From: Verrucomicrobiota bacterium
GTDB lineage: Bacteria; Verrucomicrobiota; Verrucomicrobiia; Limisphaerales; UBA1096
Length of the DNA stretch: 43,750 bases
Assembly (NCBI GenBank): GCA_014382705.1
Contig: JACNJE010000098.1
Location: forward strand, 1-43,750
Reading direction: 5' to 3'
Shown one piece after another: positions 1 to 43,750 of this stretch (the stretch's first letter is position 1; each line of letters starts with the position of its first letter). A program made the translations under genes and the position numbers. The notes beneath the pieces were generated by a model that saw only the letters and a program-made list of their open reading frames with translations, had not been told where the DNA came from and ran no database searches.

Positions 1-1
1 A

Positions 2-190
2 GGCGATCCGGAACCGGATGGGGTGGTGTTGTGGACGCGGTTGGCGCCGCAACCCCCCCTTCCACCGAAATGCGCGGTCTACAAGTTGGCGCGTGAAATT
101 GCCGGCGGCCGGAACCAAACTGTTGGGATAGCAAAGCGGATTCGTCAGCCCCTTTGGCGAGCCGAACAACGAATTGCTTCCGGTGGTTAA
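2..190 (+). pseudogene. PhoD-type alkaline phosphatase N-terminal fragment, truncated
   Basis: The frame beginning at base 2 reads GDPEPDGVVLWTRLAP and stays open to a TAA at 188-190. That string matches the conserved start of the PhoD/alkaline phosphatase D N-terminal domain (the SGDP..D.VVLWTRLAP block). After about 20 residues the similarity ends: the following sequence (PLPPKCAVYKLAREIAG...) does not look like PhoD, and the metallophosphatase domain of several hundred residues is missing. I therefore read it as a decayed or truncated gene. The 5' end lies outside the window, so the upstream part cannot be judged. Alternatively it is the end of a different protein with a chance match, but the motif is long and specific. 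Bases 191-384 show no convincing gene. Confidence 0.42.
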
Positions 191-384
191 GGAAGCCAAT
201 CTGAACGCCACGAAATGGCATGGCGGCGAATTGTCAAACGGGCTAAGAGTGCAAAGCACGCCACGTAACAAGCCCTCCGACGTGCCGAAGTAACCCGACC
301 GCCGGAGACACCGGCCACCGTTGTCCTGCCCGGAGACAAGGATTTGGCCATGTTCGTCACCTTCCCTTGCCGTGCAGTACAGGA

Positions 385-429
385 CGTTTTTAAAAAAACG
401 CCGTTTGGCCTTGAGAAAGGGCGGTGTTT
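385..429 (-). terminator. possible terminator after citrate synthase
   Basis: Directly downstream of the minus-strand citrate synthase stop, the RNA would contain a CCGCC arm, a loop of about 17 nt, a GGCG arm and then seven U residues. The stem is short and bulged, so this is only a candidate rho-independent terminator. Confidence 0.33.
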
Positions 430-1686
430 TTAGCGTTCGCTGATGGGCTGGTACTTGAGGTCGTCCTGGCCGTCGTAAACGCCGCTCGGGCGGATGAGGC
501 GGTTGTCGGCCAGTTGCTCGAGCACGTGGGCGGTCCAGCCGGACGTGCGGGCGATCGCGAAGAGCGGGGTGAACAAATCGATCGGGATGCCGAGCGAGTA
601 GTAGACCGTGGCGGAGTAGAAATCGACGTTCGGGTAGAGGTTTTTTTCGCGGATCATAATCTCGGCGATGCGCTCGCTCATGTCGAGCCACTTGGTTTCG
701 CCGAGCTTGGTGCCGAGTTGCTGGGCCATGCGCTGCAGGTGTGGCGCGCGCGGGTCGAGCACCTTGTAGACGCGGTGGCCGATGCCCATGATTTTCTTTT
801 TGTTCTTCAGGCAGTCGGCGACATAGCCGTCCACCTTGTCCACACTCCCAATTTCCTGAAGCATTCGGATAACTCCCTCGTTGGCACCGCCGTGCAGCGG
901 CCCCTTGAGGGTGCCGATGGCGGAGGTGATGGCGGAGTACATCCCGCTTAGGGTGGCGATGGTCACGCGGGCTGAAAAAGTCGACGCGTTCATGCCGTGA
1001 TCGGCATGCAGGATGTAGCACATGTCGATGGTCTTATCCTTTTCCTCGATCGGTTTTTCGCCGTCGATGAGGTAGAGGAAGTTGGCCGCCTCGCCGAGGG
1101 TGGGATCGGATTCTGGCAGCGGTTTGCCCTGCCGCGCCAAATGGAAGTAGGCGGTAATCACCGGCACCTGCGCGATGAGCTTAATGGCGCGCTTGGCCTG
1201 CTCCTCCAGCGAATCTTGCCCTTCGGGCGGTTCGTAGCAGGCGAGGGCGGAAACCACGGTGCGGATGGCCCGCATCGGCGAGGCTTCCTTGGGTAGATTT
1301 TTGATCAGATCCACCACGCCACCGGGCAACTCGCGGGCACCGGCCAGCTCCGACTTGAGCGCGTCCAACTCGGTTTGGCTCGGCAACTTGCCGCGATGCA
1401 ACAGATGCACGACTTCCTCATAGGTCGCGTTGCCGGCCAATTCGTTGATATTGTATCCGCGGTAGATCAACTCCCCGTCGAGTCCACGCACGCTGCTGAG
1501 TTTCGTGGTGGCGGCGACGACGCCTTCCAGGCCCTTGGCGGGCGCAGTTTTTTCTGTGTCACTCATTTCAAATTCTTTCAGGCGGTCACGCGCTGACGGT
1601 GTGAGGATCGCATCGGCAGGAATGCCGTTCAGCCCGCCCTTGCGTTGCAGCTCGTTGATATCCTTCAAGCTGTAGACTTTTTTCAT
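430..1686 (-). CDS. gltA: citrate synthase with short N-terminal extension
   Basis: Condenses oxaloacetate and acetyl-CoA to citrate, the entry step of the TCA cycle, in the cytoplasm. The 418-residue protein has the family's catalytic elements: GPLHGGANE (His265), MGIGHRVYK (His304), NVDFYSATVYY (Asp355) and the HADHGMNAS block (about 228-235). The compact length fits the prokaryotic/archaeal-type citrate synthases. The recognisable domain starts near Met41 (MSDTEKTAP). The first 40 residues, which include ILTPSARDRL, are an extension of unknown role. If translation started at Met41 the CDS would begin at 1566; both starts have only weak purine-rich sequence upstream, so I keep the longer ORF. 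It is the last gene of a minus-strand run, 103 bases after queD. A malate dehydrogenase gene lies 6 kb away. Confidence 0.95.
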   Translation of the reverse strand: MKKVYSLKDINELQRKGGLNGIPADAILTPSARDRLKEFEMSDTEKTAPAKGLEGVVAATTKLSSVRGLDGELIYRGYNINELAGNATYEEVVHLLHRGKLPSQTELDALKSELAGARELPGGVVDLIKNLPKEASPMRAIRTVVSALACYEPPEGQDSLEEQAKRAIKLIAQVPVITAYFHLARQGKPLPESDPTLGEAANFLYLIDGEKPIEEKDKTIDMCYILHADHGMNASTFSARVTIATLSGMYSAITSAIGTLKGPLHGGANEGVIRMLQEIGSVDKVDGYVADCLKNKKKIMGIGHRVYKVLDPRAPHLQRMAQQLGTKLGETKWLDMSERIAEIMIREKNLYPNVDFYSATVYYSLGIPIDLFTPLFAIARTSGWTAHVLEQLADNRLIRPSGVYDGQDDLKYQPISER

Positions 1687-1774
1687 CCGTCACCATCCAA
1701 TGTGAATCCCCTTGGGCGGGTCGGAAACTTTAGGGAAAACCGGTTTTCGGCGCAACGGTTTTTTCGGAACCCGT

Positions 1775-1788
1775 CGCTTGGCCAAGCG
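1775..1788. repeat. iterated palindrome CGCTTGGCCAAGCG
   Basis: A perfect 14-base palindrome one base beyond the queD stop codon, in the queD-citrate synthase gap. It is one of 56 TTGGCCAA-centred sites in the window and one of eight outside genes. Its position could let it act as a small hairpin at the 3' end of queD. Confidence 0.85.
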
Positions 1789-1789
1789 G

Positions 1790-2146
1790 TTACTGTCCCC
1801 GGTAAACGCAGCGGGCCGTGCAGGTCTCGGCCACTTCCACGGCGGTTAACAGGGGCAGACTTGGCTTCAGCCGCTCCCAGATCCAGACCGCAATTTTCTC
1901 GCTTGTCGGGTTCTCGAGGCCTTCGATTTCGTTGAGATAACGATGGTCGAGCTGCTCCCAGAGCGGCTTGAACGCCGCCGTGATGTCGGCGTAATCGAGC
2001 ACCCAGCCCAGCTTGGGATCGCAGTCGCCCTCGACGACGATCTCCGCCCGGAAGCTGTGGCCGTGCAGCCGACGGCATTTGTGCTCCGACGGCAGGTGCG
2101 GCAGCAGGTGGGCGGCTTCAAATTGAAATGTTTTCCTGAGTTCCAT
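1790..2146 (-). CDS. queD: 6-carboxytetrahydropterin synthase (QueD/PTPS family)
   Basis: Converts 7,8-dihydroneopterin triphosphate to 6-carboxy-5,6,7,8-tetrahydropterin in queuosine (7-deazaguanine) biosynthesis. The 118-residue protein has the normal length. Zinc ligands are visible as His13 in FEAAHLLP and His28/His30 in RRLHGH; Cys24, four residues before HGH, is the catalytic cysteine position of the QueD/PTPS group. LDHRYLNE and [11 protein letters not shown] are also family blocks. The ATG start lies 7 bases after the stop of the luxC-like gene, so the two are probably cotranscribed. No other queuosine gene is visible here. A different tetrahydropterin activity cannot be excluded, because the family is multifunctional. 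Confidence 0.93.
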
Positions 2147-2153
2147 GGTTCGG

Positions 2154-3509
2154 TCACGCGGTTTCGAGGTCGCTCCAGCGGATCAGTTCGCCCAGCGGCG
2201 GTCGGCCGTCATGTCGCCAGGCAAGTGGCGGACGCTGCATTTGGCCCAGTTGGCAGATCCGCGGCACGCCCCATCTGGCCAGTGGCACCGCCAATTCCCG
2301 CATCCGGGCCTCACTGGCGGCAATGCCGACGGTGGACACAGACTCGCGGATCGGCTCCAGCACGTGCAGCGCCTCCTCGATCTGCTCAATCGGCTTGACG
2401 TAAATGAAGCGGTTGAGCGGCGAGCTTTGGAACTGTTTTTCATCCTCGTACACCACGGTCCAGTCGGTTGACTCGTCGCTCTCCCAAAGCAGCGCGCCGA
2501 CATTGTTGGCCGAGCGGATCTTGTAAAAGCGCCGGGCCGTCGTGATCGCCGCCGCTTCCTCCGTCGAGATCGGCCCGCGCGGCATCGTTTCGTTTCGCGC
2601 CTCGAGTTCCTCCGCGAGCATCTCGGCGAACCGCTCCGGCTTGAGGCTGCCGAATTGCTCGACGTAAATCACGTGCGGCGACAGGCAGCCGTGCTGGTTC
2701 CACGCGATGACATCGTCGGCGGCGTGCGTGAGGATCGCCTGCGTGCCCATCACCTCGCAGGCCAGTTTTTCCACGTAGCCAAAACTGACGCGATGCCCGT
2801 AGCCGACCAGCCGCTTGGCCAAGGGCAGTCGTTGGCGGGTGGCGTGGATCGTCTCGTCGCTTCCGCTGGCCACCACGCAGTCGGCCTCCGCGAATAACGC
2901 CGACTCGAGCGACTCGTTGCCGCCCCTCCACTCGGCGATCTCGAGCGATGCCGCCAGGCCCGGCTCGACGGTGTGCAGCGAATGCCCGAACAACCGCGGC
3001 AGCAGCGATTTGCCGGAGGCGCACTTGACGAACTGCGCCGAGCGCAGCAACAGCCCGAACGCGATTGACTGGAACACCGGCACCGGCAAGTTGCCCGGCG
3101 CGATGTGCACGATCAGTTGCGGGCCGTGAACCATCGAGTGCGTCCGGTTCGGCTGACTGGCGAACGACTGCAGCCGGGTCGCGTCGCCGAATTCCTGCGC
3201 CAGCAGCATGAAGAATTTCTCCTGCGTCCAATCATCGAAACAGGCGTCCAGCCCGGCGGCGAGCACTTCGGGCGGAAAGCCGGTCTCCTCCGGGTCGGCG
3301 GCGAGGGCAATTTTTCGCAGCTCGTACCCGGGCGAACGCCACAGGCCGGCAACCTCGGTGAGCTTGGCGATGATCGGCTCGTTGCCGACCTGGGCGAGAT
3401 AGTCGTCGCGGTTGTGGCGCAGTGTCTGGCACGCCTCCGCGAGCAGCGATCCGGATAGTTCCGCGCCCGGCTTGTCGGCCAAAAAATAGTCCAGTGAGGT
3501 TTCAGGCAT
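2154..3509 (-). CDS. acyl-CoA reductase, LuxC-like
   Basis: A 451-residue member of the LuxC family, the NADPH-dependent reductase that turns an activated acyl group into a long-chain aldehyde. The aldehyde-dehydrogenase-like core is visible: [21 protein letters not shown] (about 128-148) is the nucleotide/substrate region, and Cys275 in [15 protein letters not shown] is the expected acyl-accepting cysteine. The start overlaps the end of the LuxE-like gene by 8 bases, and queD follows 7 bases after the stop, so these form a tight operon. No luxA, luxB or luxD homologue is present, so light production is not implied; a role in aldehyde formation for lipid or secondary metabolism is an inference. 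One iterated palindrome is read as PLAKR. Confidence 0.88.
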
Positions 3510-4596
3510 GGTTCAAATTCATTAGCGAGCAGCCACGGGGCTCAGCCGGTTCGGCCCGGCCCAGCAGTTCGAAACCGTCGTCGCGGCGCTTGGCCAAGTC
3601 CCCGGTCAGGAGGCTCAGCACCGAGCCGGCGTTGGCCAGGTCGGTGACCTGCAGCAGTCCCGCCTGGCCAAGCGCAACCTCCTGCATCGTTTCCGGGGAG
3701 AGGACACGGGCGCGTGCCCACGGCGGGAACCGAAACGTGCGGGGGGCGGCGTTCGCCTGGCCCAGTGTGCCGTCATACGCCTGCGAACTCAATTCGCACA
3801 TACCGTATTCGGAGAGGATGCGCCGTGCCGGGATGCCGAGTCTGTCGGTGATGGCTCGTTGCAGATCGACTCTGGACACCTTGCGCGAGCGGCCCTTGTA
3901 GCCGCCAGTCTCCATCGCCGCCGAGCCGCTCGGCAGTTGGAACTCCAGCGCGGCGGCGTCCAAATGGTCCAGCAGGTGCACGAACGAAAACGCGGTGCCG
4001 AGAATCGTAACCGGTTCGTTTTGCGTGGCGCAGTCGTGCAGGAAATTGACCGCCGCTTGGCCGTCGATCCGCCAATCGCCGTCGGCGGCGAAACATTGTT
4101 CGCGCTTGGCCAAGCGCTTGGTCACGACGTCCATCATGTGCGCCAGCGACGACTCCAGCGCTTGGCCAAGCCGGGGAACCAGCAGGAGAAGCCGGTTCGG
4201 CGAGTCGTCAATCAACTGCTCGGCAAACCAAGGCCACAGCGAGGCGTGATACAGGGCCACGGTTTCGTCGTTGTGAAAATGTCGGCTGCGGTCGGCTTGG
4301 GTCGTGCCGCTCGAGCGGAAAACCGTTTCGCGTTCAGCCTCCGGCAGCACGGTCAAGTCGAGTGACTTGAAGGCGCGCGTTGGCACGGCCGGGATGTCGC
4401 GCCAATTGGTGACGGTTTCCGGTGTGCGGTTTTCCACCCTGCACAAGTTGGCATACGGGGTGTTGTGCGCGAATTGAAACGCGAACAGGCCAAGCGCGAG
4501 TTCGTCGAACCGGTCCGTGCGCGGTTCGTCGGCGCTACGCCGGATGAACGCGCGGACGGCGTCGCAGGCTGCGGCCAGTGATGAGAAGGGTGTCAT
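3502..4596 (-). CDS. acyl-protein synthetase, LuxE-like
   Basis: LuxE proteins adenylate a fatty acid and transfer it to a protein thiol, feeding LuxC. The ORF track begins at 4797, but the conserved protein starts at MTPFSSLAAACDAV (ATG at 4594-4596), giving 364 residues, the usual LuxE length. SSGTTQAD (95-102) is the adenylation P-loop typical of ANL-like enzymes, METGGYKGRSR (228-238) the central motif and SEYGMCELSSQ (262-272) the C-terminal adenylate motif. The gene is first in the minus-strand run and overlaps luxC by 8 bases, which implies translational coupling. Two iterated palindromes are translated as RLGQA and RLAKR. It is divergent from the MORN lipoprotein gene across a 131-base gap. 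Confidence 0.88.
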   Translation of the reverse strand: MTPFSSLAAACDAVRAFIRRSADEPRTDRFDELALGLFAFQFAHNTPYANLCRVENRTPETVTNWRDIPAVPTRAFKSLDLTVLPEAERETVFRSSGTTQADRSRHFHNDETVALYHASLWPWFAEQLIDDSPNRLLLLVPRLGQALESSLAHMMDVVTKRLAKREQCFAADGDWRIDGQAAVNFLHDCATQNEPVTILGTAFSFVHLLDHLDAAALEFQLPSGSAAMETGGYKGRSRKVSRVDLQRAITDRLGIPARRILSEYGMCELSSQAYDGTLGQANAAPRTFRFPPWARARVLSPETMQEVALGQAGLLQVTDLANAGSVLSLLTGDLAKRRDDGFELLGRAEPAEPRGCSLMNLNHA

Positions 4597-4727
4597 GCGG
4601 TTTTGGGGGCGCGGTCGCGCCGGGCTGGTTTTCCGCCACAGCCAAGGACGGGGAAAGTACGATCCAGCCGGCGGCTTGGCAACAAATGGTTTTGTCACCG
4701 GGCGAGGGGTGTGGTTTGCTTTGGCGC

Positions 4728-5432
4728 ATGAAGGGTAGCCTGTTTTTGTTGTCGCTGGCGACGGTGCTGGCGGGGTGCGGCGGTGGCGACACGCCACAGG
4801 ACGAATCGGCTGCAGCGGATGCGCCCAAGCCGGCGCAGGCGGCCAACGTCACGGTCACGCCGGTCGCGAACGTTGACCCCGCCGGTCAGAAGGTTCAACA
4901 GCCGGGGAAACTGACGCTTGGCCAGAAGCCGAAGGAGCGCCAGCCCGAGGCCACGCCGGCTCCCGATCCAACGCCGGCAGCCAAGCCGATCACAACCGGA
5001 ACCGTTGCCCCGAAAGAGTCGGCGACGCCGGCCAAGGTGGAGGGCGAGGGCAGCTTGACGAGGGAGAATGGCCAATACCTCGCCGGGGGCACGCCGTTTG
5101 GCGGGCAGTTTGTCGATCATCACGACAACGGCAACAAGTCGGTCGAGGGGGAATTCGTCAACGGCAAACAGCAGGGTGCCTGGACCTTTTACCACGAGAA
5201 CGGGCAGCGTTTCCGCACCGGCAATTACGTCGATGGCCGGGCCGATGGGCAATGGATCATCTGGCGCGAGGACGGCAGCAAATGGTCGGAGCAAACCTAC
5301 GTCAACGGCCAATTGAACGGCGTCGAGACGCGCTGGCATCCCAACGGCCAGAAGCAGTCCGAGGCCACTTGGCAGGGTGGCAAAACGATCTCCAAGCAGG
5401 AATGGGACGAGCAGGGTGTGCCCAGACAATAG
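4728..5432 (+). CDS. MORN-repeat-type lipoprotein
   Basis: The annotated start is the ATG at 4728, which gives MKGSLFLLSLATVLAGC, a classic lipoprotein signal with lipobox LAGC; the longer ORF start at 4578 would bury it. After a Pro/Ala/Lys-rich linker (about residues 25-105), residues 110-230 hold repeated toxin-antitoxin/MORN-variant units of the form F.NG...G.W..Y..NGQ, for example GKQQGAWTFYHENGQ, GRADGQWIIWREDGSK and GQLNGVETRWHPNGQK. Such repeats form beta-hairpin arrays with roles in envelope or protein binding. It probably heads an operon with the SAM-fold gene 29 bases downstream. Exact function unknown. Confidence 0.82.
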   Translation: MKGSLFLLSLATVLAGCGGGDTPQDESAAADAPKPAQAANVTVTPVANVDPAGQKVQQPGKLTLGQKPKERQPEATPAPDPTPAAKPITTGTVAPKESATPAKVEGEGSLTRENGQYLAGGTPFGGQFVDHHDNGNKSVEGEFVNGKQQGAWTFYHENGQRFRTGNYVDGRADGQWIIWREDGSKWSEQTYVNGQLNGVETRWHPNGQKQSEATWQGGKTISKQEWDEQGVPRQ

Positions 5433-5461
5433 CCGCGCTGTTCCCCGTTTTGTCGGGGCGC

Positions 5462-6181
5462 ATGGGAGGGGCAAAGCCGGTGGTGGAGCAAACTCGCCGC
5501 GGCGCGCGGCTTGTGCAGAACGGCTCGGTGCTCAGTGAGGTGCTCGCGGCGCCGGGCGCGACTGACAGTGTGTTCGACGTCTTGGCGGCTGCCGTCCACC
5601 AATTTTCACCTGCCGATCGAGTGGGGCTTCTGGGCTTTGCCGGGGGAGGGATGATCGCTCCGCTTCGCGCGATGGGTGGCGGACACTCCATCAGCGGCGT
5701 GGATCTCGACCGAGCCGGTTACGACCTTTTTTGCGGCCTCAGCTCGGGATGGAAAGGGGAGGTGCGGTTTGCGCAGGCGGACGCCATTGAGTGGCTGCGC
5801 TCGGCCCGCGGCGGATTTGACCTGTTAGTGGAGGATCTTTCCGTTGGCCGGGATGGCGACGTGTTCAAGCCGGATGTTTCCATCGACACGCTGCCGGCGT
5901 TGATTCAAGCCAAGCTCAACCCGGGTGGCGTCGCTGTGTTCAATCTGCTGCCGCCGGACAGCCGGACTTGGGCAGAGATGACGACCAAGGTCTGCGCGCC
6001 GTTCCGGTTCGGGGTGCAGGTTTTGTTCGAGAGCTTTTACAACCGGGTGGTGGTGCTGGGCGATGAGGCGCTGCCCCCGGCGCGCGCGGTGTCGCGGATG
6101 CTGCGCGGCGCGTTGGGCAGGATCGGATCGGAGATGGAGACGGACATCAGCGTGCGCTCGTTGCGCTTGGCCAAGCGATGA
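5462..6181 (+). CDS. SAM-dependent methyltransferase-fold protein, spermidine-synthase-like
   Basis: 239 residues if started at ATG 5462; the ORF extends upstream only by overlapping the previous gene in another frame. The Rossmann SAM-binding pattern is visible: RVGLLGFAGGG (53-63, motif I), GVDLD (79-83, the acidic residue that holds the cofactor ribose), QADAIEWL (105-112) and FDLLVEDLSV (119-128). This order is that of spermidine-synthase-like proteins, which include many non-polyamine members, so the substrate is unknown. It ends in RLAKR*, encoded by an iterated palindrome that abuts the stop codon. Its stop overlaps the next start (ATGA), so translation of the prepilin-like gene is probably coupled. 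Confidence 0.75.
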   Translation: MGGAKPVVEQTRRGARLVQNGSVLSEVLAAPGATDSVFDVLAAAVHQFSPADRVGLLGFAGGGMIAPLRAMGGGHSISGVDLDRAGYDLFCGLSSGWKGEVRFAQADAIEWLRSARGGFDLLVEDLSVGRDGDVFKPDVSIDTLPALIQAKLNPGGVAVFNLLPPDSRTWAEMTTKVCAPFRFGVQVLFESFYNRVVVLGDEALPPARAVSRMLRGALGRIGSEMETDISVRSLRLAKR

Positions 6182-6948
6182 AGCGGTGCGGCAACAGGGC
6201 GTTCACGCTGATTGAGTTGCTGGTGGTGATCGTCATTATCGCGCTGCTCGCGGGAATGCTGCTGCCGGCCTTGGCCAAGGCCAAGGCGAAGTCGAAATCG
6301 ATCAAGTGCGCTTCCAACATGCGGCAGATCAGCTTGGGCGTCATGATGCATGCCGATGAACTCGACGGCGCGCTCCCAATCGCCACGAACTTCGCCGAGC
6401 CGGAGTTTTCGCCGCAACGAATCTGGGTGACGGCACTGGAGCGGTTCCTCGGCAGCCGTGAGGTGTTTCTCTGCCCGTCCGCGCCCAACGCCCGGTTCGG
6501 CGGGGACTGGGCGAACCGCAGTTGGCACCCGATCGGGTACAACGGGGCGACGACGTACGATCCGCGAGGGGTGGAGGGCGCGACGACCAAGCCGAAGCTA
6601 GTGTCCGTGCCGGAGCCGAGCCTGGCCGTGTTGTTTGCCGACACGCCAAGCGGGCCGATCGAGAAAAAGTACCGGGGCTATGTTTTCAGCCCGAGGAACG
6701 GGAAACGAAACCGGTTCGATTCCCGGCGCTCCACGCCACTGGTCTCCGATCGCGACCTCGTCGCGGAGATGATCGGCAAACAGCCCAGCCAACTCAAGCC
6801 GGTGCTGGCACGGCACGGGGCCAACGGCGACGACACGGGTCGGAGCAACCTCATGATGGCCGATGGCCGTGTGGACACGCTGACGGCCGCGTCCATCCTG
6901 CGGCAGGATGCGGGCGCAAACCTAGTGTGGAATTTCAACGGGGAGTGA
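6178..6948 (+). CDS. prepilin-like secreted protein (type II secretion/pseudopilin N-terminus, H..DG C-terminus)
   Basis: 256 residues. The N-terminus has the type IV prepilin signal: a short basic leader (MKRCGNRA) followed by FTLIELLVVIVIIALLAGMLLP, with Glu at position 5 after the predicted PilD cleavage. The globular part ends with RHG...SNLMMADGRVDTL, the histidine-to-DG motif typical of the large DUF1559/H-X9-DG prepilin-like families in Planctomycetes and Verrucomicrobia. These are thought to be exported or surface-exposed, but their job is poorly known. The gene overlaps the upstream SAM-fold gene by 4 bases. The leader includes the tract ALAKAKAKSKS, partly encoded by an iterated palindrome. 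Confidence 0.88.
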   Translation: MKRCGNRAFTLIELLVVIVIIALLAGMLLPALAKAKAKSKSIKCASNMRQISLGVMMHADELDGALPIATNFAEPEFSPQRIWVTALERFLGSREVFLCPSAPNARFGGDWANRSWHPIGYNGATTYDPRGVEGATTKPKLVSVPEPSLAVLFADTPSGPIEKKYRGYVFSPRNGKRNRFDSRRSTPLVSDRDLVAEMIGKQPSQLKPVLARHGANGDDTGRSNLMMADGRVDTLTAASILRQDAGANLVWNFNGE

Positions 6949-6958
6949 GCGCCCGGGG

Positions 6959-7150
6959 TCAGTGGCTCCGGACGTGGCCGTATTTGCCGTTGCGGCGGGT
7001 GCGCGTCTCTTGAAACCGGGGCGTGTAGATCGTCTTGCTGTTAGCCTGGCTCAGGTACATGCTCATCAGGCGGGAAGAGGACAGCGGCGGGCGCCGGGTG
7101 GAAAACAAGCGGCTGCAGGCGGAAACAAAAGTGTAAACGATTCTCCTCAC
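6959..7150 (-). CDS. small hypothetical basic protein
   Basis: A 63-residue ORF with a GTG start. I do not recognise it. The last 35 codons (MSMYLSQANSKTIY...KYGHVRSH) use G or C in almost every third position, like neighbouring real genes and unlike typical shadow ORFs, and the residue composition is balanced. Translation could also begin at the internal ATG at 7066, giving 35 residues. It is convergent with the prepilin-like gene, 10 bases from its stop. The rest of the 6949-7312 gap has a short direct repeat but no further gene. Confidence 0.42.
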   Translation of the reverse strand: MRRIVYTFVSACSRLFSTRRPPLSSSRLMSMYLSQANSKTIYTPRFQETRTRRNGKYGHVRSH

Positions 7151-7210
7151 GGTTCCAGTACGCCAACCCGGCGAACGTAGTCCATGCCCGGTGCTTTTCC
7201 AAATGAAATG

Positions 7211-7244
7211 TATTCACAACGCCCTTTTTTTATTCACAACGCCC
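7211..7244. repeat. 14-base direct repeat TATTCACAACGCCC
   Basis: The string TATTCACAACGCCC occurs at 7211-7224 and again at 7231-7244, separated by a T-rich 6-base spacer, followed at 7251 by TGTGAATA, the inverse of the repeat's first half. It lies beyond the deoC stop in a gap otherwise lacking genes. It may be a small tandem duplication or a protein-binding site. Confidence 0.5.
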
Positions 7245-7312
7245 GGTGGCTGTGAATACCCGGTGAATGGCCGGGGAGTTTCCGGGGTGAATCGCGTGGA
7301 TAACCGGGGCAT

Positions 7313-7972
7313 TCAGCCCCCGGCAATGGTCACGCCGGAGGAAGTCCCAATGCGCGTGGCACCGGCCTCGATCATTGCGAGCGCGCTTTCCCGGTCGCGG
7401 ATGCCGCCGGACGCCTTCACGCCGGCACGTTGCTCCACGGTCTCGCGCATGAGCCGGACATGGTCGACTGTCGCGCCGCCGGGGCCGAAGCCGGTGCTGG
7501 TCTTGACAAAATGCGCCTCGGCCTCGACTGCCAGTGTGCAGGCCGTGGCGATCTGTTCGTCGCTGAAATAGCCAGTCTCTAGGATGACCTTCACCCGCCG
7601 ATCGTCCGCCGCCTCAACGACATCCCGGATTTCGCGGACGATGTAACGGTGAGCACCGTCGATGAACCGCCCGAGGTTCATCACCATGTCGATCTCATGG
7701 GCGCCGTTGTCGACCGCGACCTCGGTTTCGTAACGCTTTGAGTCCGAGTCACTTGCGCCAAGTGGAAATCCGACCACGGTGGCAATGGACACATCCGTGT
7801 CTGCCAGATAATTCCAGGCGTGCTGTACCCAGCAGCCGTTCACACACACCGCAAACAACTGATGCTCAATCGCCTCGGTGCATAGTTTCTCGATGTCCCG
7901 AGCCGTGGTGTCGGGGCGCAAAAGGGTATGGTCGATGTATCCGTTGAGCCGGGATTCCGGTTGATCGGCCAT
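7313..7972 (-). CDS. deoC: deoxyribose-phosphate aldolase
   Basis: Class I aldolase that splits 2-deoxyribose 5-phosphate into glyceraldehyde 3-phosphate and acetaldehyde, in deoxynucleoside catabolism. The 219-residue protein matches the usual length. The Schiff-base lysine is Lys157 in HFVKTSTGFGPGGATV, the second active-site lysine is Lys186 in VKASGGIRDR, and the proton-relay aspartate is Asp95 in EIDMVMN. The start lies 3 bases after the stop of malate dehydrogenase, so the two are almost certainly cotranscribed. The product acetaldehyde could be oxidised to acetate and then activated by the acetyl-CoA synthetase encoded at 11.1-13.1 kb; that link is an inference. Confidence 0.96.
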   Translation of the reverse strand: MADQPESRLNGYIDHTLLRPDTTARDIEKLCTEAIEHQLFAVCVNGCWVQHAWNYLADTDVSIATVVGFPLGASDSDSKRYETEVAVDNGAHEIDMVMNLGRFIDGAHRYIVREIRDVVEAADDRRVKVILETGYFSDEQIATACTLAVEAEAHFVKTSTGFGPGGATVDHVRLMRETVEQRAGVKASGGIRDRESALAMIEAGATRIGTSSGVTIAGG

Positions 7973-7975
7973 GGA

Positions 7976-8965
<990 letters not shown>

Positions 8966-9016
8966 AAAAAAGCGCCGGACAGCCTACGCCACGCCGCCCG
9001 CCTCGACAAGTTTTTC

Positions 9017-9037
9017 CGCTTGGCCAAGCGCTTGGCC
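9017..9037. repeat. iterated palindrome plus adjoining half-site in mdh/ankyrin divergent gap
   Basis: CGCTTGGCCAAGCG at 9017-9030 is followed directly by CTTGGCC, so one and a half palindromes sit side by side. They lie between divergent genes, where a protein-binding or structural role is possible. Confidence 0.8.
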
Positions 9038-9123
9038 GGCGGCGTGTTCACCGAGGCAGCCGACTGGAACAACCGGATTTCAGGTTGCACGTTTCTGGTG
9101 GACGGATAGGTTTTCCGCAGCCG

Positions 9124-9630
9124 ATGATGAAAAAAACATTCACCTTGTTTGCTGCGATTCTTGCGGTCGGGTGCAGCCGCGAAACAGCGATCCAGCCGCC
9201 GGCTGCCGAGGCGCCGGCCGCCGAGCCGGTGGGGGTCAAGCCGGTGGGGGTCAAGCCGGTGGCCGAGGTCATCCCGCCGGAGCCGCCCCCTCCGTCACCA
9301 GCGGTTTCGATTTGGGACGCCGCCCGCGACGGCGACATTGAGGCGGTGCGCGGGCAGATCGAAGCCGGAGCGAACCTGGACGAGGCGGATGCGGGTGATC
9401 CGCTCAAGCCGACCCCGCTGCATTGCGCCGTTGCGTCCGGTCACAAGGCGGTCGCCGAGCTGCTTGTGGCTGAAGGCGTGGCCATCAACGCCAAGCGCGC
9501 CGACGGCTTGACCTCGCTGGACATCGTGCTGAAAGCCGACCCAGAAGCCAGCGACGAAATGCTTTCAGCCCGGAAGGCGATCGCCGGCGTGCTGGTTCGC
9601 AACGGAGCCACGGCGGCCAAGCACAAGTAA
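9124..9630 (+). CDS. ankyrin-repeat lipoprotein
   Basis: Start set at the tandem ATGs 9124/9127, giving [17 protein letters not shown], a lipoprotein signal with lipobox AVGC; the ORF-track start 13 codons upstream would place residues in front of it. A Pro/Val/Glu linker with a repeated PVGVK unit precedes about two ankyrin repeats ([20 protein letters not shown]..., [22 protein letters not shown], then [15 protein letters not shown]). Ankyrin arrays mediate protein contacts, here probably on the periplasmic face of a membrane. The ceramidase-fold gene starts 13 bases after the stop, which suggests one operon. A second ankyrin lipoprotein is encoded at 27.7-28.2 kb. Confidence 0.78.
9226..9262 (+). 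repeat. in-frame 15-base tandem repeat (PVGVK)
   Basis: The 15-mer CCGGTGGGGGTCAAG is present twice in tandem (9226-9240, 9241-9255) and then partly again. It encodes [12 protein letters not shown] in the linker of the ankyrin lipoprotein. As a multiple of three it can expand or contract without a frameshift. Confidence 0.8.
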
Positions 9631-9643
9631 CGCATCGACAGCC

Positions 9644-11020
9644 ATGAACATTCCCAATGCCGTGCAGTTTGCGATGGCGATTTTGTTTTCGGGCTCGCTC
9701 GGGGTGTCCGGAGCGGCGAATCAACCGTTGCGCGTGGCCACGTTCGACATCAACGCCACGCCGCCGCTTGGCAACATGATGGCCTACGACCCCGTGGTGC
9801 GGCTGGACGCGATGACGCTGCGTTGCCGGGGCGTGGTGCTGCTTGGCCAAGCGGAACCCATCGTGCTATGCGCGGTGGACTGGCTTGGCATTGCCAACGA
9901 GGCGCACGACGAGTTTCGCGCGCGCTTGGCCAAGGCCGCCGGCACGACACCCGGACGCGTGGCCGTGCACACCCTGCACCAGCACGATGCGCCGACCTGC
10001 GATTTCTCTGCGGAACGCCTGCTGAAGGAGGCCAAGGCCAAGCACCTAGGCCGGCTCGACGGCGATTTTTGCCGTGCGACCTTGGCCAAGGCCGCTGCCG
10101 CGGTGAAGGCTTCGCTGCCGTTGGCCAAGCCGGTGACCCATTGCGGCTGGGGTGTGGCGGAGGTGAAACGGGTTGCGTCCAACCGCCGCATCTTCGGGCC
10201 GGACGGCAAGGTGCGCGCGGTTCGATACACCACCTGTGCGGATCCGAAACTCCGCGCCGAGCCGGAGGGAGTGATTGATCCCGAACTGTCGATGCTCACT
10301 TTCTGGAACGGCGACACGCCGCTGGCCGTGCTGAGCTACTACGCCTGTCATCCGCAAAGCTACTACCGCGTGGGCATCCCGAGCCCCGACTTTCCCGGCA
10401 TTGCGCGATTCATGCGCCAACAAACCGTGCCGACGGCGCTGCACGTTCATTTCAACGGCGCGGGCGGCAACATCGGCGCCGGCAAATACAACGACGGCTC
10501 GCGAAAAAACCGGATGGAATTGGCGTTGCGCCTGAGGGATGGCATGAAGCGGGCGTTTGACAGCACGAAAAAATTCGCCGTGCAACCGGGTGACCTGCGC
10601 TGGAGCGTCATCCCGGTGGCGTTGCCGTTGGCCAAGCACCTGGACGAGGCCAAGTTGGTGGCCGACGTGGCCAAGGGCTCGGTGCCGCCAGTTGCCGTGC
10701 CGGCGGCGGAGCGGCTGGCCTACTTGCGGCGGACCAACGCGGGACACAAGATCGAGTTGGCGCAACTGGCGATCGGCGACGTGCGGGTGCTGCACATGCC
10801 GGGTGAGTTGTTCGTCGAATACCAGTTGGCCGCCAAGCAGATGCGCCCGAGGCTCAACGTGGCGATGGCGGCGTACGGCGATTACGGGACGTTTTACATT
10901 GGAACCGAGCGAGCCTACTCGGAGGGTGGCTACGAGACCGAGCCGCGCTCCTCCAATGTCGCCCCCGTGGTGGAGTCCGTGCTGATGCACGGCATCCGCA
11001 AACTGCTTTCGGGAGAGTAA
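9644..11020 (+). CDS. secreted ceramidase-fold (neutral/alkaline ceramidase-like) hydrolase
   Basis: 458 residues with an N-terminal signal peptide (about 1-25, ending near SGAANQ). The body resembles the N-terminal domain of neutral/alkaline non-lysosomal ceramidases found in many Planctomycetes and Verrucomicrobia. [11 protein letters not shown] (107-117) corresponds to the metal-binding HTH region, and [13 protein letters not shown] and [15 protein letters not shown] (near 270) to further active-site blocks. In bona fide ceramidases the latter block carries the nucleophilic serine; none is obvious here, so the substrate and chemistry are uncertain. [12 protein letters not shown] is a conserved C-terminal segment. 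Four iterated palindromes are translated within it. It follows the ankyrin lipoprotein by 13 bases. Confidence 0.72.
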
Positions 11021-11041
11021 ACGCAGGGAATCGTTTGGAGT

Positions 11042-11094
11042 TGATCCGCAGATGACGCAGATTTTCGCAGATTCGAGAAAAACAAGCTGCGGAT
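11042..11094. repeat. GCAGAT-type hairpin repeat, copy 1 (truncated right arm)
   Basis: Bases 11042-11074 are identical to 24062-24094. The left arm ATCCGCAG (11044-11051) pairs with CTGCGGAT (11087-11094). It lies between the convergent ceramidase-fold and acetyl-CoA synthetase genes, and on the minus strand its right side is preceded by a T-rich run. Confidence 0.82.
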
Positions 11095-11102
11095 AAAAAA
11101 AC

Positions 11103-13055
11103 TTACTCGATTCGGCCGGCGACGAGGGAGTCGACCACGGCGGGGTCGGCGAGGGTGCTGGTGTCGCCCAGGTTTTCGGTGTCGCCCTCGGCGATTTTGC
11201 GGAGGATGCGGCGCATGATTTTTCCGCTGCGCGTCTTGGGCAGGCCGGGGGTGAATTGGATTTTCTCCGGCGAGGCGTGCGGCCCGATGTCGGCGCGCAC
11301 CTGCTTCACGATCTCCGCGGTCATCGTCTCGGTGACTTCCTCGCCGGTCTTGAGTGTGACGTAGGCGTAGATGGCGTTGCCTTTGATGTCGTGTTCGTAG
11401 CCGACGACGGCGGCCTCGGCCACGGCTGGGTGGCCGCCGATGGCGCCCTCGATCTCGGCGGTGCCAAGGTTGTGCCCGCTGACGATGATAACGTCATCCA
11501 CGCGGCCGGTGATCCAGTAGTAGCCATCCTCATCGCGGCGGCATCCGTCGCCACTGAAGTACTTGCCTGGGAAGCGCGCGAAGTAGGTATCGAAAAATCG
11601 CTGATGATCGCCGTAGACGCCGCGCATTTGGCCGGGCCAAGTCTCGAGCATGCAAAGGTTTCCGGAGACGCCGTTGCCTTCAATGATGTTGCCTTCGTCA
11701 TCGACGAGCGCCGGTTTGACTCCAAAAAAGGGCAGGGTGGCGGAGCCGGGCTTGGTCGGTGTGGCCCCGGGCAGCGGCGAGATCAAAATGCCGCCGGTTT
11801 CGGTCTGCCACCATGTGTCGACGATCGGGCATTGCCCGTTGCCGACGACCTCGTGGTACCAAGTCCACTCGGGCGACTTGATCGGTTCACCGACGGTGCC
11901 AAGCAGGCGCAGGCTGGAGAGGTCGTGGGCGCTTGGCCAAGCGTCGCCTTCCTTCATCAAGGCGCGCAGGGCGGTGGGTGCGGTGTAAAAAATGTTCACC
12001 TTGTGCTTGGCCACGATCTCCCAAAACCGGCCAAAGTCCGGGTAGTTCGGCACGCCTTCGTACATCATCGTAATGGCGCGGTTGGCCATTGGCCCGTAGA
12101 CGATGTAAGTGTGCCCGGTGACCCAGCCGATGTCGGCCGTGCACCAGTAGACGTCGCCGGGGTGGTAGTCGAAAATGTAATGATGCGTCGTCGCCGCGTA
12201 GACAAGGTAACCGCCAGTGGTGTGCAGTACGCCCTTCGGCTTGCCGGTGCTGCCGGAGGTGTACAGGATGAAGAGCGGATCCTCGGCGTCCATCGGCTCG
12301 GCCGGGCATACGGGGTCGGCGGCCTTGAGGGCGTCGTGCCACCAGACGTCGCGGCCGTCGGCCATCGACACCGCGCTGCCGGTGCGTTTGACGACGAGAA
12401 TGTTCTCGATCGAGGGCGTGCTTTCGACGGCCTTGTCGGCGTTGGCCTTCATCGGGATGTCGAGCTTGGTGCCCCGCACGCCGGTGTCCTGTGTGATGAT
12501 GGCCTTGCACTCGGAGTCGTTGATGCGGGTGACGAGGCTGTCGGCACTGAACGCGCCGAACACGATCGAGTGCACCACGCCGATGCGCGCGCAGGCGAGC
12601 ATGGCGATGGTCAACTCGGGGATCATTTGCATGTAGATGCAAACGCGGTCGCCCTTGGCCAAGCCGAGATCTTTCAGCGCGTTGGCGGCCTTTTGCACTT
12701 CGGCCTGAAGTTGCGAGTAGGTGTAGGTGCGGCTTTCGTTCGGGTCGTTGCCTTCCCAAATGAGCGCGGTGTCGTCGCCGTGGCCGTCGTCCACGTGGCG
12801 GTCGACGCAGTTGTAGCAGGCGTTGAGTTTGCCGCCGATGAACCACTTGATTTCTGCCTTGGAATAATCCGACTCGCGCAGCGTGTGCCATTTTTCATCC
12901 CAACGAAGCCTCTGGGCGTGCTCGGTCCAAAAGCCGTCGGGATCGTTGATCGATCGGTCGTAGATTTCGTGATACTGCTCGAGGGAGGAGACGTGTGCGT
13001 TGGCCGAGGCAGAGGTGCTTGGCGGGAAGACGTTCGTTTTGGAGTCGTCGCTCAT
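11103..13055 (-). CDS. acs: acetyl-coenzyme A synthetase
   Basis: ATP-dependent activation of acetate to acetyl-CoA through an acetyl-adenylate. The 650-residue length is normal. The adenylation P-loop is [39 protein letters not shown] and [12 protein letters not shown] are the core motifs that bind the acetyl-AMP; [22 protein letters not shown] is the hinge region; [17 protein letters not shown] near the C-terminus carries the catalytic lysine whose acetylation switches off these enzymes in many bacteria. It is preceded by the sulfatase gene on the same strand with a 43-base gap. With citrate synthase and malate dehydrogenase nearby it supports acetate assimilation. Confidence 0.97.
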
Positions 13056-13098
13056 GGTTCAAATCGGGGCAGGGAGTTTATGAAAGCCAAGCGGCGGG

Positions 13099-14604
13099 TC
13101 AACGTCGGAGCTTGCGGTCGTAAAACTGTACGCCCTTGGGCGGGCGGATTGGCATGGTCAAGCCGCCCGCCTCGGCCAGTTCGCCAAACAGTTGGTTATT
13201 CATCTGCTTGGCCCGCTCGGCGAAGGCCGGGATCCGGATGAGATTGTGTCGCTCGTGCGGGTCGGACTCGAGGTCGTACAGCCCGTTTTTGTCCCAAATT
13301 CCGTGATAATAGACGTATTTGTACCGGTCGGTGCGAATGGCCAAGGTCGTGGGTGTGGCCGGGAAATTCCATTCCCAATGGTATTCGTAGAGGAAATGCC
13401 CACGCCAGCCGTCGGCCGCTTGGCCAAGCAGGAGGGGGAGCAGGGAGCGGCCGGACATTTCGGGCGTGTCGCTTGGCTGCGCGACGTCCATGCCGTGCAA
13501 AACCGTCTGCGCGACGTCGAGGTTGAGCGCCATCTGGCTGACCGTCGTGCCGGGCTGGATGCGGCCGGGCGCGTAGGCGAGCATCGGGATGCGGATCGAT
13601 TCCTCGAACGCGTCGCGCTTGTCGTAAAAGCCGTGTTCGCCCAGCGCGAAGCCGTTGTCGCCGAGGTACAGTACGAGCGTGTCCTTGGCCAAGCCGGACT
13701 CGTCGAGGTAATCCAGGATGAGGCCGACGTTCTCATCCAGCCCGTGCACCGTCTCGGCAAACCGACGGTACAGCCCGGGCAGCGACGGGACCGGGTCGTT
13801 GTCCAGCGGGCCGGTTTCCATGTGGTCGATGCCGTGGATGCCGTAGCGCCGTTCGCGCACCCAGTTCGGCTGCGTCTCGTAGTTGCGCTCGGTGAGCGAC
13901 ATCGTCTGCGGGCGCGGCACGTCGAATTTGTCGTAGCGTCCGTGATGCCGCTTGGCCGGCTGGAATGGGTAATGCACCGCCTTGAAGCCGACTTGCAGAA
14001 AGAACCGTTTTTCGCCGACGCTCTTCAGGTAATCTAGCGCGAGGTTGGCGGTGACGTCGGCGTTGTAGCCGTCGAATTTTTTACGCTTGCCGTTGATGTT
14101 GAACTCGGGATCGAAGTAGACGCCCTGTCCCTTGAAGCTGGCCCAATGGTCAAAGCCGTTGCGCGGCGAGTCGTCGTCGTGTCCCATGTGCCACTTGCCG
14201 ACGTAGGCGGTGCTGATGCCGGCGGCCTGCAGGTACTCCGGGAAAAACCGGGTGCCGTTGGGCACGGCGCGCTGGTTGTCGACGACCTTGTGCCGGTGCA
14301 TGTATTGGCCGGTGAGAATGGTGGCGCGGCTGGGCGAGCAGAGCGACGTAGTGACGAAGGCGTTCGCCAGGTGCGCCCCCTGGCGGGCCATGCGGTCGAG
14401 GTTTGGCGTCTCGAGAAAGTCGGGGCTGTCCGGGTGAAAGCCGAGAAAGTCATACCGGTGGTCGTCGCTTAATATGAGGACGACGTTTTTGAACGTGGGC
14501 TTGGCCAAGGCCGCTTGGCCAAGCGCGAGCAGGGCGAGTGCGAACAGGCCAAGCGCTTGGCCAAACCGAGGGGGTGTGTGGTATCGGGTTGCGCTGTCAC
14601 GCAT
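13099..14604 (-). CDS. secreted sulfatase (formylglycine type)
   Basis: Start moved to ATG 14602-14604, giving 501 residues with a clear signal peptide (FALALLALGQAALAKP, cleavage near residue 34). VVLILSDDHRYD (41-52) supplies metal-binding aspartates, and Cys89 in CSPSRATILTGQ is the CxPSR site converted to formylglycine. Further S1-family markers are GKWHMGHDD and LYLGDNGFALGEHGFYDKR. It should hydrolyse sulfate esters outside the cytoplasm, probably on polysaccharides, as in the many sulfatases of Verrucomicrobia and Planctomycetes; the exact subfamily is not resolved. It needs a formylglycine-generating enzyme encoded elsewhere. The signal-peptide coding region contains three iterated palindromes within 68 bases. 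Confidence 0.93.
   Translation of the reverse strand: MRDSATRYHTPPRFGQALGLFALALLALGQAALAKPTFKNVVLILSDDHRYDFLGFHPDSPDFLETPNLDRMARQGAHLANAFVTTSLCSPSRATILTGQYMHRHKVVDNQRAVPNGTRFFPEYLQAAGISTAYVGKWHMGHDDDSPRNGFDHWASFKGQGVYFDPEFNINGKRKKFDGYNADVTANLALDYLKSVGEKRFFLQVGFKAVHYPFQPAKRHHGRYDKFDVPRPQTMSLTERNYETQPNWVRERRYGIHGIDHMETGPLDNDPVPSLPGLYRRFAETVHGLDENVGLILDYLDESGLAKDTLVLYLGDNGFALGEHGFYDKRDAFEESIRIPMLAYAPGRIQPGTTVSQMALNLDVAQTVLHGMDVAQPSDTPEMSGRSLLPLLLGQAADGWRGHFLYEYHWEWNFPATPTTLAIRTDRYKYVYYHGIWDKNGLYDLESDPHERHNLIRIPAFAERAKQMNNQLFGELAEAGGLTMPIRPPKGVQFYDRKLRR
14499..14566. repeat. cluster of three iterated palindromes in the sulfatase signal-peptide region
   Basis: TTGGCCAA occurs at 14501-14508, 14515-14522 and 14557-14564, all inside the coding sequence of the sulfatase signal peptide. 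They encode ALAK, LGQA and FGQA. This is the densest cluster in the window. Confidence 0.85.
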
Positions 14605-14654
14605 CCGGCGAGCATACCGGGACGGCAAGCAGGAGAAAACCCTGAAGGTTTGAG

Positions 14655-14993
14655 ATGTTGGATTGCTTGCCGGGCTTGGATTCCTTATTTTGCCGCCTTG
14701 TGCGTTCGGCATTGCGATTGGCTGCGTTGGGGATCGGTTGTACCGGTCTGGTTCTCTGGCTGGCTGGCGGGTTGCACATGGGTTGGTCGAAGTCTACCGG
14801 GACTCGAACCGAGATTGATGAAGTCACCGGTCTCGAGTATCCCGTGACGGAAAACAGATACGTGTTCGGGGTGGAATTGCTTGCTGTCACCATGGCGGTG
14901 AGCGGCGGATTGTTTGGCCTCTCTCTGGCCTTTCGCGTTCCGTCCCGTACAGGCGGACCGCCCGATGCCGGGACATCATCGAAATCATTATGA
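14655..14993 (+). CDS. small two-helix membrane protein, hypothetical
   Basis: 112 residues, not recognised. Two hydrophobic segments are visible: about 19-40 (ALRLAALGIGCTGLVLWLAGG) and 72-93 (GVELLAVTMAVSGGLFGLSLAF). The loop between them is polar and contains EYPVTENRY. The last codons overlap the YceI start as ATGA, which indicates translational coupling and supports the reading frame. It may assist the exported YceI protein, but that is a guess from position only. Divergent from the sulfatase gene across a gap of about 50 bases. Confidence 0.6.
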   Translation: MLDCLPGLDSLFCRLVRSALRLAALGIGCTGLVLWLAGGLHMGWSKSTGTRTEIDEVTGLEYPVTENRYVFGVELLAVTMAVSGGLFGLSLAFRVPSRTGGPPDAGTSSKSL

Positions 14994-15610
14994 AACAAAG
15001 ATTGAAAATCAAGTTGGCGTGGGCATTGGCCTTGGGGGCTGCCCAAGGGGTTGCGAGTGCGGATCCGATCAAGTTCGATTTCAAGGATCCGAAGAAGGTG
15101 AACAACGTGGTGTTCCTGCTGGACGCCCCGCTGGAGTCGATCAACGGCACCGCCACCGGGGTCAGCGGCACGGTGTCGTTCGACCCGGCCAAGCCGGCGG
15201 CGACCACCGGCAAAATCGTCCTGGCGACCGGCTCGCTGCATGTGGACAACCCGCTGATGAAGGAGCATATGCTGGGGGCGAAGTGGATGGACACGGCCCA
15301 GTTCCCCACCATCGAGTTCGTCGCCGAAAAGTTGACCGGGGTCAAGACCAGCGGAACCACCACGACGGCGACCGTCGCGGGCAGACTGACCGTCAAGGGC
15401 GTCACCAAACAAGTGACCACCCCGATTCGATTGACCTACCTCAAGGGGTTGCTGGCCAAGCGAAACCGTGTGCCGGGGGATCTGCTCGTGTTGCGTGCCG
15501 ATTTCAAGATCAAGCGATCGGAGTACGGGATCAACGCCGGCAACAATGAGGAGAAGGTATCCGACGAGATCGAGTTAAAACTGCGCGTGGCCGGTGCCGC
15601 GCCGCATTAA
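14990..15610 (+). CDS. YceI-family periplasmic lipid-binding protein
   Basis: 206 residues with a signal peptide (KLAWALALGAAQGVASA, about 8-24). The rest has the YceI eight-strand lipocalin-like pattern: GTVSFDPAKPAATTGKIVLATGSL, then HMLGAKWMDTAQFPTIEFVAEKL, GRLTVKGVTKQVTTPIRL and a C-terminal KIKRSEYGIN. These blocks (sought-after phrases W.D...FP.I.F and G.LT..G.TK.V..P) are characteristic. Family members bind isoprenoid or other lipophilic molecules. The gene overlaps the upstream membrane-protein gene by 4 bases, and apaG starts 16 bases after its stop. The physiological ligand is not known. Confidence 0.9.
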   Translation: MKQRLKIKLAWALALGAAQGVASADPIKFDFKDPKKVNNVVFLLDAPLESINGTATGVSGTVSFDPAKPAATTGKIVLATGSLHVDNPLMKEHMLGAKWMDTAQFPTIEFVAEKLTGVKTSGTTTTATVAGRLTVKGVTKQVTTPIRLTYLKGLLAKRNRVPGDLLVLRADFKIKRSEYGINAGNNEEKVSDEIELKLRVAGAAPH

Positions 15611-15626
15611 AGGCGGCATTGTTCCA

Positions 15627-16010
15627 ATGGATATGGTCGAACTGGACGGGTTGATCGTGGTCGTGGACCGGGTGTTGCACCAGCCGGACATGGCCACGCC
15701 GGAGGATCGGCCGCATTGCTTCGCCTACTTCATCACCATCCGCAACGACTCCGACAGCACCGTCACCATCAAGGGCCGCAAGTGGGTGGTCAACGAGGCG
15801 GACGGCAACAAGACGGTGGTCGAGGGCGACGGCGTCGTCGGGATGTTCCCCGAGTTGACCCCGGGCGAGTCGTTCGATTACCACAGCTTCCACCTGTTCG
15901 CCGGCGACTGGGCGGTGGCGACCGGCAGCTACATCGGCGTGGACGAGAACGGCCGCAGCGTGATCACACGCATCCCGGAGTTTCGCATGGACGTGCCGGC
16001 GCAGTCGTAG
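15627..16010 (+). CDS. apaG: ApaG domain protein
   Basis: 127 residues when started at ATG 15627, which has AAAGGCGG about 11 bases upstream; the ORF track start at 15594 would overlap yceI. The single ApaG (DUF525) immunoglobulin-like domain is recognisable from FAYFITIRNDSDSTVTIKGRKWVV (quoted in part), the glycine-rich loop VEGDGVVGMFPELTPGESFDYHS and the ending GSYIGVDENG...FRMDVP. ApaG is linked to divalent-metal efflux phenotypes in enterobacteria, but its biochemical role is unsettled. It forms a short plus-strand operon with the membrane protein and yceI genes. Its stop is 9 bases from the convergent TPR/glycosyltransferase stop. Confidence 0.9.
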   Translation: MDMVELDGLIVVVDRVLHQPDMATPEDRPHCFAYFITIRNDSDSTVTIKGRKWVVNEADGNKTVVEGDGVVGMFPELTPGESFDYHSFHLFAGDWAVATGSYIGVDENGRSVITRIPEFRMDVPAQS

Positions 16011-16019
16011 CGGCCCCGC

Positions 16020-17558
16020 TCAGGCCAGGCGCTTGGCCAAGTCCTGCTTCACCCGTTCGAGCGTCGCCGTCCAGCCCTCCTCACCGGCGCGTTGCCGATA
16101 CAGTGTAATGGAGGAATACCACGGGCTGTCGGCCCGGTTGAGCTGCCATCGCCAGTCGGGCACGGTTGAGACGAGCACCCACGCCGGCTTGCCCAGCGAG
16201 CCGGCCAGATGTGCCACGGCGGTATCGACCGTGATCACGAGGTCGAGCTGCCCAATAACATCGGCCGTCGCCGCGCAGTCGCTCAACGGGTCGCCAAGCG
16301 AGATGACGCCGGAGTCGCGGCAATCGTCCGCCCTTGGCCCGACTTGGAGGCAGAAGTAATCCATGCCGTCCAGCCCGGTGATCGTGGCAAACTGTTCCCA
16401 AGCGATGGAACGGGTGGCGTCTTTTGTGTGATGGGGGTTCCCGGCCCAAGCCAGCCCGACCCGGAGGCGTCCGGAGTCGGGCAGGGTGGCGCGGTCGGTG
16501 GCGACGAGGCAGGGCCGGTCGCCGAGCAGGCTGGACTCGTCCAGGCCAAGCCGTTCCCCAAGTGAGAGCAGCGGCAGGTGGAGATCGAAGTCGCCCGGAG
16601 CGTCGCCCTCGGCGACGATTTCGATTTGTGGGAAAGACCGGCGCATGAGAGTCAGCAGCGTCGGTTGGCATTCAAAAACAAGCTCACCGCAGAGCGACTG
16701 CACCTGCGGCAGGAACCGGCTGAACATGACCGTGTCGCCGAGGCCCTGCTCGAAGTGGATCAGCAATTTTTTGTCGCCAACCGGTTCGCCATTCCAGATC
16801 GTGTCAGCCGGGTAATGCTCGCGGGTGCCGGTTTGAAACCGGTAGCCAAAATCGATCCAGCCCTGCGGGAACTGCCCCTGCAACAGGAGCACCTGCGCGC
16901 GGTTGCGGCGGGGGGCGGCGTTGTCCGGGTGGCGCTCGATCACGCCGGAGAGACAGGCCTCGGCCCCGGCGAGGTCGAGCCCGTCAAGGCGGATGGTGCC
17001 CAGTTCGACCCCGGCGAGCGGGTGGCCCGGTTCGATGGCCAACGCCTTCTCGAACGCCTCGATGGCTTTGCCGGCTTGGCCAAGCTGCTGGTGGCATTGG
17101 CCAAGGTTGTGCCAGGTGCCAGCGTGGCCGGGGTTGAGCTGGGCGGCTTGTTGGAAGGCGTTCATCGCCTGGCCCGGTTCGTTTTTTCGATGCCACGACA
17201 GGCCAAGCTCGTGGTGCACGCCGTCGTTATTCGGCGCGGCGGCGGCGGCACTCACAAAACAGGCGTGCGCCCACTCGGGCTGATCCCGATCCAGCCAAGT
17301 GCGGCCAATCGAGACCCAGGCGAGCGCCGTGTCGTTGGGGTTGCTCGAGAGGGTCTCGGCGGTGCGGACGATGCTCGAGACGGCGTTGACGAGTTGCGGC
17401 GGCAGTCGGTGAAGCCACGCGGCCTTGGCTTCGGCATCGAGCAGCAACGCCCAGTGCAGCAGGCTTTTTTGCGCCCCCTCGGTCTCGTTCGCCTCGAGAT
17501 ATTCCGCCGCCTTTTCCCAAAGTTGGTCGGGGGTCGGGCTGGCGGCTTCGTCTGGCAT
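16020..17558 (-). CDS. TPR protein fused to a glycosyltransferase-9-like domain
   Basis: 512 residues, cytoplasmic (no signal peptide). Residues 75-235 contain about four tetratricopeptide repeats, for example TWHNLGQCHQQLGQAGKAIEAFEKALAIEPGHP (quoted only in pieces elsewhere). The C-terminal half has the heptosyltransferase/GT9-like pattern common in TPR fusions: WNGEPVGDKKLLIHFEQGLGD, then LRVGLAWAGNPHHTKDATRS, and DLVITVDTAVAHLAGSLGKP with DWRW following. Such proteins are thought to act in glycan or protein glycosylation; the acceptor is unknown. Two iterated palindromes lie 21 bases apart in one TPR, and another encodes the C-terminal DLAKRLA. It follows the sialidase-like gene on the minus strand? 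No: the sialidase-like gene lies downstream of its start at 17598-18749 and is transcribed first. Confidence 0.82.
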   Translation of the reverse strand: MPDEAASPTPDQLWEKAAEYLEANETEGAQKSLLHWALLLDAEAKAAWLHRLPPQLVNAVSSIVRTAETLSSNPNDTALAWVSIGRTWLDRDQPEWAHACFVSAAAAAPNNDGVHHELGLSWHRKNEPGQAMNAFQQAAQLNPGHAGTWHNLGQCHQQLGQAGKAIEAFEKALAIEPGHPLAGVELGTIRLDGLDLAGAEACLSGVIERHPDNAAPRRNRAQVLLLQGQFPQGWIDFGYRFQTGTREHYPADTIWNGEPVGDKKLLIHFEQGLGDTVMFSRFLPQVQSLCGELVFECQPTLLTLMRRSFPQIEIVAEGDAPGDFDLHLPLLSLGERLGLDESSLLGDRPCLVATDRATLPDSGRLRVGLAWAGNPHHTKDATRSIAWEQFATITGLDGMDYFCLQVGPRADDCRDSGVISLGDPLSDCAATADVIGQLDLVITVDTAVAHLAGSLGKPAWVLVSTVPDWRWQLNRADSPWYSSITLYRQRAGEEGWTATLERVKQDLAKRLA

Positions 17559-17578
17559 GAGCCCGTGAACAAGGGGTG

Positions 17579-17592
17579 CGCTTGGCCAAGCG
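17579..17592. repeat. iterated palindrome in the 39-base gap between the sialidase-like and TPR genes
   Basis: CGCTTGGCCAAGCG, perfect over 14 bases, between the stop of the sialidase-like gene (17598) and the start of the TPR gene (17558). It would form a hairpin in a joint transcript. Confidence 0.85.
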
Positions 17593-17597
17593 CAGGG

Positions 17598-18749
17598 TTA
17601 TTGCGGCCACTGGCCCTCGACGATCGGCCGGGTGGCCAGCTTGGCCGGGTCGATGACGACGTGCTTGATGTTGGTTCGGTTGTGCGTGTAGGTCACGTGC
17701 ACGTTACCGTCGCTGGTCTGGATGACGGCCGGGTAGGAGAATTCGCCCGGCTGGTTCTCCAGCACGAGGGCGGCATCCCACGTCTTGCCGTCCCGCGAGA
17801 CGGAGACGTTGAGCGGCGAGCGGCCGCGCCGGGTGTGGTTATAGACGAGCAACGCACGGCCGTCGGCCAGCACCGTGCCGTCCGCCCCGGCGTTGGGGTT
17901 GGGCAGCTGGGTGCGCTTCATGCGGGTCCATTTCTGGCCGTTGTCGCTCGACCAGCAGTCGGTGAGCCGGCCGGACTTGGTGCGGCAAAGCGCCTGGATC
18001 GACCCGTCCGGATAGGCGAGCAGGGTGGGCTGGATGGCGGCGAAATCGAGCGGGGAGTTGAGCGGCTTGGTCTTGTTCCAGTACCGGTTCTGGACGTAGC
18101 GTTCCATATGCACGCGCCAGCCGGCGTCCTCGAGGCTCGAGCCGCATAGCAGGGTGCCGTTGGCGAGCTCGATCGGCTTGTTCTTCACCGGGCCGACATA
18201 GCCGTCCGGCAGGCGGATCGGCTTGCCCCAGGTCAACCCGTCGTCCGATGATTTTTTCATCATGCCCCACCATTGCCTCGGGTTGGGGCCGACCTTGTAG
18301 AAGAGCAGCAGCGTGCCGCTGGATTGCCGGAACAACACCGGGTTCCAGCACGGGTACTGAATGCGCTTGGCGGTGTCGACACCGTCTGCGACCGGCTTGG
18401 GGGCGGACCAGCCGCTGCCTTCGTTGCGCGACATCCAGATGACCACGTCGTACGCGCCTTCTTCCGCGCCGCCAAACCAGGCGGTCACGATGCCGCCCTC
18501 GATTTCCTCGATGGTCGAGGCATGCACGCCGGCGACCGGCATTTTCTCGGCGATCATCTCGCCGCCATACATTCCCGCCTGGTGCTCGAGGGAGTTGGCC
18601 ACATCGATCTCCACCGTCTTTGCCGACGGTTCCGCAGGGGCGGGCTGGGCCGGCTTCGTGTCGGTTTCCTGTGAAACCCCCGAGCCGGGCAGAACGAGAA
18701 ACACTGTCGCCAGAGTCAGCGCAGTCGCATATTTGAGATAGCGAATCAT
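17598..18749 (-). CDS. secreted sialidase-like (BNR repeat) protein
   Basis: 383 residues with a signal peptide (ALTLATVFLVLPGSGVSQ, about 10-27). The body is a beta-propeller of the BNR/neuraminidase-like type: VHASTIEEIEGGIVTAWFGG, DVVIWMSRNEGSGWS, YPCWNPVLFRQSSGTLLLFYK and GPVKNKPIELANGTLL are strongly conserved family blocks. Asp-box motifs include SSDDGLTWGKP, SSDNGQKWTRM and SRDGKTWDAA. Members are exo-sialidases or act on other sugar ends; the arginine triad cannot be confirmed by eye, so the substrate is open. The gene is 39 bases upstream of the TPR/glycosyltransferase gene and divergent from the HPr operon across a 181-base gap. Confidence 0.85.
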   Translation of the reverse strand: MIRYLKYATALTLATVFLVLPGSGVSQETDTKPAQPAPAEPSAKTVEIDVANSLEHQAGMYGGEMIAEKMPVAGVHASTIEEIEGGIVTAWFGGAEEGAYDVVIWMSRNEGSGWSAPKPVADGVDTAKRIQYPCWNPVLFRQSSGTLLLFYKVGPNPRQWWGMMKKSSDDGLTWGKPIRLPDGYVGPVKNKPIELANGTLLCGSSLEDAGWRVHMERYVQNRYWNKTKPLNSPLDFAAIQPTLLAYPDGSIQALCRTKSGRLTDCWSSDNGQKWTRMKRTQLPNPNAGADGTVLADGRALLVYNHTRRGRSPLNVSVSRDGKTWDAALVLENQPGEFSYPAVIQTSDGNVHVTYTHNRTNIKHVVIDPAKLATRPIVEGQWPQ

Positions 18750-18930
18750 AATCGATTTTGGAGTGCAGAAACCCCGTTATTGTTCAAACCAATCGCGCCT
18801 CCTTGCACGGCGGTCAATGCTGCCCAAGAAAGGGCCAGCGTCAATTCAGAAAAACCCCATTCCGCCCAAAAAAGCAAAAAAGTTGCCCAAACCCCCATTC
18901 TCAAGCAAGAATGCGCCGCTTTTTTGCCGG

Positions 18931-19224
18931 ATGAGCCACAAGAAAAACAACAGCGAAACGGGTAGCCGGGAGATGGTCGTGCAAAACCAGCTTGGCCTCC
19001 ACGCCCGCCCGGCGTCGATGTTTGTCAAGAGGGCGACCCGTTTCGAGAGCGAGATTCTCGTCGCAAAGGACGGGGAGGAGATCAACGGCAAAAGCATCAT
19101 GGGCCTGATGATGCTGGCCGCCGGCCCCGGTACGACGCTCACCGTCACGGCTAAGGGCAGCGACGCCACCGAGGCGCTCGACGAGCTGGAGGAACTCGTC
19201 AATCGTAACTTCGAGGAGGAATAA
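18931..19224 (+). CDS. HPr-like phosphocarrier protein
   Basis: Start set at ATG 18931, giving 97 residues with about ten extra N-terminal residues before the HPr fold. The phosphorylatable His24 lies in QLGLHARPASM, and Ser55 in INGKSIMGLMMLAA is the position used for regulatory phosphorylation by HPr kinase in bacteria that have one. HPr passes phosphate from enzyme I to PTS sugar permeases, but in this lineage it may be mainly regulatory; no other PTS gene is in the window. It is first in a tight series with gatC, gatA and gatB (14-base gap to gatC), so it is probably co-expressed with them. Not clearly PtsH versus NPr. Confidence 0.88.
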   Translation: MSHKKNNSETGSREMVVQNQLGLHARPASMFVKRATRFESEILVAKDGEEINGKSIMGLMMLAAGPGTTLTVTAKGSDATEALDELEELVNRNFEEE

Positions 19225-19238
19225 CCCCGACCCTGCCC

Positions 19239-19526
19239 ATGGCCAACAACGACTTTGACATCCGCTACGTCGCCAACCTGGCGCGGATTGCCCTGTCACC
19301 CGACGAGGAGGCGAAGCTTGGCGCTCAGCTTGGCGACATCCTCGGCTACGTGAAAAAACTGGAGGAACTCGACGTCGCCGGCGTGGAGCCGATGGCCCAC
19401 GCCGTGCCGTTGGCCAACGTCCTCCGCGCCGACGAGGTGCGCCCGTCGATCCCGCAGGAAGCCGCCTTGGCCAACGCGCCCAAGCAGGCCAACGGCCTGT
19501 TCATCGTGCCGAAGATCGTCGAGTGA
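19239..19526 (+). CDS. gatC: Asp-tRNA(Asn)/Glu-tRNA(Gln) amidotransferase subunit C
   Basis: 95 residues. The N-terminal helix [19 protein letters not shown] and the middle segment [22 protein letters not shown] are characteristic of GatC, which wraps around GatA and stabilises the complex; [21 protein letters not shown] is the usual C-terminal stretch. Its TGA stop shares one base with the gatA ATG (TGATG), so the two are translationally coupled. Two iterated palindromes encode PLANV and ALANA. Confidence 0.95.
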
Positions 19527-20989
19527 TGCTGCACGAACTCACCCTGTCCGCCCTCACGGCCAAGCTCGCGGCCGGGGAGGTTTCCGCCCGCGAGGCGATG
19601 CTGGCCTGCCTCGACCGCATCGACGCCGTCGACGGCCAAGTCAACGCCTTCATGAGCCTCGATCGCGACGACGCGCTTGGCCAAGCGGAGGCCGCCGACG
19701 CCGCCTTGGCCAACGGCAGCACCCACGCCGCCCAACCGCTGCTTGGCGTGCCGGTCTCGCTGAAGGATTTGTTTTGCGCCAAGGGCCAGCCGGCCAACTG
19801 CTCGTCAAAAATTCTCGGCGATTTCCGCTCGCCGTACGACGGCACGGTCGTGCGCAAACTGCGCGACGCCGGCGCGGTGTTGTTCGGCCGCGTGAACATG
19901 GACGAGTTCGCGATGGGCAGCTCGACGGAAAACTCGGCATTCGGGCGCAGCCACAACCCGTGGGATTTGGAGCGCGTGCCGGGCGGCTCGAGCGGCGGCT
20001 GCGCGGCGTCGGTCGCGGCGCAGGAATGCTTCGCCAGCATCGGCACCGACACCGGCGGCTCGATCCGCCAACCGGCGGCGTTGTGCGGCTGCGTCGGGCT
20101 CAAGCCGACTTACGGGCGCGTGTCGCGTTACGGCGTGGGGGCGGTCGCCTCGTCGCTTGACCAGGTCGGCCCCTTGGCCCGGGACGTGCGCGACTCGGCG
20201 ACGCTGCTCGGCGCGATGGCCGGCCACGACCCGCGCGATTCGACCAGCGTCCCGACGGAGGTGCCGGACTACGCGGCCGGGCTCGGCGGCGACTTGAAGG
20301 GAATCAAGCTTGGTTTGCCGAGGGAATATCTCATCGACGGGATCGACCCGGAAGTGCGCGCGGCGTTCGACGCGGCGGTGAAGCAGTGCGAGGCGCTCGG
20401 CGCGGAGATTCACGAGGTGAGCATGCCGCACACCGAGTACGGCGTCGCGACCTACTACATCGTGGCGACCGCCGAGGCCAGCGCGAACCTGGCGCGCTTC
20501 GACGGCATCCGCTACGGCGAGCGCGTCGACGGCGACGACCCGTTTTCACTATACTGCAACACGCGAGGCCGGGGCTTCGGCGAGGAGGTCAAGCGGCGGA
20601 TCATTCTCGGAACCTACGTGTTGAGCAGCGGCTATTATGACGCCTATTATCTGCGGGCGCAAAAAGTGCGGACGCTTATCAAGCGCGACTTTGAGCAGGC
20701 GTTCGAGACGGTCGACGCGCTGATCACGCCGACCGTGCCGGCGCCGGCGTTCAAGGCAGGCGAAAAAATGGACGACCCGTTGCAGATGTATTTGTCCGAT
20801 ATTTTCACGATCTCCTGCAACCTGGCCGGCACGTGCGGCATCAGTTTGCCGTGCGGGTTCACGAGCGATCCGAAGCTGCCGATCGGTCTGCAGCTGCTCG
20901 GCAAGCCGTTCGGCGAGAGCGAGTTGCTGCAGATCGCCCATGCCTACGAACAGGCCACGCCGTGGCACACGGAAAGGGCCGCGCTCTGA
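19526..20989 (+). CDS. gatA: Asp-tRNA(Asn)/Glu-tRNA(Gln) amidotransferase subunit A
   Basis: The amidase subunit that releases ammonia from glutamine for transamidation. The ORF track uses the GTG at 19523, but the ATG at 19526 overlaps the gatC stop as TGATG and is preferred; it gives 487 residues. The amidase-signature catalytic triad is Lys80 in [11 protein letters not shown], Ser155 in PGGSSGG and Ser179 in [31 protein letters not shown] and the C-terminal SLPCGF are further family blocks. It is followed by gatB with the same TGATG overlap. Iterated palindromes encode ALGQAEA and ALANG near the N-terminus; none lies in the catalytic core. Confidence 0.97.
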
Positions 20990-22413
20990 TGGAATACGAG
21001 GCCGTCATCGGGTTGGAAACCCATTGCCAACTCAAGACGAAGTCGAAAATGTTTTGCGGCTGCGCCAATGAGTTTGGCGCGGAGCCAAACACCAACGTCT
21101 GCCCGGTCTGCCTCGGCATGCCGGGCGTGTTGCCGGTACCCAACGAGCGTGCACTGCAGCTCACGGCGCTCACCGGCTATCTGCTGAACTGTGAGGTGCC
21201 AAGCTTCGCGAAGTTCGACCGCAAGAATTATTTTTACCCCGACGTCTGCAAGGATTACCAGATCACGCAGTACGACTTCCCGTCAACGACGACTGGCCAC
21301 GTGGACTTCGAGTTTGGCGATGGCCTCGAGCGGGTGCGCATCACACGCGCCCACCTCGAGGAGGATGTCGGCAAGAACAACCACTTCGAGCAGCACAGCG
21401 GCGTCGACTTCAACCGGGCCGGCGTGCCATTGCTCGAGATCGTCTCCGAGCCGGATCTGCGCAGCGCCGACATGGCGTACGACTACCTCAACGCGCTGAA
21501 GGACATCTTGATTTACGGCGGCATCAGCGACTGCGACATGGAGAAGGGCATGGTGCGATGTGACGTCAACATCAGCGTGCGCCCGAAGGGCACCGAGGAA
21601 CTCGGCGTGAAGGTGGAAATCAAGAACATGAACACCTTCAGCGGCGTGCGGCGCGCGATCAATTACGAGGTGCCGAGGCAGATCGAGACGCTCGAGAGCG
21701 GCGGCACGCTGGTGCAGGAAACGCGACGCTGGAACGATGTCGCCGGGATCACCGAGACCATGCGCACGAAGGAGCACGCGCACGATTACCGCTACTTCCC
21801 TGAGCCGGATTTAATGCCGCTCCGGCCGGACGAGGCTTGGCTGGCGGCGGTGCGCTCGCAGGTTGTCGAGCTGCCGCTCGTTCGCAAGCAGCGGTTCGTG
21901 ATCGACTACGGCATCCCGGCGCAGGACGCCGACGTGTTTGTCGGCAACGTTCCGCTGGGCGGCTTTTTCGAGCAGGCGGTCAAGGGGGCGGCCAACCCCA
22001 AGGCCATCGCCAACTGGGTGATCAATAACCTGCAGGCGCGCCTCACCGAGACCGGCAGCACGGTTGACGACCTGAAGTTCGAGCCGTCCGCCATTGTCGA
22101 GTTGGTCGCGATCATCGACGCCGGCACCATCAGCAGCACGGGCGGGCAGGAAGTGTTCGCGGAGTTGTTCGAGGATGGCGGCTCACCGGCGGCGATCGTC
22201 GAGGCCAAGGGCTTGGCCCAAGTCAGCGACAGCGGCGAATTGGAGCAGTGGTGCCGGGAGGCGATTGACGCCAACCCCGGCCCGGCGGACGACTTCCGCA
22301 ACGGCAAGGAGAACGCGATTAACTTTTTGAAAGGCCAAGTGATGAAAGCCAGCCGGGGCAAGGCCAACCCTCAGGTCGTTGGCGAAACCTTGGCCAAGCT
22401 GTTGAAAGGCTAA
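20989..22413 (+). CDS. gatB: Asp-tRNA(Asn)/Glu-tRNA(Gln) amidotransferase subunit B
   Basis: 474 residues from ATG 20989, which overlaps the gatA stop (TGATG). GatB phosphorylates the misacylated tRNA and transfers the amide. Start block EAVIGLETHCQLKTKSKMFC, the zinc-type CGC...CPVCLGMPG pattern, FDRKNYFYPDVCKDYQITQYD and ADMAYDYLNALKDI are conserved; the C-terminal third is the YqeY-like tRNA-binding domain ending in GKANPQVVGETLAKLLKG. Because GatCAB is complete, glutaminyl- and/or asparaginyl-tRNA are probably made by the indirect route. The only palindrome is at the very C-terminus (ETLAKLL); the rest of the gene is free of it. Confidence 0.97.
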   Translation: MEYEAVIGLETHCQLKTKSKMFCGCANEFGAEPNTNVCPVCLGMPGVLPVPNERALQLTALTGYLLNCEVPSFAKFDRKNYFYPDVCKDYQITQYDFPSTTTGHVDFEFGDGLERVRITRAHLEEDVGKNNHFEQHSGVDFNRAGVPLLEIVSEPDLRSADMAYDYLNALKDILIYGGISDCDMEKGMVRCDVNISVRPKGTEELGVKVEIKNMNTFSGVRRAINYEVPRQIETLESGGTLVQETRRWNDVAGITETMRTKEHAHDYRYFPEPDLMPLRPDEAWLAAVRSQVVELPLVRKQRFVIDYGIPAQDADVFVGNVPLGGFFEQAVKGAANPKAIANWVINNLQARLTETGSTVDDLKFEPSAIVELVAIIDAGTISSTGGQEVFAELFEDGGSPAAIVEAKGLAQVSDSGELEQWCREAIDANPGPADDFRNGKENAINFLKGQVMKASRGKANPQVVGETLAKLLKG

Positions 22414-22462
22414 GCCATTTTGTGGGCCGCCGAACAAATGGGGAGCGCACCGGGAGTGACGA

Positions 22463-22515
22463 GTTCCACCTCGTCCAATGGTAACTTAGACACGGGGCAA
22501 GGTGGAACTTGCCCC
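22463..22515. repeat. inverted repeats between gatB and the PqaA-like gene
   Basis: GTTCCACCT (22463-22471) is repeated in inverse at 22500-22508 (AGGTGGAAC), and an 8-base perfect stem GGGGCAAG (22494-22501)/CTTGCCCC (22508-22515) overlaps it with a 6-base loop. The two stems are mutually exclusive. There is no T run after either, so a simple terminator is unlikely. The 22414-22599 gap holds no convincing gene. Confidence 0.6.
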
Positions 22516-22599
22516 TCCTGCGGCCAAGCGTAACCTTGCCGGACGAGCAGGTGTGCGGTAAGCCAGTTGAAAGTTTTTGACACAATGACACGGAGACAG

Positions 22600-24045
22600 A
22601 TGAACATGACATCTCGCGGCCTTGCTGCGGTGCTGGTGGCCGGGGCCGCTTGGCCAAGCGCAACGGCAAGAGAGACGGCGCTCGACCGCTACGTGGCCAA
22701 GCCGGACCCGGCATACGAGTACCGGTTGGTTTCGACCACCGAAGGGAAGGGCGTCACCACCCATGTCGTCGAGATGACCTCGCAGCAATTCCTGACCGAG
22801 GCGGACGTCGACCGGACGCTGTGGAAGCATTGGTTGACCATTGCCCGGCCGCACCGGCTGAAGCACGACACCAGCCTGATGTTGATCGGCGGCGGCCGGA
22901 ACGGCGGGGAGCCCCCGTCAAAGGCGGAGGACATCATGGCGCAAATCGCGGTCAAGACCGGCTCGGTGGTCACCGGGCTGGGCATGATCCCCAACCAGCC
23001 GCTCCGCTTCGCCGGCGACGACCGCGACCGAACCGAGGATGCGCTCATCGCCTACACGTGGGACAAGTATCTGCGCACCGGCGACGAGCGGTGGCCGGCC
23101 CGCCTGCCGATGACCAAGGCGGTCGTGCGTGCGATGGACACCGTGACCGACTTTTTGGCCAAGCCGGAGGGCGGCGAGGTGGTGGTGGACAAGTTCGTGG
23201 CCGCTGGCGGCTCGAAGCGCGGCTGGACGACCTGGAGCGTGGCGGCGGTGGACAAGCGCGTGGTGGCCATCGTGCCGATCGTCATCGACATGCTCAACGT
23301 TGTCCCGTCGTTCAAGCACCATTACCGCGCCTACGGGTTTTACGCCCCGGCGGTGGGTGACTACGTGGAGATGGGCATCATGGGTTGGCAGGACACGCCC
23401 GAGTACCGGCGACTGCTCGAGCTCATCGAGCCGTACGAATATCTCGAGCGCTACACGATGCCCAAGTACCTCATCAACGCCTGCGGAGACCAATTCTTCC
23501 TGCCGGACTCGTGGAAGTTTTACTACAAGAATCTGCTCGGCCAAAAGCACCTCCGCTACGTGCCGAACGCCGGCCATTCGCTCAACGGCTCGGATGCCGT
23601 CTACAGCCTGGCCGCCTATTACAACGCCATTCTGAACCAGACCAAGCTGCCGGAGTACGACTGGAACGTGCAGGAGGACGGCTCGATCAAGGTGACCACC
23701 AAGGTGCAACCGAAGGAGGTGCTGCTTTGGCAATGCACCAACACGGAGACACGCGACTTCCGCATCGAGACCACCGGCAAAACCTGGACAAACAGCAAGT
23801 TGCGCCCGGTGAGCCGCGGTGTTTACGTGGGACGCGTGCCCGAGCCGGAGAAGGGCTGGACGGCGTTCATGGTGGAGTTGACCTACGCCGAGCCGATCCG
23901 GCACAGCCGATCCACCCGGCGCGGCGGGCGGCTTGGCCAAGCGACCGGCCGCGTGGGCGCGCCGTTCAAGTTCACCACCGGCGTGAATGTGCTGCCGGAA
24001 ACGATGCCGTTTGAGTTCAAGCCGATGCCAATCCCCAAACGGTAG
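22600..24045 (+). CDS. PhoPQ-activated pathogenicity-related (PqaA-like) secreted hydrolase
   Basis: 481 residues if started at ATG 22600, which has GGAG a few bases upstream; ATGs at 22585 and 22606 are also possible. A signal peptide (LAAVLVAGAAWPSATA) precedes an alpha/beta-hydrolase-like body of the PhoPQ-regulated protein family: TSLMLIGGGRNGGEPP, then AAGGSKRGWTTWSVAAVDKRV with the likely nucleophile Ser205, INACGDQFFLPDS (acid near 297-303) and NAGHSLNG (His326). These proteins are exported; their substrate is not established. The iterated palindrome encodes AAWPSA in the signal peptide, one of only two Trp-Pro readings in the window. It lies 186 bases after gatB and may have its own promoter. 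Confidence 0.88.
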   Translation: MNMTSRGLAAVLVAGAAWPSATARETALDRYVAKPDPAYEYRLVSTTEGKGVTTHVVEMTSQQFLTEADVDRTLWKHWLTIARPHRLKHDTSLMLIGGGRNGGEPPSKAEDIMAQIAVKTGSVVTGLGMIPNQPLRFAGDDRDRTEDALIAYTWDKYLRTGDERWPARLPMTKAVVRAMDTVTDFLAKPEGGEVVVDKFVAAGGSKRGWTTWSVAAVDKRVVAIVPIVIDMLNVVPSFKHHYRAYGFYAPAVGDYVEMGIMGWQDTPEYRRLLELIEPYEYLERYTMPKYLINACGDQFFLPDSWKFYYKNLLGQKHLRYVPNAGHSLNGSDAVYSLAAYYNAILNQTKLPEYDWNVQEDGSIKVTTKVQPKEVLLWQCTNTETRDFRIETTGKTWTNSKLRPVSRGVYVGRVPEPEKGWTAFMVELTYAEPIRHSRSTRRGGRLGQATGRVGAPFKFTTGVNVLPETMPFEFKPMPIPKR

Positions 24046-24061
24046 CGCTTGGCCAAGGGAG

Positions 24062-24131
24062 TGATCCGCAGATGACGCAGATTTTCGCAGATTCAAAAAT
24101 CGATCTGCGCACATCTGCGAAATCTGCGGAT
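24062..24131. repeat. GCAGAT-type hairpin repeat, copy 2 (complete)
   Basis: A 30-base left arm (24064-24093) and a 30-base right arm (24102-24131) pair at 25 of 30 positions across an 8-base loop. Each arm carries three spaced GCAGAT-like units. It lies between the convergent PqaA-like and NHL lipoprotein genes. The first 33 bases are identical to copy 1 at 11042. An iterated palindrome (24049-24056) sits just before it. Confidence 0.88.
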
Positions 24132-24146
24132 TGAAAAACTGAAAAC

Positions 24147-25262
24147 TCAGCCCTTCACGCGGACGAGCTTCATGATGCGCCCGTCCACGTTCCAGTCCTG
24201 CACGTACAGGTTGCCGTCGGCATCCCAGCCGGAGCCGTGCGTGCCGCTGAAGACACCTTCAATCCAGTCCGCCTGCTTGACGCCATAGTTGCGACCCTGC
24301 TTGGGATCCGGGTTGTGGCCAAGCACAGCCATGATGGTGTTGGTCTTGTCGAGGATCACGACGCGGCCGTGCAGGTCGGGAACCGAGACGTAGTCGCCTT
24401 GGACGGATACCGAGGTGGGCATGCCGAGGCCGCCGATGACTTCGTTGATGTATTCACCATCGAGGCTGTAGTGCAGCAGACGCCCCTTGGGCTGATGGTT
24501 GCGGTCGCAAATCAGCAGCCGGTTCGGCTCGTAGCGGGTGTCGAGCGTCATACCGTGCGCGGTGTTGAACTGGCGCGGGCCATTGCCCTTGGCCCCGAAG
24601 TGCTTCAGGTATTTGCCGGCCTTGTCGAAGGTGAAAATGATGTTGCTGGCGTAGCCGTCGGAGAGAAAGATGCGGCCGTCATTGGACACCGTGATGGCGG
24701 TTGGGCTAAACGGTTTCGCGGAAAGCCCGGACTCGGAAGGAAAGGGCAGCCGCAGCGCGACCTTGCCGTCGGCGGCGTTGAACTTGATGCCCTCCGCGTT
24801 TTTATTGCGTGCCCCGTACAGGTATTCCGTGCCGCCCTCGCTGCGAATCTCGATGTCGTGCAGGTTGGTGTACGGTTCGCCCAGGAAATCACGGGCCACC
24901 TTGCCGTCCGGCGAAAAGGCGATCACGCCCTTGTCGGCGCTGGTGTAGATCGTGCCGTCCTTGCCGATGATCACGCCGCCGTGCGTTGGGCCGATGGCGG
25001 ATTTGCCCTCCGCGGTGAGCCCCCAACCGGGGACGGTGTCAAAGGTCATCAGCCCGGTCCCCATCCGGACACCGGTGGGCGCATCCGGCTTGGCGTCGTG
25101 GTCATGGCCGTCGTGGTCATGGCCGTCGTGATCCCCTTCGGCGTGTTGATGTTCACCCTCGCCATGTCCGTGGTCAGTGTCGTGCGAATGTTGATTGGTG
25201 CATCCGGTTAAAAACAGGGTGGCAAAAAGAAAGGTAAAAAGTGAGGTAAAAAGAGTTTTCAT
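24147..25262 (-). CDS. NHL-repeat beta-propeller lipoprotein with His/Asp-rich N-terminus
   Basis: Start set at ATG 25262 (MKTLFTSLFTFLFATLFLTGC, lipobox LTGC, Cys21), giving 371 residues; the ORF-track start 65 codons upstream is not supported. Residues 24-58 are rich in His and Asp (HSHDTDHGHGEGEHQH, DGHDHDGHDHD), as in metal-binding tails of zinc or copper transport proteins. From about 75 to the end there are NHL-type propeller repeats (DGTIYTSADKGVIAFSPDGK, DGRIFLSDGYASNIIFTFD, KHFGAKGNGPRQFNTAHGM, DGNLYVQDWNVDGRI). It probably sits on the periplasmic side of a membrane. A metal-linked role is an inference from the tail alone. A small lipoprotein gene lies 59 bases upstream on the same strand. 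Confidence 0.85.
   Translation of the reverse strand: MKTLFTSLFTFLFATLFLTGCTNQHSHDTDHGHGEGEHQHAEGDHDGHDHDGHDHDAKPDAPTGVRMGTGLMTFDTVPGWGLTAEGKSAIGPTHGGVIIGKDGTIYTSADKGVIAFSPDGKVARDFLGEPYTNLHDIEIRSEGGTEYLYGARNKNAEGIKFNAADGKVALRLPFPSESGLSAKPFSPTAITVSNDGRIFLSDGYASNIIFTFDKAGKYLKHFGAKGNGPRQFNTAHGMTLDTRYEPNRLLICDRNHQPKGRLLHYSLDGEYINEVIGGLGMPTSVSVQGDYVSVPDLHGRVVILDKTNTIMAVLGHNPDPKQGRNYGVKQADWIEGVFSGTHGSGWDADGNLYVQDWNVDGRIMKLVRVKG
25095..25124. repeat. 15-base tandem repeat in the His/Asp-rich tail
   Basis: GTCGTGGTCATGGCC occurs twice in tandem and encodes repeated D/G/H residues of the NHL lipoprotein's metal-binding-like region on the minus strand. Unit length is a multiple of three. Confidence 0.8.
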
Positions 25263-25321
25263 AGCGGCGCAACCCTTGCCGCGCGGGAGCTCCATGGCAA
25301 GCTGTTTAGGCGCACTGAATG

Positions 25322-25495
25322 TCATTTTTCCCGGGGCCATTTCCGGAAGGGAAGCGTGGGCGGCTGGTGGCTTTCCTCGCGGAATTTTTTCCACTTGGCA
25401 CGTTGATCCAGTTTTTCCTCCCAGGTGGCGCAACCCGGGGCGCTCATGACAACCCAAAAGAGGGTGAGCCGTTGCAACAGCCGTTTCGTTCTCAT
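25322..25495 (-). CDS. small putative lipoprotein
   Basis: 57 residues from ATG 25495 (inside a longer track ORF that is otherwise a shadow). MRTKRLLQRLTLFWVVMSAPGC has a basic start, a hydrophobic stretch and a Cys preceded by APG, a plausible though imperfect lipobox. The remainder (ATWEEKLDQRAKWKKFREES...) is highly charged and probably helical. Codon third positions fit the genome. It lies 59 bases upstream of the NHL lipoprotein gene and 106 bases downstream of the lactonase-like gene, so all three may be one transcript. Function unknown. Confidence 0.52.
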   Translation of the reverse strand: MRTKRLLQRLTLFWVVMSAPGCATWEEKLDQRAKWKKFREESHQPPTLPFRKWPREK

Positions 25496-25601
25496 CCCAA
25501 CATGGTGGCGTAGGCTTGTACGGGCTGCGACTAGAACTGCGCGGTCTGCAAGTCGTTTCAAGCGTTCCATGGGAGTCCGGCGAGTGACGGTTAGCCCGAC
25601 G

Positions 25602-26756
25602 TCAGTCCTGAAGGATCGTTCGCACACAGACCGGCTTGGAGAGCTGGATCTCGTTGCCGGTGAACTTGAGTTTGCCGGTGTCTTGGTTGATCCGGAACAC
25701 GGCGACGTTGTTCGACCGCTGGTTGGCCGCGAGCAGGTATTGGCCGGTGGGATCGATGCCAAAGTTGCGGGGGATTTCCCCCCGGGTCGCCTCGTGGCCA
25801 AGCGCGGTCAGCTTGCCGGTCTTTTGGTCGATCCGAAACATGGCGATGCTGTTGTGGCCGCGGTTGGAGCCGTACAGAAACTTGCCGCTTGGGTGGACGA
25901 GCAGTTCGGCGGTGCTGTTGCCCTCGACTGGGTGGGGCACGGTGGAGACGGTTTGGAGCGTCTGGAGCCGTCCGCGCTTGGCCCGGTAGCGGAAGGCGGT
26001 GACCGTCTGTTTCAGTTCGTTGATCACGTAGGCGAACTTGCCGCTTGGGTGAAAGCCGAAGTGGCGCGGGCCGGAGCCGGGCTCGAGCTTGGCTCCGCCA
26101 AACTTGGTCTCGGTGATGGCGCCGGTTTTTTCGTCGAAGCGGAACACCAGCACTTTGTCGATGCCGAGGTCGGGCGCGAAGGCGAACTGGTTGTTTGGGC
26201 CGACGTGAACCGCGTGGGCATGCGGCGCCTTTTGGCGCGGCGTGACGCTGGAGCCGGTGTGCTTGATCTGCGACACCACCGCACCGACGGAGCCGTCGTC
26301 TTTGACCGGCAACACCGAGGTGCTGCCGCCGCCGTAATGCGCGACGAGCACGAATTTGCCGGTGGCATCGACGGTGAGATGGCACGGGCCGGTGTCGCCG
26401 GACGGCTGCTGGTTGAGCCGGGTCAGCTTGCCGGCCTGAACGTCCAGCGCGAACGCCGTCACGCCGCCGCTGCGCTTGCCGTCGAACGTGCTGACCTCGT
26501 TAACGGTGTAGAGGTATCGGCCGCTTGGGTGGATCTTGAGGAACGACGGGTTTTTCAAGCCGTCCACGGCGCTGAGTTTCTTCAACGAGCCGTCGGCCAG
26601 GTCGAGTTGGAACAGGTGAACGCTCTCCTTGTCGGGGGTCGAGTAGCTGCCGAAACAGACCAGCGCCGTGGTTGGCGCGGCAGTCGCTTGGCCAAGCGCC
26701 ATGGCGAGCCCAAGCGCGGTGAGAAGGGTTGTCCGGAAAAGTGTGCGGAGTGTCAT
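25602..26756 (-). CDS. secreted lactonase-type beta-propeller (6-phosphogluconolactonase-like)
   Basis: Start set at ATG 26756 (MTLRTLFRTTLLTALGLAMALGQATA), which gives a signal peptide cleaved near residue 27; 384 residues in total. The body is the seven-bladed lactonase propeller of the YbhE/PF10282 type, with repeated blocks such as PSFLKIHPSGRYLYTVNE, GPCHLTVDATGKFVLVAHY, PRHFGFHPSGKFAYVINE and AELLVHPSGKFLYGSNRG, and the conserved HAHAVHVGPNNQFAFAPDLG. Cytoplasmic relatives hydrolyse 6-phosphogluconolactone. The signal peptide argues that this one acts outside the cytoplasm on another substrate. An iterated palindrome encodes ALGQA at the end of the signal peptide. Confidence 0.88.
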   Translation of the reverse strand: MTLRTLFRTTLLTALGLAMALGQATAAPTTALVCFGSYSTPDKESVHLFQLDLADGSLKKLSAVDGLKNPSFLKIHPSGRYLYTVNEVSTFDGKRSGGVTAFALDVQAGKLTRLNQQPSGDTGPCHLTVDATGKFVLVAHYGGGSTSVLPVKDDGSVGAVVSQIKHTGSSVTPRQKAPHAHAVHVGPNNQFAFAPDLGIDKVLVFRFDEKTGAITETKFGGAKLEPGSGPRHFGFHPSGKFAYVINELKQTVTAFRYRAKRGRLQTLQTVSTVPHPVEGNSTAELLVHPSGKFLYGSNRGHNSIAMFRIDQKTGKLTALGHEATRGEIPRNFGIDPTGQYLLAANQRSNNVAVFRINQDTGKLKFTGNEIQLSKPVCVRTILQD

Positions 26757-26841
26757 GCGCCCGATGAGACGGAAACCAGACGCCGTTGGCAAGCTGTTTT
26801 GCGTTTCATTGCCATGCCAGGGCTGCTACGAATGGCGAGAC

Positions 26842-27684
26842 GTGAAACTGATTTCGCGCATCATCCTCTATCCGCTATGCGTGTTCACAGCCGTTTGGTG
26901 TTGGAACGGTTTTCGCGACGCATATGAAACCATACAGGTTGACCGGTTCCGCGTGGATTTGGAGGATGAGCGGGAGGAAATGCCAGTCGGGGTCAATGGC
27001 GGCGAGACCGGCGGCTCAGACGAGGGATTCAATCTCGATGAGGTCAACCGCATGCTCTCCAACTCGACACCGGCCAAGGTCGAAGAAAAAAACCCCCAAA
27101 AGACCGGGCCACCGGTAGAAGAGGGAAAAACCAACCTGGTCGAAACCGCCGGGGGCACCAGTCCACCGGAGAAAAAAGGCGGGATGATGAACTATTTCAG
27201 CGGGATGCTGGTGGCGCTGATTGTGTTCGCGCTGCTGGTCGCGCGCGATGTCAGCACCTTCGCCGGCGAACGGGTCGGCGGGCATTACGTGACCAAGAGC
27301 GACAAGTCGCGAAAGGCCGACATGTACGAGGAGGCCGAATCGATCTGGGCGAACGGGGCTTATGTGGATGCGATCGATTCGTTCCGCGAGTACCTCAGGG
27401 TTTTTCCGGGTGAATACCATGTCCACAAGCGCATTGCTGAGATTTACGAGAAAGACCTGGCCAGCTTTCGCGCTGCAGCGATGGAGTACGAGGAAATGCT
27501 GGAATTGAACATCCCCCCGACCCGCTGGGGATGGATCGCCATCCATCTCTGCAATCTTTACTCGGGGAAACTGGACGAAACAGACCGGGCGCTCGCGCTG
27601 CTGCATCGCGTGGCGGATGAGTGCGGCGACACCCCCCCCGCAGCCAAGGCCCGCGAGCGCTTGGCCAAGATCGATACCCCCTAA
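26842..27684 (+). CDS. membrane-anchored TPR-like protein
   Basis: Start set at GTG 26842 (VKLISRIILYPLCVF), because the upstream part of the track ORF is a shadow of the lactonase gene; 280 residues. Two transmembrane segments are visible: about 3-21 (LISRIILYPLCVFTAVWCW) and 113-131 (YFSGMLVALIVFALLVARD). Between them is an acidic, Pro-rich, probably disordered region. The C-terminal 130 residues form TPR-type helices (EEAESIWANGAYVDAIDSFREYLRVFPGEYHVHKRIAEIYEK, quoted in pieces). It may organise a membrane-associated complex; the partner is not known. Convergent with the ankyrin lipoprotein gene across 18 bases that hold a palindrome. Confidence 0.72.
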   Translation: MKLISRIILYPLCVFTAVWCWNGFRDAYETIQVDRFRVDLEDEREEMPVGVNGGETGGSDEGFNLDEVNRMLSNSTPAKVEEKNPQKTGPPVEEGKTNLVETAGGTSPPEKKGGMMNYFSGMLVALIVFALLVARDVSTFAGERVGGHYVTKSDKSRKADMYEEAESIWANGAYVDAIDSFREYLRVFPGEYHVHKRIAEIYEKDLASFRAAAMEYEEMLELNIPPTRWGWIAIHLCNLYSGKLDETDRALALLHRVADECGDTPPAAKARERLAKIDTP

Positions 27685-27685
27685 A

Positions 27686-27702
27686 CCGGCTTGGCCAACC
27701 GG
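27686..27702. repeat. palindrome in the 18-base gap between convergent genes
   Basis: CCGGCTTGGCCAACCGG is a near-perfect palindrome filling the space between the stop codons of the TPR membrane-protein gene (27684) and the ankyrin lipoprotein gene (27703). It is centred on TTGGCCAA. Its position would suit a bidirectional transcription stop, but there are no T runs. Confidence 0.72.
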
Positions 27703-28161
27703 CTACGGTGTGGCTGCCTCGTTCTCCTGCGGTTCCTTTGGCGGTTCCGGCGGGTGCAGTTCACCGCCCGGCTTGGCCCCGGCCGCGGTGAGCACCTTCC
27801 GGGCAGCCTCACCCCTCGGCATCCACGCGTAATCCAGCGGCGACTTGCCGTCGTCGTCCAGCGCGTTGACGTCGGCCTTCTGATTGAGCAGCCAAGCGAC
27901 CGTGTTGGTTTGGCCGCCCCAAGCCGCGTAATGCAGCGCGGTCTGGCCGTTTTCCGCATCGCGGTTTGTCACCGACTGACCTTGGCCAAGGTATTGCTGC
28001 AATGCCGCGAGGTCGCCGAGTTGCGCCGCGTGAAAAACATTGGTCGCCGCGACCGCCTCGACGGCGCTCGAGGCACCGTCCGTGGACGGCTTCCTGATCT
28101 CCCCGCCGCAGCCGGCCGCCAAGCCAAGCGCGACGAGAAGGAACGGGGAGGCGCGCCTCAT
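27703..28161 (-). CDS. ankyrin-repeat lipoprotein
   Basis: 152 residues with a lipoprotein signal (MRRASPFLLVALGLAAGC, lipobox AAGC). Residues 42-130 carry two to three ankyrin repeats: NVFHAAQLGDLAALQQYLGQG, GQTALHYAAWGGQTNTVAWLLNQ and DGKSPLDYAWMPRGEAARKVL. The tail is Pro/Glu-rich. Such proteins mediate contacts on the periplasmic side of a membrane. Its start overlaps the stop of the TlpA-like gene by 4 bases, so the two are cotranscribed and may work together in envelope redox or protein quality control; this is an inference. One iterated palindrome encodes YLGQG. Confidence 0.82.
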   Translation of the reverse strand: MRRASPFLLVALGLAAGCGGEIRKPSTDGASSAVEAVAATNVFHAAQLGDLAALQQYLGQGQSVTNRDAENGQTALHYAAWGGQTNTVAWLLNQKADVNALDDDGKSPLDYAWMPRGEAARKVLTAAGAKPGGELHPPEPPKEPQENEAATP

Positions 28162-28673
28162 TCTTTCAGCGCCTCCTTGATCGCGTCATCCAGCCCGGCC
28201 ATCGGATGCCCGTGCCAGGCCACCTCGCCCTCCTTCACGACGAATGCATGGGGGATGCCGCCGATGTTGTATTTACCCTTGTATTCCTTGGCGACGCCCC
28301 CGTCGATGGCCACCGTGTACGCCATCTTGTCGCCCATTTTCTCGACGAACGGCTCGACGGTGGACAGTTTCTCGTTGCTGACCCCGATGATTTTCACACC
28401 GCGATCGGCGAATTGTTCCTGTAATTTCGTCAGATGCGGGATGCTGGTGCGGCACGGCGGGCACCACGTGGCCCAGAACTCCACGACATGCACGCCGCTG
28501 GAGAGGTCCACCGGGTCGCCTTTTACCCAGTGGGCCACGGCCATGGCCGACGCGGTTTCAGCCGAAGATTGAGGCTTGGCTGGTTCGGACTCATCCCCTG
28601 CGGAACAACCGGTCAAAAACACGGAAGCGGTGAACAGGGCTGATAATGTACAAAAAAACAGAATTGTTTTCAT
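28158..28673 (-). CDS. TlpA-like thioredoxin-fold lipoprotein
   Basis: Start set at ATG 28673 (MKTILFFCTLSALFTASVFLTGC, lipobox LTGC), giving 171 residues. The redox motif is WATWCPPCRTSIPHL with Cys71 and Cys74; GVKIIGVSNEK and NIGGIPHAFVVKEG, the latter with the cis-Pro, complete the thioredoxin/TlpA pattern. It should act as a thiol-disulfide oxidoreductase on the periplasmic side, typically reducing apo-proteins such as cytochrome c substrates. It is the first gene of a pair with the ankyrin lipoprotein (4-base overlap) and is divergent from the sugar-binding protein gene across 89 bases. Confidence 0.92.
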   Translation of the reverse strand: MKTILFFCTLSALFTASVFLTGCSAGDESEPAKPQSSAETASAMAVAHWVKGDPVDLSSGVHVVEFWATWCPPCRTSIPHLTKLQEQFADRGVKIIGVSNEKLSTVEPFVEKMGDKMAYTVAIDGGVAKEYKGKYNIGGIPHAFVVKEGEVAWHGHPMAGLDDAIKEALKE

Positions 28674-28762
28674 GCGGTCAATCTCTCCCAGCCGTCGTCC
28701 CTGCGCAAGTCTTTTTTGCAAAAAGTTTGTCATGCCGGGGCGGGTCGCCTAGCCTGCCGCGC

Positions 28763-29773
28763 ATGAAATCATGGCTGCTCGGCGCTGCATGCGCCGCATT
28801 GGTATTCATTTTGGGTTGCGGTACCGAGTCCGGCGACCCTTCCGGCAGTGGCTTGTCGATCGTGGTCATCCCCAAGGGCACGACGCATGAGTTCTGGAAA
28901 TCGATCCACGCCGGGGCTCGCAAGGCGGAGCAGGAACTCGTGGCCGCCGGCCAGCCGGTGAAGATCATCTGGAAAGGGCCGCTCAAGGAGGACGACCGCG
29001 ACGAGCAGATCAAGGTGGTCGAGAACTTCATCGCCCGCGGCGTGGACGGCATGGTGCTGGCGCCGCTCGACGACAAGGCGCTCATCCGCCCGGTCGAGAC
29101 TGCCGGCAACGCCGGCATCCCGGTGGTGATCATCGACTCCGGGTTGCAGACGGACAATTACGCCAGCTTCGTCGCGACCGACAACTATCTCGGCGGCCGG
29201 ATGGGCGGCGCGCACCTGGGCAAACTGCTCGGCGGCAACGGCAGCGTGTTGCTGCTGCGCTACGCCGTCGGCTCGGCCAGCACGACCAAGCGCGAGAATG
29301 GGTTCCTCGACGAGTTGAAGGAAAACTTCCCCGGGATCAAGGTGCTTTCGTCGGATCAGTACGCCGGGGCGACACGCGACCTGGCCTACACCGCCTCGCA
29401 AAACCTGCTGAGTCGTTACGGCAACGAGGTGAACGGGGTGTTTTGCCCCAACGAGTCGGTCAGCGTCTCGATGACCAAGGCGTTGCGCGACATCGGCAAG
29501 GCGGGGGGCAGGGTGAAAATCATCGGCTTCGACACCAGCGTGCAGTCGTTGCGCGACCTACAGTCCGGCGACGTGCAGGGGTTGGTCGTCCAAAACCCGG
29601 TCAAGATGGGCTACCTCGGCGTGATGACACTGGTCGATCACCTCGGCGGCAAGTCCGTGGCCAAGCGCATCGACACCGGCGTGGCGCTCGTCACCCGCGA
29701 CAATATGGCCCATCCGGACATGCAGGCGCTCCTCGACCCGCCCCTCGAGAAATACCTCGGCACCGGCAACTGA
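28763..29773 (+). CDS. sugar ABC transporter substrate-binding lipoprotein
   Basis: Start set at ATG 28763 (MKSWLLGAACAALVFILGC, lipobox ILGC), giving 336 residues. It has the periplasmic-binding-protein-1 (RbsB) fold: IVVIPKGTTHEFWKSIHAGA, then GVDGMVLAPLDDKALI, GIPVVIIDSG, ENGFLDELKENFPGIKV and VKIIGFDTSVQSLRDLQSG. It binds a sugar, probably a pentose or an aldose like ribose or xylose, and hands it to the permease. It heads an operon with the double ATPase and the permease; a repeat lies between each pair. The exact substrate is not determinable from sequence. Confidence 0.92.
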   Translation: MKSWLLGAACAALVFILGCGTESGDPSGSGLSIVVIPKGTTHEFWKSIHAGARKAEQELVAAGQPVKIIWKGPLKEDDRDEQIKVVENFIARGVDGMVLAPLDDKALIRPVETAGNAGIPVVIIDSGLQTDNYASFVATDNYLGGRMGGAHLGKLLGGNGSVLLLRYAVGSASTTKRENGFLDELKENFPGIKVLSSDQYAGATRDLAYTASQNLLSRYGNEVNGVFCPNESVSVSMTKALRDIGKAGGRVKIIGFDTSVQSLRDLQSGDVQGLVVQNPVKMGYLGVMTLVDHLGGKSVAKRIDTGVALVTRDNMAHPDMQALLDPPLEKYLGTGN

Positions 29774-29821
29774 CGACGTGACGTTCAACAGTGACGCTGG
29801 CAGAAACATATCGGGACGTTC

Positions 29822-29930
29822 ACCCTCATCCGGCCTTCAGCCACCTTCTCCTAGGGGGAGAAGGAACCAACTCTGCCGCGCTTGGCCAAGCTCCCTCTCC
29901 CAGCGGGAGAGGGTTGGGGAGAGGGAGCGC
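29822..29930. repeat. CTCTCCC composite repeat, copy A
   Basis: Two hairpins 29 bases apart: CCTTCTCC (29844-29851)/GGAGAAGG (29857-29864), and the perfect 9-base CCCTCTCCC (29893-29901)/GGGAGAGGG (29905-29913). An iterated palindrome (29880-29891) lies between them. The element lies between the sugar-binding protein and ATPase genes, and a related copy lies between the ATPase and permease genes. Similar 'CTCTCCC...GGGAGAGGG' repeats are dispersed in many bacterial genomes. Confidence 0.75.
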
Positions 29931-29983
29931 GCCACACTCCCAAGGCTGTGTCTCGTAAAACCGTTGTTGATCCCAGCGCGCCA

Positions 29984-31486
29984 ATGCCGCGACTGCACAT
30001 TGACCGGGTGGCCAAGCGCTTCGGGCCGACGGTGGCGCTCGATGGCGTGAGTCTCGAGGTTGCCGCCGGCGAGGTCCACGCGCTCATCGGCGAAAACGGC
30101 GCCGGCAAAAGCACGCTGATGAAGGTGCTCAGCGGCGCGCACCGGCCGGACGCCGGCAGCCTCACGCTCGACGGCCAGCCGTTCGAGCCAAGCGATCCGC
30201 TGCACGCCCGCAACTGCGGCGTTGCGATGATTTACCAGGAACTCACCCTCGCGCCCGATCTTTCCGTGGAGGAAAACATCCTGCTGGGCCGCGAGCCGGC
30301 GGCGCTTGGCTGGATCAAGCGCGGCGAGCGACGCCGCTTGGCCAAGCGGGCACTTGAGGAAATTGGCCAGCCGCAGATGCCGCTCGACGCCCCGGTTCGC
30401 TCACTCACGATCGCTCAGCAGCAGTTGGTCGAGATCGCCCGCGCCCTCGTCGGCGAACCGCGCGTGCTCATCATGGACGAACCAACCAGCAGCCTGACGC
30501 AGATCGATACCGAAAACCTGTTCGGCGTGATTGAGCGAATGAGCCGGCACGGTGTCAGCGTCATTTACATCAGCCATTTTTTGGAGGAATGCCAGCGCGT
30601 GGCCGGCCGCTACACGGTGCTGCGCGACGGCCAAAGCGTCGGCACTGGCGACATGGCTGAGGCGACTCTCGAGCAAATTATCCAGCTCATGGTCGGCCGC
30701 ACCGTCAATGAAATCTATCCGCGTACGAGCCGCACCGCCGGCGAGACGGTGCTGGAGTTGCGCGACGTCGCCGGCTTGGCCAAGCCGAGGTGTGTCGACC
30801 TGGCATTGCGCGCCGGCGAGATCGTCGGCCTGTTCGGCCTGGTCGGCGCGGGGCGGACGGAGACGCTGCGGGCGGTGTTCGGGCTGGATCGCTTGGCCAA
30901 CGGCAGGGTGAGCCTTTTCTCTCGGGAGGCTACCCGCTCGACCCCGGCCAAGCGCTTGGCCAACGGCGTCGGTTTGCTCAGCGAAAACCGAAAGGAAGAG
31001 GGGCTGCTGCTCAACCGCAGCGTTGCGGACAACCTGACGCTGACACGGCTCGATCCGGTGTCACGGCTGGGCCTCGTGAGTGACGCAGCGCAGTCTTCCG
31101 CTGCGGAAAAGTGGATGACCCGGCTCGACGTGAAGGCGTCGACCGCCGCGCAGCCGGTCGGCGAGTTGTCGGGCGGCAACCAGCAGAAAATCGCGCTGGG
31201 CCGATTGCTGCATCACGACGCGCGAATCCTGCTGCTCGATGAGCCGACGCGCGGCATCGACGTCGGCAGCAAGGCGCAGATTTACCGGCTGATGAACGAG
31301 TTGGCCGGGCAGGGCAAGGCGCTGCTTTTCGTCAGCTCGTACCTGCCGGAGTTGCTCGGCGTGTGCGACCGCATCGGCGTGATGTGCCGGGGCGAACTGT
31401 CGGAGGTGCGCCCGGTCACTGACTGGAGCGAACCGGAGATCATCCGCGCCGCCGTGGGCCAAGCGGAGACGGGGGAGGCGGCATGA
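29984..31486 (+). CDS. sugar ABC transporter double ATPase (RbsA-type)
   Basis: About 500 residues from ATG 29984; a GTG at 29948 is an alternative start. The first half has a full nucleotide-binding domain: Walker A GENGAGKST, a LSGGQ-like TIAQQQLVEIARA and Walker B VLIMDEPTSSL. The second half has GLVGAGRTE in place of a canonical Walker A, as is usual for RbsA/MglA-type proteins, then LSGGNQQKIALGR and ILLLDEPTRGID. It powers uptake with the binding protein and permease. The gene is separated from both partners by repeats. Four iterated palindromes are inside it. The region upstream of its start lies in repeat DNA, so translation may depend on reinitiation. Confidence 0.92.
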   Translation: MPRLHIDRVAKRFGPTVALDGVSLEVAAGEVHALIGENGAGKSTLMKVLSGAHRPDAGSLTLDGQPFEPSDPLHARNCGVAMIYQELTLAPDLSVEENILLGREPAALGWIKRGERRRLAKRALEEIGQPQMPLDAPVRSLTIAQQQLVEIARALVGEPRVLIMDEPTSSLTQIDTENLFGVIERMSRHGVSVIYISHFLEECQRVAGRYTVLRDGQSVGTGDMAEATLEQIIQLMVGRTVNEIYPRTSRTAGETVLELRDVAGLAKPRCVDLALRAGEIVGLFGLVGAGRTETLRAVFGLDRLANGRVSLFSREATRSTPAKRLANGVGLLSENRKEEGLLLNRSVADNLTLTRLDPVSRLGLVSDAAQSSAAEKWMTRLDVKASTAAQPVGELSGGNQQKIALGRLLHHDARILLLDEPTRGIDVGSKAQIYRLMNELAGQGKALLFVSSYLPELLGVCDRIGVMCRGELSEVRPVTDWSEPEIIRAAVGQAETGEAA

Positions 31487-31541
31487 ATTCGGCTATGAAT
31501 CTTTGCTCGAACTGCGGTCCAGAAAACGTCCGGCACACCAC

Positions 31542-31785
31542 CCTCATCCGGTCTTCGGCCACCTGCTTCCTGAGGGAGAAGGAATGGGGAGCGCACGCGC
31601 TTGGCCAAGAGGCTTGCGGGCGGCGCAGGAGCGTCTTGGAGTGCGCTGCTGTGCAGCGCTTTCTCGCATTCCGAAAAAGGATTACCCAACCCCAAAGCGG
31701 CGCACAGCGCCGCACTCCACGACGCTGGCGCGAATGCTGCCACTCCCTCTCCCAGCGGGAGAGGGGCGGGGAGAGGAGAGCGCAA
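31542..31785. repeat. CTCTCCC composite repeat, copy B, with a nested hairpin element
   Basis: The left module (CACCCTCATCCGG...CCACCTGCTTCC) and right hairpin CCCTCTCCC (31745-31753)/GGGAGAGGG (31757-31765) match copy A. Copy B is longer because a 32-base inverted repeat (31631-31662/31694-31725) lies between them. The element fills the 308-base gap between the ATPase and permease genes, which has no gene of its own. Its GA-rich right end lies 10-30 bases upstream of the permease start and may supply its ribosome-binding site. Confidence 0.78.
31631..31725. repeat. nested 32-base inverted repeat in copy B
   Basis: Left arm 31631-31662 (GCGTCTTGGAGTGCG...GCGCTTT) pairs with right arm 31694-31725 (AAAGCGG...CTCCACGACGC) at 27 of 32 positions, with a 31-base loop. 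It may be an independent small element that entered a CTCTCCC repeat. I see no coding capacity. Confidence 0.78.
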
Positions 31786-31794
31786 TGATATGTC

Positions 31795-32817
31795 ATGAGT
31801 CTCAGCACGCTATTTAATCGTCGGATGAACCGGCTCGGCAGCAGCGAATTTCTCAAGGCGATTAGGCCGTTCGTTGGGCTGTTTGTTGTGCTGTTGCTGT
31901 TCGCGATGGATGCCGAGTTGCGGTCGCTGTTTTTTAAGGGCAGCAACTTCAAGACGATTTTGACGCAGACGGTTATTGTGGCCATCGGTGCGATGGGGAT
32001 GACGCTGGTGATCGTGAGCGGCGGGATCGACCTGAGCGCGGGGTCGGTCGTTGCGTTGTGCAGCGTGGTGACGGCTCGGCTGATCGAGCAGGGCCACGGC
32101 TTTGCGGCGGTGCTTGCGTTGACGGTGCTTACCGGCGGGCTGGCCGGCTTGGCCAACGGCGGCATCATCACGGCGTTTCGGATGATGCCATTCATTGTCA
32201 CGCTGGGCATGATGGGCATCGCGCGCGGCGTTTCCAAGTGGCTCGCCAACAACCAAACCGTCAACCCGGAGCAACCGCTTGAGTCGGTCAATCGGTTGAT
32301 GGATAACAGCCAGTCGCCGCTCACGTTTTTACCGCTGCCGGACGGCGTGTGGCTGGCGCTTGGCCTCGCGGTGGTGATGGCTGTGGTGCTGCGCTCAACC
32401 GTGTTTGGCCGTTACGTGTTCGCCATCGGCTCGAACGAGGACTCTGCGCGGCTGTGCGGCATTCGCGTGAATGTCAACAAAGTGGTGATTTACGCCTTAG
32501 CCGGGGCATTTTTCGGCTTAGCCGGTGTGATGCAGTTTTCGCGGCTGACATTGGGCTCTCCCTCGGTGGCGGTTGGGCTGGAGTTGAAGATCATCGCCGC
32601 AGTGGTCATCGGCGGCGCGAGCTTGAGCGGCGGCGCTGGCAGCATTTCTGGCTCGCTGATCGGCGCGTTCATGATGGCCTGTCTCGAAAACGGTTCGGGC
32701 ATCAAGGCTTGGCCCAACTATATACAGGAAATCATCATCGGCGTCGTGATCATCCTCGCCGTCGCCATGGATAAGGTGGAGCCGATGCTGCAGCGATTAT
32801 TCCAGCGCACGAAGTAA
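31795..32817 (+). CDS. sugar ABC transporter permease (RbsC-type)
   Basis: 340 residues, no signal peptide, with eight to ten hydrophobic segments typical of the RbsC/XylH group. [18 protein letters not shown] is the conserved cytoplasmic-side motif; [39 protein letters not shown] and [16 protein letters not shown] are further family blocks. It forms the membrane channel for the sugar importer. Spacing from the ATPase gene is large (308 bases) because of the composite repeat, so expression may be partly uncoupled from the first two genes. One iterated palindrome encodes GLANGG. Confidence 0.93.
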
Positions 32818-32831
32818 CTGTTCGTTTTTTT
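32809..32831 (+). terminator. possible weak terminator after the permease gene
   Basis: ACGAA (32809-32813) pairs with TTCGT (32821-32825) followed by seven T residues, overlapping the permease stop codon. The stem is only 5 bp. The 117-base gap before uvrA also has CTTGAAACT-like repeats and a TTGAAATTTCAA palindrome at 32865-32876. Confidence 0.35.
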
Positions 32832-32934
32832 GTGCCAAACGAGTGAAGTGACAACTCTTGAAACTTGAAATTTCAAACTTGAAACTTCCCGCGCTTGGCC
32901 AAGGGCGGGGGGCGGTTTACGATGCGCCCTTTCG

Positions 32935-35853
32935 GTGGCCAAGGGGTTTATAAAAATAGCCGGGGCAAGGGAGCATAATCTCAAGAACCTGACGCTTGAG
33001 ATTCCGCGTGACAAACTGGTGGTGATCACCGGGCCAAGCGGCTCTGGGAAATCGTCGCTGGCGTTCGACACGCTGTTCGCCGAGGGGCAGCGCAAATATG
33101 TCGAGACGCTCTCATCGTACGCGCGGCAGTTTCTCGACCAACTGCAGAAGCCGGACATCGACCACATCGAGGGACTCTCGCCGGCGATCGCCATCGAGCA
33201 GCGTTCCTCCGGTGGCAACCCACGTTCCACCATCGCCACCACGACCGAGATTTACGATTATCTGCGCCTGCTCTTTGCCAACGTTGGCCAAGCGCACTGC
33301 CCGGAGAGCGGCGAGCCGATCTCTCGCCTGAGCACGAGCGACATCATCGAGCAACTGCTCGCCCTGCCGGAGGAGACGCGTGTGATGCTGCTCGCGCCGG
33401 TGGTTGAGCAACAGAAGGGCGAGTTTCGCGACGTGCTGGAAAAACTGGCGCGCGAAGGCTTCGTCCGGGCGCGCATCGACGGCGAGCTGGCGGAGCTGGA
33501 GGCCAACTCCCGTTTCAAGCTCGATCCAAAAAAAGCGCACTCGATCGAGGTCGTGGTCGACCGGCTCGTCATCAGCGACAAGGCGCGCGGCCGCTTGGCC
33601 GACTCGGTCGAGACTTGCCTGAAGTGGGGCGAGGGCAAACTCATTGCGCTGCACCAGACGCCCGATCTCGACCGCTCGCAATGGCGCGAGAGCCGGCTGT
33701 CGAACCGGCTCACCAGCCCGGCCACCGGCAAGAGCTACGAGCCGATGACGCCGAGGCATTTTTCGTTCAACTCGCCGTACGGCGCCTGCCCGGCCTGCTC
33801 CGGGCTTGGCCAGCGGCCGGTGTTCGACGAGGGACTGATGGTCGGCGACCCGGAAAAGTCGCTCGAACAGGGCGTCATTCTGCCGTGGACGAAGGGCGGC
33901 GCGCGGATGGTCGCCCACTACAATGGGCTGCTGAAAAATCTGGCACGGCATTATGGCGCTGACTTGGCCAAGCCGTATCGCCGCTTGGCCAAGCGCTTCA
34001 AGGAGGTGCTGTTCCACGGCTCGGGCGACGAGGTGATCGAGTTTCAATTTACGCGCAGCGGCAAGCAAACGACAACGGCCAAGCCGTTCGACGGTATCCT
34101 GGCCAACCTCACCCGGCTGTACGACGAGACAAGCAGCGAGACGACGCGGCGGCGGCTCCGGGCGTTCATGAGCCCGCAGCGGTGCGAGACGTGCGGGGGC
34201 CAGCGGCTCCGCGAAGTGGTGCTGGCCGTGACGCTGCGCAGCGCGAACCAAGCCGGGGGCGAGCGGCGCTTCGGCGGCTTGTCGATCATGGACGTCTGCC
34301 AACTGTCGATCGACGAGGCGGTGCGTTTTTTTGGAGGGCTGGAACTGGACGAGCTGGGCACAAAAATCGCTGCCGACGTGGTGCGCGAGATCACTTCGCG
34401 GCTCGGTTTTTTGCGGGACGTCGGGCTGGGCTACCTGACACTCAACCGCACGAGCGGCACGCTCAGCGGCGGCGAGGCGCAGCGCATCCGCCTGGCCACG
34501 CAAATCGGCGCGGGGCTGGTGGGCGTGCTGTACATCCTCGACGAGCCGAGCATTGGCCTGCACGCGCGCGACAACGAGCAGTTGCTCGCCACACTCGAGG
34601 GCCTGCGCGACTTGGGCAACACGGTGCTGGTGGTCGAGCACGACGAGGAGACGATCCGCCGGGCCGATCATGTCATCGACATGGGGCCGGGCGCCGGCCT
34701 GCACGGCGGCGAGGTGGTGGCGGCTGGGCCGCTGGACCGGGTGCTTGCCCACAAGCAATCGCTGACGTCGAAATATCTGTGCGGCGACTACAAGATCGAA
34801 GTGCCGGCCCGGCGCGTCGGCCCGAATGTCGTTCGCGGTTTTCTCGAGGTCATCGGCGCGTCAGAGAATAATTTACGCGATGTCCATTTGAAAATCCCGC
34901 TGGGGACGTTCACCTGCGTGACCGGCGTCAGCGGCTCGGGCAAAAGCACGCTGATCGACGATGTGCTGCGGCGGGCGTTGTTCCGCAAGTTTTACAACTC
35001 GAAGGACAGGCCCGGCGCGTTCAAGGCGCTGCGCGGGGAGGAGGCGCTGGGCCGGGTGATTGTCGTCGACCAGTCGCCGATCGGCCGCACGCCGCGCAGC
35101 AACCCGGCGACGTACACCGGCATCTTCAACCAGATCCGCGACCTGTTCGCCGGATTGCCGGCGTCGAAGATTCGCGGCTACGGCGCGAGCCGGTTCAGCT
35201 TCAACGTCAAGGGGGGCCGGTGCGAGAAATGCCAGGGCGGCGGCGTGCTGAAGATCGAGATGAATTTCCTGCCGCCGGTGTACGTGGCGTGCGAGTCGTG
35301 CAGCGGCCGGCGTTACAACCGCGAAACACTCGAGATCCATTACAAGGGCCGCAACATCGCCGACGTGCTCGACATGACCGTCGACGAGGCGATGACGTTC
35401 TTTCGCGCGTTTCCCAAGATTTGCGACCCGTGCGCGACCCTCTCCGACGTGGGCCTCGGCTACCTCAAGCTGGGCCAGCAGGGCACGACGCTGAGCGGCG
35501 GCGAGGCCCAGCGCGTGAAGCTGGCCACCGAACTGACCAAGCAGTCGCGCGACCACGCGCTGTTCATCCTCGACGAGCCGACGACCGGGCTGCACTTCCA
35601 CGACGTCGCCCGGCTGCTCGACGTGCTGACCCGGCTGCGCGACGCGAACAACACGCTGGTGGTTATCGAGCACAACATGGACGTCATCAAGTCGGCCGAT
35701 TGGGTGATTGATTTGGGGCCGGAAGGGGGCGACCATGGCGGCCGGATCGTGGCGGAGGGACCGCCCGAGCGGATCGCCGCCGCGCCCGGCAGCCACACCG
35801 GCCGTTTTCTCGCCGGGGCGCTTGGCATGGATCATTTGATGAAGAAACCGTGA
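32935..35853 (+). CDS. uvrA: UvrABC system protein A
   Basis: DNA-damage recognition ATPase of nucleotide excision repair. 972 residues from a GTG start; no in-frame ATG precedes it. Two ABC ATPase halves: Walker [11 protein letters not shown] (about 33-42) and signature [12 protein letters not shown], then [10 protein letters not shown] and [12 protein letters not shown] with Walker [13 protein letters not shown]. Zinc-binding cysteine pairs are CPACSGLG...CETCGGQR in the first half and [10 protein letters not shown]...CESCSGRR in the second. Length is typical. The TPR gene begins 5 bases after the stop (or overlaps it as GTGA if the GTG at 35850 is used). Three iterated palindromes fall in the first third; none in the second half. 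Confidence 0.98.
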
Positions 35854-35858
35854 GCCGA

Positions 35859-38525
35859 ATGGCGCTGATAAAATGGAACTGGGTTTTTGCGCTGGCGCTG
35901 GCCGTGCCGGCGGCGCTTGGCCAAGCGGTCGATCCGAAGGACCAAGCCCGGGCCAAGCTGGCGTTCGACGTGGCCAAGCGATACTTCCGGGACGGCATGT
36001 TTGCCACGGCGGTCGGGCGACTGGACGCCTTTGGCAAGGCGCATCCCGGCTCGATGCATCTTGCCGAGGCGGTGCTGCTGGAGGGGCAGGCCCGGTTTCA
36101 GCTTGGCCAATTCGAGGCGGTGGCAACGGATCTGTCGGCTGGGCTGTCCGGGGCCGGGGCGTGGACGGATCGTTACCTGTTCTGGATCGGCGAGGCGCAG
36201 TTCGCGCTGGGCCGATTCGGGGAGGCGGCGGCCCGTTACGGCCAGTTGATCGAAAAACATCCGGGGTCGGAGCGGGCCTTGACGGCGGCGCTTGGCCAAG
36301 CGCAGTCACTCCACAAGCTGGGTAGTTTGAAGGCGTGCATCGCCGCGCTCGAGCCGGCGGACGGGCCGTTCCAGCGCGCGGCCAGCGCGCGGCCGGGCGA
36401 TCCGTTAATCGTCGACGGACGGCTGCTGCTGGCCAATGCCTACTTCGAGCTGGGCGAACTGGGGGCGGCACGGCTGCTCCTCGAGAATCTGCCCGGCACC
36501 GGCCTGTCGCCGGAGCGGTTCTGGCAGAAGCACCACATGCTGGCCTCGGTGTACCTTGGCGAAGCCACCCTGAACCGCGCGTTGAGCAGCGCGACCAACC
36601 TGGTGCAACTGGCCAAGGGCATCGCCAACCCGGTGTATGCTGCGAGGTCGGTCGATTTTCACGGCGACGTCCTGCGGCGCATGAGCCAGCCAGACGATGC
36701 CGTCGTCCTGTACGAGCGGAATCTAGCCACCAACGTCCCGCCCGACTGGCGCCGGTCGGCGCTGTTGAAAATTGTCGATCTTTACGTCGAGGAAAACCGG
36801 CTGACCAACGCGGTGCAGCGGTTGCAGCGCCTATTCATCCGTCACCCCGGCGATCCGGCGACCGGGCTGGCGCACCTCACGCTGGGCGAGCTGCGGCTGC
36901 GCCAGTTTTACGGGTTGCCGGACGCGAGCCGCCTCCAGTCCACCAACCTGCTCAGCGAGGCGCTGGGCCATTTTGACGTCATCCTGCAGGGCGGCACCGA
37001 GCCGGATCTGATGGGCAAATCGTGGCTCGGGCGCGGCTGGGCGCTTTGGGAATGGGGCCGCCTTTCCGGCAAGGGATTTCAGTTGAGCCTCGCGCAGCAG
37101 GCCTACTCGAACGCCGTCAACCGGCTGCCGCGGTCGCGGGAACAGGCGATCGCGCAGTTCAAGGTGGCCGACTGCCTGTTCCACCAGGCGGATCATGCCG
37201 AGGCGGCTACCAAGTATTGGGCGGCAATCGGCATCGCCACCAACACGGTCGGGTTCAATAACCAACTCGTGGACCAGGCGCTGTACCAGATCGTGCGCAG
37301 CGGTGTCGAGCAGCAGGACTTGCCCAGCGCCAGCCGGGCCGTGGGCCACCTCATCGACTGGTTCCCGGACAGATTTTACAGCGACCGCGCCCTGCTGATC
37401 TACGGGCAGGCACTCAACCGGGAGGGCAGGGCGTCCGAGTCGCGCACCGTGCTGGCCTCATTCGCCAAGATGTTCCCCAACTCCACCCTGTTGCCCGAGG
37501 CGCAATTGGCGGTCGCCCGGACGCACGTGATGGATGGCAGCTGGGTGTCGTCGATCCTCGAGTACGACCGCTGGGTGACCAACTATTCGGCGCACCCGGC
37601 GCTGCCGCAGGCGGAGTTCGACCGCGCCTGGCTGAACCACCAGGCTGGCAACCCGGCGCGCGCCTTCCAGCTGTTCACCAATTACGTGGTGCGTTTCCCG
37701 ACACACCCGCTCGCGCCGGTGGCGCAAAGATGGATCGCCGACCGCCAGTTTCAGTCCGGCAAATTCGCCGAGGCCGAGCACGGCTACCGCCGCCTGTTCG
37801 AGAACACCAACCTGCTGGCCAACGCCCGCGCCATGGAGTGGGAGGCGCGGCTCAGTGCCGGGCGCGCCGCCTTTTTTCGGCAGGAACACGCCGCCGCCGA
37901 GCGGCTATTGGCCTCGGTGGTCAATGCCACCAACGCGCCCGCCGCCGACCAGGCGCGTGCGGAGTTTTACCTGGGCGACGTGGCCGCCGACCAGACCGCA
38001 CGCACCCCCACCAACCTGCTCGACGCGCTGCCGCATTATCAGCGCGTAGCGAACGAGTTCACCGGCAGCCCGCTGCATTCCTTGGCATGGGGCCGCGTCG
38101 GCGATTGCCATCTGCAGTTGACCAACCTCGTCACGGCGGCCGAGGCGTACCGGGTCGTGGTTGGGCAGTTGGGCACCGACGTGGCCACACGCAGCCAGGC
38201 CGGCCTCGGGCTGGCACGCGTGCTTGATGAGCAGGCCAAGGCTGCCGCCGACACGGCGGAGCGCGATAAACTGCTGCAACAGTCCCTCGACCAATGCATG
38301 AACATTGTCTTTGGCGGCAACCTCCGCTCCGCCAGCGAGAAGATGGATCCGTTTTGGGTGAAGGAGGCCGGCCTGATGGCCGGGCGCTTGGCCAAGCGGC
38401 TCGGGCGCGCGGAGGAGGAACGCAACGTTTACTCGCGCCTGGCCAGCGAGCTGCCCGGCATGCCGCTTTGGAAGGCCAAGCTCGACGCCCTCGAGGCCAA
38501 GCCGGGTGCGCCCGAGAACCGGTGA
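35859..38525 (+). CDS. large secreted TPR-repeat protein
   Basis: 888 residues from ATG 35859; a GTG at 35850 overlapping the uvrA stop is possible. A signal peptide (NWVFALALAVPAALGQA, cleavage near residue 22) precedes many TPR-like helix pairs across the whole length, for example AKRYFRDGMFATAVGRLDAF, then RYGQLIEKHPGSERAL, DFHGDVLRRMSQPDDAVVLY, ANYLEAR-type units and RFPTHPLAPVAQRWIADRQF. Such repeat arrays resemble YbgF/BamD-type periplasmic scaffolds, but no partner is identifiable. Its stop overlaps the start of the dihydropteroate-synthase-like gene (TGATG), so it is the middle of a uvrA-TPR-pterin operon. Several iterated palindromes encode LGQA or RLAKR, one at the signal-peptide end. 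Confidence 0.8.
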   Translation: MALIKWNWVFALALAVPAALGQAVDPKDQARAKLAFDVAKRYFRDGMFATAVGRLDAFGKAHPGSMHLAEAVLLEGQARFQLGQFEAVATDLSAGLSGAGAWTDRYLFWIGEAQFALGRFGEAAARYGQLIEKHPGSERALTAALGQAQSLHKLGSLKACIAALEPADGPFQRAASARPGDPLIVDGRLLLANAYFELGELGAARLLLENLPGTGLSPERFWQKHHMLASVYLGEATLNRALSSATNLVQLAKGIANPVYAARSVDFHGDVLRRMSQPDDAVVLYERNLATNVPPDWRRSALLKIVDLYVEENRLTNAVQRLQRLFIRHPGDPATGLAHLTLGELRLRQFYGLPDASRLQSTNLLSEALGHFDVILQGGTEPDLMGKSWLGRGWALWEWGRLSGKGFQLSLAQQAYSNAVNRLPRSREQAIAQFKVADCLFHQADHAEAATKYWAAIGIATNTVGFNNQLVDQALYQIVRSGVEQQDLPSASRAVGHLIDWFPDRFYSDRALLIYGQALNREGRASESRTVLASFAKMFPNSTLLPEAQLAVARTHVMDGSWVSSILEYDRWVTNYSAHPALPQAEFDRAWLNHQAGNPARAFQLFTNYVVRFPTHPLAPVAQRWIADRQFQSGKFAEAEHGYRRLFENTNLLANARAMEWEARLSAGRAAFFRQEHAAAERLLASVVNATNAPAADQARAEFYLGDVAADQTARTPTNLLDALPHYQRVANEFTGSPLHSLAWGRVGDCHLQLTNLVTAAEAYRVVVGQLGTDVATRSQAGLGLARVLDEQAKAAADTAERDKLLQQSLDQCMNIVFGGNLRSASEKMDPFWVKEAGLMAGRLAKRLGRAEEERNVYSRLASELPGMPLWKAKLDALEAKPGAPENR

Positions 38526-39412
38526 TGCTGGGCCTGACCGACTTGGCGGCCATCGCCGCGGAACACGCCGCCGACCTTGAGGCCGAGGTACGCCCGTTCG
38601 ACATCGCCGGGCGGATCAACGTTCCCTCCGCCCAACCGGCGATCATGGGGGTGATCAACCTGTCGGCTGATTCGTGGTACCGCGAAAGCATCCGCACCAC
38701 CGTCGAGTCGGCCGTCGAGCGAGGCCTCGAGCTGCGCGAGCAGGGGGCCGACATCATCGACATCGGCGCGGAATCGACGCTTGGCCAAGCGCAGCGGGTC
38801 GCCGCCGCCGAGCAGCAGCAACAGCTCCTGCCGGTGGTCGAGCAACTCACCGCCGGGGGCGTCACTGTCTCCGCCGAGACGTACAACGCCGACGTGGCCA
38901 AGGCCTGTCTCGAGGCCGGGGCCAAGGTGCTGAACCTCACCGGCACCGCCGACAGCGAGGCCATTTATCGGCTCGCCGCCGAACACGATGCCGCGGTGAT
39001 CATCTGCTACGTCGCCGGAGACCATGTCCGCGACGTCGGTGACATCCCGCTCGACGACGATCCCATCCCGCGCATGGCCGACTACTTCGCGCGCGAGATC
39101 GAGACCGCTGCACGGTGCGGCTTGGCCAACGGCTTCGTCGATCCGGGGCTGGGCTTTTACTACCGCAACCTGCGGGACAGCTCGGTGCGGATACGCCACC
39201 AGATGAAAACCTTCCTGAACGCCTTCCGCCTTCGCACACTGGGCTGGCCGGTCTGCAACGCCCTGCCACACGCCGTCGAATGCTTTGGAGAGGAGGTGCG
39301 CTGCGCCGAGCCGTTTTTCTCCGTGCTCGCCGCGCTCGGCAAAACCGACCTGTTCCGCACACACGAGGTCCCCCGCATCCGCGCCGTGCTCCAGACGCTT
39401 GGCACTTACTGA
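38525..39412 (+). CDS. dihydropteroate-synthase-like protein
   Basis: 295 residues from ATG 38525, which overlaps the preceding stop (TGATG); the longer track ORF is a shadow upstream. MGVINLSADSWY (41-52) and GADIIDIGAEST (74-85) match the pterin-binding blocks of FolP, and FVDPGLGFYYRNL the DPGIGF block. The C-terminal third differs: the SRK.F segment with the catalytic lysine is replaced by LRTLGWPVCNALPHAVECF. It probably keeps the pterin-binding barrel but may not make dihydropteroate; related non-canonical DHPS proteins occur in C1 and corrinoid metabolism. An iterated palindrome encodes TLGQAQR next to the GAEST motif. Confidence 0.76.
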   Translation: MLGLTDLAAIAAEHAADLEAEVRPFDIAGRINVPSAQPAIMGVINLSADSWYRESIRTTVESAVERGLELREQGADIIDIGAESTLGQAQRVAAAEQQQQLLPVVEQLTAGGVTVSAETYNADVAKACLEAGAKVLNLTGTADSEAIYRLAAEHDAAVIICYVAGDHVRDVGDIPLDDDPIPRMADYFAREIETAARCGLANGFVDPGLGFYYRNLRDSSVRIRHQMKTFLNAFRLRTLGWPVCNALPHAVECFGEEVRCAEPFFSVLAALGKTDLFRTHEVPRIRAVLQTLGTY

Positions 39413-39462
39413 GCCGGGGGCAAGCGGCCAAAGCTCTAGAATCCCCACCCTGAAAATCATGT

Positions 39463-39523
39463 AAATCAGCGTTCATCTGCGTCTTTGATAGTCGTTCATT
39501 GGGACGCAGATGAACGCTGATTT
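39463..39523. repeat. perfect 21-base inverted repeat, GCAGAT-type copy 3
   Basis: AAATCAGCGTTCATCTGCGTC (39463-39483) is the exact reverse complement of 39503-39523, with a 19-base loop. It shares the CGCAGAT core with the elements at 11042 and 24062 and, like them, lies between convergent genes (the pterin-type gene and the metalloprotease gene). It also marks the edge of the AT-rich island. Confidence 0.88.
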
Positions 39524-39551
39524 TGCGGATTACAATGATCGCCATATTTTG

Positions 39552-40796
39552 TTATTTACCAAATAGTTTAGCGAGTCTTGTTCTCCAAGTTTGCAATATT
39601 GGCTTTGTTGAATTTTGTTTATCAAAAAAAGGAGGCTCAACGTTGATTGCGAATTTGTACTTACAAGTTGGGCATATGGCGGTCTGTTCATTGGATTTAT
39701 TCGACAGGCTGATTTCAGTCCCGTCTGCTGGGCATGTCACGACAGAGTATGCTTCTGCTGATGGAGGAGGGAAGCGGTCTTGGTTTTTTGATAAGCGGTG
39801 ACAAATGTATTTTGTATGCTGGATAAAGGCATTTGCCTCGTCACGAATGGGCTTTAATTCATTGGCCATCCGATTAATTTCTTGTTGTTTCTGCATGCTT
39901 TGTAAAAACCTCAATGCAGGATCAGGTACATTGTCTTCTGCAATAGCTACAGCTTTCTTCTGGAGCATATTCAAGCTCTCATGACTCGACTCTAAGAAAG
40001 AGTTGAGTGTCTTGAGAAATGCATGATGTGTATAGACCGCGTGTTTGTTAAGTTCTGCCAAGGTGAGTTGAATCCTTGAGTTGATGGTATAAAATTCTGA
40101 AACTGATTCGTGTATTGCCTCTTTACGGTGATGTCGTATGTCGTAGTGGTGTCCGTATCTAGCATCACAAGTCTGAATCGCTTTTTCTGCTTCTGCGTTT
40201 AGCCCTTGCAACGCATCCGATTCGGAAATATTTCGCATCCTACAAACGAGGCGATATACAAACGCAAATTGGTTTCGATTTAGATAGCCACATGCAGTTG
40301 TTTTCGTGATCGTGCGGGTTCCGTTATCAATTGGTTCATATCGAATATTTGTAGTCTTGCAACCGTTCAACATGAGCTTCCCTAGTCCGAGAAAAACGGT
40401 AGTGATGTCAGTAAGAATCTCGTTTTCCATATCTATGGGAAGTTTGATATGTTTTACTTGGAGCCATTTATGGCAAACCTCGTGACACACAACGGCGATA
40501 AGAGCATCGGAAGAATCCATAAAGTCTGGATCGATAGTGATGAATACATCCGTACCACCTGTGGAGAGATCAATTTGACCCCCAACTTTTTCTTTTTGCT
40601 TCGCAACGGAAACGATAAACGTAAAACCGTGTAATCCTATGAATTGGGCAATGTCTTTAGCTAGACTCTGTATGGACAAATGATTGTGAGTACGAGCAAT
40701 TAACGGAGGCATGACGCGGTAATTCACATTGGCACCAGTCCTTTGCTCTAGAAGTATTAGCTTCTCAACGAAGGCTTTAGCAAATTGGTCAGACAT
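39552..40796 (-). CDS. HEXXH zinc-metalloprotease-like protein with C-terminal zinc ribbon
   Basis: Start set at ATG 40796 (MSDQFAKAFVEKL), giving 414 residues without a signal peptide. The motif AVVCHEVCHKWLQ supplies the HEXXH zinc-binding helix (His105, Glu106, His109); a downstream acidic helix DMENEILTDITTVFLGLG (about 122-139) is placed like the third ligand of gluzincins. Near the C-terminus VTCPADGTEI...ICPTCKYKF looks like a zinc ribbon. The middle is helical and may be coiled coil. No close family is recognised. Codon usage and AT content are unlike all neighbours. It may be a defence, toxin or regulatory protease, but nothing in the context decides it. Confidence 0.65.
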   Translation of the reverse strand: MSDQFAKAFVEKLILLEQRTGANVNYRVMPPLIARTHNHLSIQSLAKDIAQFIGLHGFTFIVSVAKQKEKVGGQIDLSTGGTDVFITIDPDFMDSSDALIAVVCHEVCHKWLQVKHIKLPIDMENEILTDITTVFLGLGKLMLNGCKTTNIRYEPIDNGTRTITKTTACGYLNRNQFAFVYRLVCRMRNISESDALQGLNAEAEKAIQTCDARYGHHYDIRHHRKEAIHESVSEFYTINSRIQLTLAELNKHAVYTHHAFLKTLNSFLESSHESLNMLQKKAVAIAEDNVPDPALRFLQSMQKQQEINRMANELKPIRDEANAFIQHTKYICHRLSKNQDRFPPPSAEAYSVVTCPADGTEISLSNKSNEQTAICPTCKYKFAINVEPPFFDKQNSTKPILQTWRTRLAKLFGK

Positions 40797-40935
40797 AAAA
40801 ACTAGGGGGCAAGATGTGTGTGCGAAGCCACTTTGCACGAGGTCTTAATCAAGAGCTAACATAAAGAAAGGGGCTGAAGTCGTAAGGGAGCTTAGTCCGA
40901 GCAATTCGCCCAATGTGATAGTTGGTTTACCACTA

Positions 40936-42051
40936 TTACGGCACGCCGGTGGGAAAGGTGTGGGTTAGCGGGGTGGCCAGCTTGACGCCGTGCGCATCCT
41001 GCAGCTCGAACGCCGCCTGTTTCACGGCGTTACGGGCGTTGATGATCTCGTGCTCGGCCGTGAGGTTGTACAGCAGGCGCCACGTCACGGCATGGTCGCC
41101 GTTCTCGATCAGCCGGGAGACGCCCTCCCGGTCGGGGTTGATGGCGGCGGTGAGTTTGCAGGCCGTCTTCCAGACGTCGAGCAGATACGCCTCCGCTGTG
41201 GCTGCGCCGGTGTCGTAACCGATGTTGAACTCGACAAAGTCGTAGATTCCCTTGCGGGAGTCGCTGGTGAGGATCTCGACCTGCCGGTTCAACAGCAGTG
41301 AGTTGGGGATGGTGATGTTGTGGTTGCGGATGAGATCGCGCAGCAGCGTCAGCGTGGTGCGGGTCTCGAGCACGATCGCGAGGATGTTTTCGTCCGGGAT
41401 GCGGATGACGTCTCCCCGCTCGACGTTGCCGTTGCTGATCACGATGATGCCGCTGATGAAATCCTTCAGCCAGTAGTCCTTCGTCGTGAAGACCAGCACG
41501 GCCAACGCCCCGAGAAAACTGGTTGTCTGCAGCCAGCTTTCGAGTCTCCAGATGTTCAGGAAGATCAGTCCCGAGACGATCCCGAGCACCAGCAGCGCGA
41601 TCAGTCTCAGGTTGTTCGACGTGTACGACTCGATGTAGATGGCCGTGCCCTCGACCTCCCGTTTGCGGCCGTATTTCTTGAGGATCAGTGAGTGGGTGAA
41701 TTGCCAGATGAGATACGTCAACAACACCAGCAGCCCGGTGTGGCTGATGTTGGAGCCGAGCTGGAACCGGAAGGCCACGGCCAGCAGGTAAGTCAGGAAA
41801 AGAATTGCGTTCAAAATCCTTAACAACCGGAGCTGGGACGGCGCCGCGCCGACGGTCTGCACGCTCAAGTGGCTGATGAGTTGTCTGCCAAAAAACAGGA
41901 TCAGCAGGTTGATGGTGAACGTGACGTAATGGATCGGCTCGAGTGTGGTGAAGTATCCCAGCAACCCCTCCAGCAGGGAGTCGGATTCTTTAATCGAATC
42001 GACGACGTTGCGAGCCGTGTTTGCGGAGGCAACAATGTTGGTTTCCTCCAT
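40936..42051 (-). CDS. MscS-family mechanosensitive channel
   Basis: 371 residues, no signal peptide. Five hydrophobic segments are visible (about 43-62, 77-96, 105-125, 146-167, 175-190); the last, TSFLGALAVLVFTTKDYWLKDFISG, leads into the MscS pore helix and beta domain. NGNVERGDVIRI and ITIPNSLLLNRQVEILT are conserved beta-domain blocks, and the C-terminal part is a mixed alpha/beta vestibule-like domain. It should release solutes upon membrane tension. It lies 12 bases after the carbohydrate-binding gene on the same strand and may share its transcript. It is free of iterated palindromes, although its composition is high-GC like the rest. Confidence 0.9.
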   Translation of the reverse strand: MEETNIVASANTARNVVDSIKESDSLLEGLLGYFTTLEPIHYVTFTINLLILFFGRQLISHLSVQTVGAAPSQLRLLRILNAILFLTYLLAVAFRFQLGSNISHTGLLVLLTYLIWQFTHSLILKKYGRKREVEGTAIYIESYTSNNLRLIALLVLGIVSGLIFLNIWRLESWLQTTSFLGALAVLVFTTKDYWLKDFISGIIVISNGNVERGDVIRIPDENILAIVLETRTTLTLLRDLIRNHNITIPNSLLLNRQVEILTSDSRKGIYDFVEFNIGYDTGAATAEAYLLDVWKTACKLTAAINPDREGVSRLIENGDHAVTWRLLYNLTAEHEIINARNAVKQAAFELQDAHGVKLATPLTHTFPTGVP

Positions 42052-42063
42052 GATCGGTAACGG

Positions 42064-43011
42064 TTACTTGGCGGGGAGCAGCCGGATGCGGCGCACGTCC
42101 ATGATGGCGCCGCCGGCTTTCCTGACCGGCTTGAGCCAGAAACGGTGCCCGCCCTTGGGCAAGCGGACGGTGCCGATTTTGCGGGGCACGAAATTCTGGA
42201 AATGACCGGTGTCCTTGACGGTGAACGGCAGTTGTTGTCCGGCCACCTCGGCCGAAACGGTGCTGCCGCCGTGCCCCGTGCCGCAGCCCTGGTGAACCTC
42301 CACATCGAACTGGCCGCCGCTCACCACGGTGAAGTCCCAGCAGACTTGATCCGTGACGTTCACCCAGTAGCCGACCGTGTTTTTATGCGGCTTGGTTTCG
42401 TACTGCAGCTTGGTGCCGTGGATCGTCGCGTCGCGCGCGTGCAGCAGCACCGAGCGATCCAGCGCCTGGCCAATCGGTTCCCCCTCCGGCGCGGGCCGCA
42501 GGATGAGCGCCCGCACCCCCGGTGCTTGGCCGCGAAACTTGAGGCCAAGCTTCTGCGTGCCGGGCTGCACAAAATACATCTTCCCCAGCGTGACATTGCG
42601 GAAGCGGTTGGCCGCGCCGGTGGCCTCGAGCCGGGTCGGGATCCGGTACGCGCTGATGTCCGGCACGGCGGTGCTTTCGCCCTTGGCCAAGCTGTAAACA
42701 AGTTCCACCCAATACTTGCCGGGGCGCGAGGCGTTGTACTCCCACGAGTGCGCTTGGCCAAGCGGATCGCCGGTGGGCTTCAGGAGGATGCGGCCGTCCG
42801 GCAGTTGCGGCGTGTCAGCAAACCGATCCATTCTCGTTTCGAGTTTTTCGTCGACGTGGGTTTTGAGGCCGGTGTCGGTGATGCTGAACTCGAGGTGCCG
42901 GAGCGTCCGTCCCTCCTCGACAAAGACGTTCGCAACCCGATCCAGCGAGTCGGCGGTTGCCAATGTCACGCCGAAGGAGAGCGAAACGAATATGGGGAAC
43001 AGTTGATTCAT
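42064..43011 (-). CDS. secreted carbohydrate-binding (fucosidase-C-terminal-like) protein
   Basis: 315 residues with a signal peptide (LFPIFVSLSFGVTLATADS, about 4-22). The last 110 residues resemble the beta-sandwich at the C-terminus of alpha-L-fucosidases and related sulfatase-associated proteins: GYWVNVTDQVCWDFTVVSGG, then FDVEVHQGCGTGHGGSTVSAEV, FTVKDTGHFQNFVPRKIGTV and a C-terminal AIMDVRRIRL. There is no catalytic domain, so it is probably a binding or display module. Its start overlaps the stop of the CRTAC gene by 4 bases. Iterated palindromes encode PLGQA and SLAKG. Confidence 0.8.
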   Translation of the reverse strand: MNQLFPIFVSLSFGVTLATADSLDRVANVFVEEGRTLRHLEFSITDTGLKTHVDEKLETRMDRFADTPQLPDGRILLKPTGDPLGQAHSWEYNASRPGKYWVELVYSLAKGESTAVPDISAYRIPTRLEATGAANRFRNVTLGKMYFVQPGTQKLGLKFRGQAPGVRALILRPAPEGEPIGQALDRSVLLHARDATIHGTKLQYETKPHKNTVGYWVNVTDQVCWDFTVVSGGQFDVEVHQGCGTGHGGSTVSAEVAGQQLPFTVKDTGHFQNFVPRKIGTVRLPKGGHRFWLKPVRKAGGAIMDVRRIRLLPAK

Positions 43012-43750
43012 TTGACTTGGGTGAGTATTGCCGGCTTCCGGAGCGGGCGCGGGCCGATCCAGCGGGTATTGTATTTATTGATCCAGCCGTCGTCGAGCTG
43101 GGGGCGGGGTTCGCGGCCGTAGCGTTGGGTGTCCATGCCGTGCCATGGCAGCGGCTCGACGGTCCAGCCTTGGGCGACGTGAAAATCGGCGTCCTTGTCC
43201 CAGCCGCTGGTGAACAGGAAAAAGTGTCGCGTGGTGTCGGGCGGTCGGCTTGGCAGTTTGGCCGCAGCGAAATCGAGCGTCAGCTCGTCGCCGGCGGCGA
43301 TCAGGGCAAGTTGGTTGTCCTTGGCGGCGACGAGTTCATCGACCGCGCCATAGCGGGTGACCCAGCCCGAGGGGGTGATGCGCCAGTCCGGCGTGTCGCT
43401 GGTTTGGGCGTGAATCGGGGTCAGCGGCAGATGGCTGGGCAACTCCTCTTTCGCGCCGTAGCCGTGCCAATGCAAATCGGTCGTGCTCGGGTGCATCTCG
43501 GCGATGGGTGGCAAATTCGTCTTTTCAAAAAGAGCGATGCGGTTCCAGTGAATCTCGAATGCCGTTGAGAGGCGAAGCCGCCTGGCACCGCTTGGCAATT
43601 TGCCGGCCAAGTCCACGACGATCGTCTTGGTTTTGCCGACCGGCGCGCCGACGGTCACGTCGATGTTTTGCCAACTGCCATCACTGAGTTGCGCCTCCTG
43701 GTACGGGAGGCGCCGACCTATTTTGGCGACTACCTGCGCTTCACGATCCC
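43008..43750 (-). CDS. CRTAC/ASPIC-UnbV-type protein, C-terminal part (5' end outside window)
   Basis: The ORF track starts this at a GTG (43658), but the same frame stays open to the window edge: the codons before it read RRLPYQEAQLSDGSWQNIDV, continuous with the rest. It is therefore a larger gene whose 5' end lies beyond 43750. Conserved C-terminal blocks are FEIHWNRIALFEK, then DLHWHGYGAKEELPSH, GWVTRYGAVDELVAAKDN, HFFLFTSGWDKDADFHVAQG and EPLPWHGMDTQRYG with NKYNTRW following. These match the tail of FG-GAP/ASPIC-UnbV (CRTAC-like) proteins, which are large secreted repeat proteins common in Planctomycetes and Verrucomicrobia. It overlaps the carbohydrate-binding gene by 4 bases, so they should work together. 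Confidence 0.8.
   Translation of the reverse strand, partial: DREAQVVAKIGRRLPYQEAQLSDGSWQNIDVTVGAPVGKTKTIVVDLAGKLPSGARRLRLSTAFEIHWNRIALFEKTNLPPIAEMHPSTTDLHWHGYGAKEELPSHLPLTPIHAQTSDTPDWRITPSGWVTRYGAVDELVAAKDNQLALIAAGDELTLDFAAAKLPSRPPDTTRHFFLFTSGWDKDADFHVAQGWTVEPLPWHGMDTQRYGREPRPQLDDGWINKYNTRWIGPRPLRKPAILTQVK

What the first reader, a model, noticed from the sequence alone, without database searches (positions are those of the whole stretch)
11042..11094. GCAGAT-type hairpin family occupies three convergent gene gaps
Copy 1 (11042-11094) and copy 2 (24062-24131) share 33 identical bases; copy 2 has two 30-base arms pairing at 25 positions; copy 3 (39463-39523) is a perfect 21-base inverted repeat with the same CGCAGAT core. 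All three lie between the 3' ends of convergent genes (ceramidase/acs, PqaA-like/NHL, pterin-type/metalloprotease). This placement argues for selection as bidirectional terminators or REP-like elements rather than random insertion.
Basis: partly seen in the sequence, partly recalled or inferred. Interest (0 to 1): 0.62.

Follow-up and report, generated by a model that had tools for sequence, protein, structure and literature searches.

The report
Gene-less hairpins of GxxExxY nuclease elements
The repeated hairpins between genes look like stripped-down copies of a very small mobile-element-like unit, found in many bacterial phyla, whose full form carries one small nuclease gene between two mirror-image arms; this ties a widespread unexplained repeat to a protein that can be tested as its mobiliser.

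Summary
The three hairpins are real. Copies 1 and 2 share one grammar: CGCAGAT heptamers, three per arm, at 9/10-nt spacing, with free spacers and loops. The two-heptamer motif has 47 near-matches in the host genome (reversed control: 1), and the six-heptamer hairpin occurs in at least nine phyla.

They are neither classical REPs nor intrinsic terminators. They match the terminal arms of elements of about 500 bp that carry a GxxExxY gene (TIGR04256/PF13366, PD-(D/E)XK fold). Of 188 such genes, 177 lie inside inverted repeats and/or heptamer arrays. Four-helix-bundle genes (period-7 arms) and RAYT genes (REP palindromes) sit in different repeats.

- Heptamer class tracks the protein tree (8 changes; shuffled mean 57).
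- Gene-less hairpins match their own genome's nuclease-element arms (p<5e-5; 30-nt identity in five genomes).
- Hairpins and gene-bearing elements are missing from orthologous gaps of congeners.

The host has a cognate gene copy (contig C24). Copy 3 is an inside-out pair resembling the ends of the host's C60 element. Placement is enriched in convergent gaps (10/18 loci; background 15%) but not confined to them. Binding, cutting and mobilisation are inferred. I found no paper describing the link (open-access library only).

The parts
11044..11094 (+). Copy 1: left arm complete (heptamers 11047-11053, 11056-11062, 11066-11072), right arm reduced to one degenerate heptamer (11085-11091); gene-less hairpin of the CGCAGAT 9/10 class
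   Evidence: absent or reduced to a short footprint in five congeners, diverged copy at the same place in G006
24064..24131 (+). Copy 2: complete six-heptamer hairpin (24067-24073, 24076-24082, 24086-24092 / 24103-24109, 24113-24119, 24122-24128), loop 24093-24102; gene-less form of the CGCAGAT 9/10 class
   Evidence: orthologous site empty at eight sites in seven congeners
24132..24145 (+). A-rich tail TGAAAAACTGAAAA, absent with copy 2 from the empty sites and similar to tails of the C171 copies
39463..39523 (.). Copy 3: inside-out palindrome (arms 39463-39483 and 39503-39523, loop 39484-39502); heptamers CGCAGAT-GAA-CGCTGAT read outward; resembles two outward-facing ends of the host's C60 GxxExxY element (GGGACGCAGAT-AAA-CGCTGAT)

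Best explanation
The hairpins are gene-less (MITE-like) forms of a class of small genetic elements. The complete element is about 500 bp: a left arm of three heptamers (C-R-C-N-R-A-T/G/A, spaced 8-10 nt), one gene of about 125 codons for a GxxExxY protein (single-domain PD-(D/E)XK nuclease), and a mirror-image right arm. Proposed working: the nuclease made from a complete copy (for CGCAGAT arms, the host's C24 gene) recognises its heptamer array, probably one contact per roughly one helical turn or on the extruded hairpin, and nicks or cuts there. The element, or a gene-less palindrome with the same arms, is then copied into intergenic, often 3'-flanking DNA with help from host replication or repair. 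Shown by sequence: arm grammar, enclosure of the gene, protein/heptamer co-variation, match of hairpins to resident element arms, presence/absence at orthologous sites. Inferred: binding, cleavage, active mobilisation, movement in trans, and the direction from gene-bearing to gene-less.
For: Enclosure: inverted repeats and/or heptamer arrays around 177 of 188 GxxExxY genes (106/110 relatives, 67/70 other phyla, 4/8 plasmid records); randomly paired flanks score a median of 17 against 39. Controls: four-helix-bundle and RAYT genes lie in other kinds of repeat, heptamer triples 1/21 and 0/37 against 81/110. Host: GxxExxY genes at C24 and C60 lie between CGCAGAT arms. Co-variation: heptamer class needs 4 changes on the tree of relatives (shuffled mean 34) and 8 on a core-only cross-phylum tree (shuffled mean 57); nearest-protein prediction across phyla 47/52. 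Within-genome match of hairpin and element arms 6.2/9 against 4.3/9, permutation p<5e-5, 30-nt identity in five genomes. Hairpin-bearing genomes: 33/39 have PF13366. Insertion polymorphism of hairpins and of gene-bearing copies, including fabD/fabG in Sphingomonas. Arm polarity inward 118/135. Conserved D, ExK and E residues and a confident PD-(D/E)XK model.
Against: No experiment on any GxxExxY protein is known to me. No target-site duplication or clean excision product was seen; junctions are blurred by divergence. Six of 39 hairpin genomes have no PF13366 hit, and many congeners with a few arrays lack one, though most are drafts. No clean deletion series from complete element to hairpin was found. 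Co-inheritance of gene and arms could produce part of the co-variation. Three of eight plasmid GxxExxY loci have no arms of this type and one has another repeat.
Confidence: 0.72

Rival explanations
1. Classical REP/REPIN elements mobilised by a RAYT (Y1 tyrosine transposase).
For: Same size range, intergenic dispersal and palindromic form; two Y1_Tnp genes in the host; one RAYT in G097 is enclosed by CGCAGAT arrays.
Against: No GTAG/CGTC tag; arrays around about 1 of 58 RAYT loci, whose own palindromes are REP-type; 18 of 20 congeners without a RAYT hit, element carriers among them.
Confidence: 0.05
2. Bidirectional intrinsic terminators kept by selection between convergent genes; mobility is incidental.
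For: Convergent enrichment in the host, 10/18 loci; strong stems in copies 2 and 3.
Against: No T-tract at copies 1 and 2; absent in orthologous gaps of congeners; more than half of host placements in tandem gaps; the same architecture encloses a nuclease gene.
Confidence: 0.06
3. Heptamer arrays are host or general repeats (for example binding sites of some chromosomal protein), and GxxExxY genes are passengers that landed in or between them.
For: Palindromes of several heptamer families sit in one genome and nest in each other; gene-less arrays far outnumber genes in some genomes.
Against: The gene fits tightly between arms of its own class with inward polarity; protein clade predicts heptamer class across phyla; presence is patchy even within a genus.
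Confidence: 0.12

Closest known systems
REP/REPIN-RAYT system (PMC3116915, PMC2817692, PMC3733652)
   Same: Short dispersed intergenic palindromes, many gene-less copies, one small nuclease gene per complete unit flanked by the same palindromes, patchy distribution.
   Different: Nuclease is a PD-(D/E)XK GxxExxY protein, not a Y1 HUH transposase; arms are three heptamers at 8-10-nt spacing; no GTAG/CGTC tag.
MITEs with an autonomous insertion sequence
   Same: Gene-less copies share terminal inverted repeats with a gene-bearing element in the same genome.
   Different: No DDE or serine transposase; no target-site duplication seen; ends are multi-heptamer arrays; complete element only about 0.5 kb.
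PD-(D/E)XK homing endonucleases and 23S rRNA intervening sequences (general knowledge)
   Same: Small nuclease or small protein gene within a stem-forming insert, absent from related alleles.
   Different: No fixed allelic target such as an intron site or rRNA; the four-helix-bundle (IVS-type) genes examined here sit in period-7 repeats.
GxxExxY protein family TIGR04256 / PF13366
   Same: The gene inside the complete elements is a clear member.
   Different: In the papers searched the family is mentioned only in passing and no repeat arms are described; the text of the NCBIfam record could not be read.

Membership tests
REP/REPIN-RAYT | GTAG or CGTC tetranucleotide at one end of the palindrome | tested here: not met
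   None within 12 nt of the ends of the three window copies; criterion from PMC3733652.
REP/REPIN-RAYT | RAYT gene flanked by the same palindrome | tested here: not met
   Host RAYTs not flanked; about 1 of 58 loci in the order enclosed by CGCAGAT arrays.
REP/REPIN-RAYT | Dispersed, intergenic, multi-copy palindrome | tested here: met
Intrinsic terminator | GC-rich stem followed directly by a T-tract | tested here: not met
   0 found at copies 1 and 2, 1 at copy 3 with 0.6 expected.
Intrinsic terminator | Transcripts end at the stem | not testable with these tools
   No RNA data.
MITE of an autonomous element | Arms shared with a gene-bearing element of the same genome | tested here: met
   6.2/9 own against 4.3/9 other genomes at variable positions, p<5e-5.
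MITE of an autonomous element | Insertion polymorphism between close relatives | tested here: met
MITE of an autonomous element | Target-site duplication | tested here: inconclusive
   None seen, but the compared genomes are too diverged at the junctions.
MITE of an autonomous element | Protein of the complete element acts on the arms in trans | not testable with these tools
   Needs binding, cleavage and transfer assays.
GxxExxY TIGR04256 / PF13366 (genes inside the host's complete elements, C24 and C60) | Profile match above the curated cut-off | tested here: met
   137.9 and 127.6 bits against a cut-off of 35.
GxxExxY TIGR04256 / PF13366 (genes inside the host's complete elements, C24 and C60) | PD-(D/E)XK fold and conserved catalytic residues | tested here: met
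   D66, E76, K78 and E26 conserved in 89-100% of 107 sequences; model pLDDT 96 with Cas4/lambda-exonuclease-like matches. Activity itself is untested.

The most novel reading that the evidence does not exclude
A previously undescribed, trans-phylum class of mobile element of about 0.5 kb: a single-domain PD-(D/E)XK nuclease (GxxExxY) with a heptamer code, each protein lineage reading its own heptamer and spacing, and with large populations of gene-less palindromes. It would be an independent counterpart to REP/RAYT, beside a possible parallel system of four-helix-bundle genes in period-7 repeats.
Probability: 0.5. Interest if true: 0.9.

Novelty: new variant of a known kind. Interest (0 to 1): 0.8.

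Why it matters
Arrays of the type CGCAGAT..CGCAGAT, CACAGAG..CACAGAG or CACGAAG..CACGAAG recur in genomes of many phyla, and I found no explanation for them in the papers searched. GxxExxY is an annotated protein family for which I found no described function. Linking the two gives both a testable role. It also suggests a protein-DNA code readable from sequence alone (heptamer class predicted from the protein in 47 of 52 cross-phylum cases), and would add a lone PD-(D/E)XK nuclease as the partner of dispersed palindromic repeats.

Tried and rejected
RAYT linkage: searched the own genome, 16 element-carrying genomes and 293 genomes of the order; one CGCAGAT-enclosed case only. Four-helix-bundle (23S IVS protein) genes as partner: also in inverted repeats, but of a period-7 kind. 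Rfam: no match in the window. Literature by sequence strings and by family names: nothing relevant. GxxExxY in phage records: none. Solved structures by sequence: none relevant. Deletion intermediates between complete element and hairpin: some decayed genes with arms (L540, L541), no clean series.

Full report
1. Observation. The three hairpins exist at the stated places. Scanning the host genome showed that the conserved thing is a grammar and not a block: ATC-[CGCAGAT]-NN-[CGCAGAT]-NNN-[CGCAGAT], an unconserved loop of about 8-22 nt, then the mirror image. Spacers and loops differ from copy to copy while heptamers persist (the list was selected for exact heptamers, so only the freedom of spacers and loops is evidence there). 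Motif sites number 47 against 1 in the reversed control. Copy 1 has lost most of its right arm. Copy 3 is inside out.

2. Placement. With a simple codon-usage gene caller on sampled host stretches, 28 placements gave 15 tandem (8 of them in one contig, C171), 11 convergent, 2 divergent/edge-limited cases aside, and none inside genes; the background was 126 tandem, 27 convergent and 33 divergent gaps. By independent locus 10 of 18 are convergent (Fisher p=2e-4). In other phyla the bias is weak.

3. Dynamics. The orthologous gap of copy 1 lacks the element in G018, G017, G013 and G010, keeps at most a short footprint in G012, and holds a diverged copy in G006. Copy 2 is missing from eight orthologous sites in seven congeners, with flanks that align straight across. 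The C19 copy is missing in G016 and G008; G012 has a footprint at C19 and a mini-palindrome at C18a (that assembly holds ambiguous bases, so hairpin collapse in assembly is possible). These are species-level insertions or losses, not fixed regulatory parts.

4. Breadth. By record title the hits include Verrucomicrobiota, Planctomycetota, Acidobacteriota, Chloroflexota, Pseudomonadota, Bacteroidota, Latescibacterota, Armatimonadota, Hydrogenedentota and Spirochaetota (many are metagenome bins). In the set of relatives 32 of 117 genomes have the three-heptamer array, up to 55 sites, with no hits of the reversed control.

5. Not RAYT. Two Y1_Tnp genes exist in the host but carry no arrays in their 1.5-kb flanks. 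Across about 58 RAYT loci only one (G097) is enclosed by CGCAGAT arrays, and RAYT loci carry REP-type palindromes of their own.

6. The gene inside. A long-loop copy in a planctomycete (L056) enclosed an ORF of GxxExxY type. Searching PF13366 in the 117 relatives put host genes exactly between CGCAGAT arms: C24:17703-18041 between 17665-17690 and 18052-18077, and C60:25163-25498 between 25078-25094 and 25574-25590. Among the best 30 loci at least 19 were enclosed by inverted heptamer arrays, against 1 of 30 for four-helix-bundle loci. Extending to 188 loci (110 relatives, 70 from hairpin-bearing genomes of other phyla, 8 plasmid records) gave inverted repeats and/or heptamer arrays in 177. Flanks paired at random scored a median of 17 against 39. 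The median arm-to-arm length is 498 bp, and arms read C-R-C inward in 118 of 135, the polarity of copies 1 and 2.

7. Heptamer code. Arms fall into classes by their last bases: AG (mostly 8/8 to 9/9), AA (mostly 9/9) and AT (9/10, 10/10 or 9/9, never 8) in the relatives. On a tree of 108 relatives' proteins the classes need 4 changes (minimum 2; shuffled mean 34, 0 of 200 as low). On a core-only tree with arm-encoded columns cut off and other phyla added, 8 changes are needed (shuffled mean 57, minimum 47); spacing and exact heptamer are clustered too. The nearest relative-set protein predicts the class of other-phylum loci in 47 of 52; the signal fades below about 50% protein identity. The host C24 protein groups with other CGCAGAT 9/10 loci. 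Co-inheritance of gene and arms alone would cluster labels to some extent, but free spacers beside persistent heptamers argue for recognition.

8. Hairpins match the resident element. Of 39 genomes picked because they carry the CGCAGAT hairpin, 33 have PF13366, and CGCAGAT arms are commoner there (16/53 against 9/83, p=0.006). At the nine non-heptamer positions of an arm, hairpins match the arms of their own genome's GxxExxY element at 6.2 of 9 and other genomes' at 4.3 (permutation p<5e-5). Five genomes have 30-nt identical arms; in one of these (G295) hairpins and gene share a locus. The clearest is a Caldilineaceae genome whose odd AGAA start and GA/GCA spacers occur in both forms.

9. Gene-bearing copies also differ between relatives. 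The host C24, C60 and C107 elements are missing in congeners with aligned flanks. In named records Bacteroides finegoldii, Bernardetia and Sphingomonas parapaucimobilis have the same layout; the last sits between fabD and fabG, which are adjacent in S. paeninsulae and Rhizobium.

10. Protein. TIGR04256 at 1e-40. Conserved G-x-G-x-x-E-x-x-Y, D66, E76-x-K78, Q90 and N107-F108. Confident AlphaFold model with a PD-(D/E)XK layout (pLDDT 96); best structural matches are SSO0001 (a Cas4 protein, from general knowledge), lambda-type exonucleases and, weakly, I-Bth0305I and a Holliday junction resolvase. The active site looks intact; activity is untested.

11. Mechanism proposed. The protein reads its heptamer array and cuts or nicks there; host replication or repair completes the move, and gene-less palindromes with the same arms are carried along. 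Shown: architecture, association, co-variation, matching arms, insertion polymorphism. Inferred: binding, cutting, movement in trans, direction of derivation. Nesting of palindromes may mean that loops of existing palindromes are favoured targets; this was seen and not tested statistically.

12. Novelty. Papers in the library mention GxxExxY only in passing, PF13366 not in this context, and none was found with the repeat strings. The library is open access only and the NCBIfam record text was not readable, so a remark elsewhere is possible. I rate it a new variant of a known kind (gene-less palindromes plus a resident small nuclease), with a real chance that it deserves a class of its own.

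Noticed in passing
L317-L346 (PF05635 four-helix-bundle loci in relatives): These genes also lie inside inverted repeats (18 of 21), but the arms are period-7 tandem repeats such as CAGTTGT or GGTGCCA (period 7 in 10 of the 11 clearly periodic arms): possibly a parallel element class. The tail AAAACTGAAAACTGAG next to some host hairpins may belong to it.
   Followed up: partly
L041:10075-10335 (host C120), L117, L179: Nested 'onion' palindromes: CGCGAAG arms outside, CGCGAAT arms next, CGCAGAT hairpin innermost; a RAYT in G097 sits inside several nested inverted repeats.
   Followed up: partly
L033 and L034 (host contig C171, first 21 kb): Eight CGCAGAT hairpins in one orientation in gaps between same-strand genes, mixed with CACGAAG, CGCGAAT and CGCAGAG arrays; one gene there is about 2,745 codons long.
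   Followed up: no
window 39552-40838: ORF of 428 codons on the minus strand with 42% G+C in a 63% window and no Pfam match, directly beside copy 3: probably recently acquired.
   Followed up: no
window and other host contigs, e.g. 24051-24058: A short palindrome CGCTTGGCCAAGCG is scattered through coding and intergenic DNA of the host, often at 12-nt spacing.
   Followed up: no
L431 (Gemmatirosa kalamazoonensis plasmid) and L430 (Fusobacteria bacterium ZRK30 plasmid): GxxExxY genes with other flanks: inverted period-11 AGTCCTTCTTC arrays, and a roughly 20-nt direct repeat GATTTAATCCGTGTACCTAT, respectively.
   Followed up: no
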